A DNA stretch of 47,913 nt, taken from NCBI RefSeq assembly GCF_000332355.1, contig NZ_KB235959.1, positions 131,986-179,898 of the forward strand, in the 5' to 3' direction. This DNA comes from Baaleninema simplex PCC 7105 (lineage in GTDB: Bacteria; Cyanobacteriota; Cyanobacteriia; Cyanobacteriales; Geitlerinemataceae). Below the pieces are notes generated by a model. The model searched no databases. It was given only the letters and a program-made list of their open reading frames with translations, and was not told the DNA's origin. The translations under genes were made by a program, and so were the position numbers. This document shows, piece after piece, positions 1 to 47,913 of this stretch. Numbering within the stretch: position 1 is the stretch's first letter; every line of letters starts with the position of its first letter.

Positions 1-246
1 AGGCGAGAGGTTTGAAGAGTTTACAGTCGGCATTTAATTTTGGTATTTTGTGCCTACACTTTTATCCTTTGGCATAAGTTGACGGGCGGTTTACGAAGGA
101 AGTGGGCGAACCAACCTTTGGAAACTTTTGTAGATGCTTTAGAGGCTTTTCGGACAGCCATGTCTTTTCGTTTTGTGGCATGGCTGAACGAGAATCGAGA
201 CCTGTTTGCCGCTCACAAAGCGCGTTTTGGCTTGGTTTGGGCTTGA
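1..246 (+). pseudogene. IS transposase, C-terminal part, probably frameshifted
   Basis: The last ~70 residues (reading CAYTFILWHKLTGGLRRKW, ending FGLVWA) resemble the C-terminus of cyanobacterial DDE transposases. The rest lies outside the window. The open frame from about position 40 is closed upstream by a TGA at 13-15. A neighbouring frame over positions 3-38 reads ARGLKSLQSAFN, which looks like the missing upstream part. A frameshift near position 40 is therefore likely and the copy is probably dead. The family assignment rests on remembered similarity, not on a search. Confidence 0.55.
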
Positions 247-290
247 AATTTGTTTAAGTACCGGTAGAATGTCGGTAGCATTTTTTTGTT

Positions 291-320
291 GGGGTGGCCG
301 CAAACGCCACCCTCTTTTTT
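291..320 (+). terminator. Rho-independent terminator after the transposase remnant
   Basis: GGGTGGC (292-298) pairs with GCCACCC (306-312) across a 7-nt loop and is followed by TCTTTTTT. This is a textbook intrinsic terminator for + strand transcripts, 45 bp after the transposase stop. Confidence 0.7.
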
Positions 321-394
321 GGGACTCCTCTATTCTCTCAAACAATTGTCCCGTCTGGCTTCCGTCTACCTTGTCACCCTCTCAGCAGGTCAAT

Positions 395-545
395 ATGGTA
401 TTGCCGCGTCACGCACCGCCCCCAACCGAAAGATGAAGAGAGGAGTTGAATCGGTAGCACCGCCCCCCAATTGTCAAAGGTGCGTGACGATTTATCGGTC
501 TCAGGATTTACACCCTATTTTTCAAGTCACGCACCCTACGACTGT
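395..545. repeat. GTGCGTGAC palindromic repeats before rsmD (types C and A)
   Basis: A complete type A unit runs from GGTGCGTGAC (479-488) to GTCACGCACC (526-535) and is followed by the usual flank CTACGACTGTAAA. A partial type C unit with GCGTCACGCACC lies near 403-416; its flank (CGCCCCCAACCG, then GATGAAGAGAGG) recurs near 31300-31332. Related units occur at 16147, 20652, 20737, 36855, 42002, 45381 and 45564. The stretch 247-552 holds only this repeat material and the terminator. Confidence 0.75.
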
Positions 546-552
546 AAAAAAA

Positions 553-1107
553 TTGTCTTTACGAATTTACGGAAATCGCCAACTCAAAACTTTGCCGGGA
601 CAAAATACGCGCCCGACACCCGCACGAGTGCGCGAGGCGGTGTTTAATATTTGGCAGGGAGATATTCGCGGCTGTCGGTGGCTGGATTTATGTTCCGGTA
701 GCGGCGCGATGGGGGCTGAAGCGTTGTGTCGCGGCGCGTCGGTGGTCGTGGGAATCGAACAGTTGGGAAAAGCTTGTGCGACGGTTCGGCAAAACTGGCA
801 ACAGGTGGCAAAGCCGGAACAGCAGTTTCAGGTGTTGCGGGGCGACGTGGTGAAGCGGTTGTTGGCGTTGAAAGGGCAGCAGTTCGATCGCATCTATTTC
901 GATCCTCCCTATGCCAGCGATTTATACGAACCGGTTTTACAAATTGTCGCGCGCGATCGCCTTCTGGCACCGGATGGAGAGTTCGCCGTCGAACGCGATC
1001 CGAAACGCGAGATGGTGGCAGAACCACCCGAACTGGAACTAATTCGCGAGAAAGTTTACGGAAACACAGCCGTTCGCTTTTACCGCTGGGCATCGGCGGA
1101 AGGGTGA
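553..1107 (+). CDS. rsmD: 16S rRNA (guanine(966)-N(2))-methyltransferase RsmD
   Basis: RsmD methylates G966 of 16S rRNA in the small ribosomal subunit, using S-adenosylmethionine. The protein has the RsmD N-terminus (RIYGNRQLKTLPG, then TRPTPARVREAVFN), a SAM-binding loop (LDLCSGSGAMGAEALCRGA, about residues 43-61) and the N6/N2-methyltransferase motif FDPPYAS (about 115-121). The frame stays open upstream to 286, but that stretch encodes repeat DNA. The TTG at 553 gives the standard start and 184 residues, the usual family length. No clear Shine-Dalgarno is seen, and a palindromic repeat sits only 17 bp upstream. It converges on petG, a neighbourhood I recall from other cyanobacteria. Confidence 0.9.
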   Translation: MSLRIYGNRQLKTLPGQNTRPTPARVREAVFNIWQGDIRGCRWLDLCSGSGAMGAEALCRGASVVVGIEQLGKACATVRQNWQQVAKPEQQFQVLRGDVVKRLLALKGQQFDRIYFDPPYASDLYEPVLQIVARDRLLAPDGEFAVERDPKREMVAEPPELELIREKVYGNTAVRFYRWASAEG

Positions 1108-1148
1108 TGGGGAAACGTCCCCGAACCTTCCACCACCAGCCCTCACGA

Positions 1149-1262
1149 CTAGCCGCCGAGTTGGTTGCCGCGACGGTATTGCATATAAGCCGCCACGAAC
1201 AGACCCGCCAACGTTATGGGGATCAGTCCCAACACGATGCCAGACAGCAGAGGTTCTACCAT
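1149..1262 (-). CDS. petG: Cytochrome b6-f complex subunit PetG (subunit V)
   Basis: PetG is a small single-span membrane subunit needed for assembly and stability of the cytochrome b6-f complex in the thylakoid. The minus strand encodes 37 residues beginning [15 protein letters not shown] and ending YRRGNQLGG, which matches PetG end to end with its one hydrophobic helix. The ATG at 1262 is preceded by a strong AAGGAG Shine-Dalgarno at about 7 nt spacing. Because of its size, length-filtered ORF lists miss it. It converges on rsmD. Confidence 0.95.
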
Positions 1263-1391
1263 GATTGCGCTCCTTAAATTTGAAATCTTAATTCGCTAAT
1301 ACACTATCCTAGCAGCGGTTGATGGGAGGTGAGACGAGGAGACAAGAGAAGATACACCTCATCTCATCATCATCTCCTCAACTCATCACCT

Positions 1392-2105
1392 TTAAAACAA
1401 CCGGCCGGAAATGCCGAGACGCTGGCGGCTGGTATTTCCAGGGATTGCGCCGTCTCCACCGGGTTCGACGGGTTCGCCGGGAGGATTGGGATCGGGATCT
1501 TCGGGTTCCGGTTCGCCGCAAGAGCGAGAGGTGCCGAGGTTGGAAATTTTGCAGATGGCGTAAGCCCAGGCTTGTTGGGCGCGTTGGAAATGTTCTCCCA
1601 ACCATTCCCCTTTGGCTTCTGGGTCGTTTTCGGCCACGGCTTCGACACCGTCTTGGTAGCGATCGCGATCGAGGATTTGTTCGCCTTCTTCTCGCGTCGG
1701 TTCGTCAAGACGTTCGAGGGTGGTTTCGACTTTCTCGGCTTTGGCTTTGGCGTCTTGATAGCGTTGGTTGGCTTCCTGTACGTCGATGCGGTTGCGTTGC
1801 GCCAAGTCGTTCTTGGTCGAAGCGGTTTCAACGTAAGACAATTCAGAAAATCGGGCGTTTCCAGTGGTGGGAGTTCCCACGAACGTCCAACCGCGATCGC
1901 GCACTTCGACAGTGTTCTCGGGACTCACCAACCGCACAGCGCTAAATTGATAAATTTGCATCTCCGGTTCGCCGGGAACGGGAATCGCCCCAACTTCATC
2001 GTCGTATTCGGTTTCGAGACGGTAGCCGTCGCCGTAGTCGATGGCGGTGATGCGATCGCGATCGTCCCGTACTACCGTCGCCGGACGGGGAACCAAGGCT
2101 TCCAT
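1392..2105 (-). CDS. Hypothetical protein, acidic, proline-rich tail
   Basis: A 237-residue protein I do not recognise. The N-terminal half (RITAIDYGDGYRLETEYDD, then about 80 residues) looks globular. Residues about 100-150 are charged and probably helical (AQRNRIDVQEANQRYQ, then KAEKVETTLERLDEP). The C-terminal ~40 residues are rich in P, E, D and G and look disordered. The ATG at 2105 is the only ATG available, because an in-frame stop lies at 2139-2141. The nearest Shine-Dalgarno-like AGGA is too far upstream to be convincing. No signal peptide is visible from this start. It lies upstream of petG on the same strand and diverges from cytM. Confidence 0.6.
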   Translation of the reverse strand: MEALVPRPATVVRDDRDRITAIDYGDGYRLETEYDDEVGAIPVPGEPEMQIYQFSAVRLVSPENTVEVRDRGWTFVGTPTTGNARFSELSYVETASTKNDLAQRNRIDVQEANQRYQDAKAKAEKVETTLERLDEPTREEGEQILDRDRYQDGVEAVAENDPEAKGEWLGEHFQRAQQAWAYAICKISNLGTSRSCGEPEPEDPDPNPPGEPVEPGGDGAIPGNTSRQRLGISGRLF

Positions 2106-2418
2106 TCGCGTCTGTTGATATCCTGAAGGAAAATAGGCTCAGGCTTTGTCGCAAGGATCGCATACAGAGTTCTCCGCTCGAATCTTCGGTTAGGCTGGTG
2201 TGACGTTTTCTTTCAGGCGATCGCTCTCTCGATCGGGACGATCGCAAACGCTACAGCGATCGCTACTTTAACGCAAGCGGTAAAACTGTCGAGAAACAGC
2301 GATCGCTTGTGGCCGTTATGCAACTGTCTCTAGAGTGATATGCGTCACAGGTTTTCAAACTAAGGAGTGTCAATTTATATTAAAGATGAATAAGAAGTTT
2401 ATATAATCCCGTCCGACG
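2106..2418. other. Divergent intergenic region, hypothetical gene / cytM
   Basis: About 310 bp holding HIP1-rich sequence. Just before cytM there is an AAGGAG at 2362-2367 that no long ORF uses at normal spacing, an AT-rich stretch, and a consensus-like TATAAT at 2402-2407. The TATAAT lies only 12 bp before the cytM TTG, so if it is a -10 box the mRNA would be nearly leaderless. No RNA gene is seen. Confidence 0.4.
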
Positions 2419-2817
2419 TTGCTCGACCGACGACTTTTGAAGACGCCCGTAATCCACCTCGATGTCGATCGCCTGATCCAGCGCATTGCCCTGTTCGCCC
2501 TGGCAGGGTTGCTGACGATCGGACTGTCCGTGTTGGGCTTCCACCACTGGCAGATGTCCGATCCCTACGTGCGCGCCGTTCTCGAGATCGAGGGCGATGT
2601 GTCCCACGGTCGCGCCATTTTTCAGATGAACTGTGCTGGCTGTCACGGCGATAGCGGCGACGGTTTAGTCGGCCCCAGTCTCCACAGCATTTCCGCTCAT
2701 AAAACCCGCGCCAGTCTCATTCGTCAAGTCATTGGCGGTCAAACCCCCCCGATGCCCCAGTTCCAACCCAGCCCCGAGACGATGGCGGATTTGTTGGAAT
2801 ACCTCGAAACCCTGTAG
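2419..2817 (+). CDS. cytM: Cytochrome c-M (CytM)
   Basis: A membrane-anchored class I c-type cytochrome found across cyanobacteria and implicated in adjusting photosynthetic versus respiratory electron flow. The 132-residue protein has an N-terminal hydrophobic span (IALFALAGLLTIGLSVLGF, about residues 22-40), then the WQMSDPYVRAVL segment, the haem motif CAGCH (about 73-77) and an axial Met region near PPMPQF. The start is uncertain: TTG at 2419 is the only start codon that keeps the membrane anchor. A short ATG frame at 2386 is in phase but closed by TAA at 2404. A GA-rich repeat begins just after the stop. Confidence 0.88.
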   Translation: MLDRRLLKTPVIHLDVDRLIQRIALFALAGLLTIGLSVLGFHHWQMSDPYVRAVLEIEGDVSHGRAIFQMNCAGCHGDSGDGLVGPSLHSISAHKTRASLIRQVIGGQTPPMPQFQPSPETMADLLEYLETL

Positions 2818-2824
2818 AGTCGAG

Positions 2825-2998
2825 CAAAAGAGGGGGAGAAGGGGAGAGGGGGAGAAGGGGAGAGGGGGAGAGGGGGAGAGGGGGAGAGGGGGAGAAACAG
2901 TCATCTGTTTGCTGTCTTCACTGGTGACTGTTCCCTGTTCCCTGTTCCCTGTTCCCTGTTCCCTGTTCCCTCTCTTCACTGGTGACTGGTGACTGTCA
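2825..2998. repeat. GA-rich octamer array plus CCCTGTT heptamer array
   Basis: Positions about 2828-2895 are near-perfect repeats of GAGAGGGG-type octamers. They are followed by an AAACAGTCATCTGTTTGCTG segment and then repeated CCCTGTT heptamers (about 2932-2970) and GACTGGT units. The module fills the gap between convergent cytM and the solute-binding gene. Confidence 0.85.
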
Positions 2999-4207
2999 TC
3001 ATCCCCCCGATCGCAGTCGTACCCATAAAGTTCGGTATTGTTCGATCGCTCCCTCGTCGGTGAAGGGTTCGATGAATTCGCTGCGCTGTAAAATCTCGGT
3101 ATCGGGGAAGAGAACGTCGTTGTCTTGCAGGGATTGCGGTAAGTCGGTGCGCTTTTCGGCAAATAATGCGGGTGAGGCGGCAAAGGTTAACAGCGAGAGT
3201 TGACGGGCAATACGAACGTCCCAGCAAAAATCAATCCAGCGATCGACCGCTTTGGTAATTTGCGCGTTTGACGTTTCGGCGTTCGCTGGACGTACCCATA
3301 AATCTGCCCAGAGAGAGGTTCCCGACTTCGGTACCACTGCCGCGATCTGTTTGCCGTACTGGGGCATGGCTAAAATGTCTCGCGACGATCCCACCGCCGC
3401 CCAAACATCCCCCATTTGTAGCGGTTGTTGGTATGCCGTCGAGGAATACAATCGGGTTTGGGCGTGAAGCGATCGCAGTTCGGGTTCGAGATCGGTGACG
3501 CTGGCTAAATCGACGAGATTGTAGGATCGACCGAGTTTTTTTAAGACCAAACCGATGGTTTGGCGAGGACTGTCGAGAAGGGCGATCCGTCCTTGGAGTT
3601 CGGAACGCCACAAGTCACTCCAATCGGTAGGCGTCCATCCCAAGGCGTCGAATTTTTCGACGTTGTAAGCGATAACTGTACTGCCCCAACGATAAGGGGC
3701 AGCCCAAACGCGATCGCCTGTCGTTTCGCTGCGAGTCACGAGGGATTGCCAAGCAATGGGAGATTGAGGAAGTTCGTCCCAGTGCGTCCACGCTTGAGGG
3801 GTTAACGGACGAATTAATTCCGAGGAAATGGCTTTAGGAAGCCAGTAATCGCCGATTAGGGCGAGATCGGGAACATCGGGCGTCGTTCGTCTTTGGAAAA
3901 ACGGCAGCGATCGCGACGGTTCTTCGGCAGTCTCTTCTTGTGAAACAGCCTTGGCACGAACGAGTAACTCGAACAGTTCTGACAGTCGAGAAACCGAAGA
4001 CAGCTCGATCCTCACTCCCGCTTCGAGACGGCGGCGAAATTCTCCCAACATGGGAGCGGGAACGGCATCTTTGAGGAATTTAACCGTCAATTTGCCGCCG
4101 TTTGAACTTTGACATCCGGCGACGAGTTGACTGAGGCTCAGGGCGATCGCCCCCGCGAGAACCGAACGACGAGAACAGGACAAGGTCGAACATCCCAACC
4201 ACTTCAC
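2999..4207 (-). CDS. Periplasmic solute-binding lipoprotein (ABC transporter type, PotD-like)
   Basis: Predicted extracytoplasmic substrate-binding protein of the spermidine/putrescine (PotD/PotF-like) or bacterial binding-protein-1 fold. The N-terminus has a twin-arginine-like SRRSVLAGAIALSLSQLVAGC segment: an RR pair, a hydrophobic core and an LVAGC lipobox, so Tat export and lipidation are plausible. The mature part has binding-protein features (PYRWGSTVIAYN, then WSDLWRSELQGRIALLDSPR). The substrate cannot be told from sequence and no permease or ATPase gene is nearby. I chose the GTG at 4207, which places the RR motif about 13 residues in. A GTG at 4273 would add 22 residues. Neither start has a good Shine-Dalgarno. 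Confidence 0.75.
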   Translation of the reverse strand: MKWLGCSTLSCSRRSVLAGAIALSLSQLVAGCQSSNGGKLTVKFLKDAVPAPMLGEFRRRLEAGVRIELSSVSRLSELFELLVRAKAVSQEETAEEPSRSLPFFQRRTTPDVPDLALIGDYWLPKAISSELIRPLTPQAWTHWDELPQSPIAWQSLVTRSETTGDRVWAAPYRWGSTVIAYNVEKFDALGWTPTDWSDLWRSELQGRIALLDSPRQTIGLVLKKLGRSYNLVDLASVTDLEPELRSLHAQTRLYSSTAYQQPLQMGDVWAAVGSSRDILAMPQYGKQIAAVVPKSGTSLWADLWVRPANAETSNAQITKAVDRWIDFCWDVRIARQLSLLTFAASPALFAEKRTDLPQSLQDNDVLFPDTEILQRSEFIEPFTDEGAIEQYRTLWVRLRSGG

Positions 4208-4445
4208 AGCATTTTTTAGCTTAGCGCCTTCTGCGATTCCCGGCCAGAAGTGCTTGAGTGCAGATACTTGCACCGATCGAAAGAAGTGTTAAGTAAAGTT
4301 TACAAAAATAACGAAGAAACGCTGAAAGTGTCTTTACATAGAGTTTTTTAGCAAAAGTTAAATAATCTAGAGATAAATTACTTTTTCGTATATTTGTCTT
4401 TAAAATCGAAAACGACATGGAAGAAAGACAACAAGGAATTATTTT

Positions 4446-4862
4446 ATGGACGCCCTACACACCCATATCCTGACGCTCGATCGCAAAATAGACGGACTCT
4501 ACGAGATTATCGACCACCTCAGTCACACGCTCTCCTCAGTTATCTCGGAAAATTCCTTGAAAACGGCCAAAAGTGAAGAAAACCATCATGCGATCGTGCC
4601 GGATTCGGATTTCACCCATCGTCATTCCGATGGCTTAGAAATCTTAATGGAACATAAAGATGTCCTTGTAGATGGCTCCCATTTGGAAATCGGAAATTCC
4701 AGTTCCGAAACGCTGTTGACGCCAGAAGTGCAAATTCAACGTCTGACCGCTCAACTGACTGCTGCCTACAATCGCATTGCAGCTTTGGAAGAACAACTTT
4801 TATCGCGTCAGGAAGCGACATATCACAACGCACAAATCGAGCGAGTGCGATCGCGCGACTAG
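4446..4862 (+). CDS. Small hypothetical protein with C-terminal coiled coil
   Basis: A 138-residue protein I do not recognise. Residues 1-45 look helical (LTLDRKIDGLYEIIDHLSH). The middle is polar and rich in His and Ser. Residues about 93-120 form a probable coiled coil (VQIQRLTAQLTAAYNRIAAL). There is no signal peptide or membrane span. An AAGGAATT ribosome site lies about 8 nt before the ATG at 4446. It diverges from the solute-binding gene and ends before a strong terminator. Confidence 0.65.
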   Translation: MDALHTHILTLDRKIDGLYEIIDHLSHTLSSVISENSLKTAKSEENHHAIVPDSDFTHRHSDGLEILMEHKDVLVDGSHLEIGNSSSETLLTPEVQIQRLTAQLTAAYNRIAALEEQLLSRQEATYHNAQIERVRSRD

Positions 4863-4930
4863 ATGAACTGTCGTAACGTTAAAGTGCGAATCGTGCGATG
4901 TGTTTCTCGAGTACCTCAAATTTTCACGAT

Positions 4931-4960
4931 CCCAGTGTGCCTCACACACTGGGGTTTTTA
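4931..4960. terminator. Intrinsic terminator between convergent genes
   Basis: CCCAGTGTG (4931-4939) pairs with CACACTGGG (4945-4953) across a 5-nt loop, followed by GTTTTTA. It ends the + strand small gene at 4862 and lies just past the end of the minus-strand CobT-like gene. Confidence 0.8.
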
Positions 4961-4992
4961 ACGTCGGTGGAGTCCTTTGAGCTTTCTGAATT

Positions 4993-6147
4993 TCACGACA
5001 ATTGTGTTTTCGCCAACTGTTGCGATCGCTCGAGTCGCGCAAACGTGGCGTCGATGTCTCTGACTAAGCGATCGTGCGGCCATCCTGCCAAAGACGCGGC
5101 GATCGCACAACCGCCCGCCCCAACCCCTTCTTTGACAAATCCCCGTTCGTAAGCTTGCAACTGCGGATACGCCGACGCAGACAAATTCAGCGGCGTCGCC
5201 AGAAGCGGTACGTCCCCGACGAGTTGCGCTAACTCCACCGTCGAACCCGTCGGATCTTCGGCCACCCACCGCGTCGTCCCCACCACCACGCGATCGCCGT
5301 TCCACGCCATCCCCGTCTCCCGAACCAATCCCCTCGCTAGGGCGTAAACTGCTAACATCTGCGTTCCCCCGGCCAGTAACACGCCACAGCTACGACTCGC
5401 GGCGATCGCCATTCCCGCCACGACGATTTGCATGGGATCGCCCACCGCCGCCACCGCCGAAAATGCTGAGTCGCGCCTTTCATCTCCCGCCGTTCGTTCT
5501 CGCCAGCGTCGCAACCCCTCTCGCACCACCGCTCGTTTGAGAGTGTGGTTACAGTGAGGATAACTGCTGTTGACGAGGCCGTCGGCGTCGAGTCCCAACC
5601 CCAACAACACTGACAACGCCGTGGTCGTTCCCCCCACCACGCACTCGCCGATAACGAGATAGTCCGCCACGTTTGAAAGGCGATCGCCCCATTTCAATCC
5701 TTCCTCGAACAGATGTTCGATCGCCGAGCGATCGAGGGCGTTTCCCGTCGTCAGACATCGTGCGACGCGTCCCCCCAAATCGAGCGATCGCCCGTTCTGT
5801 GAGGGGTTCGTCGAAACGGGTAGCGGTTCGGGCAATCCCGCATCGAACAGGTACGTTGGCATCTGCAATCCCCGCACCACCGCCCGAGAAATCACCGCAG
5901 GAGAGGCTCCCGCCGCCAAGGGAGGCAGTGGAAAGCGAGGATCGATTTTTTCGCCGCCATCGAGGAGGTATTCCGCGTCTGCTAGAGCTGTTTTACGCCG
6001 GTCTGCGGGGGTTTTTCCGGCCGCCGAAATATCCGGTAGCAGTCCTGTTTCCGTAAAGCCAAACACGCAAGCGAAAGCCGGTTTCGCACCGCGATAACAC
6101 TCCAACCACCTTCGTCCTCGTTCCTGTTGGGTATAAACTCGAACCAC
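4993..6147 (-). CDS. CobT-like nicotinate-nucleotide phosphoribosyltransferase (UPF0284 family)
   Basis: Belongs to the cyanobacterial UPF0284 / CobT-related family, annotated as nicotinate-mononucleotide-dependent phosphoribosyltransferase. CobT activates the lower-ligand base in cobamide assembly; for this branch the role is inferred from homology. The 384-residue protein has the Gly-rich GECVVGGTTTALSVLLGLG segment (about residues 168-186), GDPMQIVVAGMAIAAS (about 237-252) and the start RVYTQQERG typical of the family. The GTG at 6147 is used; no Shine-Dalgarno is visible. A B12-dependent radical SAM gene lies 20 kb away. Confidence 0.82.
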   Translation of the reverse strand: MVRVYTQQERGRRWLECYRGAKPAFACVFGFTETGLLPDISAAGKTPADRRKTALADAEYLLDGGEKIDPRFPLPPLAAGASPAVISRAVVRGLQMPTYLFDAGLPEPLPVSTNPSQNGRSLDLGGRVARCLTTGNALDRSAIEHLFEEGLKWGDRLSNVADYLVIGECVVGGTTTALSVLLGLGLDADGLVNSSYPHCNHTLKRAVVREGLRRWRERTAGDERRDSAFSAVAAVGDPMQIVVAGMAIAASRSCGVLLAGGTQMLAVYALARGLVRETGMAWNGDRVVVGTTRWVAEDPTGSTVELAQLVGDVPLLATPLNLSASAYPQLQAYERGFVKEGVGAGGCAIAASLAGWPHDRLVRDIDATFARLERSQQLAKTQLS

Positions 6148-6481
6148 GTTAATAATTGATAATTGATAGCAATTTTAAGGGAATAGGGAATAGGGAATAG
6201 GGAATAGGGAACAGGGAACAGGGAATAGAAACAAAGGGTTCAAAAAAATTTTTGCTTCGATTTACTATAACTCATTTTTGAATTTTATATATATTTTTAT
6301 CTGTTTTTTGACGATAGTTCGATCTACTAAATCAGCGATCGCAATCTAATTTTGATAACTTTAAACCTCATTTGATTGTCATGTCGATCGCTTGATTTTT
6401 TCGTGTTAAAAACAATTTATCGTGCGAGTTTCGGGACGAGCAATCGCTCGACATTCTATCTAGATTTTACGCGATCGCCTA
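6148..6481. other. AT-rich intergenic region with GGGAATA heptamers
   Basis: Next to the CobT-like start is an AATTGATAATTGA segment, then tandem GGGAATA/GGGAACA heptamers at about 6180-6228. The rest is AT-rich with two HIP1 sites and a small hairpin CGAGC-AATC-GCTCG near 6437-6450. No ORF with coding signals and no clear terminator are seen. Confidence 0.5.
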
Positions 6482-7114
6482 TCAATCTTCAACATCTAAA
6501 ATCACCTGAATCCAGTGCGGTGGGCGAGGAATGGGGTTCCCCAGGCGATCGAGGAGCAGCAACGCCCCCAAATGAACCACGAGCATATAAACCGCACTGT
6601 TGATAAGAATCATCACCACGGCGATCGCTTGAACGACCGATAAGTCTGGCTGCACTAACCAGCCGAGTTTATCGAAAACCCAATTGAGAAATTCCGTAAC
6701 CTGAACCGTAAAATAAACCCAGAGGTCTTCTCCCAATAAAATCGAAAGCAACCACACCTTAAAAAATACGCCAAACGTTCCGATCAGCATTCCGAGAAAA
6801 ATTGCCAATCCCCAACTGGCGCGACGCCGCCACAAGACCCCCAACAACACCCCTTGCAGAGCGTAAGGAACCACAAACAAAATACTGCGCGTCGGCCCCA
6901 TCAACACCGTAAGCAACAGTCCCGATACCGTCGCCGACATCCACGACGCACGAGCGCCCCACCGCAAATATACCAACGCCATCGGCACCGGAAAAAAGAT
7001 CCGCAGCAGCGGTCCGAGGGGAAAATAGTAGTTAATCAACCAAATTAAACTGGCCGTACTGGCGAGAAATGCCGTTTCGACCATCACCAGCGGCGAACGT
7101 GCGGGCTTACTCAT
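6482..7114 (-). CDS. DUF2232 family multispan membrane protein
   Basis: A 210-residue integral membrane protein with about five or six hydrophobic spans and the motif PVPMALVYLRWGARAS typical of DUF2232 proteins. The family's function is unknown; some members resemble the membrane subunits of energy-coupling transporters. The ATG at 7114 is preferred to the TTG one codon upstream. It starts only 13 nt after the stop of the CRP-family gene, so the two are almost certainly co-transcribed. Confidence 0.75.
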   Translation of the reverse strand: MSKPARSPLVMVETAFLASTASLIWLINYYFPLGPLLRIFFPVPMALVYLRWGARASWMSATVSGLLLTVLMGPTRSILFVVPYALQGVLLGVLWRRRASWGLAIFLGMLIGTFGVFFKVWLLSILLGEDLWVYFTVQVTEFLNWVFDKLGWLVQPDLSVVQAIAVVMILINSAVYMLVVHLGALLLLDRLGNPIPRPPHWIQVILDVED

Positions 7115-7127
7115 CAACCAAAAACCG

Positions 7128-7844
7128 TCAGGTCAGCATCCGCTCTAAAGCGTACACGTCGGGAATGCCGATCGTTTCGCGATCGCGCTCGATCAATCCC
7201 TTTTTCTCCAATTTACTCAACACCCGCGTCACCGTTTCCCGAGCCAAACCGCTCAAACTGCTTAACTCTCGGTGGGGGAGGTTGGGAATTTCCATTCCGC
7301 CCGTTTCGTCGGGGGTTCCTTGACCTTCAGCCAAAAACAACAAAATATCGGCCACGCGCGAGGTACTATCGGACTCTCGCAGGCGCAACCGTCGATTGAC
7401 CTGGCGCAAACGGCGACCCATCAGTTGCGCCAAACGAATTCCCGCCAACGGTTCTGTCTTGACCAAATGAACGAAATCTTGAGCGGGCATATTTCCAATG
7501 GTGGTCGGGGCGAGCGTAATCACGTCCGTCGAGCGAGGAACTTCGTCTAACGCCGCCATTTCCCCGAACAGTTCCCCAGTCCCCAAAATATTGAGCGTGA
7601 CCTCTTTTCCGTCTAAATTGTACGTCCGAATTTTCGCCCATCCTTCGAGAATGAAATATACCGAACTCCCCCAATCGTTTTCGAGCAGGATCACTTGGTT
7701 GGGCGGGTGCGTTCGGGTGACGACGTGGGCGAGTGCCTCGTCTAAGACTCGTTCGGGCAGACCAGCGAAGAACGGCGCCGAGCGGAGCTTTTGTTCGAGT
7801 TCGGGATTTTGATGCGCGTCGCGAGGATGATACCGGTCTTCCAT
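7128..7844 (-). CDS. CRP/FNR-family transcription regulator
   Basis: A 238-residue regulator with an N-terminal cyclic-nucleotide-binding fold (residues about 20-135) and a C-terminal winged helix-turn-helix (LSSLSGLARETVTRVLSKL, about 191-209). The effector pocket carries GELFGEMAALDEVPRST. This matches the pattern of cAMP-binding CRPs (GE-L-x-G-E, then R-S/T), so cAMP binding is plausible. It lacks the NtcA signature in this region and is not NtcA. It leads a two-gene operon with the DUF2232 gene and diverges from the giant acidic gene, which it might control. No cysteine cluster for an Fe-S centre is present. Confidence 0.87.
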   Translation of the reverse strand: MEDRYHPRDAHQNPELEQKLRSAPFFAGLPERVLDEALAHVVTRTHPPNQVILLENDWGSSVYFILEGWAKIRTYNLDGKEVTLNILGTGELFGEMAALDEVPRSTDVITLAPTTIGNMPAQDFVHLVKTEPLAGIRLAQLMGRRLRQVNRRLRLRESDSTSRVADILLFLAEGQGTPDETGGMEIPNLPHRELSSLSGLARETVTRVLSKLEKKGLIERDRETIGIPDVYALERMLT

Positions 7845-8271
7845 GAGGTCGTCATGTATCTTTGTATCTGAGATCGTGTCTTCTAGGGCAGCTCGGGTCG
7901 GCGTATCGATCGTTGCTCCCTTAAACTGGCGGTTATCGTGCGTTTTCGCACCTCGATTGCCTTAGCCTACCAACTCCGTCGCGTAAGAACGCGCCAGTCA
8001 GTAAATTTAATTCTACTCTGTTTCTGGGACTGCGGAAATCTTAACACTTGAGTCGCCTCGAGCTATGGCACTCTTACTTTTATAGAGAGTCTCTCTCAGA
8101 GAGGGAGAGGGGGAGAGGGGGAGAGGGGGAGAGAGGGAGAGAGGGAGATGGGGAGAAACTGTTACCTGTTAACTATTCTCACTGCTCACTGCTCACTATT
8201 GACTGCTCACTGTAAAAGGTGACTGTCTTCACTGTTGACTGCTCGCTGTTCACTGTAAAAGAGGTTTCACC
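7845..8271. other. Divergent intergenic region with GA-rich array and ACTG repeats
   Basis: This 427-bp gap separates the CRP-family gene from the giant gene. Near 7938-7951 is a small GTGCG-TTTT-CGCAC hairpin. Positions about 8097-8155 hold a GA-rich octamer array, then AAACTGTTACCTGTTAACT and repeated CACTGCTCACTG-like units with two CTGTAAAAG motifs. The last ends next to the giant gene's ribosome site. The same module recurs at 35100-35210. No TGTGA-N6-TCACA CRP box was found by eye. Confidence 0.6.
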
Positions 8272-11200
8272 GTGAGTTTCGATCCCCACACACTGCTTTC
8301 AGAAATCGAGCGACGATTGTTCGAACTCGAAACGCTACCGCAGGAGAACACCTCAGACATAACCGATCGCCTGCGACAAACGTTAGAACGAACCCGCGAC
8401 GAGTTGCTCGAAGCCGCAACCTCCCAGGAACAAACGCAATCGTTGGCGGCCTCCGTCGAGTCCAACCTCTCGAATCAAGTGTCGGGACTGCACGCCGTTC
8501 TCCTCAAACCACTGCAACTCGAACTCGATCGCCTGCGACAACGGCGCGATCTCCTGGCTGAAAACGTCGAACGGCTCGAACGCCAGCAAACCAGCCAGTT
8601 ATCTCTCCAACAAGAACGCCTTCAGCGAGAACAGGCCGTACAAGAGGTTTTGACGGAGTTCCAAAGACAGCTCCAAGCAGCGTTAGAACGACAGATGACA
8701 CGCGCTCTAACCCAGGCCGAAGCTCAATTTTTTTCTCGAGCTGAAGCCGCATCGCTTCCTCCCGAACCTTCAGACACCGTCGCTCCCCTACTCCACCCCC
8801 AACAGCGGCTCGATCGCCTCCAACGAATTCAAGCAGACTCCGATCGAATGTTACTGACCCTCGATTCGACCATGCGAGTGGTGTTCGATCGCCTTCTGTC
8901 TAACCTCCAAAGCTATCAAGATTCCCTCTCCCGCAGCGTTGAGAAAATTTACGACATCAGCCAGCAGGGAGAAGCGATCGTCGCGACCTTAGTTCGACAC
9001 CTCACCCAACGCCTCGAGGAAGAACTCAGTCACCGTTTACCGGAAGGATCGCATCCCGCCGCCGAACTCCACGCCGCCGCCGAACCCCCCGTTCTTCCGT
9101 CGAGCCTCGCCAACGAACCCAGCCAAACCGACAGTTCCGAACCCTCAGAACCCGAGGACGATATTCCAACAGCGGTCACAATTCCCCTCGAGGAAGACGA
9201 TCTCGAGAGCGACATCGTTGGAGATTCCCGCCAAATCCCGACAGATTCCTCGTTCGCGACCGCTGAAAACACCGAATCCCCTGACGAACCCCCTCCGATC
9301 GCATCGATGTCACCTGAACCTTCCCCCGAACCGAACCTCGAACCTCAACGTCCGTCAGTCGAACCGTCGCCAGCGTTCTCCGAACTTCCCGACGTTTGGG
9401 CCGATTCTGACGACGACAGTAGTTTCGCCTCCTCCGTTCCGCAATTTATCCGAGACTACGCCGAACCCTCGGCCTCCGATTCCGACGACGACTTAACTCG
9501 CGATCTGTGGGAAGACGAGAGTTCTGAAGACCCGTCGCTGACGACATCGCCTGTTGAAGTTGAAGACGCAGCCGAAGCATCCATCGAATACGAAACCCTC
9601 GACGACCTCGAATTTGAGGAAGAAGAGGACGCGATCGCTCGACAACCGGAAATTGTCGAACCGAAGGTTCCCGAAGACCTCGAAGTTCTCGACGACAGCG
9701 ACAGCGATTTCGACTGGCCGGGACTTCGCGGAACGACCGATGCTGAGTCTTCTACGATCGCCCCCTCCGACGAAGAGAAAGAGTGGGAAAATTTGGACGA
9801 CGATTTAAACCCGGAGGAGGACTCCGAAACCTTGGAACCCTTCTGGGAATCTGACGCAGACGCCTCCGAGCGTTCGGACGCTGAAAACATCGCTGAGTTA
9901 GAACCCTGGAACGAGGACGGCGACACCGATCTCGAGTCGGACGTCGATCGCTTCCTACACGATCGCGCACCAGAAACAGAACAAGAAGAATTATATTCAA
10001 CGGCGATCGAGTCTGAAGATCGTCCGAGCGTTCACGTCGATCCCGAAACCTTCGAGTCTCTCGATACGGACGACATCGAAGAAACCACCGATCGCGAAGC
10101 CGACATCGAGTCAGAAGTCGATCGCTTTTTAGCCACCCATCCCCCAGCCGCCGCAGCTTCTCCCACCAGGGATAACGAAACGTCAACCGTGGAAATCCGC
10201 GATCCTTGGGACGAACCGGACGACGAGAACGAAATCTCCTCTGACGTCGAATCTTTTCCCGAATCGCCTCCCGAATCTCCGCTTAAGTCTGTTCTCGAGG
10301 TCGTCACGACGGAGGGATCGGAAGAACCCACGACCCCAACAACTCCTCTCGACATCGAAGCCGAGGAAGAAATAACCTCACTTCCATCGGATGAAGTCTC
10401 CCCAGCGGACATCCACCCGCCAGAGATCGTACAATCGGATGAAAAGGCACTAGAGTTGTTAGAAGAGGAGTTTTCTCCATCGCCGCTTCTAGAAGAAAGC
10501 GAGGAAGTTAACGACGATTTATCCGCAGCGTTAAGCGAAAGTGTGACTCCCATGTCTTCGCCGTCCGTTCCCGATCCCGAATCGTTAATTCCCGAACCGC
10601 AATCGGCCGAATCCGCCGAGGACAGTTTGCTGCAAAGTTTTGAAGAGGATCTGGAGTCGGAGACGCCGTCGCCATCTTCGGAAAACGATGATTGGTTGAG
10701 CCTCGAGGAGACACCGCTACGTTGGTCTGAGGAAGACGCCGCCGCCGAACTCGAACGGGAATTGAGCCGATCGGCTCAGCAGTCCATGGAACAGTCACAG
10801 CTAAGGTCGCAAACGCTCGATCGCCAGCTCGATCGCTTCTATGACAGTTTGTTCGAGTCGAACCCCGAAACCGCTCCTTCGATTTCTGAGGATGGCGAAG
10901 CGGAGGACGACGACGAAGATTCGAGTCCCCAGATTTCGAGTCGCGGCCATCCAACTCCCACCCCACCCTCGCAACGGCGTCAACTCGATTCGTCCCCGAC
11001 TCCACGGTTAGACGCGGGAGAGGTTTCTGAGGCGATACAGTCAGAGCTGGCGAAAACGGACGAGGAAATTGAAGCCGAGTTAGCTGCGTTCGCGGCGTCT
11101 TTAGAGGAAACGGAGGCGTCGTCGCCAACAGAAGCGATCGAAACTGAGGTTGAATCCGATTCGACGGAGGAAACCCGGCTCGATCGCGAGTTCGATGTAT

Positions 11201-14200
11201 TTGAAGCTCTCTTCAGCGACGACGAAACGGACGATGAAGAACAAGTCGAACGAGAGATTTTAGACGAGTCCGACCTCTGTGATACTGAAGAATTCGACGA
11301 GACGGTCTCCGACTCTCCCACCGTTGAAGACACTGAATCCGAAGAACAAGTCGAACGAGAGATTTTAGACGAGTCCGACCTCTTTGATACTGAAGAATTC
11401 GACGAGACGGTCCCCGACTCTCCCACCGTTGAAGCAAGTGAGGGGGAAACTCGACTCGATCGCGAATTTGCGGTGTTTGAATCTCTCCTCAGCGACGACG
11501 AAACTCAATACGAAGAACAAGTCGAACGAGAGATTTTAGAAGAAGAATTAGAAGAAAACCCCCTCGAGTCGTCCTCCCCTGACGAACCGTCCGCGTCCGT
11601 AGAAGAAGAGGAAACGGAATCCGAAGAACAAGCCGAACGGGAGATTTTAGACGAGTCCGACCTCTCGGATACTGAAGAATTCGACGAGACGGTCTCCGAC
11701 TCTCTCACCGTTGAAGCAAGTGAGGGGGAAACTCGACTCGATCGCGAATTTGCGGTATTTGAATCTCTCCTCAGTGACGACGAAACTCAATACGAAGAAC
11801 AGCTCGAACGAGAGGTTTTAGACGAGTCCGACCTCTTTGATACCGAAACCACTCGAGGCGAGCTGTCCGAACCTGAAGCCGTTTCCGAGGTCGAAGCCAC
11901 GACAGAATCCGAATCGTCCGAAGCAGAAAGCGATCGCGAATTTGCGGTGTTTGCATCTCTCCTCAGCGACGACGAAACTCCATACGAAGAACAGCTCGAA
12001 CGAGAGATTTTAGCAGAAGAATTAGAAGAAAACCCCCTCGAACCGTCCGCGTCTGTAGAAGACGAAGATACAGAAAACAAAGACGTAGAAGACGAAGAAG
12101 AGGAAATTCTCGCGGCCTTTGGAGAAGATGTTTTTGAAGAAGATTTCGCCGACGATGTCGAAGAAAACTCAACCGACGTCGTACCGGATACCGCCTCTGA
12201 GTTCTCACCCGAATCCTCATCAAACCTCGAAGCGATCGAAGACGAGGACGCCAACGACGCAGAACCCGACACCGAAACCGATCGCGACGTAGCTGAGGCG
12301 GCGATCGCTCCTTTCCTTTGGTCTGAAGACGAGGACGCCAACGACGCAGAACCCGCAACGGTCGTCGAGGGTTCCGATACGATTTCAGCGTTAACCGATC
12401 TCATCGGCGAACCCCTCGTTGCAACTGAAGACAACCTCGACGACGAAGACGTTTCCCCCCGAACGTTAGCCCCCGACGAAGATATTTTACTTCCTGAAGA
12501 CGCCGGTTCGGAATTCGCCACAGGGGGCGATCGCCGCCAATTCGATCTCGACGAAACGACGCGAAATCAACTCGAAGCCGACCTTCAAGATCTCGAACGT
12601 TCCGAAGACGCGATCGCCTGGGCCCTCGATTCAAAATCCCCTTCATCTCAACGAACGTCCGAGAAGGCGATCGAGGAATTAGAACAGGTGTTCGACGAAC
12701 TGGCTGAGGCGTTTTTCGACGGCGATGAAGACGACGAGTTCGTCAATCCCTTCGTTCTACAGGACGAATCCTTAGAGGAAGCCGCCGTTTCTCCGCCGCG
12801 TCCGCCACTTCCCCCACCTCCCCGTCGCCGCGTTAGCGTTCCCCCACCGATTTGGCTGGAAAACGCCAACCATCAAACGTGGTATTTGGGTCTCGATTGG
12901 GACGAAACGGGATTGTCGGCGGTTTTGTTCGATCGTCAAACCCAGTCCCTCTATCCGCTGGGGTGGGAACGCGACAGCCACCAACCCCCAGTCTTTCGGC
13001 TTCCGGTAGTGGCGGTTCGCCGTGGCGAGGGTTGGACGGTCGGGTTCGAGGCGATCGAAACTCCCTGCGAGGACGGCGAACTTCGCTTAGAACAGTTTCA
13101 TCCCTGTCTCGAGGTCGGTTTACCCTGGACTGACGACACCGGAACCGATCGCCCAGCGGTACAGTGGTCTGAGACCGTCGAACTTCCCCTTTCGGAAATC
13201 TGCGACGCGTGGCGATCGCTCTTAGAATGCGTGGCGACGGCTCGACCTTACGACGCCTCTCACCGCGTCCCCGCAAACGTCCCCGACCTCACGTCCCTCT
13301 TTCCCAAACTCGGCGGCGTCGTCCTCTCGGAAAACGCAACCTCCTCGGAGGCGTATCGCTTTAACCTGCGAGAAGCGGTGTTGAAAGCCGGACTCACCCC
13401 TCGTCCCGATCGCGTCTTTTTCGTCGATCGCGCGATCGCCGCTCTATTTTTTAACTTACACGGTTCTGAAGCGTCCCCAGATGCTCGAGAATCCCCGTCC
13501 CCCAGTCGCGGAACCCTATTCGTCGCGGTAACGGGAACGGACGGACTGTCGCTGACCTTAGCCAACCTCACCGACGGAACCGAGCGTTCGGTTTCCCAAC
13601 TCTTAGTTTCTGGGTGTTTTCCCTACGGCGATCGCGCCATCGACGAAGATCTCGTCGTGCAGTCGGTTCTCGAAAACGACCCGGACTTACAACAGCAATT
13701 CGGGGTCGCTGACGGCGATTGCGTCCCCGAACCCGGCGATCCCGACCTCGAAAACCGCATCGCGTTTCGACAGTTCCTCAACCGTTCGCCGTTCGGCCGC
13801 CAACTCCTCGACCTCGCAGCGGACATCAACACAGCTCTGGCCGAAAGCGATTATGTCGAATTCGAGTTTAACGGTCGTCGCCATCGCGTCGAACGCCAAA
13901 CCCTCGATCGCCAAATTCTCCGACCTTGGCTCGAACGGCTGAATCGGGAATTCAACCGTCTGTCAAGCGTGGCTGGCGTCTCTGTCGAAGGGATCGATCG
14001 CGTCCTCTGCACCGGTCGTCCGCTCCTGCGATCGAGTCTCTCGGATTGGCTGCGTTACAAGTTACCCAACGCCGTTTTTCTCGATGCTCCAACGGTTCAC
14101 CCCGGTGTGAGCGAAATCGCCTCCGGTTTGGCTCTGTTTCCTCGCTACGGGGAAACCTTCGACTCCGCCGACGCCTCTGGAGAGTTTTTAGAACGCCATC

Positions 14201-14589
14201 AGTACGGCGATTTGTTTCTCTTCCACGAGCTGATCCAAGCCTGTCCCGAGGGATCGTTTTCGTTGCAAGAGGTGTTGAGTCACCTCGAACGACGCGGGAT
14301 TCATACCCGCAAAACCCGCGATCGCATCGCTCGGTTTCTCGAGGGAGAACTTCCCTCGGGTCTCGTTCCCACCCCACCCCGCGATCGTTGGTTGACCGCC
14401 GAGTCCCGAGACTTTCCCCAATACGCCAAACTTCGCCAAATTCCCGCCTTCGTCCGTGAAGGCGATCGCACGTATCGCTCTAACGCCGAACAACGCCACC
14501 GCTGGCGTCAGTACTTCCAATTCCTGACCCGCCACGCTCGACAAAGCCTCCGCGACCCCCTCAGTGCGAAGTTAGCGGTCGATCGCTGA
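8272..14589 (+). CDS. Giant acidic protein: coiled coil, repeats, C-terminal Hsp70/actin-like domain
   Basis: A 2105-residue protein of unknown function with four zones. Residues 1-255 are a probable long coiled coil (LDRLRQRRDLLAENVERLER). Residues about 260-1500 are dominated by D, E, S, P and T and are probably disordered, with recurring VDRFL pieces and a tandem repeat block (about 968-1255). A proline-rich linker (PPRPPLPPPPRRR) follows. Residues about 1537-1955 resemble a diverged Hsp70/actin ATPase: a phosphate-1-like LGLDWDETGLSAVLFD (from 1539), a connect-1-like DRAIAALFF (1719-1727), a phosphate-2-like FVAVTGTDGLSLTL (from 1750) and an adenosine-like VLCTGRPLL (from 1911) followed by HPGVSEIASGLAL. 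About 150 further residues close the protein. The GTG at 8272 has AGAGG about 6 nt upstream. There is no signal peptide or membrane span. The domain call rests on motif order only. Confidence 0.8.
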   Translation: MSFDPHTLLSEIERRLFELETLPQENTSDITDRLRQTLERTRDELLEAATSQEQTQSLAASVESNLSNQVSGLHAVLLKPLQLELDRLRQRRDLLAENVERLERQQTSQLSLQQERLQREQAVQEVLTEFQRQLQAALERQMTRALTQAEAQFFSRAEAASLPPEPSDTVAPLLHPQQRLDRLQRIQADSDRMLLTLDSTMRVVFDRLLSNLQSYQDSLSRSVEKIYDISQQGEAIVATLVRHLTQRLEEELSHRLPEGSHPAAELHAAAEPPVLPSSLANEPSQTDSSEPSEPEDDIPTAVTIPLEEDDLESDIVGDSRQIPTDSSFATAENTESPDEPPPIASMSPEPSPEPNLEPQRPSVEPSPAFSELPDVWADSDDDSSFASSVPQFIRDYAEPSASDSDDDLTRDLWEDESSEDPSLTTSPVEVEDAAEASIEYETLDDLEFEEEEDAIARQPEIVEPKVPEDLEVLDDSDSDFDWPGLRGTTDAESSTIAPSDEEKEWENLDDDLNPEEDSETLEPFWESDADASERSDAENIAELEPWNEDGDTDLESDVDRFLHDRAPETEQEELYSTAIESEDRPSVHVDPETFESLDTDDIEETTDREADIESEVDRFLATHPPAAAASPTRDNETSTVEIRDPWDEPDDENEISSDVESFPESPPESPLKSVLEVVTTEGSEEPTTPTTPLDIEAEEEITSLPSDEVSPADIHPPEIVQSDEKALELLEEEFSPSPLLEESEEVNDDLSAALSESVTPMSSPSVPDPESLIPEPQSAESAEDSLLQSFEEDLESETPSPSSENDDWLSLEETPLRWSEEDAAAELERELSRSAQQSMEQSQLRSQTLDRQLDRFYDSLFESNPETAPSISEDGEAEDDDEDSSPQISSRGHPTPTPPSQRRQLDSSPTPRLDAGEVSEAIQSELAKTDEEIEAELAAFAASLEETEASSPTEAIETEVESDSTEETRLDREFDVFEALFSDDETDDEEQVEREILDESDLCDTEEFDETVSDSPTVEDTESEEQVEREILDESDLFDTEEFDETVPDSPTVEASEGETRLDREFAVFESLLSDDETQYEEQVEREILEEELEENPLESSSPDEPSASVEEEETESEEQAEREILDESDLSDTEEFDETVSDSLTVEASEGETRLDREFAVFESLLSDDETQYEEQLEREVLDESDLFDTETTRGELSEPEAVSEVEATTESESSEAESDREFAVFASLLSDDETPYEEQLEREILAEELEENPLEPSASVEDEDTENKDVEDEEEEILAAFGEDVFEEDFADDVEENSTDVVPDTASEFSPESSSNLEAIEDEDANDAEPDTETDRDVAEAAIAPFLWSEDEDANDAEPATVVEGSDTISALTDLIGEPLVATEDNLDDEDVSPRTLAPDEDILLPEDAGSEFATGGDRRQFDLDETTRNQLEADLQDLERSEDAIAWALDSKSPSSQRTSEKAIEELEQVFDELAEAFFDGDEDDEFVNPFVLQDESLEEAAVSPPRPPLPPPPRRRVSVPPPIWLENANHQTWYLGLDWDETGLSAVLFDRQTQSLYPLGWERDSHQPPVFRLPVVAVRRGEGWTVGFEAIETPCEDGELRLEQFHPCLEVGLPWTDDTGTDRPAVQWSETVELPLSEICDAWRSLLECVATARPYDASHRVPANVPDLTSLFPKLGGVVLSENATSSEAYRFNLREAVLKAGLTPRPDRVFFVDRAIAALFFNLHGSEASPDARESPSPSRGTLFVAVTGTDGLSLTLANLTDGTERSVSQLLVSGCFPYGDRAIDEDLVVQSVLENDPDLQQQFGVADGDCVPEPGDPDLENRIAFRQFLNRSPFGRQLLDLAADINTALAESDYVEFEFNGRRHRVERQTLDRQILRPWLERLNREFNRLSSVAGVSVEGIDRVLCTGRPLLRSSLSDWLRYKLPNAVFLDAPTVHPGVSEIASGLALFPRYGETFDSADASGEFLERHQYGDLFLFHELIQACPEGSFSLQEVLSHLERRGIHTRKTRDRIARFLEGELPSGLVPTPPRDRWLTAESRDFPQYAKLRQIPAFVREGDRTYRSNAEQRHRWRQYFQFLTRHARQSLRDPLSAKLAVDR
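11171..12034 (+). repeat. Coding repeats inside the giant protein
   Basis: Two alternating modules recur within the gene. Module A reads LDREFAVFESLLSDDET and then YEEQ-ERE-IL; it appears near 11180, 11455, 11735 and 11930. Module B reads DESDLFDTEEFDETV and then DSPTVEASEG; it appears near 11265, 11370, 11650 and (shortened) 11820. Conservation is high at the nucleotide level too, which suggests recent unequal duplication. Confidence 0.85.
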
Positions 14590-14614
14590 GCGGCCGCCGA
14601 GATATCTAGAGAAA

Positions 14615-14638
14615 TTGTTTTTTTAAACAACTTTTTTT
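14615..14638 (+). terminator. Weak intrinsic terminator after the giant gene
   Basis: TTGTTT (14615-14620) pairs with AAACAA (14625-14630) and is followed by C and seven T. The stem is short and AT-rich but the U-tract is strong. Confidence 0.5.
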
Positions 14639-14652
14639 GCGCGATCGCCCCC

Positions 14653-14681
14653 TTGACAGTTCGGAAAACAGAGGAGATAAT
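14653..14681 (+). promoter_or_regulatory. Near-consensus sigma-70 promoter without a downstream gene
   Basis: TTGACA (14653-14658), exactly 17 bp, then GATAAT (14676-14681). The expected start of transcription is near 14688. No + strand gene follows; the transcript would enter purK antisense. Confidence 0.55.
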
Positions 14682-14687
14682 GAAAAT

Positions 14688-14760
14688 ATAGGTTATAAGG
14701 GTTTGTTCGTATTTATACCTGATTTTTTATTCAACTACAAAAGTTATTGAACGAACCCAG
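14688..14760 (+). ncRNA. Candidate small RNA in the giant gene-purK gap
   Basis: It is inferred from the orphan promoter at 14653-14681 and a stem just downstream: GGGTTTGTTC (14699-14708) pairs with GAACGAACCC (14749-14758), ten pairs including one G-U. No ORF of note lies in it. No U-run terminator follows, so the 3' end is unknown and read-through into purK antisense is possible. No known RNA family was recognised. Confidence 0.3.
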
Positions 14761-14800
14761 CCTCGAATCTTCACCGAGTCGTTTGCCGTACATCGCTCAG

Positions 14801-15943
14801 TTAACGACCGTACCAAATCGCTTCAATATCCCGAGCGATCGCCCTTCCCTGCGAGGGGTCAGAGACCAAGGCCGTGGCGTGTCCGAGCTTTCGCCCCGGT
14901 CGAGATTCCGTTTTCCCATACCAATACACGAAAGCATTAGGAAGGGCAGCGATCGCCTCCCGTTTATCGCGATAATCGCGGCGAGCCGTTTCGTAGCCCA
15001 ACAAGTTCACCATCACCGCTGCGGGGGACTTCATCACCGTAGATCCCAGCGGTAAATCGCAAACAGCACGAAGGAGCTGGGCAAACTGAGACGTATCGCA
15101 GGCGTCCAAAGAAAAATGGCCGGAATTGTGAGTTCTCGGCGCAATTTCATTGACTAACACTTTCTCGTCCGGCGTCAGAAACAGCTCGATGCCGAACAAT
15201 CCCACCACGTCGAGTTTTTCCAAAATCCGGCGAGCGATCGCCTCACATTGAAAAACAACGGCCGGACTCACCATCGCCGGAGCCAAAACGCGCCGACAGA
15301 CTTGGTTTTCCTGTTGCGTTTCCACCACCGGATAAATCGCGATATCCCCCGTCGCACTGCGGGCTGCAATGACCGCCAGTTCGCGATCGAAACGAACGAA
15401 CTCCTCGAGCAGTACCGAAGGATATCCCCAGCGCTGCCACACGGCGTTTAACGCGTCTCCCGTTTCGACGATAACCGTTCCCTGACCGTCGTAGCCGTGG
15501 CGTCTGGCTTTCATGACGAGCGGAAACCCGAGATCGATCGGAATCGTTTCCTGTGGAGCGAGATTGACAAATCGCGGGACGGGAAGTCCCCACTCTCGCA
15601 AGCAACAACGTTGGTGGTACTTATCGAGTAGCGGTTCTAACGCCTCTAACCGGGGTCGGAAACAAACGCCCTTCTCGGCCAGTTTCGCCAGTTCCTCAAG
15701 TTCGACAAATTCGTTTTCAAAGGTGATGACATCGCAGCGTTCTGCCAATTGGAACGTCGCTCGAGCGTCAGCCACCTCCGCCAACACCGTCTCCGCCGCC
15801 AATTCCACCGCCGGATCGTCGAGTTTGGGGGTTTGAACGACGACCTCGAGTCCCAGAGACGGGGCTTCCCGTGCCATCATCCAAGCCAGTTGGCCGCCGC
15901 CAATAATACCCACGCGACGGCGAGGAGTTCGATCGCTGTTCAT
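14801..15943 (-). CDS. purK: 5-(carboxyamino)imidazole ribonucleotide synthase PurK
   Basis: PurK carboxylates AIR to N5-CAIR with ATP and bicarbonate in purine synthesis. The 380-residue ATP-grasp protein has the N-terminal GIIGGGQLAWMM loop (about residues 12-23), a central ATP-grasp region (PLVMKARRHGYDGQGT and LLEEFVRFDRELAVI) and metal/substrate residues in VNEIAPRTHNSGHFSLDAC. The frame is open upstream to 16171, but that extension merely translates GA-rich repeats into Ser/Pro/Leu runs. The ATG at 15943 gives the family N-terminus. The PurE partner is not in the window. Confidence 0.93.
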   Translation of the reverse strand: MNSDRTPRRRVGIIGGGQLAWMMAREAPSLGLEVVVQTPKLDDPAVELAAETVLAEVADARATFQLAERCDVITFENEFVELEELAKLAEKGVCFRPRLEALEPLLDKYHQRCCLREWGLPVPRFVNLAPQETIPIDLGFPLVMKARRHGYDGQGTVIVETGDALNAVWQRWGYPSVLLEEFVRFDRELAVIAARSATGDIAIYPVVETQQENQVCRRVLAPAMVSPAVVFQCEAIARRILEKLDVVGLFGIELFLTPDEKVLVNEIAPRTHNSGHFSLDACDTSQFAQLLRAVCDLPLGSTVMKSPAAVMVNLLGYETARRDYRDKREAIAALPNAFVYWYGKTESRPGRKLGHATALVSDPSQGRAIARDIEAIWYGR

Positions 15944-15963
15944 TGTTGTTTTTGTGAAGAGCA

Positions 15964-16292
15964 AGGGAGAGGGGGAGAGGGGGAGAGAGGGAGAGGGGGG
16001 AGAGAGGGAGAGGGGGAGAGAGGGAGAGGGGGAGAGAGGGAGAGGGGGAGAGAGGGAGAGGGGGAGAGAGGGAGAGGGGGAGAAACTGTCAACTCTAAAC
16101 TGTCTCCACTGTTGACTGTTCACTGTTGACTGTTCACTGTAAAAGCGGTGCGTGACGCGGTAATACCCCATTCACCTGACTTCGCCAGCATTTGCCGGCC
16201 GCGTCAAACACCCTACGATTCTGTTCCCTGTTCCCTGTTCCCTGTTCCCTGTTCCCTGTTCCCTGTTCCCTATTCCCTGTTCCCTGTTCCCT
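15964..16292. repeat. Composite repeat: GA array, ACTG units, type C palindrome, CCCTGTT heptamers
   Basis: In order: a GA-rich array (15964-16084); CACTGTTGACTGTT-like units ending CTGTAAAAG; a type C palindromic unit from GGTGCGTGAC (16147-16156) to a degraded GTCAAACACC (16203-16212); and tandem CCCTGTT heptamers (about 16220-16290) running to the stop of the CPBP gene. The gap holds no gene. Confidence 0.85.
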
Positions 16293-16293
16293 C

Positions 16294-17136
16294 TCAATTT
16301 TCAATTATCAATTGAAGAAAACCGGCCGTTGCCACCAAGAGACTCAAGCCCAACATTCCCGTTAAAGGGCGTCCGTCGATGCCGGAGAGCCAAGCCGGGG
16401 CGGTTTCCGTCGGGACGATCGCCCCCGTACTGTCGAGAAAAATTGCTGTCCCAACCCATCCGGCGTGCAATCCCCATGCTAAACTCAGAGTTCCGCCATC
16501 GACAACGCGAGCGAGGGTTAAAACCATTCCCATCAACCACAAACCGGGAATTTCTGGAAGGGTTTCTCGCCACCCCCAAACCAAATGCGAAGCTGCAAAA
16601 ATCGTGCTGGTTATCGCGGCGGCCGTCCAGACAGACAGGTGAGATTGCAACTGAGTTTGGACGAATCCACGAAAGAGAAATTCTTCTGTCCCTGCTATCC
16701 ACAGCGCTAAAATCCCAGCGAGGAAGAGAGGGAACATTACAGTTTCGAGGACGTCGCCCGATCGCATTTTAAATTCCCAGCGAATCCAGCCGAAGATTTT
16801 TTGGACGGCCGCGAGAATCGCGATGCCAAATATCCCCAATCCCCATCCGATCGCCAGTGATTTCAGTCCCTCGAACGGCCCCGTCCAACCATAATATGAA
16901 AATGGTAAGTTCTCGATCGCGGCCGTTCCGGAGATCGTTACGGGAAACAAAAGGTAGAGCGATCCTACCAAGATTAGCTTTTTTTGGGGAGCGAGGAAGT
17001 TTCCTGGATACCAATTCCAGCGTCGAGCTAGGGGAATCGCGATCGGCAACCACAGCCCCAACCAGACTCCAAAAAAACAGCTAATTTTAACCCAGACTCC
17101 GACCTCCGAACCGCGATCGAGGAACCCATGCAGCAT
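16294..17136 (-). CDS. CPBP-family intramembrane metalloprotease (CAAX-like/Abi)
   Basis: A 280-residue membrane protein of the CPBP family, relatives of the type II CAAX prenyl endopeptidase; bacterial substrates are mostly unknown. There are about seven or eight hydrophobic spans. The catalytic signature EEFLFR (about residues 151-156) fits EExxxR, followed by a His in FAASHLVWG and another in SLAWGLHAGW, both expected metal ligands. The ATG at 17136 has AGGAAG about 6 nt upstream. The C-terminal codons (LIIEN and stop) lie in an AATTGATAATTGA segment that precedes heptamer arrays elsewhere in the window. Confidence 0.85.
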   Translation of the reverse strand: MLHGFLDRGSEVGVWVKISCFFGVWLGLWLPIAIPLARRWNWYPGNFLAPQKKLILVGSLYLLFPVTISGTAAIENLPFSYYGWTGPFEGLKSLAIGWGLGIFGIAILAAVQKIFGWIRWEFKMRSGDVLETVMFPLFLAGILALWIAGTEEFLFRGFVQTQLQSHLSVWTAAAITSTIFAASHLVWGWRETLPEIPGLWLMGMVLTLARVVDGGTLSLAWGLHAGWVGTAIFLDSTGAIVPTETAPAWLSGIDGRPLTGMLGLSLLVATAGFLQLIIEN

Positions 17137-17296
17137 TAACGCTTCCTAATCATCTGACTCCGCGATCGCCGACGACTGAAACTTTTACGATCGCGGTCTG
17201 TTTCTCGGACGAATCGGGGGAATTCCCACTGCTTCGATCGGTAACAATTTTACCGACGCTCGTTTGGGTCAACCCCCGTCGCGACGGGGATTAAGC

Positions 17297-17713
17297 CTAT
17301 TCCTCGTCGCTGGCAGACCCGTTTCTGTCGGAGTCTGCGCGATCGATCTGAATCAGGTGAATGTGCTTGTAGCCCAGTTTAATTTCAAACTCATCGCCGG
17401 GTTTCAAGCCCATCGCTCCCGTGTAGGTAGATCCGATGACGATCTGACCGTTTTTGTGAACGCTGACGCGATAGGTCGGTTCGCGACCGCGTCCGTCTTT
17501 AGCACCTTCGGGATCGAGAGGAACGCCTTTAGCTGCCAGCACCGCATCGTAAAAATCTGTCAAGTTGACGCGGGTTTGGTTGTTTTTTGTGACCGTGTAG
17601 TATCCGCAGCGCTTCGCTGTTTCTCGACGCGGTAAGTGGGAGAGTTCTTTAACTTTTGTAAGTAGCGCCTTTCCCGTCAGCGGCGTTGGGTTTTCGGGTA
17701 ACGTTTCGCTCAT
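17297..17713 (-). CDS. cyAbrB-family transcription regulator
   Basis: A 138-residue cyanobacterial AbrB protein. These DNA-binding proteins affect carbon/nitrogen balance and other global programmes. The N-terminus (GKALLTKVKELSHLPRRET) and the C-terminal SpoVT/AbrB-like part (QIVIGSTYTGAMGLKPGDEF, then EIKLGYKHIHLIQID) match cyAbrB closely. Whether it is the cyAbrB1 or cyAbrB2 paralogue cannot be told here. The ATG at 17713 is used; upstream codons to 17800 do not resemble the family. GGAG lies about 14 nt upstream. The leader has an inverted repeat (17731-17745) and a structured region (17880-17989). A CCCCGTCGCGACGGGG palindrome lies just past the stop. Confidence 0.92.
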   Translation of the reverse strand: MSETLPENPTPLTGKALLTKVKELSHLPRRETAKRCGYYTVTKNNQTRVNLTDFYDAVLAAKGVPLDPEGAKDGRGREPTYRVSVHKNGQIVIGSTYTGAMGLKPGDEFEIKLGYKHIHLIQIDRADSDRNGSASDEE

Positions 17714-17730
17714 TGTCTGTTCAATTCTCC

Positions 17731-17745
17731 ATCTAGACTCTAGAT
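17731..17745. promoter_or_regulatory. Inverted repeat ahead of the cyAbrB start, operator candidate
   Basis: ATCTAGA, one central base, TCTAGAT: a perfect 7-1-7 dyad ending 18 bp before the ATG. This position suits autoregulation, but nothing in the sequence proves it. Confidence 0.35.
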
Positions 17746-17879
17746 ATATTAGATCGAAATCCCCTAAGAATTTGCTGGCTCTATAAAAATATAGCCTCAA
17801 ATCTCACAGTTTGGTCGCTCTTAAACAAAACTTTCTGCGATCGAGCCGTTAAAATTCCTCGAGCTAGAGAATAGACCGA

Positions 17880-17989
17880 GAGGTAAAAGACCATACCTAT
17901 ATCCCGTCCGATCGCCTATCGTGCGATCGGTGAAGACGAGGACAGCCCTAGCATCAATTGTTCGCTGGTCGGCTGTCCCCTCTTACCTC
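17880..17989 (-). ncRNA. Candidate three-way-junction RNA in the lpxD-cyAbrB gap
   Basis: Read on the minus strand, three helices nest properly. The outer stem pairs 17980-17989 with 17880-17889 (10 pairs, one G-U). Inside are 17971-17978 with 17940-17947 (GGACAGCC/GGCTGTCC, 8 pairs) and 17923-17930 with 17908-17915 (8 pairs, 7-nt loop). It could be the 5' leader of cyAbrB, a separate small RNA, or a + strand RNA. One inner helix includes a HIP1-like GCGATCG, which is self-complementary by nature and weakens the case. No known family was recognised. Confidence 0.4.
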
Positions 17990-18035
17990 GAGATCCCGGC
18001 GAGGCTTCCTCACTGAAAAAATTAGACAGTTTCCG

Positions 18036-19076
18036 TTAAGAGCGATTGTTGAGACGGCGTTGAATTTGTCGTAGGCTTTGATAAATTTCCGGCAGTCGTT
18101 TGTATAAAGCCGCACTGCGAAGCCATAACGGATTGGCGATCGCCGGAAATCCCGACACCACAGCCCCGGCTTCTACGTCCTGATGAATCCCCGTTTTCGC
18201 CGAAGCTACCGCCCCATCTCCGATTTTGGCGCGGTTGGCAACACCGACCTGTCCGGCAAGGGTAATATTGTTACCCAAGGTTACACCTCCGGCAAGGCCG
18301 ACTTGAGCGCAAATGGCACAATTGGCTCCAATGCGGCAACCGTGACCGATTTGCACGAGGTTGTCGAGTTTGGTATTTTTACCGATCCGAGTTTCTCCCA
18401 CCGACGGGCGATCGACCGTGGAATTACAGCCAATTTCGACCCCATCTTCTAAGACCACACAACCCGATTGTTCCATCCGCATTAAACCCGAAGGCGTGGG
18501 AACGAAACCGAACCCCTCCGCCCCGAGAACGGCACCGCTTTGAATCGTACAGTCGGCACCGATTTGCGTGCGCTCGTGAACGGTACAGTTGGCGTGTAAC
18601 ACCGTGCGATCGCCGATCGTCACCTGGGGATACACCACCACGTTGGCGTGAACGCAGACCTCGTCCCCGAGAACGACGCCCTCGTGAACGACGACGTTTG
18701 CGCCGATATGGACGTTTTTTCCCAGGGTCGCCGACGGCGCGATCGCTGCTGTATCGTGAATTCCCGGTTCGGGGCGAAACGGCCGATACAATAGCGCGAT
18801 CGTCCGTGCGAAAACTTCCCGAGGATGGCGGGTACTCACCCAGGCGATCCCCCGTTGCCTCACCTGTTCCTGTAAGGTTTCATCGTCGGGCAAAACCAAC
18901 GCACTGGCGCTCGTTTCCGCGATGTACTTGACGAACTTGTCTCCTTCGACAAAGGCGATCGTTCCCGCCGTGGCCTCTTCGATCGACGCCGCCTTCACGA
19001 TATCTAACTTTTCCTCCGGAATGTAGGAGGCGATCGCATCCTCACCGAGTCGTTCGACAATCTCACTCAATTTCAC
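18036..19076 (-). CDS. lpxD: UDP-3-O-acylglucosamine N-acyltransferase LpxD
   Basis: LpxD adds the second acyl chain to UDP-GlcN in lipid A synthesis, in the cytoplasm. The protein has the N-terminal uridine-binding domain (LSEIVERLG, about residues 2-100), then a long left-handed beta helix of hexapeptide repeats (IGANVVVHEGVVLGDEV and onward), with the catalytic-His motif QIGHGCRIG. The C-terminal helix is LYKRLPEIYQSLRQIQRRL. The GTG at 19076 gives the usual start (then KLSEIVERL) and 346 residues. A GTG at 19139 would add 21 residues. Neither has a strong Shine-Dalgarno. The other lipid A genes are not here apart from a distant lpxB-related gene. Confidence 0.9.
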   Translation of the reverse strand: MKLSEIVERLGEDAIASYIPEEKLDIVKAASIEEATAGTIAFVEGDKFVKYIAETSASALVLPDDETLQEQVRQRGIAWVSTRHPREVFARTIALLYRPFRPEPGIHDTAAIAPSATLGKNVHIGANVVVHEGVVLGDEVCVHANVVVYPQVTIGDRTVLHANCTVHERTQIGADCTIQSGAVLGAEGFGFVPTPSGLMRMEQSGCVVLEDGVEIGCNSTVDRPSVGETRIGKNTKLDNLVQIGHGCRIGANCAICAQVGLAGGVTLGNNITLAGQVGVANRAKIGDGAVASAKTGIHQDVEAGAVVSGFPAIANPLWLRSAALYKRLPEIYQSLRQIQRRLNNRS

Positions 19077-19245
19077 AGTCGTTCTTCGCAACAGTTCCCC
19101 CTGCGATCGCAAATTCAGCAATCTCCCCAAAGAGAACACCGTCGCGCCTCCAGATTTAAGTTTGCACAGAAGAAATTATGCGTTACGAGCAATGCATTAG
19201 GAGCAAGGGAGAGGGGGAGAGAGGGAGAGGGGGAGAGAGGGAGAG

Positions 19246-20527
19246 CTGATAAGGCTATGACTTTTACTTAGGAGGTATCGAAAGCCAAAGAAGCCCCAGG
19301 ATAGGGAGAAGTACGGTGGCGTCCCCAACTCAAGGGAAGTCCTTGAAAGAGGCGGACGACAAAAGAGATACAGCCAAGGCGCCAACAAGAAAGAGTTCTC
19401 GGTCTGAGGGTCGCGGCGGCCAGACCGGTCGAGTCAGAGTCAGTCCGAGGGGAAGTCGAAGGCTTTTGGGAGTCTTCCCGACAAGCCCCTTCGGTGATGA
19501 GCCAAAGTAAAGCCACAGACATGGCCAGCCAAAGACACTCAGCCCGGTGAGGATGAGTCAAACGGGTGCGTTGCCAATTAAAGCCATCGCTCTTGAGATC
19601 GCGATAAGCCGCTTCAGTCCAAGAGCGAAAGCCATAAAAGGCAGCCGAAGCCGATTGAGGTGAGGCGTCACTCAGCAACAGCCAAGGGTCTTTGTAATCC
19701 TCGTCCCATCGGGCTAACAGGGTACAATCGAGAGGATTTTGGCGAAAGCAGCGTACCGGTTGACTAAAACTCTCACCAACTCGAACCACTTGCTCGAGAG
19801 GTTGCCAGTCGGCGAGAGTTTCCCCCGAGCGCACTTGGTAATAGCCTTGTGAGTTAATACGTAACAAAGGATGCCATCCCAGAGCCACAATTTCCTCATA
19901 CAGCCAACAAGCATAGAGTCCTCGATCGGCCAAAACCCAAACCCTGACCGACTCGGGAACCACTCCGCTCAAGCGACGGAGCAAGTCTTGCCACAGGGGC
20001 TTCCAGGGGTGTTTCTGGGAAGCTTTCACGATTTTCCAGGCCACGGGAATGCCACTGCCGCGATAGAGTACGTTGAGTGACAAGACGATAAATTTTTGAC
20101 CGATATGGGTCGCATCTAAGGCCAGGAACAGGTCGTCGCTCTCTCCTAATAGCTCTAAGACCCACTTCAGCAGCGGCGCGAAACAACTGGCTACATCTAG
20201 CTCAGCATATTTACGACCGTAAGCTTGGCGTTTTTCTTTGTACCACTGTTGTAGTCTTTGACGTACGTTGGTGAATTTTTCCCCGTTGACTTGGGCAATA
20301 CACTCTGACACTTGAGTCAGACTTGAAGAGCGACTCATCATCATGCCAAAGCTCCAGGTGGCTAGCCCTGATACTTGTGGCAAGGAAAGATTCGGAAAAT
20401 GACGACTGACTTCTTGCGACCACTGTTTGAGGTAAGCTGAGTTGTATTTCATGGCTTCTCCTAAACGAGTCTACGGCTTTCTCTTTGTCGGCTCTTTCTC
20501 TCTCTCTTACAATCATAGCCTTGTCAG
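19246..20527 (-). mobile_element. IS4-type insertion sequence, ~1.28 kb, inserted in a GA-rich repeat
   Basis: Terminal inverted repeats CTGATAAGGCTATGA (19246-19260) and TCATAGCCTTGTCAG (20513-20527) match at 14 of 15 positions and bracket one full transposase gene. Both flanks are GA-rich array. The 11 bp before the element (19235-19245) equal the 11 bp after it (20528-20538), GAGAGGGAGAG, consistent with a target duplication, although low-complexity sequence could match by chance. Confidence 0.85.
19268..20452 (-). CDS. IS4-family transposase
   Basis: A 394-residue DDE transposase. Catalytic motifs: LALDATH (first Asp, about residue 110), VLADRGLY (second Asp, about 173) and Y-GF-R-SWT-E-AAYRDL-K, an exact fit to the IS4 signature Y(2)R(3)E(6)K. 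The ATG at 20452 has AGGAGA about 7 nt upstream. The frame is uninterrupted between good inverted repeats, so the element may still be active. The last ~60 residues (after ITEGACRED) are Ser/Arg-rich and poorly conserved in appearance. Confidence 0.9.
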   Translation of the reverse strand: MKYNSAYLKQWSQEVSRHFPNLSLPQVSGLATWSFGMMMSRSSSLTQVSECIAQVNGEKFTNVRQRLQQWYKEKRQAYGRKYAELDVASCFAPLLKWVLELLGESDDLFLALDATHIGQKFIVLSLNVLYRGSGIPVAWKIVKASQKHPWKPLWQDLLRRLSGVVPESVRVWVLADRGLYACWLYEEIVALGWHPLLRINSQGYYQVRSGETLADWQPLEQVVRVGESFSQPVRCFRQNPLDCTLLARWDEDYKDPWLLLSDASPQSASAAFYGFRSWTEAAYRDLKSDGFNWQRTRLTHPHRAECLWLAMSVALLWLITEGACREDSQKPSTSPRTDSDSTGLAAATLRPRTLSCWRLGCISFVVRLFQGLPLSWGRHRTSPYPGASLAFDTS

Positions 20528-20820
20528 GAGAGGGAGAGGGGGAGAGGGGGAGAAACAGTTATCTGTTTGCTGTCTTCACGGGTGACTGGCGACTGGTGAC
20601 TGGCGACTGGTGACTGTCTTCACTGCTCACTGTTCGCTGTTGACTGTAAAAGGTGCGTGACGAGTTGGCCGGTAAGACCGGATACTTTTCTTGTCTTTAG
20701 GTCACGCATCCTTGTATGTTGGCGGTGTACATTGGCGGTGCGTGACAGAGCGATCGCTCTCAGGATCGACACCCGATTTTTCAAGTCACGCACCCTACGA
20801 CTGGCGACTGTAAACATCAA
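20528..20820. repeat. Composite repeat downstream of the exoprotein gene
   Basis: It begins with the right part of the GA array split by the IS (to about 20553), then GACTGGC/GACTGGT heptamers (about 20580-20620), CTGTAAAAGG, a type B palindrome (GGTGCGTGAC 20652-20661 to GTCACGCATC 20701-20710), a CTTGTATGTTGGCGG linker, and a type A palindrome (20737-20746 to 20785-20794) with the CTACGACTG flank. The linker is the uninterrupted counterpart of the MITE site at 45445-45547. Confidence 0.85.
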
Positions 20821-23544
20821 CTATCGACAGTTTGTCTCAAAGCGCAGCGGAATCTCTGCCCCTCGACGGGAAAGGAGGAGGCGACCGTTTGCTCGCGTCG
20901 TTCCCTGGGCTTCCACGATCGCGTCGCCGAGTTTCCAGGTGGATTCTTCAGGCATAGGTAACGCAATTTGTGGCGCGATCGCCCCTTCCGACGCGCTACC
21001 GTCCCGAATCCCCGTCGCCTCAGCCGTACCGTACCGTCCTACCGACAAATCGTAAGGATTTTCCGGCAAACCGCCCGTTCCCGTCACCGTAAACTGTCCG
21101 CCGCTGTGACGCCGAGTCAAACAACTGTCGGCGACCAAGCGATCGACTCGAATAAAATCGCTGGCCAGTTCGACTAACGACGTATCGAGGCGAACGTCGG
21201 GATTGACAATTTCGACTAAACCGCCAAACTCCGCCCCGAGATCGGAACTGGCAGTAATATCGCTTTCGGGAGTCGTGCGATCGCGAAACTGAGTTCCAAA
21301 GATCCCTCGCGCGTTGACGAACACCCGGCCGCCGAATCCCGTCTGAGCGTTGGCGGTAATATCGCTGTTATCGAGTGCCACCAACGTTTCAGTATCGATC
21401 TCGATATTGCCCCCCGTGGCCGTATCTCGAGCGTTAGTGGAAATCGAACTTTCCCCAGACAGCCACAAATCCCGCGATCGAATCTCAATATTTCCTTCGC
21501 GGGCGGTTGCCGTTTCTGCCACCAACCTCGCCCCACTTTCCAAATTGACTCGAGGTGCGTCGATGGCTAAATTTCCCGCCCGTTCTCCTTCCCCAATACT
21601 ACTGACAACGATTTGTCCCCCCTCGCGCACCGTCAGCTCTTCCGTCATGAGGGTAATATCTCCCGCCGCCCCGATGACATCGGCCGTTTCCGACGGCGGT
21701 ACGGGAGACGGAATCGCCACGAGCGTCGCGTTCGATCGCAACCCACTACGCAACTGACCGTCAGAACCCGTCCCCGCAATGTCCACCGACTCAGAAGCCC
21801 GCACGGTCAACCGCCCCGCCGCTCCCCGATTGGACGTCGAGGTAACGATTTCCCCCCCATCTCGTAGCACCAATCGCGCCGTTGTAATTTCAATATCCCC
21901 CGCTGCTCCGCTGCCTTCGCTACGGGTGGCGATATTCGTGGCAACCCCCGAATCGGTACGAGTTCCCGAAATTAGAACGGATTCGGAGGCTCTGACCACC
22001 ACCGTTCCCCCTTGCGCCGCCCCGAACGTGACCGCTCCAACCCCCGCACCGTCTCGTAGAATTAGATGTCTGGCTCGAATGTTGAGAACTCCCGCTTGAG
22101 TATTCGCATTTTGGAAGGCGTTCGCCCCGATGCCCGTGTTAAATACCCCGTTGGGCGTCGTTCCTGACATTTCAATCGTATCGGAAGCGACCAGGTTTAC
22201 CATTCCACCGTCTCCGCCGCGAAAGGTGGAGGCAAACAAGCCGCCTCCTTCATCGAGGACGATATTACGGGCGTAGACGTTGACTTCTCCTGCGTCGCCG
22301 TTGCCTACCGTTTCGGCCACGATTTGCGAGCCGCTCAGATATAGGGTTCCACTCAACTGCACGTCGAGCGTTCCACCGCGTCCGTTACCTCGCGTTGCTG
22401 TCGAGACAAACGCACCTTGGCGCAGGGTCAGCGTTTCGGCGTCAATGTCGATCGTGCCTGCATCGCCGTCGCTAAAGGTAGTGGCGTACAGTCCGTTTCC
22501 CACCTGGGCGGGATTGTCGATCTCATCGAGGGCGAACAGTCGTTCGAGAATGTCTTGAAGTTTTCCCGCCCCGTCGAGGGTAATCGTCGTGGCTGCGACC
22601 CGCAAATTTCCCGATCGCCCGCTGCCGAACGTGGACGCAGAAATTAGAGAATTGTCGAAAACCTGTAGGGTATCGCCGACGATGTCGATGCGCTGTCCGT
22701 CCCCGTCGCCGAGGGTGTCGGCGAACAGGTAGGACGTACCGCTCAATTGGAGGTTGCCGCGAACGAAAATAGAACCGCCCCCGTTCCCGCTGACTTCGAC
22801 GCGAGACCCGTTACTCAGGGCGATCGCGCCGAATTCTGTCGCCTCGATATCTCTCGTGTCGAGGTTCCAAGTACCGTTTTCGAGGGAGATCAGATCGACT
22901 TCTCCTTGAGGAGCGCGTACGATACCGTTATCGATCGCGATCGCGCCACCGACAAAAGCGAGGGTTTCTCCAGTATCGACACTCAATCCGACGAAATTTC
23001 CCTGACTGTCGCGACTCTGAGAACGGTTGACGATCGCTCCCGGTTGCGACCCCAAACCCAAGCCCACGGGAACGCTCACAGAAAGAATGGCGTTAGAAGC
23101 GGTGGTGGTGTTAAAGGCGGTTCCGTCGGCGAATTCGATGCGGTTGGCGGTACTGGCGAAAAACGACCCGCCGAGATCGAGTTGGGCGTTTTCCCCGAAG
23201 ACGATACCGTTGGGATTGAGGAGAAACAGGTTCGCCGTTCCGTTGGCGGCCAGGGTTCCGTCGATCGTCGAGGGCAGCGTTCCCGTGACGCGACTGAAGA
23301 TGTTACGAACCTCGGGAGTGTTCTCGAAGACGGCGCGAAATCCCGTGGGAACGGAGAAGGAATCAAAGCTGTGAAAGAGGTTGCGATCGCGAGTCGTTCC
23401 CCCGTCGAGGCGAATGGTGTTTCCGTCCGTTTCCACCTGGGAAGGATTGGGTAACGTGCCATCGGGAACGATTTGCGCCATCGCGGGAACAGTCAGGCTG
23501 AGATGAAATCCCAAGCCGAGGCAACAGAAAATTTGAGTTTTCAC
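20821..23544 (-). CDS. Two-partner-secretion exoprotein (filamentous haemagglutinin N-terminal domain)
   Basis: A 907-residue predicted secreted beta-helix protein. Residues 1-24 look like a signal peptide (LGLGFHLSLTVPAMAQ). Residues about 25-140 form the TPS domain used to engage an outer-membrane TpsB transporter, with the hallmark NPNGIVFG (about 110-117) after NGTANLFLL. The rest is repetitive beta-helix with motifs such as GNGDAG and IDIDAETLTL. The C-terminus looks complete. The start is GTG at 23544 with no clear Shine-Dalgarno. The iscB element ends about 30 bp upstream, so the native promoter has probably been displaced. No tpsB gene is in the window. A broken paralogue lies at 46689. 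Confidence 0.88.
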   Translation of the reverse strand: MKTQIFCCLGLGFHLSLTVPAMAQIVPDGTLPNPSQVETDGNTIRLDGGTTRDRNLFHSFDSFSVPTGFRAVFENTPEVRNIFSRVTGTLPSTIDGTLAANGTANLFLLNPNGIVFGENAQLDLGGSFFASTANRIEFADGTAFNTTTASNAILSVSVPVGLGLGSQPGAIVNRSQSRDSQGNFVGLSVDTGETLAFVGGAIAIDNGIVRAPQGEVDLISLENGTWNLDTRDIEATEFGAIALSNGSRVEVSGNGGGSIFVRGNLQLSGTSYLFADTLGDGDGQRIDIVGDTLQVFDNSLISASTFGSGRSGNLRVAATTITLDGAGKLQDILERLFALDEIDNPAQVGNGLYATTFSDGDAGTIDIDAETLTLRQGAFVSTATRGNGRGGTLDVQLSGTLYLSGSQIVAETVGNGDAGEVNVYARNIVLDEGGGLFASTFRGGDGGMVNLVASDTIEMSGTTPNGVFNTGIGANAFQNANTQAGVLNIRARHLILRDGAGVGAVTFGAAQGGTVVVRASESVLISGTRTDSGVATNIATRSEGSGAAGDIEITTARLVLRDGGEIVTSTSNRGAAGRLTVRASESVDIAGTGSDGQLRSGLRSNATLVAIPSPVPPSETADVIGAAGDITLMTEELTVREGGQIVVSSIGEGERAGNLAIDAPRVNLESGARLVAETATAREGNIEIRSRDLWLSGESSISTNARDTATGGNIEIDTETLVALDNSDITANAQTGFGGRVFVNARGIFGTQFRDRTTPESDITASSDLGAEFGGLVEIVNPDVRLDTSLVELASDFIRVDRLVADSCLTRRHSGGQFTVTGTGGLPENPYDLSVGRYGTAEATGIRDGSASEGAIAPQIALPMPEESTWKLGDAIVEAQGTTRANGRLLLSRRGAEIPLRFETNCR

Positions 23545-23728
23545 CAGAAAATCGGGGTTGGTAAGGGGAAGGGCGGAAGCCCCTGACGTTCACACATGGG
23601 GAGGTGAGCTTTTCCCCTTACATAAACAGCAGCCCGACAGGGCTTCCTTAGAAGCTGTAGGCATAACCGTCCTTCCCCTGAACATGGCTGCAATATTTGG
23701 CATTAATCCCCTGAACTAACCCCTTGAC

Positions 23729-24138
23729 GCTCTCCCCCCAACCCTAGCGGGTATGGTCGGAGATTCCTGTTTCACTGGCTCATGCCTAGATAAACGAGCA
23801 AGCCCGAATACCCCCGGTCAGAACGCCTTCACAGGCTGTTTGTTTAACGTCCACGATGCGCCCCACCGCAGACATAAGCGAGAATCAAATTCTCTTGACA
23901 ACACCAACTGGCGATTTTGTGGTTTACCTCCACCACGGGTTTTTCGGGTGTTGCGAACCATACCCTTAGGAGCTTAAAGACCGTTTCCGGTCAGGTAATT
24001 TTACCAGTTTGTTCGTTTCGGCGCTATCCCCTTCTCTCGCTATCGCCTTGTTCGGGGGATGCACCGAAACTCACCGCCGCTTCACCACCAACCAAGCCTA
24101 TTGGCTATGGTTGGAGCGCTGCGACGAATCTTGGTAGC
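23729..24138 (+). mobile_element. 410-bp non-autonomous IS200/IS605-like element nested in iscB
   Basis: It is inserted immediately 3' of TTGAC (23724-23728), with no target duplication, as expected for IS200/IS605 transposition. The left end can fold (CTCC, then ACCC-tagc-GGGT, then GGAG; 23731-23763). The right end has a hairpin built on CCAACCA/TGGTTGG near 24087-24113. Removing exactly 23729-24138 restores the iscB frame as FNIST-VKGLVQGI. There is no ORF of note inside. The left part (GGCTCATGCC and neighbouring dyads) is structured and could be a leftover guide-RNA region. Confidence 0.7.
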
Positions 24139-24687
24139 CGTTGAAATGTTGAACCAACCGGTCGAGCGAACGGCTACACGGCCAACATGGGTTCCAGCTT
24201 TCTTTCCTTTAGGTACAACCGCTTTAACGAGGTCTCCAGTTTGGAAACCTTTGACAAACCTCGCTCGGCTACGATGCCGAGTGGGAAAACCAAACTTGTT
24301 GGTGCCGCACATTTGTCGCGTACCGTGTCCTGTGGCTTTGATTAACAACGGTTGCTCGGTACGAACTTGAATTGACTCCATCTTGCCCACGCAAGCGGCA
24401 TCTAACCCGTGGGTTTTAGGAAGTCCAAAACGAGTGCGGTTAAACTTCGTCTGTCCGCCCGTTCCCACTTCAATGGGCAAGCCCGTTTCTTTCAACTGTT
24501 GGCACAGTTTCCAGCGAGTTGCATTGACCGCCGCCACATCTTTTAATGGGGTTTTTGCTTGTCTCAAGATGCGGTCGAGAACGGACGGTTTCCCCGACAG
24601 AAACTCTCGAACGTCGCGGTTGCCCTTAGCTTGGTTGCACGGACGACACGCAAGGGTGAGATTGGAAACTCGGTCGCTCCCTCCTTT

Positions 24688-24728
24688 CATCCCCCCGTTG
24701 CCCCCCTTGGGAAGGGGGGTTGGGGGGA
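24688..24728. repeat. G/C-rich palindromic repeat inserted in the HNH region of iscB
   Basis: ATCCCCCC, GTTG, CCCCCCTT, GGG, AAGGGGGG, TT, GGGGGGAT: a nested palindrome of about 41 bp. Related units lie at 32776-32830 and, more diverged, at 25799-25822. This copy lies inside a coding sequence, unlike the others. Confidence 0.8.
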
Positions 24729-25358
24729 TTCGACCTCTAACGGCACGTTTTCGGCATCGCAATAGGCGCACTTTCGACCCCACTTTTGCAACAAGAACTC
24801 GCGCACTTCGTAGCCAAACAGCTCGCCCTGCTGGTACTCAACCCCGCTAGTTTCGGGGTTCTGGAGTTTCTGGGTATCAAACCGCACGAGTTCCTGAGAG
24901 ATAGACGCGATCGGGCAAAGTTTTCGCAAGCGGTTCACCCACGTCATCGTGGTTTCGACCCGATGGTTCAGAGACGGCGGCAACCAACCCTTGGTTCGGG
25001 TGCGGTTGAGAAAGCGGGGCTTTCGGTATCGGGTTTTCCGGTGGCGTCGGGAACGACGCACGGCGCGACGTTTCTCTAAAGCTTTCTTGATGGCTTGTCC
25101 CCTGTGGGAAAGTTCGCCCGCCCAGACGACTGCATTCCCTTTCAGCAAGGCCAGCCCGGTCGTTTTAGATCCTGGGTCAATCTTCAGTTCGCACGGTTCG
25201 GGGTCGCCCTCGAACGCTTTCTTGAGGACGAGGGTGAAGGGATATCGACGAAACACGGCCGCTTTACCTGCCTTCAGCAACCGTCGTGCGGTTCCTGGGG
25301 AACATGGGGTTAGCGGTTTTCGGTTCGTATCGATGACTAGGACGTAATTGGACATGGT

Positions 25359-25578
25359 GTTTGTCCTTAACTTTTCAGTAATGTTCGCTTCGCCAAGGTT
25401 CGGAAAGTTTGTCGCGTTTAAAGCACTGCCTTAACTCCGATAGAGCCGTTTAACTTTGAACCTCAGAGCCTAGAACTAGCGACGCATCCTAGGGTGAGAT
25501 AGCTTTCCGAACGTAGACCTCTAAGGTCTTAGGCTGGTCAGGCGTTTAGATTTCAAGCCCCTGGCTTTAGACATGGGG
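25359..25578 (-). ncRNA. Candidate omega RNA upstream of iscB
   Basis: IscB guides (omega RNAs) are encoded directly upstream of iscB. The 220 bp between the element's left hairpin and the iscB ATG contain no ORF on the minus strand but several dyads: the end hairpin 25555-25578; AGACC/GGTCT around 25516-25530; and a long-range 10-bp pair, 25503-25512 with 25398-25407 (CTTTCCGAAC/GTTCGGAAAG). The guide would be the sequence just outside 25578. This is inferred from position and pairing, not from matching a covariance model. Confidence 0.5.
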
Positions 25579-25704
25579 TTGTTTTCTACGGAGTTCCTGA
25601 CGGGAACGGGGCAATCTCGTTTTTATGCCCCTATCCTACTCGTCCGTTTTGGAAGTTGCACGATCGCCCCAAATTCAATACAACCTTTCCTCTTCCCTGT
25701 AGAA

Positions 25705-25733
25705 ATCCCCGGCATCTTGAAGATGCCGGGGAT
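25705..25733. terminator. Strong hairpin past the radical SAM gene
   Basis: ATCCCCGGCATCTT (25705-25718) and AAGATGCCGGGGAT (25720-25733) form a 14-bp perfect dyad. On the minus strand it is followed by TTTCT. It lies 185 bp beyond the stop of the radical SAM gene and may act as a terminator or be a repeat. Confidence 0.45.
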
Positions 25734-25758
25734 CTGGCGAATCAATGCCAATTCAAAG

Positions 25759-25858
25759 GGCGCATCTCAATTTCGTAGAATGACCCCTCCGCCTCCGGCA
25801 CCTCCCCTTAGTAAGGGGAGGATGGGTGGGGTTTCGATCGCAAAAGTGAGATGCACCC
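25759..25858. mobile_element. MITE with GGGTGCATCTCA-type ends (copy 1)
   Basis: The inverted ends GGGCGCATCTCAATTT (25759-25774) and its partner (25843-25858, reading GGGTGCATCTCACTTT on the other strand) agree at 14 of 16 positions. The flanks AATTCAAA (25751-25758) and AATTTAAA (25859-25866) look like an aged 8-bp duplication. A small palindrome CTCCCCTTAGTAAGGGGAG sits inside. Confidence 0.65.
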
Positions 25859-25917
25859 AATTTAAAGCGGGTTTGACCGCATAAAAAAGTCAAATAGTCA
25901 AGTTTTTAAAACAAAAC

Positions 25918-27510
25918 TTAACTATTGACTCCCGCACTCACCGGAACGGGTTTCTCAGAAGACTCATCTAAATTGGACTTCGCCTTCAAATAAGCTTCTA
26001 ACTGCGCTTCGATATTGTGGCGAACCATCTCCCGATATTCAATAAAGTGTTCGCTCAAGGCGCAGGTGGCCAAATAACTGATGACCAACCGGGGTTTTTT
26101 GAAATACACGTCCGCCAAATAGCGCCAGAACGTCCAACGGGTGGGTCGAAGGACACCTTGGCGCCAGGCGATCGTCAACAAAGCCCGAATATCTTTCCAG
26201 GCCACATTTCCGCGTTTCGAGACAGCATGACGAGGTTCGCTCATACTAATATAGTGACGGTAAACCCGATTCTGGTAGCGAACAGGGTCGTAGAGTTGAT
26301 AAAAAGCATCGACGTACTCGTTGGCGATGTCCTCAATCGGACGAGTTGGAATAAAGTTCATCAGCGTGGTTTGGTTCACGCCACTCACTTGTTCGAGAAG
26401 ACGGCCTTCTTTTTTTAAGCGTTCCATCAAGGCCGTATTGGGGAGAACTTGCAGCATACTCACCATGGCTTGGGGGATAGCTGTTTGTTCGACAAACTCG
26501 ACAATTCGATCGCCCGCCCCTGGTTTTTCGCCATCGAAGCCGATGATAAATCCCGCCATGACGCGCATTCCCGCTGCGTTAATGGCTCCCACTGCCTCCG
26601 TCAAAGGATCTCGCGTATTTTGAAACTTTTTTGTAAGGGCGAGACTGTCAGCGTCGGGGGTTTCAATGCCCAAGAAAACACTGTTGAAGTTGCAGTCCGC
26701 CATTAAATCCATTAGCTCTGCATCTTGAGCGAGATCGACGGATGCTTCGGTGCTGAGATGAAAGGGATACTGGTGTTCTTTCATCCAGGGTTTAATAGCC
26801 CGCAACAGTAGCTTGACGTTGCGCTTGTTGCCGATGAAGTTATCATCCACTAGGAACACCGACCCGCGCCATCCCAACTCATAAAGGGTATCGAGTTCGG
26901 CAAGGAGTTGTTCGGGGTTTTTGGTGCGGGGTTTGCGCCCGTACAGGACGATGATGTCGCAGAACTCGCACTGGAAGGGACAGCCTCGGGAAAACTGGAC
27001 GGACATATTGTCGTAAGCGTCCAGTTCCAGCAAGTCGTACCGAGGAATGGGGGTTTCCGTGACAGCAGGTTTTTCCGTGGCGCGAAAGACGCCGCGAGTG
27101 TCGCCCCGTTCGATCGCTTCGACAAACATCGGAAGGGTAATTTCCCCTTCGTCGAGAACCAGGAAATCCGCCCCAGCCTCTTCCAATTCCTCGGGAAGCG
27201 AGGTCGGATAGGGACCGCCCACGGCCACGGGTTTACCTCGACGTTGGGCGTGCTGAATTTGCGCCATCATGTCGTCTTTTTGGACGATCATGCCCGAGAG
27301 AATTACCAGTTCGGCCCAGTCCCATTCAGACTCTTCGACGGGACGCACGTTGAGATCGACGAGTTTTAGCTCCCAGGTGTCCGGTAAAATGGCGGCAACG
27401 GTAATCAAGCCCAGGGGCGGTAAGACGGCTTTACGACCGACCAGTTCCATGGCTTTGTCGAAAGACCAAAAACTTTTGGGAAATCGCGGATATAAAAGTA
27501 AAACTCGCAT
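25918..27510 (-). CDS. B12-binding radical SAM protein with DUF4070 domain
   Basis: A 530-residue enzyme with an N-terminal cobalamin-binding domain (RVLLLYPRFP, then VGGPYPTSLPEEL; residues 1-140), a radical SAM core with the cluster motif CPFQCEFC (about residues 175-182) and a C-terminal DUF4070-like region. Relatives include the hopanoid C-2 methylase HpnP, but DUF4070 cyanobacterial paralogues are varied and the substrate cannot be assigned. The ATG at 27510 is favoured (MRVLLLYP); GAGGAAC lies about 13 nt upstream, and a GTG at 27528 is the alternative. It is last in a minus-strand series after hemE and an epimerase gene. Confidence 0.85.
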   Translation of the reverse strand: MRVLLLYPRFPKSFWSFDKAMELVGRKAVLPPLGLITVAAILPDTWELKLVDLNVRPVEESEWDWAELVILSGMIVQKDDMMAQIQHAQRRGKPVAVGGPYPTSLPEELEEAGADFLVLDEGEITLPMFVEAIERGDTRGVFRATEKPAVTETPIPRYDLLELDAYDNMSVQFSRGCPFQCEFCDIIVLYGRKPRTKNPEQLLAELDTLYELGWRGSVFLVDDNFIGNKRNVKLLLRAIKPWMKEHQYPFHLSTEASVDLAQDAELMDLMADCNFNSVFLGIETPDADSLALTKKFQNTRDPLTEAVGAINAAGMRVMAGFIIGFDGEKPGAGDRIVEFVEQTAIPQAMVSMLQVLPNTALMERLKKEGRLLEQVSGVNQTTLMNFIPTRPIEDIANEYVDAFYQLYDPVRYQNRVYRHYISMSEPRHAVSKRGNVAWKDIRALLTIAWRQGVLRPTRWTFWRYLADVYFKKPRLVISYLATCALSEHFIEYREMVRHNIEAQLEAYLKAKSNLDESSEKPVPVSAGVNS

Positions 27511-27659
27511 GAAATAAATGTTCCTCACATATTTTCGTCAGGCTAACACAAATATTTCTCAGTTAGCTCGAGGGAGAGGACAGTTGGCGGTGAAAACGCG
27601 GTTAAAAATTGCTTAAGCGCGCGATCGCGGGAAAACCGAAAAGAGAAGAACCGAGCGAG

Positions 27660-28619
27660 TCAATCGTCCGTTTTGGAATTGGGAAACACGCCCCGTTCCT
27701 TAAGGGCATCTGAAAACGTCTCACAATAAACCGGGAGATCGAACGTCGCTGGCGTGACGGCATCGGGATAAGTAAAGTGTCGGTATTCCAAACAAAAGCG
27801 ATCCCAGGGGGACATCTGTACGTTAAACAGTGCGATCGCAATATCGACCGCCCATTTAGGTAGCGGAATGCGGAAGTAAATCCGCTTGCCCAAATATTTA
27901 CACAGTTCGCTCACCGCGCGATCGACCGTATAAGGCTGAGTTCCGAGAACGTAGCGACGATCGCCGCCAGGGGGATTTTCCACCAAATAACCGACCACTT
28001 CAGCGATATCGCGGGCGTGGGCGAAGTGAAAACTCCCGCTGAGACTGACAAACCGCGCCAACTCGACCCATTTCTTCACCTCGGGAAGCCCCGCCGACAC
28101 GTGAGAATAGGGTTTCGTCTCGTCGCCACCGAGGACGATGGTGGGAAACAGCGTGGTGATGCGATCGGCCACGGGCATTCGATGCAGTTGGCTGAGACAG
28201 TCGTATTTCGACCGAATATAGTCCGTTCCCATGTGGGCGGCAGCTTTTAAAACGTTTCCCTCGCGATCGAGCAAACTCGCAGTCGAAAAATAAATCACCT
28301 GTTCGCACACCTGGCGATCGAGCAGGTGCATCAACATACAGGTTTTCGTCACGTTAATATCGAAGGTTTCCTGCTGTCCGCCCCACGCCGCCGCGGCCAA
28401 AATCGCACAGTGTATGGTAGACAACAACTCCTCGTATTGGTGAATATCCCGTAAATCCCCGTGCAGGACGTGAATTCCCGGCCGTGCGTCGATGTCGATC
28501 CGAAGTTTGGTCGGATCGCGAACGAGCATATACAACTCGCAATCTGTTCGTGCAATGAGGGTTTCGGCGACGTAATGACCGATACACCCACTCGCACCCG
28601 TCAGGAAAACTCGTTTCAT
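27660..28619 (-). CDS. NAD-dependent epimerase/dehydratase family protein (extended SDR)
   Basis: A 319-residue Rossmann-fold protein with the dinucleotide loop TGASGCIG (about residues 7-14), HGDLRD (about 51-56), and a catalytic-type YIRSK in the Y-x-x-x-K position (about 139-143). The substrate is unknown; it could act on a nucleotide sugar, a steroid-like or a tetrapyrrole-related substrate. The ATG at 28619 is preferred to the TTG one codon before. It follows hemE on the same strand after a 108-bp gap holding a GA-rich array. Confidence 0.8.
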   Translation of the reverse strand: MKRVFLTGASGCIGHYVAETLIARTDCELYMLVRDPTKLRIDIDARPGIHVLHGDLRDIHQYEELLSTIHCAILAAAAWGGQQETFDINVTKTCMLMHLLDRQVCEQVIYFSTASLLDREGNVLKAAAHMGTDYIRSKYDCLSQLHRMPVADRITTLFPTIVLGGDETKPYSHVSAGLPEVKKWVELARFVSLSGSFHFAHARDIAEVVGYLVENPPGGDRRYVLGTQPYTVDRAVSELCKYLGKRIYFRIPLPKWAVDIAIALFNVQMSPWDRFCLEYRHFTYPDAVTPATFDLPVYCETFSDALKERGVFPNSKTDD

Positions 28620-28636
28620 CAATTCGCGAAGGTGAG

Positions 28637-28680
28637 AAGCGGAGGGGGAGAGGGGGAGAGGGGGAGAAAGGGAGAGGGAA
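28637..28680. repeat. GA-rich octamer array between hemE and the epimerase gene
   Basis: GGAGAGGG-type repeats, purine-rich on the + strand like all other arrays in the window. Confidence 0.8.
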
Positions 28681-28727
28681 TAGTTTCTTCCTTAGTTTGC
28701 CTCGTCTCCCTATCTAATCGTCCCGAA

Positions 28728-29789
28728 CTAGGCAGTAGCCAAGAGTTTGTCGGCGTTTTTGGCGGTTTCAAAGAAGAACGCCACGTTTTCTTCCGGGGTG
28801 TTGGGAAGCACGCCATGTCCGAGATTGAGAATGTGGCCTCGGTTTCCGGCTTTGCGGATGGTGTCGAGGATGCGATCGCGGATGAAGTCTTGGGAACCGT
28901 ACAACACGCCAGGGTCGAGATTTCCTTGAACTTTCATATCCGGCCCGAGGCGTTTGCGGGCGTCGGCCATATCCACCGTCCAATCGACATTAATAATATC
29001 GGGGCCGGCTTGCGCCATCCGTTCCAACAGTCCCGCACTTCCGCTGACGAGTAGAATTAACGGCGTGTCGGGGTGCGTTTGTTTGACTTGTTGAATAACC
29101 CGTTTTTGATAGGGAAGGGCAAAGGTTTCGTAATCTTGGGGGCTGAGTTGTCCGGCCCAGGAGTCGAACATTTGCACCACTTGGGCGCCACAATCGATTT
29201 GATAGCGAACGTAAGTGGCGATCGAATCGGAGAGTTTTTCGAGCAGTTTGTGTAGCATGGCCGGCTCGGAAAATGCCATTCCTTTAATAATGGAATAGGT
29301 TTTCGATCCTTTTCCTTCCACGGCGTAAGCTGCTAACGTCCAAGGTGCGCCGACGAATCCAAGAACGGCGGCTTCGTTTTTGACTTCTTCCCGCAACGCC
29401 TTCAAAATCGGTTTGATAAACGGAAGCGATTCTTCGGGTTCGAGGGGGTGCAGGCGATCGACCTGTTCCTTCGATCGAATCGGCGGGTCGATAATCGGTC
29501 CTTTCCCCTCGGCGATGTCCATATCGATCCCCATTCCCGGTAACGGCGTCACGATATCAGAAAACAAAATCACGCCGTCGGGTTTGAACGCTCGCCAAGG
29601 CTGCAACGACACCTCGATCGCCACTTCCGGAATTTCAGAGCGTTCGCGGAAGCTTGGATACTTTTCGCGCAAGTCTCGATAAGCTTTCATATACCGCCCT
29701 GCTTGCCGCATCATCCACACCGGGGGACGGTCTAGCACTTCACCGCGTGCGGCTCTCAACAAATAGGGAATCTGGGGAGAACCCGTCAT
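28728..29789 (-). CDS. hemE: Uroporphyrinogen decarboxylase HemE
   Basis: HemE removes four acetate carboxyls from uroporphyrinogen III to give coproporphyrinogen III, on the shared route to haem, chlorophyll and bilins. The 353-residue protein has the N-terminal signature [18 protein letters not shown] (about residues 21-38), the active-site Asp region in [12 protein letters not shown], the second signature [16 protein letters not shown] (about 144-159) and [14 protein letters not shown] near the end. The ATG at 29789 has AAGGAAA about 8 nt upstream. Length is standard. Confidence 0.96.
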
Positions 29790-29846
29790 TATAACGTTTC
29801 CTTAAAAATGTTTTTGATTGCCATCGCTTAGCTTACCACAGTCGAA

Positions 29847-29956
29847 GAAGAGGGGGAGAGGGGGAGAGGGGGAGAGGGGGAAAAAGGGAGAAGGGGAGAG
29901 GGGGAGAAAGGGAGAAGGGGAGAGGGGGAGACCCGGAAAACACTGTTCCCCGTTCC
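29847..29956. repeat. GA-rich array and CCGTTCC heptamers after the lpxB-related gene
   Basis: A GA-rich array at about 29847-29932, followed by CTGTTCCCCGTTCCC-type heptamers from about 29940. The heptamers continue into the coding 3' end of the next gene (to about 29976). Confidence 0.8.
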
Positions 29957-31204
29957 CTATTCCCCGTTCCCTGTTAACAGTTTCACGAGTTTTTCCGCTG
30001 CGCCGGGTTCGCCTCGGACGCAGGCGAGGTTTTGGCGAATTCGAGCGAGTTCGGCGGAATTCTCCAGTAAATTAACGGCGTATCGGGCGATGTCTTCGGG
30101 GGGAAACTGTCCGACGAATTCAGGAACGATTTGTTCGTTCGCCCAGATGTTCGGCCAGGCTAAGCGGGAACCTCCCGCCTGGCGATCGAGCCATTTCCAG
30201 GCTATCCAGCTAAACAGTTTGGTAAAGCTGTCTCCAACGCCGGGTAAGTGGGCTAACAACCCCGGAATTCCATCCCACGCCCGCATGATGTCGAGGCGAT
30301 GCGTGGGAAGCAAGACTAACATGGGAACGGCGAGGGCGGCGAGTTCGGCGGTATTTGCGCCGACGGTGGTAATGCAGAGGGCGCACTGTTGTAAAACCTC
30401 GGTGGCTGGGGTTTGCGTCCACAGGCGCAGTTTGACTCCAGACGAGGTGACGAGATAGGGGATTCCGTCGTCGAAGATCGGTTCGCCTCCGGGCCAATTT
30501 AAGGCAGAAATCGCTCGATTGAATTGAGGATCGGCGTATTTGGCCAACGTCTCGAGATCGACGGTGGGGGCGACGGGGACGATAAACTGTACGTCGGGGC
30601 GAAGTGGGTGGATGCGATCGGCGATCGCCAAACTCAAGGGAACGCCGAGGGTGAGTTTGAGGGGTTTGGAACCGGGAAGAAATCCGAGAGTTGTGTTGGC
30701 GGTATCTGGATTCGCGTCGGTGTCGCCTTGCGCGTCCGCCATGAGATTTCCCACGATACTGAGTTTGTGGGCGTAGCGTTTGGGGGCGTTGTCGATCGCC
30801 TTTTGCGTCGCGACGCCGAAGCGATCGACCCAGCGATACCATTGAGCTTCCCATTCGGCATAAACTACAATGCGGTAGCCGAGGCGTTTTCCAACGATAA
30901 CGGGAAACAGGCGATCGCCCCCGAGGAATAACACGACACCGCGATCGCGCCACTCCCAATGTTCGGCGGTTTTTCCCCACAACAAAAAATCCCAAAACGC
31001 CGCTGCACCTTGAACGCGATCGACCTCGGGATAAGACGCCACGATGTCGGCTTCCCGTCCGCTGGCGTGGGGACAGGGCGATAAAATAACGGAAATTCGC
31101 ACGTTCTCGAACTGTCGCCGCACCTCTTCAACCACCGGACGCACCCACGTCGCAATCTCGCCGGGGCCGTTAGAGAGAATGAGAAGATCGAAGGGTTGAG
31201 ACAT
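29957..31204 (-). CDS. Lipid-A-disaccharide synthase-related protein (cyanobacterial LpxB-like)
   Basis: A 415-residue GT-B-fold protein of the cyanobacterial LpxB-related group. It starts MSQPFDLLILSNGPGEIATW, the typical opening, and has FLPGSKPLKLTLGVPLS and ITTVGANTAELAALAVPMLVL at the donor-binding side. True LpxB condenses UDP-diacyl-GlcN with lipid X; whether this relative does so is unproven. The ATG at 31204 is chosen over upstream codons to 31246. The last codons (reading LLTGNGE and stop) are written in GGGAACGGGGAATAG heptamer repeat, so the native C-terminus may have been altered. A palindromic repeat borders the start. Confidence 0.8.
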   Translation of the reverse strand: MSQPFDLLILSNGPGEIATWVRPVVEEVRRQFENVRISVILSPCPHASGREADIVASYPEVDRVQGAAAFWDFLLWGKTAEHWEWRDRGVVLFLGGDRLFPVIVGKRLGYRIVVYAEWEAQWYRWVDRFGVATQKAIDNAPKRYAHKLSIVGNLMADAQGDTDANPDTANTTLGFLPGSKPLKLTLGVPLSLAIADRIHPLRPDVQFIVPVAPTVDLETLAKYADPQFNRAISALNWPGGEPIFDDGIPYLVTSSGVKLRLWTQTPATEVLQQCALCITTVGANTAELAALAVPMLVLLPTHRLDIMRAWDGIPGLLAHLPGVGDSFTKLFSWIAWKWLDRQAGGSRLAWPNIWANEQIVPEFVGQFPPEDIARYAVNLLENSAELARIRQNLACVRGEPGAAEKLVKLLTGNGE

Positions 31205-31214
31205 CTCGAAATGA

Positions 31215-31415
31215 TAAACGTAGGGTGCCGTGACGCGGGCTTTCAAATTACGCCGAAATCAAGTCAATGTTAAATTACTGCGTCACGCACTGCGTCACGC
31301 ACCGCCCCCAACCGGCCGATGAAGAGAGGAAGAGAATCGATAGAATGCGTGACACGGCCGGAAAATGCGATCGAAATTCAGGTTAATGTGACATTACCGA
31401 GTCGTGCATCGCCCT
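31215..31415. repeat. Type C palindromic repeat cluster, lpxB-related/O-antigen ligase gap
   Basis: The gap between divergent genes holds degraded units: GGGTGCCGTGACGCGG (31213-31228), two nearby GCGTCACGCAC copies (about 31281-31302), the CGCCCCCAACCG and GATGAAGAGAGG segment shared with 410-445, and a further CGTGACACGGCCGG unit near 31349. Promoters for the two flanking genes must lie in or over it. Confidence 0.6.
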
Positions 31416-31430
31416 CCAATATCAAACCTT

Positions 31431-32696
31431 ATGTTACGACGATTCACAAAATGGAATTGGATAGAAGCAGGGCTGTTGGTGTTCCCGTTAAGTCCGTTTC
31501 TCGGCGGTTTAGCAGTGGTTGGCGTCACGCTGGCGGTGTGGTGGCGTCAGTGGCGAGCGTTGTTGAACCGTCCGCTGGTGTGGGGATTGGGAGCGTTTGC
31601 ATTGTTGGCGGTGGTGTCGTCGCTGATGGCGGGCGATCGACATTCGGCGTTATTGGGATTGTTTAATTTTCTCCCGTTTGTGGTAGTTTTTGGGGCGATG
31701 ACTTGTCTGATTCGCCGTCCCTCGCAACTGCGACAACTGGCTGAAGCGATCGTCATCTCGTCGATTCCAGTGGTGGCGATCGGAATCGGACAAATGTTTT
31801 TGGGATGGCGAGGTCCGATCGATCTGGGGTTGGTGTTGTCTTGGCCGTTGGAACCCGGCGGCGCACCTTCGGGGCGAATGTCCTCGGTGTTCGAGTATAC
31901 CAACGTTTTAGCCAACTATACCGCGATCGTCTGGGCGTTGGGATTGGGGCTGATGGTGGAGGCGTCGGGACTTCAAAATCGCAACATCGAGCCGAAACGA
32001 TTGCTGTTGTGGAGTGTTATTTTACTCGGAAACGCCCTCGTGTTGCTTCTCACCTCGTCTCGCAACGCTTGGGGTGTGGCGTTTTTGTGTTTTGTGGCTT
32101 ATGCGGTGTATTTGGGATGGCGATGGATTTTGCTGGGGTTGGGGGCGATCGCAGCGTCGGTTTTGGGGGCGGCGTTTCTCCCCGACGGTTCCGGGGGAGG
32201 GTGGCTGAGAACCCTGGTTCCGCCGTATTTTTGGTTGCGGTTGTCGGATAAGCTGCACCCCGATCGCCCGGTGGAGTTAATGCGGGTGACGCAGTGGCGG
32301 TTTGCGTGGGAGTTGGCGGGCGATCGGCCGTTTTTCGGCTGGGGGTTGCGGAATTTTACGGCGTTGTACGAATCTCAGATGGGGCTGTGGTTGGGACATC
32401 CCCATAATTTGCTATTGATGTTGTTGGCGGAAGTGGGATTTCCGGCGACGTTGATGTTATGTGCGGTGGTGGGTTGGGTATTGTTTCGCGGCGTTCGGGA
32501 GTTTTCTGGGTTGGAATCTCAGGAGCGTTTGATGTTGTTTGCGATGATGGTGGCGTTTGGCGCAACAGCGGTATTTCATGGCTTAGATGTGACACTGTTC
32601 GACGCCCGGATTAATCTGTTGGGTTGGGTGTTGTTGGCGGGAATTGAGGGAGTGGTTAGGGAAGCTGAAAGGGTCAGGTTGAACGATGTGAGGTAA
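31431..32696 (+). CDS. O-antigen ligase family membrane protein (WaaL/Wzy_C-like)
   Basis: A 421-residue protein with about ten to twelve hydrophobic spans and the periplasmic-loop motif GHPHNLLLMLLAEVGFPA (about residues 321-338), characteristic of the O-antigen ligase/polymerase superfamily. FFGWGLRNF lies just before it, as usual. The likely role is attachment or polymerisation of surface polysaccharide at the inner-membrane outer face. The ATG at 31431 is chosen; a GTG at 31404 is possible. No ribosome site is evident. Confidence 0.82.
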   Translation: MLRRFTKWNWIEAGLLVFPLSPFLGGLAVVGVTLAVWWRQWRALLNRPLVWGLGAFALLAVVSSLMAGDRHSALLGLFNFLPFVVVFGAMTCLIRRPSQLRQLAEAIVISSIPVVAIGIGQMFLGWRGPIDLGLVLSWPLEPGGAPSGRMSSVFEYTNVLANYTAIVWALGLGLMVEASGLQNRNIEPKRLLLWSVILLGNALVLLLTSSRNAWGVAFLCFVAYAVYLGWRWILLGLGAIAASVLGAAFLPDGSGGGWLRTLVPPYFWLRLSDKLHPDRPVELMRVTQWRFAWELAGDRPFFGWGLRNFTALYESQMGLWLGHPHNLLLMLLAEVGFPATLMLCAVVGWVLFRGVREFSGLESQERLMLFAMMVAFGATAVFHGLDVTLFDARINLLGWVLLAGIEGVVREAERVRLNDVR

Positions 32697-32775
32697 ACGT
32701 CTCATAGCCGTTAGGCGATTCGGTGGGAATAGTTACACTCCACCTTTTCCGATAAGCTAGGTTTTAAGAAGTCTT

Positions 32776-32830
32776 CACCACATCCCCCCTTCGCCCCCCT
32801 TGAAAGGGGGTTGGGGGGATGGTTGGGGGG
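32776..32830. repeat. G/C-rich palindromic repeat
   Basis: ATCCCCCCTT-, CCCCCCTT, AAGGGGG- and TTGGGGGGAT blocks form nested dyads, related to the 41-bp unit that disrupts iscB. It lies between convergent O-antigen ligase and ackA and may double as a terminator. Confidence 0.7.
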
Positions 32831-32982
32831 ATAGAGGGGCTTGTCCGGCTGGGTAAAACCAGTGTTTGAGATTCGGATTTCATCTCACGCAGGGTTTTGG
32901 CGAATCGATAAGCTTTCCAATTTCCAAATCCTGGAAACGGGATTGAAACTGGCAATCTCTCTAGTGGCGATCGCTTTCTTTT

Positions 32983-34200
32983 CTAACCTACCTTCGCCAA
33001 CTTCCAACATTCCCCCGCGATCGCCCAATCCTCCTGAGCGCGAATTATCAACACTCGTACCGTCGAATTCATCGCCGCAATATCCGAATCCTTCACAGAC
33101 GCAGCGTTTTTGCGCGAATCGAGTTTTAATCCCAAAAAATCTAACCCCGCACAAGTTGCAGCCCGCACGTCGGCGGAATTTTCCCCCACACCTGCCGTAA
33201 ATGCCAAAACATCTAACCCCCCTAACTGGGGAATCATCGAGGCGATCGCACTCTGCAATCGAGAGACGTACATCTCAAAAGCCAACTCTGCGCGATCGCT
33301 CCCGTTTTCCATCGCCTTGAGGATCGATCGCATATCCCCCGACTCCCCAGAAACGCCTTTGAGTCCCGATTCCTTATTCAGCATCTTATCCACGCCCTCA
33401 AAATCGAACCCTTCCTCTCGCATCAAATACATGGGAATTGCCGGATCGATCGAACCGCTACGACTCCCCATCATCAACCCTTCCAACGGCGTGAAACCCA
33501 TCGTCGTATTCACACTCATTCCGTCGCGAACCGCCGCCAGAGAACAGCCATGTCCCAAATGACAAGTTATAACCCGCAACGACGCTAACGGTTCCTCTAG
33601 GAGTTCCGCCGCACGTTCGGCACAATAGCGATGGCTGATACCGTGGAACCCATACCGACGGACTCCCTTTTCAAACCAGCGATAGGGAATCGGATACGCC
33701 GACACCGACTTCGGCATTTGACTGTGAAACGCCGTATCGAACACCGCCACTTGTGGTACGTCTCCCAACACTTCCTCCACAGCGAGGATTTCTTCTAAAT
33801 GGGCGGGGTTGTGGTTGGGGGCTAAGGGAATCAAATCTTCAATGGCTTGTTTCACCGCTGGCGTAATAAGCGTGGCGTCCGAATACTCCGTTCCCCCGTG
33901 AACCACCCGATGACCGACAATGGCGATTTCCGACAACTTCTCGAGAACCTTCGTTTCGCCCTGCACCAGCGTATCCAGCATTTCCCCCAAACCGTGGGCC
34001 CGAGCGTAAATCGAGAGTTCGCTTTTTTGCTTCGTGTCGTTGGCTTCGACAGTTAACAGTCCGTATTCCGTTCCCACGCCCCAATCGATGGTCGCTTCCC
34101 AAATCGGTTCTTGGGGCGTATCGGGAAACCCCGCCTCGGGAACGTCGTACAAACAGCTTTTCTGAGAACTCGAGCCAGCATTCAGTACGAGAATCTTCAT
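32983..34200 (-). CDS. ackA: Acetate kinase AckA
   Basis: AckA interconverts acetyl-phosphate + ADP and acetate + ATP. The 405-residue ASKHA-fold protein has the N-terminal phosphate loop LNAGSSSQK (about residues 5-13), YGFHGISHRY, HLGHGCSLAAV and GFTPLEGLMMGSRSG. The ATG at 34200 is standard (MKILVLNAGSSS); the upstream frame to 34263 only translates heptamer repeats. No Shine-Dalgarno is visible. Acetyl-phosphate can come from the phosphoketolase encoded 5.3 kb away. No phosphotransacetylase gene is in the window. Confidence 0.95.
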   Translation of the reverse strand: MKILVLNAGSSSQKSCLYDVPEAGFPDTPQEPIWEATIDWGVGTEYGLLTVEANDTKQKSELSIYARAHGLGEMLDTLVQGETKVLEKLSEIAIVGHRVVHGGTEYSDATLITPAVKQAIEDLIPLAPNHNPAHLEEILAVEEVLGDVPQVAVFDTAFHSQMPKSVSAYPIPYRWFEKGVRRYGFHGISHRYCAERAAELLEEPLASLRVITCHLGHGCSLAAVRDGMSVNTTMGFTPLEGLMMGSRSGSIDPAIPMYLMREEGFDFEGVDKMLNKESGLKGVSGESGDMRSILKAMENGSDRAELAFEMYVSRLQSAIASMIPQLGGLDVLAFTAGVGENSADVRAATCAGLDFLGLKLDSRKNAASVKDSDIAAMNSTVRVLIIRAQEDWAIAGECWKLAKVG

Positions 34201-34270
34201 AATTGAAAATTGATAGTTGAGAGGGAACAGGGAACGGGGAACGGGGAACAGTTTTTTCCTCAACTCCTAA

Positions 34271-34903
34271 TCACGTCCCCGGTCGCGTGCGGAGGCTTTC
34301 GTCGAGATAGGATCGATCGGCTAAGGCGTGCATTAACGGCCCGTGTTCGCGAAATTCGACAATACTCACACCGCCGACGGGCATGGCGATGCGATCGCGG
34401 AACCGCCCTGGGTCGATTCCTAACAGACTGCAAATCATAATGCGAATCGTCGCTTTGTGAGATACGACTAACACGTTGCCCGTCTCGTGGCGTTCTTGAA
34501 TCTCGCGAATCACTTCCGACGCTCGCCTGGCCGCTTCGATGCCCTTTTCGCCACCTGTAGGGGCGTTCCAACCGGGATCGGTCAACCAACGGATGTAATC
34601 GTCGTGAAATTCCTGGTTGACCTCATCGGGGGTTTTGCCTTCCCATTTTCCATAAGCGAGTTCTTTAATTCCCTCGCGAATCTGGGGCGTTAAGCCCGTG
34701 CGATCGCACAAAAACTTCGCCGTCGCCATCGTCCGTTTCATAGGACTGACATAAGCAGCTTCCCACGGAAGATCGGCATAAGCCTCGGCGAACTGGTGTG
34801 CCATTTTCGACCCATCTTCCGTTAAATCTGGGTCGAGATCGCCGCAGTATCCGCCGATTTTGCTGTGAGTGGTTTCGCCGTGTCGGATGAAGAAGAGTTT
34901 CAT
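34271..34903 (-). CDS. Histidine phosphatase family protein (phosphoglycerate-mutase-like)
   Basis: A 210-residue protein with the catalytic RHGET motif (residues 7-11), YVSPMKRTMATA (about 51-62), the acid residue in GIKELAYGKWEGKT and the second catalytic His in VVSHKATIR (about 146-154). It could be a cofactor-dependent phosphoglycerate mutase or a broad phosphatase; sequence alone does not decide. Its place between ackA and pyk favours a glycolytic role. The ATG at 34903 is used. The stop is 70 bp before the ackA start, with a short GGGAACA/GGGAACG heptamer run between. Confidence 0.85.
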   Translation of the reverse strand: MKLFFIRHGETTHSKIGGYCGDLDPDLTEDGSKMAHQFAEAYADLPWEAAYVSPMKRTMATAKFLCDRTGLTPQIREGIKELAYGKWEGKTPDEVNQEFHDDYIRWLTDPGWNAPTGGEKGIEAARRASEVIREIQERHETGNVLVVSHKATIRIMICSLLGIDPGRFRDRIAMPVGGVSIVEFREHGPLMHALADRSYLDESLRTRPGT

Positions 34904-34912
34904 GGTTTCTTA

Positions 34913-35222
34913 GGAGGGGGAGCAAGGGAGAGGGGGAGCAAGGGAGAGGGGGAGAAGGGGAGAGGGGGAGCGAAGGGAGAGGGGGAGAAGGGGAGAGGGG
35001 GAGAGGGGGAGAAGGGGAGCAAGGGAGAGGGGGAGAAGGGGAGAGGGGGAGAGGGGGAGAAGGGGAGAGGAGGAGCAAGGGAGAGGAGGAGCAAGGGAGA
35101 GGGGGAGCAAGGGAGAGGGGGAGCAAGGGAGAGGGGGAGAAACTGTTACCTGTTAACTATTCTCACTGTTCACTGCTCGCTGTTCACTGTTCACTGTAAA
35201 AGGCTGGTGACTGAAAGAATAC
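34913..35222. repeat. Longest GA-rich array plus ACTG repeats (phosphatase/pyk gap)
   Basis: GAGAGGGG/GAGCAAGG octamers run from about 34913 to 35142, the longest array in the window. They are followed by AAACTGTTACCTGTTAACT and CACTGTTCACTG units ending CTGTAAAAGG. The gap holds no gene; long Ser/Pro/Leu frames there are artefacts of the repeat. Confidence 0.9.
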
Positions 35223-35225
35223 TCC

Positions 35226-36647
35226 TCACCTCGCCTCCGAAATCGTGTGGAGTTTGATGAAATTCGTGCCTCGGGAGATTTTCGTGGGGATGCCGCCAAC
35301 GATTAAAATGCGATCGCCCGGTTGCGCCAGTTCCCGTTCTTGTAAATCCGTTTCTGCATGGGCAACCAACTCCTCAAAGCTGTCACCGTCGTCGTCGATG
35401 AGAATGGGTTTGACGCCCCAAATCAAATTCAAACGGTGGTACACGCGGCGAGAGGTGGTAAACGCCACTACCAAGGCTTTCGGACGCTCTTTCGAGGCAA
35501 TTCGCGCCGTGTAGCCGGAACTGGTGAACGCCGCGATACAGCGTAAATCCAGAATGCGATCGATCGTGTTGAGGGCTTCAGTCAGAGCGTGGGTTTCGTC
35601 AGTTTCCGGGGGCGGGTGGTTCTCGAATTCCGCCTCTGGTTCGATCTGACGGGCAATTTTGGCCATCATCTTAACGGCCTTCAGCGGATATTTTCCAACC
35701 GCCGACTCTCCCGACAGCATCACCGCATCGGTTCCGTCGAGAATAGCGTTGGCCACATCGCTGGCTTCCGCCCGCGTCGGACGGGGTTCGCGAATCATGC
35801 TGTCGAGCATTTGCGTGGCGGTAATCGCTGGAATTCCCCGCATATTACACGCTCGAATGATGCGCTTTTGCAACATCGGAACTTTTTCCGGGCTGACTTC
35901 CACGCCGAGATCTCCTCGGGCGACCATTAAGCCATCGCATTCGGCGACAATTTCATCGAGATGTGCGATCGCCTGGGGTTTTTCGATTTTGGCGATGACG
36001 GGAACGTGGTTTTCGCCGTGTTTGGCGATAAATTCTTTCAACTCGCGGATGTCGTCAGCAGTACGAACGAAACTCAACGACACCCAATCGACCCCTTGAG
36101 ACAAGCCGAATTGGAGATCCTGCTGGTCTTTCTCCGTCATCGAGGGCAATCGTAAATCTAAACTGGGGATGTTGACGCCTTTGCGACTTTTGAGACAGCC
36201 ACCTTCGACGACGCGACAGCACACGGCGTTTCCTGCGATCGCCTCGATTTCAAGTTCCAGCAAGCCATCGTCGAGAAGGATCTGCGCCCCCGGTTTGGCT
36301 TCTTCAGCCAGATACGGATAATCGATTCCGGCGGTTTGGGGTTCTTCCCGATATTCCGACACCGGAACCAGCGTCAGCGATTCCCCTTCGTTGATGGGAA
36401 TTTCACCATCGGGGAGTTGTCCGATACGGATTTTCGGCCCCTGCAAGTCTTGCAAGATGGTAATGGGCGTGTCGAGTTCGGCAGAGATGGCCCTCAAATT
36501 CGTAATGGTTTTGGCGTGATCGTCGTAATTCCCGTGGGAGAAGTTCAAGCGGGCGACACTCATTCCCGCTTCCACCATTTGTTTGATGACTTCAGGAGAA
36601 CTACTGGCCGGACCGAGTGTCGCTACGATTTTTGTCCGATGCATCAT
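35226..36647 (-). CDS. pyk: Pyruvate kinase
   Basis: Pyruvate kinase converts phosphoenolpyruvate and ADP to pyruvate and ATP, the last glycolytic step. The 473-residue protein has [39 protein letters not shown], the active-site [11 protein letters not shown] (about residues 219-229), [23 protein letters not shown] and [12 protein letters not shown], then the C-terminal allosteric domain. It lacks the extra C-terminal phosphotransferase-like domain of the longer cyanobacterial paralogue. Two adjacent ATG codons lie at 36647 and 36644; AAGG sits about 10 nt upstream. Confidence 0.95.
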
Positions 36648-36664
36648 GGGTGATTACCTTTTGG

Positions 36665-36913
36665 GAAAGGGGAGAAGGGGAGAGGGGGAGAGGGGGAGAG
36701 GGGAAGAGGGGGAGAGGGGGAGAGGGGGAAAAACTATTAATTAACTGTTCCCTGTTCCCTGTTCCCTGTTTTCACTGGTGACTGGTGACTGGCGACTGGT
36801 GACTGGTGACTGTCTTCACTGTTCACTGCTCACTGTTGGCTGTTGACTGTAAAAGGTGCGTGACGAGTTGGCCGGTAAGACCGGATACTTTTCTTGTCTT
36901 TAGGTCACGCACC
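36665..36913. repeat. Composite repeat abutting the glgX stop codon
   Basis: A GA-rich array (36665-36730), CCCTGTT heptamers, GACTGGT/GACTGGC heptamers (about 36775-36810), CTGTAAAAGG, and a type B palindrome (GGTGCGTGAC 36855-36864 to GTCACGCACC 36904-36913). The type B core is identical to that at 20652-20710. The stop codon of glgX follows at 36914-36916. Confidence 0.88.
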
Positions 36914-38977
36914 CTACGACTGGCGACTGTAAAGTACGATGCTCGATCGCTCGGCCAGGCGGTAAATGTTACGGTTGACAGGGGACGCGGTTTCGGGGGA
37001 CGAGATATCCTCGGGAGAGGGTAACGCGGTATCGACGAGGCGATGCCACTGCTGGGATTCGGGTAAGTGGGGTAACTCGAAGTCAAGGGGTTCCCAATAG
37101 GCGTTAAAGGCGATGTAGAGAAATTCGTCGGCTTGGGGATAGCGCAAGCTGCAAGCGAGGGTGTGAGAGTCGCGACTCCAATCGGGTTCGCCCAGACAAA
37201 CGCCGTGCCAGCGCAAACTCGGGCTGATGGGATGGCTACCGATGGTGAGAAATTCTTCGACTTGAAAAATTTTGTGGGTTTGGATGAAGTGGACGAGTTT
37301 TCGTGTAAACCGTAAGGTTTCGGCGTGGCGATCGCACAGCGTCCAATCGAACCAGCTCAATTCGTTATCCTGACAGTACGCGTTGTTATTGCCTCGCTGA
37401 GATCGCCGCACTTCGTCCCCCATCAATAACATCGGCGTTCCCTGAGACATCAACAACACTGTCAGTAGGTTTTTGATTTGTTGGCGGCGTAAGGCTTCGA
37501 CGTGGGGATCGTCGGTGTCTCCTTCGACGCCGCAGTTCCAACTGTGGTTGTCGTTCGATCCGTCGCAGTTATCTTCGCCGTTGGCGAGGTTGTGTTTGTG
37601 GTTGTAGGATACGAGGTCGTTGAGGGTGAAGCCGTCGTGACAGGTAATGAAATTAATGCTGCGGTTGAGGTCGCGATCGGGCTGTTTGTAAATGTCGGGA
37701 CTACCAATGAGTCGGGCAGCTAGGCAGGAAACCGTGTTGCGATCGCTCTTGACGAAACGGCGTGCGTCGTCGCGAAACGGCCCGTTCCATTCTGCAAAGC
37801 GATCGCCAATGAACGACCCCACCTGGTACAGTCCGGCGGCGTCCCAGGCTTCGGCGATGAGTTTGGTTCCCGCCAACACGGGATCGGATTCGATCGCCCA
37901 CAAAATCGGCGGGTCTTCCTGGGGTTTGCCGTGGTAGTCTCGCGAAAGTACCGACGCCAGGTCGAAGCGAAAGCCATCGACGTGCATCTCAGACACCCAA
38001 TATCGCAAACAGTCGAGAATCAACCGACCGACGACGGCGTGATGGCTTCTAAATGTATTGCCGCAACCGCTGTAGTTGCTGTATCGGGCAGGGTCTTTGT
38101 CGAGGATGTAGTAAGTTTCGTTGGCCAGTCCTCGGTAAGCGAGAGTCGGACCGTATTCGTTGCCCTCGGCGGTATGGTTGAACACCACATCGAGAATGAC
38201 TTCAATTTCCGCTTGGTGTAACGCTTTCACCATGTCGCGAAATTCGTCGATCGCCCCGAGGGGATCTTTGCGGGAACAGTAACGGTTGTGGGGGGCGAAA
38301 AAGGCGATGGGGCTGTATCCCCAATAGTTGGGGAATCCGTCGGGGGCATCGTCCTCGTCGAACTGCTGCACCGGGAGTAATTCTACTGCCGTCACGCCCA
38401 ATTCTTTGAGATAGGGAATTTTTTCGACGAGTCCGGCGAAGGTTCCGCGTTTTTCTGGGGCGACGCCGGAACTGGGATGGCGAGTAAAGCCGCCCACGTG
38501 GAGTTCGTAGATCACCGTACTGGCGTAGGGAGTTTTGGGGTGGCGATCGCCTTCCCAATCGTAGCCTTCGGTATCGACAACGACCCCTTTGAGAGCGTAG
38601 GCACAATTGTCGCCGGGTCGGATGGCTGCGTCGCGATCGTAAGTATCCGTCGCCACCGCTTTTGCGTAAGGGTCGAGGAGGACTTTGGCACTGTCGAAGC
38701 ACAACCCGCGATCGGGATGGTTGGGACCGAGAACCCGATAGCCGTAAAGTTGTCCCGCCCCGACACCGGGGACGAACACGTGCCAGTAGTGGGAGGTTTT
38801 ATGACGTTGGGGGTCGAGGGGAATCATCCGCGACGGTCGAGCGTCGTCGGGGCGATCGAACAATAACAACGTCACGGCTTCAGCATATTTAGAAAACAGC
38901 GCGAAGTTCGTACCGTTTGACTTGACTGTGGCACCGAGAGGAAAACTCTCTCCGGTTAAAACTGTTCTCAATCCCAT
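36914..38977 (-). CDS. glgX: Glycogen debranching enzyme GlgX (GH13_11)
   Basis: GlgX hydrolyses alpha-1,6 branches left after phosphorylase action on glycogen. The N-terminal CBM48 domain (GESFPLGATVKSNGTNFALF, residues 9-28) precedes the GH13 barrel with VIYELHVGGFTRHPSSG, DVVFNHTAEG, the nucleophile in DGFRFDLASVL, the acid/base Glu in LIAEAWDAAG and FITCHDGFTL. The ATG at 38977 gives the family start MGLRT and 687 residues; a GTG at 39007 adds ten. The final residues (LYSRQS and stop) are encoded by the ACTG and CTACGACTG flank of a palindromic repeat, so the C-terminal tail was probably replaced by repeat DNA. It diverges from xfp. Confidence 0.94.
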   Translation of the reverse strand: MGLRTVLTGESFPLGATVKSNGTNFALFSKYAEAVTLLLFDRPDDARPSRMIPLDPQRHKTSHYWHVFVPGVGAGQLYGYRVLGPNHPDRGLCFDSAKVLLDPYAKAVATDTYDRDAAIRPGDNCAYALKGVVVDTEGYDWEGDRHPKTPYASTVIYELHVGGFTRHPSSGVAPEKRGTFAGLVEKIPYLKELGVTAVELLPVQQFDEDDAPDGFPNYWGYSPIAFFAPHNRYCSRKDPLGAIDEFRDMVKALHQAEIEVILDVVFNHTAEGNEYGPTLAYRGLANETYYILDKDPARYSNYSGCGNTFRSHHAVVGRLILDCLRYWVSEMHVDGFRFDLASVLSRDYHGKPQEDPPILWAIESDPVLAGTKLIAEAWDAAGLYQVGSFIGDRFAEWNGPFRDDARRFVKSDRNTVSCLAARLIGSPDIYKQPDRDLNRSINFITCHDGFTLNDLVSYNHKHNLANGEDNCDGSNDNHSWNCGVEGDTDDPHVEALRRQQIKNLLTVLLMSQGTPMLLMGDEVRRSQRGNNNAYCQDNELSWFDWTLCDRHAETLRFTRKLVHFIQTHKIFQVEEFLTIGSHPISPSLRWHGVCLGEPDWSRDSHTLACSLRYPQADEFLYIAFNAYWEPLDFELPHLPESQQWHRLVDTALPSPEDISSPETASPVNRNIYRLAERSSIVLYSRQS

Positions 38978-39543
38978 ACTCGAAGCGATCGCTCCCTCTC
39001 TCAACACATTGATGTAAATTGAATCTTACGGACGCCGAGTCACCTCCGTGACCTCTATACTTGTCCGATCGAATTCTAGGTTGCTCTTTTCTTGAAATGT
39101 CGCTATTATACGAGCAAAGTCTACACTTGCAAATCTAGGACTTATATTAATTTCAGGTTAAACATTTTTTAAGATTTAAGATTTGGTTGAAATTGTAATT
39201 TTTGGTAGCTTTTGGCTTGAAATTTACAGGTTTTATACGTTAAAAATTGAAAAAGATCGAAGGTAAGCCGTGAGTTGCAGACGATTGTGAGGCAGCTTGG
39301 AGTCCGTTCGATCTAGCAAATAGAGGCGATCGTGTCGAAAACAGCATCGTGGATTTTTAACATTTTCATAAAGTTATTGCGAGTCGCGATCGCCTACAAT
39401 CGTCCGTAAATTCTCGACGAGAATAAATCTCTTCCTGAAACAGACTTCACTGGACGATTTGACCTCAGTAAGGTTTCAAACGTTCGATCCCCTCAAAGAT
39501 CGAAACTAACCTAACAAAAAATTGACGAATTGACATTGCAATT
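38978..39543. other. Long divergent regulatory region, glgX / xfp
   Basis: About 566 bp without an ORF of note, the longest repeat-poor gap in the window. It is AT-rich around 39140-39260. Unlike most gaps it carries no GA array or palindromic unit, which suggests selection to keep it clear. A candidate + strand promoter is listed separately. Binding sites for a named regulator were not recognised. Confidence 0.55.
39081..39109 (+). promoter_or_regulatory. Candidate sigma-70 promoter for xfp
   Basis: TTGCTC (39081-39086), 17 bp, TATTAT (39104-39109). It would leave a leader of about 430 nt before the xfp ATG, which is long, so other promoters nearer the gene may exist. Confidence 0.3.
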
Positions 39544-41952
39544 ATGACTGTAGCCCCTACAAAACCTCTCGAAGATCGAACTCCCCTCAGTTCCGAAGAA
39601 CTCCAAAAAATCCATGCTTACTGGCGAGCCGCCAACTACCTGGCCGTCGGCATGATTTACCTCAAAACCAACCCGCTCCTCAAAGAACCTCTCAAACCCG
39701 AACAGGTCAAAAAACGGCTTCTCGGTCACTGGGGATCGAGTCCTGGCTTGAGCTTCCTCTACATCCACCTCAACCGTCTCATCAAAAAATACGACCTCAA
39801 CGCTCTCTACATCGCCGGTCCCGGTCACGGCGCACCGGGCGTCCTCGGCCCCGTTTACCTCGAAGGCACCTACTCAGAAATCTACCCCGACAAAAGCGAA
39901 GACGAAGAGGGGATGCGAAAATTCTTCAAACAGTTTTCCTTCCCCGGACATATCGGCAGTCACGTCACCCCAGAAACCCCCGGTTCCATTCACGAAGGAG
40001 GCGAACTCGGCTATAGCCTATCTCACGCCTTCGGTGCTGCCTACGACAACCCAGACCTCCTCGTAGCAGCAGTTATCGGCGACGGCGAAGCCGAAACCGG
40101 GCCGCTGGCGACAGCGTGGCACTCTAATAAATACCTCAATCCTATCCGCGACGGCGCCGTTCTCCCCATCCTGCACCTGAACGGCTATAAAATCGCCAAC
40201 CCCACCCTCTTGTCTCGAATTTCCTCCGAAGAACTCGAAGCATTGTTTCGAGGCTACGGATACACCCCTTACGTCGTTGAAGGAAGCGATCCCGAGACGA
40301 TGCACCAGAAAATGGCGGCCACGTACGAACAGTGCATCAGTGAAATCCGACGCGTCCAACAAGAAGCCCGTCAAAGCGGCGTGGCGACGCGCCCCCGCTG
40401 GCCGATGATAATTTTCCGCACCCCCAAAGGCTGGACGGGACCGGCGGAAGTCAACGGTCATAAAGTCGAAGGGTTTTGGCGAGCGCACCAAGTTCCCCTG
40501 GCGGACGTTCACAAAAACCCCGAGAACTTAAAACAACTCGAAGCCTGGATGAAGAGTTACAAGCCCGAAGAACTCTTCGACGAAAATGGAACCCTGATCC
40601 CCGAACTGAAGGAACTCGCCCCGACCGGCGATCGCCGCATGAGCGCCAACCCCATCACCAACGGGGGTTTAGTCCGCAAAGACCTGAAATTACCCGACTT
40701 TCGCGATTATGCCGTCGAAGTCACGACCCCCGGACAGGTCGAAGTGGAAAACACCCGCATCATGGGCGAGTTTCTGCGGGACGTGATGCGGAACAACATG
40801 ACCAATTTCCGGGTGTTCGGTCCCGACGAAACCGCCTCTAACCGTCTCGGGGCGCTGTACGAAGTCACTCAAAAAGCCTGGATGGGGGAAATTCTGCCCG
40901 AAGACGCCGACGGAAGCCTTTTATCTCCCGACGGGCGGGTGATGGAAATGCTCAGCGAACATACCCTAGAAGGGTGGTTGGAAGGTTATCTGCTCACCGG
41001 ACGACACGGCTTGTTCCACACTTACGAAGCCTTCGCCCATGTCATCGATTCGATGTTCAACCAACACGCTAAATGGCTGGATATCTGTAAGCACGAAGTG
41101 CCTTGGCGCGCGCCGGTATCGTCGTTGAACATCCTGCTGTCCTCGGTGGTATGGCGTCAAGACCATAACGGCTTCAGCCACCAAGACCCCGGTTTTATCG
41201 ACTTAGTGACGAACAAAAGCGCCGAGGTGACGCGGATTTATCTTCCGCCGGACGCCAACTGTTTGTTATCCGTCACCAATCACTGCTTGCGGAGTAAGAA
41301 CTACGTCAACGTCATCGTTGCCGACAAGCAAAAGCACCTCCAGTATCTGACGATGGAGGATGCGATCGCCCACTGCACCAAAGGTATCGGAATTTGGGAA
41401 TGGGCCAGCAACGACGACTGCGGCAAAGAACCCGACGAACCGGACGTGATTATGGCCTGCTGCGGCGACATTCCCACGATGGAAGCGTTAGCGGCGACGG
41501 CCATCCTGCGGGAAGAGTTTCCCCACATTAAAGTCCGGTTTATCAACGTGGTGGACTTGTTCCGCTTGCAATCGGAAGGCGAACACCCCCACGGACTCTC
41601 GAACCGAGACTTCGATAGTTTGTTCACCCCGGACAAACCGGTCATGTTCAACTTCCACGGCTATCCCTGGTTGATTCACAAACTCACCTATCGCCGCAGC
41701 AATCAAGAACGGATTCACGTTCGCGGCTATAAAGAACAGGGGAATATCAACACGCCGTTGGAGTTGGCGATTCGCAACCAAATCGATCGCTTCAATCTCG
41801 TTATCGATGTCATCGATCGCGTGCCTAAACTGGGGTCTGCGGGGGCTTACGTCAAAGAACGGATGAAGAACGAAATCATCAGCAACTTGCACTACGTCCT
41901 CGAACACGGGATGGACAAACCCGAAATCACCAACTGGAAATGGCCGTACTAA
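39544..41952 (+). CDS. xfp: Phosphoketolase (xylulose-5-phosphate/fructose-6-phosphate)
   Basis: A thiamine-diphosphate enzyme splitting xylulose-5-P (or fructose-6-P) with phosphate to acetyl-phosphate plus glyceraldehyde-3-P (or erythrose-4-P). The 802-residue protein is of normal length. It has the family signature [20 protein letters not shown] (about residues 151-170), the ThDP motif [19 protein letters not shown] (about 180-198), AGPGHGAPG near residue 92 and conserved HQDPGFID later. The ATG at 39544 follows a long divergent spacer from glgX; no good Shine-Dalgarno is seen. With ackA nearby the product can be turned into ATP and acetate. Confidence 0.96.
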
Positions 41953-41999
41953 ATCAGTGAAGAGGGTAGAAGGAAAAGGGAAGAGTGTTTTAGTCACCA

Positions 42000-42155
42000 G
42001 TCGTAGGGTGTGTTACCTAAAGACAAGAAAAGTATCCGCCCTGACCGGCCAACTCGTCACGCACCGACTCCTTATCCTTTTCCCGAATTGATGTAGGACT
42101 TACTTCAACGTTAACCACTAAATGTAGAGGTTGGTGGGCATTGCCCACCCTACAC
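42000..42155. repeat. Type B palindrome (inverted) and TGGGCATTGCCCA repeat
   Basis: 42002-42065 is an inverted, diverged copy of the type B unit (GGGTGTGTTAC to GTCACGCACC). GGTGGGCATTGCCCACC (42133-42149) with a CCTAC flank is an inverted copy of the hairpin used as a terminator at 42719-42748. Both lie between xfp and the DUF1269 gene. Confidence 0.75.
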
Positions 42156-42189
42156 TTTTCCAGAATTGATGTTGTAACCAGGAGAAAAT

Positions 42190-42708
42190 ATGAGCGATCT
42201 CATTGCAGTTGCTTACGACGACGAATATAAAGCTGAAGAAGTGCGCCTAGCACTGATGAAGTTACAAAAAGAGCATCTCATCGAACTCGAAGACGCCGCT
42301 GTCGTCATTAAAGACCAAAAAGGTAAAGTCAAGCTCAATCAAGCCATCAACCTCACCGCAGCCGGAGCTGCCAGCGGGGGATTCTGGGGACTGCTCATCG
42401 GCACTCTGTTCCTCAGTCCGATTTTCGGTGCGGCTGTCGGTGCGGCTGGGGGGGCTATTGGGGGCGCTCTCAGCGACATTGGCGTCGATGACGACTTCAT
42501 GAAAGACCTGGGCGAGTCGATGACCCCTGGAAGTTCGGCTTTATTCCTGCTGGTGCGAAAAGTCACGCCAGATAAAGTTCTCGACGACGTGGCTCAGTAC
42601 GGCGGAAAAGTACTCCGAACCTCCTTGAGTAAAGACAAAGAAGCTCAACTTCAAGAGGTCTTATCCAACCGAGGCATTTCGCTCGAAGAAGCCCCCTCTG
42701 AAACCTAA
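42190..42708 (+). CDS. DUF1269 family protein
   Basis: A 172-residue protein of the DUF1269 family (function unknown, sometimes linked to stress). Residues 1-50 form an alpha/beta unit (LIAVAYDDEYKAEEVRLAL). A Gly/Ala-rich hydrophobic hairpin follows (SGGFWGLLIGTLFLSPIFGA, then AVGAAGGAIGGAL; about 60-95), and then a second ferredoxin-like half (SSALFLLVRKVTPDKVL). An AGGAG ribosome site lies about 7 nt before the ATG at 42190. It sits between xfp and glgP but has its own terminator, so its link to carbon metabolism is only positional. Confidence 0.82.
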   Translation: MSDLIAVAYDDEYKAEEVRLALMKLQKEHLIELEDAAVVIKDQKGKVKLNQAINLTAAGAASGGFWGLLIGTLFLSPIFGAAVGAAGGAIGGALSDIGVDDDFMKDLGESMTPGSSALFLLVRKVTPDKVLDDVAQYGGKVLRTSLSKDKEAQLQEVLSNRGISLEEAPSET

Positions 42709-42718
42709 CCGAATTCTG

Positions 42719-42748
42719 TAGGGTGGGCAATGCCCACCCTAATTTTTT
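42719..42748 (+). terminator. Intrinsic terminator after the DUF1269 gene
   Basis: TAGGGTGGGCA (42719-42729) pairs with TGCCCACCCTA (42731-42741), followed by ATTTTTT. It is a copy of a repeat also seen inverted at 42133, so a dispersed repeat doubles as terminator. Confidence 0.8.
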
Positions 42749-42818
42749 GGGCTTTTTTAACGAATTTTTGTGACCCGTCTCGTCAATTTCCCTGCCGTTG
42801 TTTCTCGGGTTAACCACC

Positions 42819-45347
42819 ATGACTGAGAATTTTCAAACGCAAATTCAAATCGAAGACGATCGCACTGGACTCAACGTCGAAACCCTCAAACGAGCCTTTG
42901 CTGACAACCTGTTTTACATCCAAGGCAAATTTCCCGAAATCGCTACCACCAACGACTTTTACATGGCGTTGTCCTACACGGTGCGCGATCGCCTCCTGCG
43001 TCGTTGGCTCAACACCGTTCAGAATTACCTCAAAGCCGACGTTCGCATCGTGTGTTATCTCTCGGCGGAATTTCTGCTCGGTCCCCACCTAGCGAACAAC
43101 CTCCTCAACCTGGGCATTTACCGACAAGTTCACCAAGCCGTCGAAGAACTCGGCCTCGACTTACAAACCCTCGTCGAGCAAGAAGAAGAACCGGGACTCG
43201 GAAACGGCGGACTCGGTCGTCTGGCGGCCTGTTACATGGATTCCCTAGCCACCCTAGAAATTCCCGCGATCGGCTACGGTATCCGCTACGAATTCGGCAT
43301 CTTCGACCAAATTATCCGCGACGGGTGGCAAGTCGAAATCACGGACAAATGGCTGCAATTCGGCAACCCCTGGGAAATTTCCCGTCCTGAATCTTCTGTG
43401 GTCGTAAAATTCGGCGGCCATACTGAAGGCTACACCGACGACGCCGGAAACTACCACGTCCGTTGGGTTCCTCATCACGTCGTCAAAGGCATTCCCTACG
43501 ACACCCCGATCCTCGGCTATCGCGTCAACACTGCCAACACCCTGCGTCTGTGGAAAGCCGAAGCCCCCGAATCCTTCGATTTCCAAGCCTTTAACCTGGG
43601 TAACTATTACGGTGCTGTCGATACCAAAATTGTCTCGGAAAACCTCACCAAAGTTCTCTATCCCAACGACGAACCCCTCCAAGGCAAACAATTACGGCTC
43701 GAACAGCAGTATTTCTTCGTCTCTTGCGCCCTGCAAGATATGTTGAGACTACATCTAGCTACGGGGCGCAGCCTCGACAGCTTCGATAAAAAATTCACCG
43801 TCCAACTCAACGACACGCACCCCGCCATCGGCGTCGCCGAACTGATGCACCTGTTGGTGGACGAACATCACCTTCCCTGGGAACGAGCCTGGGAAATCAC
43901 GCAAAAAACCTTTGCGTTTACCAACCACACGCTACTTCCTGAAGCCTTGGAAAAATGGTCGGTGGAACTGTTCGGAAGTCTGCTACCGCGTCACCTCGAA
44001 ATTATCTACGAAATTAACCAGCGCTTCCTCGACACGGTGCGGATGAAGTACATGGGCGATCCGTCGCACCTCTCGCGGATGTCTCTGATTGACGATAGTG
44101 GCGAGAAGTTCGTGCGGATGGCACATTTGGCTTGTGTGGGGTCTCACGCCATTAACGGTGTGGCTGCACTGCACACGGAACTCCTCAAACAGGACGTTCT
44201 CAAAGATTTTTACGACCTTTGGCCCGAAAAATTCACCAACAAAACTAACGGCGTCACGCCCCGTCGCTGGCTGTTGTTGAGTAATCCCCGTTTGGCGAAC
44301 TTGATTACGCTGAAAATCGGGAAAAATTGGGTCACGAACCTCGACGACTTGCGCCAACTCGAACCCTGTGCGGACGACACCGAGTTTCGTTGGGCGTGGC
44401 GACAGGTGAAACAGGACGTCAAGCGAGATCTGGCGGCTCGCATTCACAAAGAATGTGGCGTGTTGGTCAATCCCGAATCTCTGTTCGATATTCAGTGCAA
44501 GCGAATTCACGAGTACAAACGCCAACACCTCAACGTCTTACACATCATCACGCTGTACAACCGCATCAAGCATTCGCCCCACATCGAGATGACGCCGCGC
44601 ACGTTTATTTTCGGCGGAAAAGCGGCTCCAGCTTATTTCATGGCGAAGCTCGTGATTAAGTTGATTACTTCTGTGGGAGAGGTGGTGAATAACGATCCTG
44701 ATGTGGGCGGACGGTTGAAAGTGGTGTTTATGCCCGATTACAACGTCACGAACAGCCAACGAATTTATCCGGCGGCGGATTTGTCGGAGCAAATTTCCCT
44801 GGCTGGGAAGGAAGCCTCGGGAACGGGAAATATGAAATTCTCGCTCAACGGGGCGTTGACGATCGGGACGTTAGACGGGGCGAACATTGAAATCCGAGAG
44901 GAAGTGGGCGAGGAGAATTTCTTTTTGTTCGGGTTGACTGCGCCGGAGGTGGCCGATCTCAAATCGCGCGGTTACAATCCTTGGGATTACGTCAACGGAA
45001 ACGCGGCGCTTCGGGAAGCGATCGAACAGCTTGCGTCGGGATACTTCTCTCACGGCGATCCGAACTTGTTTAAACCGCTGGTAGATTCGTTGCTGTACCA
45101 GGATGAATACTTACTGTTGGCGGACTATCAATCGTACATCGACTGTCAGGATCGTGCGGCCAAAGCGTATCGCGATCGCGAAAATTGGACGCGGATGTCG
45201 ATTTTGAATACGGCTCGCATGGGTAAGTTTTCGAGCGATCGCGCGATTCAAGAGTACTGTCGCGACATTTGGAACGTCGCTCCCGTCAAGCTGGAGTTAG
45301 AGGAGTACGTGCAAGCCAAAGCCGCTTGGACGAAAGCCAGCGTTTAA
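42819..45347 (+). CDS. glgP: Glycogen phosphorylase GlgP
   Basis: A PLP enzyme releasing glucose-1-phosphate from glycogen chain ends. From the ATG at 42819 it is 842 residues, the family length. Motifs: YLSAEFLLGPHLANNLLNLG (about residues 76-95), GLGNGGLGRLAACYMDSLAT (about 126-145), QLNDTHPAIGVAEL, and the PLP-lysine signature EASGTGNMKFSLNGALTIGT near 665-684. The upstream codons to 42798 are not family-like. There is no strong Shine-Dalgarno. With glgX 4 kb away it completes the glycogen breakdown pair. Confidence 0.95.
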   Translation: MTENFQTQIQIEDDRTGLNVETLKRAFADNLFYIQGKFPEIATTNDFYMALSYTVRDRLLRRWLNTVQNYLKADVRIVCYLSAEFLLGPHLANNLLNLGIYRQVHQAVEELGLDLQTLVEQEEEPGLGNGGLGRLAACYMDSLATLEIPAIGYGIRYEFGIFDQIIRDGWQVEITDKWLQFGNPWEISRPESSVVVKFGGHTEGYTDDAGNYHVRWVPHHVVKGIPYDTPILGYRVNTANTLRLWKAEAPESFDFQAFNLGNYYGAVDTKIVSENLTKVLYPNDEPLQGKQLRLEQQYFFVSCALQDMLRLHLATGRSLDSFDKKFTVQLNDTHPAIGVAELMHLLVDEHHLPWERAWEITQKTFAFTNHTLLPEALEKWSVELFGSLLPRHLEIIYEINQRFLDTVRMKYMGDPSHLSRMSLIDDSGEKFVRMAHLACVGSHAINGVAALHTELLKQDVLKDFYDLWPEKFTNKTNGVTPRRWLLLSNPRLANLITLKIGKNWVTNLDDLRQLEPCADDTEFRWAWRQVKQDVKRDLAARIHKECGVLVNPESLFDIQCKRIHEYKRQHLNVLHIITLYNRIKHSPHIEMTPRTFIFGGKAAPAYFMAKLVIKLITSVGEVVNNDPDVGGRLKVVFMPDYNVTNSQRIYPAADLSEQISLAGKEASGTGNMKFSLNGALTIGTLDGANIEIREEVGEENFFLFGLTAPEVADLKSRGYNPWDYVNGNAALREAIEQLASGYFSHGDPNLFKPLVDSLLYQDEYLLLADYQSYIDCQDRAAKAYRDRENWTRMSILNTARMGKFSSDRAIQEYCRDIWNVAPVKLELEEYVQAKAAWTKASV

Positions 45348-45380
45348 TGATGGGATGACCGGATGATGTGATGATGAGTG

Positions 45381-45447
45381 GCTGCGTGACGCGGTAACAC
45401 AATGTTGACCGGATTTCGGCCACGTTTTTCGGCCGCATCACGCACCC
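45381..45447. repeat. Type C palindromic repeat after glgP
   Basis: It runs from GCTGCGTGACGCGGTAACAC (45381 onward) to ATCACGCACCC (about 45437-45447), with an internal CGGCC-rich dyad. It resembles 16147-16212. A MITE is inserted in its right flank. Confidence 0.75.
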
Positions 45448-45452
45448 TTGTA

Positions 45453-45539
45453 GGGTGCATCTCAGTTTTGCAAAAATATGAGAATTGGAGGCTGAAATCC
45501 TTATTCTCTCGTATAAATTTACATTTTTGAGATGCACCC
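45453..45539. mobile_element. 87-bp MITE with perfect 8-bp target duplication (copy 2)
   Basis: Ends GGGTGCATCTCA (45453-45464) and TGAGATGCACCC (45528-45539) are perfectly inverted over 12 bp. They are flanked by CCCTTGTA on both sides (45445-45452 and 45540-45547). The same site without the element exists at 20706-20730, where TCCTTGTATGTTGGCGG is continuous. Confidence 0.85.
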
Positions 45540-45563
45540 CCCTTGTATGTTGTCGGTGGGGGC

Positions 45564-45620
45564 GGTGCGTGACAATTTATGGGTCTCACGATCGACACCC
45601 TATTTTTCAAGTCACGTACC
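45564..45620. repeat. Type A palindromic repeat next to the ureE stop
   Basis: It runs from GGTGCGTGAC (45564-45573) to GTCACGTACC (45611-45620), followed by the CTACGACTGT flank that runs directly into the ureE stop codon at 45630-45632. Confidence 0.78.
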
Positions 45621-45629
45621 CTACGACTG

Positions 45630-46067
45630 TCAATGATGATGTTTGTACGCCCCGGATTCTGGCTGAAACGGGGCGATTTCTTCGCGAACGTTGACGTCGA
45701 GGTGTTCTAACATTCCTTTCAATACGGGATCGGGAGAGAGGCGCAGGTAATCTGAGGCGATTTCGAGGGAAACGTGGCGGTTTCCTAGATGATAGGCGGC
45801 GCGAAGTAAGTCGAGTGGTGTGGCGGCTGTGACGGTGAGAACGGGTTCGGGTTTGGCGACGACGCGCACCCAGCAGTCTCGGGTGTCGGGTTGCAGCCAG
45901 TCGCCGTCGTGGAGGACGGTTCCCCGAGTTAATCGCAAGAAGACAGTGTCACCGGAATTTGTGGTGAAGCGGTGTCGGCTACGGGTGCGTTCTTCAGCGG
46001 TGAGGGAAAGGGTAAAGTTGGGAGCGATCGCCCCTTCGGGACGTACCAGTTGTGTTAAAACGAGCAT
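45630..46067 (-). CDS. ureE: Urease accessory protein UreE
   Basis: UreE is the nickel metallochaperone that delivers Ni to urease. The 145-residue protein has the N-terminal beta domain ([16 protein letters not shown]) and the C-terminal metal-binding domain with [14 protein letters not shown] (the conserved nickel-site His, about residue 97) and PFQPESGAY. It ends in a short KHHH tail that may bind metal. The ATG at 46067 is used; no Shine-Dalgarno stands out. The other ure genes are not in the window; scattered urease genes are common in cyanobacteria. Confidence 0.9.
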
Positions 46068-46394
46068 TTTGGACAGAAAATCGCGATTTTATAGATTTTA
46101 TTTTAAGCGATCGCTTTCTCGGTGCTTTATGCAGTGACAATTTATTTTTAGGCTGGAGGGTATTGCCACTGTTGGAAAAGCGTGGTTATAAGCAGGAGAG
46201 AGCGATCGCACTGTGACAAGTTTTGAGAGTTTCAGGTGTTTCAGGTACTGAGGCGTTAACGCGCGATCGCGAACAGTATTCGAGCGGGTTATTTCACACG
46301 GCAATATAGAGACAAAATTTCAAATGTCTCTTAAAAGTTAGTGCGTTGTTTGACTTCAAAATCGTATTTTTCTGAAACTTCACAGGAGGATTTT
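46068..46394. other. Intergenic region, ureE / amylase stub
   Basis: 327 bp with several HIP1 sites and AT-rich patches on either side. I see no gene, repeat module or strong terminator. It must hold the ureE promoter and probably the old amylase promoter. Confidence 0.4.
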
Positions 46395-46520
46395 ATGGCT
46401 GCGATCGAACAACACGACGTTATCTATTTTGTCATGACTGATCGCTTTTGCGACGGCGATTCTTCTAACAATCAAGGGGTCGATCGTCGATCGCTCGAAT
46501 ACAAAATAATTTTATTGTAA
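46395..46520 (+). pseudogene. N-terminal stub of an alpha-amylase family (GH13) gene
   Basis: A strong AGGAGG ribosome site precedes ATG 46395. The first ~31 residues (IEQHDVIYFVMTDRFCDGD, then NNQGVDR) match the opening of alpha-amylases, where VIYFVMTDRF is the first barrel strand. The match stops abruptly after GVDR; ten unrelated residues and TAA (46518-46520) follow. The rest of the enzyme is absent, so this is the edge of a deletion or rearrangement. Confidence 0.7.
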
Positions 46521-46688
46521 ATCATTCGTACGTGATTGTATATTTATTTAGTTCGTATCCGTAGTTTCACAGATACTTTGTAAAACTTTTTAAATTTAAT
46601 TCAATAATATGATTGGCGCTCGACAATTCCAGATTATTTGTGTCATCTTGAAAAGGAAAGGCTATTTATTTGAGTGCGAAATTTCGTA

Positions 46689-47579
46689 ATGACGACCCAG
46701 AAAAATAGATGGCTTGCGATTTACATCGATCGCCAAAGCATCTCAAAACGACTTGCTACGGCTTCATTCGTAGCAATTAGCCAGATTTTAGGATTAGAAC
46801 TCATCAGTTCTACCTCAGCATTTTCACAAATCGCTCCTGACAATACTCTCAGCATTCCTTCCCAGGTTAACGTAGGAGGAAATACTTACACCATTGAAGG
46901 AGGAACAGCAGCTGGAGGCAACCTCTTTCATTCGTTTGAAGAGTTTTCCGTTCCCACGGGACGCGAAGCTTTTTTTAACAACGCGACAAACATCGAAAAT
47001 ATTCTGACGCGAGTCACTGGAGGGAATCTCTCTCGCATCGACGGCTTAATTCGCGCGGCTCTTCGGAGTTTAGGGTGACAGAAAAACTAACTTCACGAGA
47101 TTTCAAGGGTTTTGGCTCTCGAATCTTCAATTTTTTGTATCATGCTATACATTTATAACCACAAACTCCGAAGACCCATTCGCGCCAACGGAACCGCCAA
47201 CCTGTTTTTGCTCAATCCCAACGGCTTGATTTTCGGGCCGAACGCCCGATTAGACATTGGCGGCTCGTTTTTCGGCACGACAGCCGACCGTCTCGTGTTT
47301 GAAAACGGACTAGAATTCAGCGCCACCTCTCCCGAAGCGCAGCCGTTGCTCGCGGTCAACGTTCCGGTTGGACTACAACTCGGCGCCGATCCTGCTCCCG
47401 TGCAAGTGCAAGCCCCCATCCTAGCGGTGGCACCGGGCAGAACTTTGGCCTTAGTCGGCGGCCACCTCAACTTAGATGGAGCGATTTTGAGCGCTCCTGG
47501 GGGTCGCATCGAGTTAGGGGGACTCTCCGATGCCGGAACCCTAACCGTGAACGGAAACCCTGAGAGGGTGACAACATAG
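46689..47579 (+). pseudogene. Second two-partner-secretion exoprotein gene, doubly interrupted
   Basis: The N-terminus has a long signal peptide (SFVAISQILGLELISSTSAF) and the TPS domain. The first part ends GGNLSRIDGLIR at about 47055 and the frame resumes at 47177 with RANGTANLFLLNPNGLIFG, the hallmark motif. A 120-bp MITE (47057-47176) causes the break and its removal restores the frame exactly. A second insertion from about 47556 truncates the gene after TLTVNGN. It is paralogous to the gene at 20821-23544. ATG 46689 is preferred; GTG 46674 is possible. Confidence 0.85.
47057..47176. mobile_element. 120-bp MITE with ISL3-like ends in the exoprotein gene
   Basis: The ends GGCTCTTCGGAGTTT (47057-47071) and AAACTCCGAAGACCC (47162-47176) match at 14 of 15. 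Perfect 8-bp duplications ATTCGCGC flank it (47049-47056 and 47177-47184). GGxTCTTC ends with 8-bp duplications are known for the ISL3 family, so it is probably mobilised by an ISL3 transposase. Confidence 0.85.
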
Positions 47580-47913
47580 CTAGACCCCCTGCCTCACAAG
47601 GGATAGAGCCTCTAGCCCTCGTTGAAAATGGAGAGATTTGTGAGGCTTCAACGCCATGAGCGCCAACATCCAATCTCTCCAGAGCAGCAGGGATTGACTC
47701 CAAGCATAACCGGATAATCCGAGGGAAAAAACACTAATGATGAGGAAAACCTTGAGGGGTCAGGGTCTGAACGACCTAAATAGGATTGGACGTGAGATTC
47801 AAGGAGACGCTGACCCGAACGAGTTGCTAACCAATAGGCTAAAGTCATGAGCAAAATGAGCGCCAAAAGTCGACGGAGGACTGACTCGAGTTGACTCAAG
47901 ATTGTAGCCGCCA
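47556..47913 (-). mobile_element. Insertion sequence truncated by the window edge
   Basis: Foreign sequence begins near 47556 (ACCCTGAGAGGGTGACAAC), where the exoprotein frame loses its family sequence, and continues to the window end with a transposase 3' region on the minus strand. The partner inverted repeat and target duplication are outside the window. Confidence 0.65.
47580..47913 (-). pseudogene. Transposase C-terminal part, frameshifted, runs off the window
   Basis: On the minus strand the frame entering at the window edge reads SQLESVLRRLLALILLMTL and then AYWLATRSGQ. Near 47750-47765 the sense frame appears to shift and continues as PLKVFLIISVFSLGLSGYAW, then WMLALMALKPHKSLHF, ending GLEALSLVRQGV with TAG at 47580-47582. 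The frameshift suggests a dead copy. The family is not certain; it is a DDE-type C-terminus by its hydrophobic helix followed by a basic tail. Confidence 0.55.

Follow-up and report, generated by a model that had tools for sequence, protein, structure and literature searches.

A homologue of the SepJ coiled-coil domain joined to a predicted Hsp70-like head in a 2105-residue acidic protein of Baaleninema simplex

The window, by which we mean the whole 47,913-nt stretch of Baaleninema simplex PCC 7105 DNA analysed here, carries on its plus strand an open reading frame (8272–14589) that starts with GTG and encodes 2105 amino acids without an internal stop, bearing out the giant protein proposed in a first-pass annotation. 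Genes for a CRP-family regulator and a DUF2232 membrane protein lie upstream in the opposite orientation, and purK follows downstream. The features are:

6482–7117, minus strand: DUF2232 membrane protein, conserved neighbour of the CRP gene (49/60 loci)
7128–7844, minus strand: CRP-family regulator, conserved neighbour (homologue upstream and divergent in 54/63 loci with enough flank)
7845–8271, no strand: intergenic region shared with the divergent CRP-family gene, with a GA-rich run and CTCACTG repeats (sequence and repeat search)
8272–14589, plus strand: fusion of gene A and gene B
8389–9036, plus strand: gene-A N-terminal domain, residues 40–255 (gene-A HMM, SepJ profile, hhalign)
9037–12801, plus strand: acidic low-complexity linker, residues 256–1510 (composition)
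11181–12060, plus strand: imperfect internal repeats of families D1 and D2, copies 105–282 nt apart (repeat search)
12376–12591, plus strand: possible copy of the gene-A linker island, residues ~1369–1440 (recognised by visual inspection and through a single short pattern, SDTISALTDLI)
12871–14151, plus strand: predicted Hsp70-like nucleotide-binding head, residues 1534–1960 (AF2, Foldseek, VIA, hhalign)
12889–12912, plus strand: degenerate phosphate-1 loop GLDWDETG, residues 1540–1547 (G at 1544 in 72/79 heads, D in the window)
13099–13101, plus strand: putative Hsp70 catalytic Lys position, residue 1610 (His here)
13426–13428, plus strand: equivalent of the Hsp70 catalytic Glu, residue 1719 (Asp here)
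13528–13551, plus strand: degenerate phosphate-2 loop, residues 1753–1760, with Val 1753 and Ser 1760 (hhalign register with DnaK DLGGGTFD)
14002–14019, plus strand: adenosine motif, residues 1911–1916, with Arg at 1916 (Gly 1915 in 79/79 heads, Gly 1916 in 67/79)
14209–14529, plus strand: winged-helix-like C-terminal domain, residues 1980–2086 (AF2, VIA, Foldseek)

Single-sequence searches with the window head against the PDB and with the window protein against Pfam gave chance-level matches only, and relatives were needed; none of the proteins scanned, the window protein as well as relatives, passed a Pfam or NCBIfam cut-off among the matches listed. Homologous long fused frames of 1413–2530 aa, likewise free of stops, occur in eight further genomes of this family (G002, G003, G005, G007, G009, G010, G012 and G013). 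Fused copies from family f33 have about 1170–1510 codons, and Coleofasciculus provides an example of a canonical head encoded on its own. In many relatives the two halves are adjoining separate genes, gene A encoding the helical N-terminus plus the acidic linker and gene B the head; under loose labels, 40 of 78 loci were fused and 31 split. Repeated fusion suggests joint action of two genes, and since the tree of heads requires at least 10 switches between the fused and the split state, A and B probably act together. An HMM built from 29 separate gene-A proteins matched residues 40–255 of the window protein with an E-value of 7.6e-42, whereas none of 200 shuffles scored above 1.1 bits. The reversed domain order relative to Hsp70, as described initially, thus holds insofar as the head is C-terminal, but it stems from the fusion of two genes rather than from a rearranged Hsp70. 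Gene A was also found in three HetR-bearing genomes with no head detected.

A coiled coil of about 255 residues, as originally assigned to the N-terminus, is too strong a statement for the window copy, since five of seven stretches lacked a significant heptad pattern (5–50, 110–150, 175–255, 190–255 and 900–985; p 0.13–0.85). Residues 80–136 (p 0.003) and 75–115 (p 0.0495), both uncorrected for seven tests, were heptad-like, and residues 40–255 nonetheless match the gene-A profile as a whole. SepJ holds the cells of the cyanobacterial filament together, and profile comparisons identify the gene-A N-terminus as a relative of its N-terminal coiled coil (hhalign 99.7%, E 7.1e-26, 22% identity). 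A SepJ profile matched this part of the window gene (G000:C5:140416-141015) with 67.8 bits (E 3.2e-18). The finding was reciprocal in 10/10 head-bearing genomes searched: the gene-A profile detected a second, SepJ-like protein, and the second match of the SepJ profile, at 65–110 bits, was the A gene in either its fused or its split form, unrelated matches reaching at most 19.9 bits. A single branch with support 100 separated 31 gene-A rows from 12 SepJ rows in an unrooted tree; in genome G098, the gene-A profile yielded a SepJ-like match only. Twelve SepJ-like proteins were retrieved, and both of the two scanned contained EamA; in genome G222 the SepJ-like gene lies ~1.1 kb from a gene carrying both HetR domains.

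Like SepJ/FraG (Anabaena alr2338), the window protein has the homologous coiled-coil domain followed by a variable linker, and both were found in each of the ten head-bearing genomes searched. Unlike SepJ/FraG, with its C-terminal EamA/DME permease, the window protein shows no EamA match at E 10 and no membrane segment, its hydropathy over 19 residues peaking at 1.18 compared with 2.78 in the SepJ-like protein that this genome also encodes; it has instead a strongly acidic linker and an Hsp70-like head, and is encoded at a different locus. SepI (Anabaena alr3364), which interacts with SepJ, is similar by description, combining a coiled coil and a linker-like domain with no permease according to the available portion of PMC12096826; it is set apart by its 521 aa and by a head not being mentioned in the available portion of PMC12421839. 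In genome G222, the SepJ profile gave no further coiled-coil homologue beyond the first two at more than 11.9 bits.

The roughly 1250 mostly acidic residues noted earlier were confirmed: residues 256–1510 contain 33.6% D/E and 4.3% K/R, corresponding to a net charge of −368. The sole long low-confidence stretch of the modelled linker in AF2 comprises residues 1340–1423 (pLDDT below 50). With an HMM of the linker island, 54 of 72 gene-A regions outscored all shuffles; the possible window copy is not detected by it. FxxLF-like linker motifs exceeded expectation in 65 linkers (8 versus 0.8 and 6 versus 0.6 for two patterns), but were dropped because either pattern occurs in only 9 of these linkers.

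For the head, AF2 gave a model with pLDDT mostly above 90. Foldseek found Sse1 and DnaK as best matches (E 1e-13, probability 1), with loose superpositions (TM over query 0.31–0.38 among the 50 matches listed), VIA aligned the model with Hsp70 structures at Z 20.6–23.8 over 333–398 residues, and hhalign paired the head with 14 cyanobacterial DnaK sequences (94.6%, E 6.9e-8). The predicted model matches structures with the duplicated RNase H fold of Hsp70 (PF00012), in line with the actin/Hsp70 fold suspected for the C-terminal region. The proposed order of phosphate-1, connect-1, phosphate-2 and adenosine segments was recovered at 1540–1547, 1719, 1753–1760 and 1911–1916. PF00012 itself did not exceed its curated cut-off in the window protein; one relative reached 11.8 bits versus the required 20.6, and another gave no match. 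The earlier description of the C-terminal region needed amending in that its structured part runs almost to the protein end and includes an extra domain after the nucleotide-binding domain (AF2 model m50519512afdf, mean pLDDT 82). Some VIA matches reach model residue 752–753, into chain regions past the nucleotide-binding domain. No Hsp70 substrate-binding domain was recognised there; folded alone, the tail found winged helices as best VIA matches, at a Z of only 8.0 and with Foldseek E-values of 0.26 at best.

An Asp, a Lys and a Glu have catalytic roles in Hsp70. In our head alignment (79 rows, window included), 18 columns are invariant; 78/79 heads keep the Hsp70-like Asp, 70/79 the Lys and 63/79 the Glu. 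The window head retains the phosphate-1 Asp, shows D/E in phosphate-1, and carries His, Asp, Val and Ser at the positions of the Lys, the Glu and the two phosphate-2 acids. Its His at residue 1610 is unique among the 79 rows, the equivalence of this residue to the catalytic Lys being drawn by eye since the segment lies outside the hhalign alignment; residue 1719 adjoins DnaK NEPTAA in that alignment. Degenerate phosphate loops, already noted in the first-pass annotation, are a feature of the window copy and its own family of genomes. Elsewhere in the wider family, most heads keep the Lys and the Glu as well as both the Asp and the Gly of phosphate-1. As active-site positions are replaced in the window genome and, variably, in its family, the sequences suggest a pseudo-ATPase in this lineage. 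Hydrolysis appears doubtful even in the wider family, since the first phosphate-2 Asp is found in only 5/79 heads (residue 1753 being Asn in 35 and Ser in 25); the second acid, residue 1760, is Glu in 71/79. Compared with DnaK/Sse1/BiP, the head thus shares predicted fold and motif order, and most relatives also keep the Asp, Lys, Glu and Gly-Gly positions, but it differs in the phosphate-2 acids and, in the window protein, in its C-terminal place on a tether with no recognised substrate domain, its score below the Pfam cut-off and its further loss of active-site positions.

Strong head matches were present in 55/63 HetR-bearing and 5/228 HetR-lacking genomes, leaving 8/63 HetR-bearing genomes with no strong head; the window's own genome gave no HetR match. 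Based on raw genome counts that ignore kinship, head and HetR correlate with a phi of 0.87, versus 0.63 for NifW, and with 0.78 versus 0.29 outside family f33. The conserved neighbours identified are CRP, DUF2232, CobT-like, sugar transferase and PgsA, the sugar transferase (downstream in 20/64 loci) and PgsA (22/60) standing beside the gene in some lineages only. CRP, DUF2232, sugar transferase and PgsA are not known septal genes. Neighbour c4, initially taken for GrpE, turned out in the Pfam scan to be the bacterial sugar transferase. The purK gene downstream in the window has this position in 0/64 other loci. A candidate CRP site upstream, at 8218 with two mismatches, was rejected in view of a near-chance total in the window (18 CRP-like sites versus 12.9 expected, with at least as many in 9 of 100 shuffles).

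The anatomy of the protein is well supported. As to its role, we consider it about an even chance that it serves filamentous cyanobacteria as a soluble scaffold associated with the septum, its Hsp70-like nucleotide-binding head having decayed in the window lineage, which would make it a candidate part of bacterial multicellularity that apparently is unnamed; a literature search covering few subscription papers retrieved no paper recognisably naming it. The long acidic linker would serve as a tether, in which most relatives have one conserved island or more, and the head, of predicted Hsp70 nucleotide-binding fold and ending in a winged-helix-like domain, may act in most relatives as a nucleotide-dependent conformational switch. 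With further active-site positions lost, it would in the window lineage probably be a non-hydrolysing binding module. SepJ is tetrameric, and peptidoglycan as well as partners at the septum are bound by its coiled coil (PMC12096826, PMC6463045); oligomerisation, septal location and function, nucleotide switching and partner binding of the 2105-residue protein are what we infer. Homology of the coiled coil identifies a domain, not a cellular place.

If the SepJ-like coiled coil were only an oligomerisation module, the protein could be an Hsp70-type chaperone or co-chaperone hub with no septal role, which we consider unlikely. Its closest fold and the Asp, Lys and Glu of the wider family speak for such a hub, and the sub-threshold HSP70 matches, the unrecognised substrate-binding domain and the active-site losses in the window's family speak against it. 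Nor was a J-protein or GrpE present among the conserved neighbour clusters identified, which are a part of all clusters; a generic Hsp70 chaperone operon was dropped because the neighbours identified are of the other kinds named above. Somewhat less probable still, the protein could regulate surface polysaccharide or motility in connection with the CRP neighbour, acting via the winged-helix-like tail. The divergent CRP gene, the sugar transferase and PgsA are in its favour, as is the connection of SyCRP1, a possible orthologue of the CRP neighbour, to type IV pili (PMC2633013); yet the CRP–DUF2232 pair also occurs in genomes with neither head nor fusion gene, so that the adjacency may be positional, purK is the downstream gene in the window, the winged-helix reading is weak and CRP-like sites are near chance.

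A polymerising actin-like cytoskeletal protein is a poor candidate. The superfamily fold is shared with PilM/MreB, and one relative showed weak sequence matches to both of these, the profile a weak match to PilM. The structures among the 50 matches listed by Foldseek and the 50 listed by VIA were all of Hsp70 type, although MreB, FtsA or PilM may rank lower; a 595-residue head with lost active-site positions on a 1250-residue charged tether would be an unusual filament subunit. Least probable is that the window copy is decaying and functionless: the active-site losses and the long repeat-rich linker would fit, whereas a frame open over 2105 codons, stop-free fused copies in the eight family genomes, the confidently predicted head fold and the 18 invariant columns, which include the window, all argue against it.

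A more specific version of the septal scaffold, which we regard as a long shot, is a cytoplasmic nucleotide switch whose SepJ-type coiled coil docks at septal junctions while the head senses or uses ATP and changes the junction state, fixed in a non-hydrolysing form in the window lineage. Septal junctions have a gated five-fold cytoplasmic cap whose protein is not named in the part available of PMC9722847, which closes when energy falls; the switch might be one of the components of this cap or act as its gatekeeper. Much of the SepJ coiled coil has been placed in the periplasm by published work, and SepJ topology is disputed; since the ATP-binding head should be cytosolic, the gene-A and SepJ coiled coils may never meet. 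Conversely, the occurrence of this domain on a protein with an ATP-binding fold and no hydrophobic membrane segment suggests that a SepJ-type coiled coil can exist in the cytosol, which bears on the disputed topology. The protein thereby touches on cell joining, septal junction gating and SepJ placement in cyanobacteria, and, as a conserved paralogue of the SepJ coiled coil that carries an Hsp70-like head, offers a concrete gene for study in Anabaena or Nostoc.

The giant gene is one open frame of 2105 codons, and in its product a SepJ-type coiled coil is linked by a charged tether to an Hsp70-type nucleotide-binding head with a small extra domain. The length that the first-pass annotation gave for the protein is thus borne out, as is the mostly acidic stretch of about 1250 residues, with 33.6% acidic versus 4.3% basic residues at 256-1510. 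The Pfam scan of the window protein gave a single match far under the cut-off (12.3 bits versus 27), and the NCBIfam scan at E 0.1 gave none. The gene is solitary, a CRP-family gene being divergent on its upstream side and purK convergent on its downstream side:

6482-7844, CRP-family regulator and DUF2232 gene, separated by 10 bases
8272-14589, + strand, giant gene

Judged by sequence, the N-terminus of gene A (the part encoding the helical N-terminus and acidic linker, gene B encoding the head) is SepJ-like. The A5 profile, built from gene-A N-termini, matched 81 of 291 cyanobacterial genomes at E 0.001, and among the matches listed a second A5-matching protein, mostly of 560-860 residues, turns up in most genomes where gene A itself matches well. 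Twelve of these were retrieved and two domain-scanned: that of genome G222 (769 residues) has a coiled coil, then a Pro/Ser/Thr-rich linker, then EamA (E 1.4e-17), and is encoded about 1.1 kb from a gene carrying both HetR domains, and that of the window's genome likewise contains EamA (E 5.1e-16); the remaining ten appeared similar by eye. The order seen in G222 matches the SepJ layout in passages of PMC6463045 and PMC12096826, and the name SepJ for the second proteins rests on this layout match, since the comparison was with a published description and not with an annotated record. Aligned profile to profile, gene A and the 12 SepJ-like coiled-coil domains gave 99.7% (E 7.1e-26, 184 columns, 22% identity). 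Because coiled coils yield spurious matches, the reverse-search control matters: with a SepJ profile run against 16 genomes, a SepJ-like protein came first (eight of these top matches had themselves gone into the profile), and in each of the ten head-bearing genomes the A gene followed as second match (65-110 bits), with 67.8 bits (E 3.2e-18) for the window's giant gene and 23.2 bits for the stand-alone gene A of G033; all else reached at most 19.9 bits, which was also the maximum in five genomes with neither gene. Among PDB entries A5 matches Max best, at 26 bits, and the hits of single gene-A members to coiled-coil Pfam families are no better than E 1e-4. In an unrooted tree, gene A and SepJ are separated by one branch with support 100, and a membrane-like stretch, sought in 72 gene-A regions, appeared in one only (L062, near an over-extended start).

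Homologues of the C-terminal 595 residues were found in 33 of 59 related genomes. A contig scan with one peptide pattern confirmed 150 relatives; from its best 80, two with broken frames were removed, leaving 78, or 79 heads with that of the window. The AlphaFold2 model from these heads has a mean pLDDT of 82 and a pTM of 0.77. Within model residues 201-750 (protein 1540-2089), ten-residue blocks mostly average >90, with a few at 66-87. Foldseek against the PDB placed Hsp70-type proteins in its best 50 rows (top E 1.0e-13, probability 1), the superpositions being loose (TM 0.31-0.38 over query and 0.39-0.67 over target), and the best 50 rows of VIA-align (Z 20.6-23.8, rmsd 3.0-5.9) were all Hsp70-/Hsp110-type entries or complexes containing one. 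The sequence evidence agrees, weakly in most comparisons: the head profile reached DnaK at E 0.016 and PilM at E 0.03 among PDB sequences, and 14 cyanobacterial DnaK at 94.6% (E 6.9e-8) in a profile-profile alignment in which connect-1, phosphate-2 and adenosine segments line up. The Hsp70/actin-like fold proposed earlier for the C-terminal region, for which AlphaFold and profile comparisons had been suggested as a check, is confirmed by the predicted model and its structural matches. Modelled separately (mean pLDDT 82), residues 1945-2105 had winged-helix proteins as best structural matches (Z at most 8.0, Foldseek E 0.26 or more) and a profile match to the MarR-type regulator TcaR (E 0.039); this tail may be winged-helix-like, and we build no argument on that label.

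In the numbering of the window protein, the phosphate-1 Asp is present in 78 of the 79 heads, including the window's, Gly 1544 in 72 (window, Asp), Lys 1610 in 70 (His), Glu at phosphate-2 position 1760 in 71 (Ser) and the second adenosine Gly in 67 (Arg). Position 1719 is Glu in 63, Pro in 8, Asp in 5, Ala in 2 and Ser in 1 (window, Asp), while the first phosphate-2 Asp of DnaK aligns with position 1753, where 35 heads have Asn, 25 Ser and 5 Asp (window, Val). The outcome varies among eight other genomes of the window's family: most of the active-site residues are gone in G003, G005, G007, G009, G010 and G012, Gly and Lys are retained in G002, and G001 retains phosphate-1 and Glu and has lost Lys. 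A further ten genomes were compared: five of family f33, and also G066 and G080, are canonical except at 1753, which is N, D or S in these genomes (Asp in G080 only, going by row order); G313 is without the Lys, and the sites of G134 and G179 are eroded. Degenerate phosphate loops, as described in the first-pass annotation, are thus found in the window (Asp 1544, Val 1753, Ser 1760), but the wider family mostly retains the phosphate-1 Gly and Glu 1760. Going by these residues, heads of the wider family would bind nucleotide, with hydrolysis uncertain, and catalysis has probably been lost in the window's head.

The head is indeed C-terminal here, but what had been read as a reversed Hsp70 order is a fusion, the head being a separate gene in split loci. 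It lies directly 3' of another gene in L036, L038, L039, L041, L045, L046, L047 and L049, where the 5' partner is gene A by clustering or profile; L043 and L050 have the same layout by appearance, with a putative gene A as partner. By loose labels, 40 of the 78 named loci are fused, 31 split and 3 undecided, while the other 4 are fused loci truncated at the end of a contig. Stricter labels on 79 rows (39 fused, 29 split, 11 unassigned) require at least ten fused/split changes on the head tree, a quick tree in which 22 of 76 inner branches have support <80. Some splits could be assembly errors, since many loci are from metagenome bins; a split is also present in a complete chromosome (L094). 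An HMM from the 29 split gene-A proteins, window excluded, matches window residues 40-255 at E 7.6e-42 (top of 200 shuffles, 1.1 bits). That the two neighbours have been joined and parted so many times suggests that the products of genes A and B work together. The linker contains an island of approximate pattern DTIxxLTDLL ... YIxASPDENLLP ... LxLDxxTLxxLxxDLxxLE, whose HMM scored >=16.7 bits in 54 of 72 gene-A regions (35 seeds, 19 non-seeds) versus 9.1 bits for the best among 720 locally shuffled sequences; it detected no copy in the window protein, and the island occurs in eight of the ten further genomes, being missing from the eroded copies of G134 and G179.

The head profile matched 92 of 291 genomes at E 0.001 or better, 60 strongly (1e-90 or better), 11 more weakly (about 1e-17 to 1e-53) and 21 by a short match only, typical of other Hsp70-like proteins. 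Such a short match is the second one in many genomes, resembling G000:C5:186770-187609 just past the window in its own genome, an Hsp70-like protein of ~540 aa with parts matching PF00012 over cut-off. HetR was detected in 63 of the 291, and strong heads occur in 55 of these 63 versus 5 of the 228 HetR-negative genomes (raw counts, kinship ignored); with kinship again ignored, the strong head correlates with HetR at phi 0.87 and with the control NifW at 0.63, and dropping the 31 listed f33 genomes gives 0.78 and 0.29. Eight HetR-positive genomes without a strong head count against a strict rule: in G033, G216 and G316 gene A stands alone next to the CRP gene, G086 and G094 have weaker heads, and in G041, G098 and G122 profile searches found neither head nor gene A. 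At L235, L236 and L237, all from HetR-bearing genomes, the stand-alone gene A has 418-684 codons and lies near the CRP gene, and the 13 kb examined there showed no head. In two f8 genomes (L204, L205) the version is short and eroded, at 415-585 aa, and shares its stretch with the CRP gene. The window's genome encodes its SepJ-like protein at C4:1935583-1936173, yet the HetR profile has no match in it.

The giant protein lies outside both the Hsp70 and the SepJ family as defined, yet includes a part of each type. Passages of PMC12096826, PMC12288457 and PMC7766704 describe SepJ as self-associating, as binding peptidoglycan through its coiled coil and as contacting divisome and septal proteins. 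For a permease-free SepJ paralogue, the simplest role would be to act at SepJ's location from the cytosol. The main conflict for such a cytosolic septal reading is topology, as a periplasmic placement of the SepJ coiled coil is favoured, though challenged, in passages of PMC6463045 and PMC12096826. Because the paralogue looks soluble and has an ATP-binding fold, our data suggest that this domain type is not tied to export. The giant protein is of note since model filamentous strains allow it to be tested directly.

Of 63 loci with sufficient flanking sequence, 54 have a divergent CRP-family gene upstream (66-94% identity to the window's), and DUF2232 is in the neighbourhood in 49 of 60; a downstream sugar transferase occurs in 20 of 64, PgsA in 22 of 60, and purK in none of 64 other loci. 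The same CRP is carried by 14 of 20 genomes without a strong head (61-80% identity), with DUF2232 within 1.5 kb in 12 of the 14, and the pair is therefore independent of the A/B gene. G031 has an empty site, its CRP gene directly opposite sugar transferase and PgsA. In the window, a low-complexity GA-rich run (~8083-8155) lies immediately 5' of the giant gene. The 16-base GGTGACTGTCTTCACT, which looks like a dispersed repeat, has exact copies far apart at 8218, 20609 and 36805, the first adjoining CTCACTG-rich repeats. At 19268-23544, a transposase-like gene (DDE_Tnp_1 over cut-off) adjoins the gene for a protein of 907 aa that carries a TPS secretion domain.
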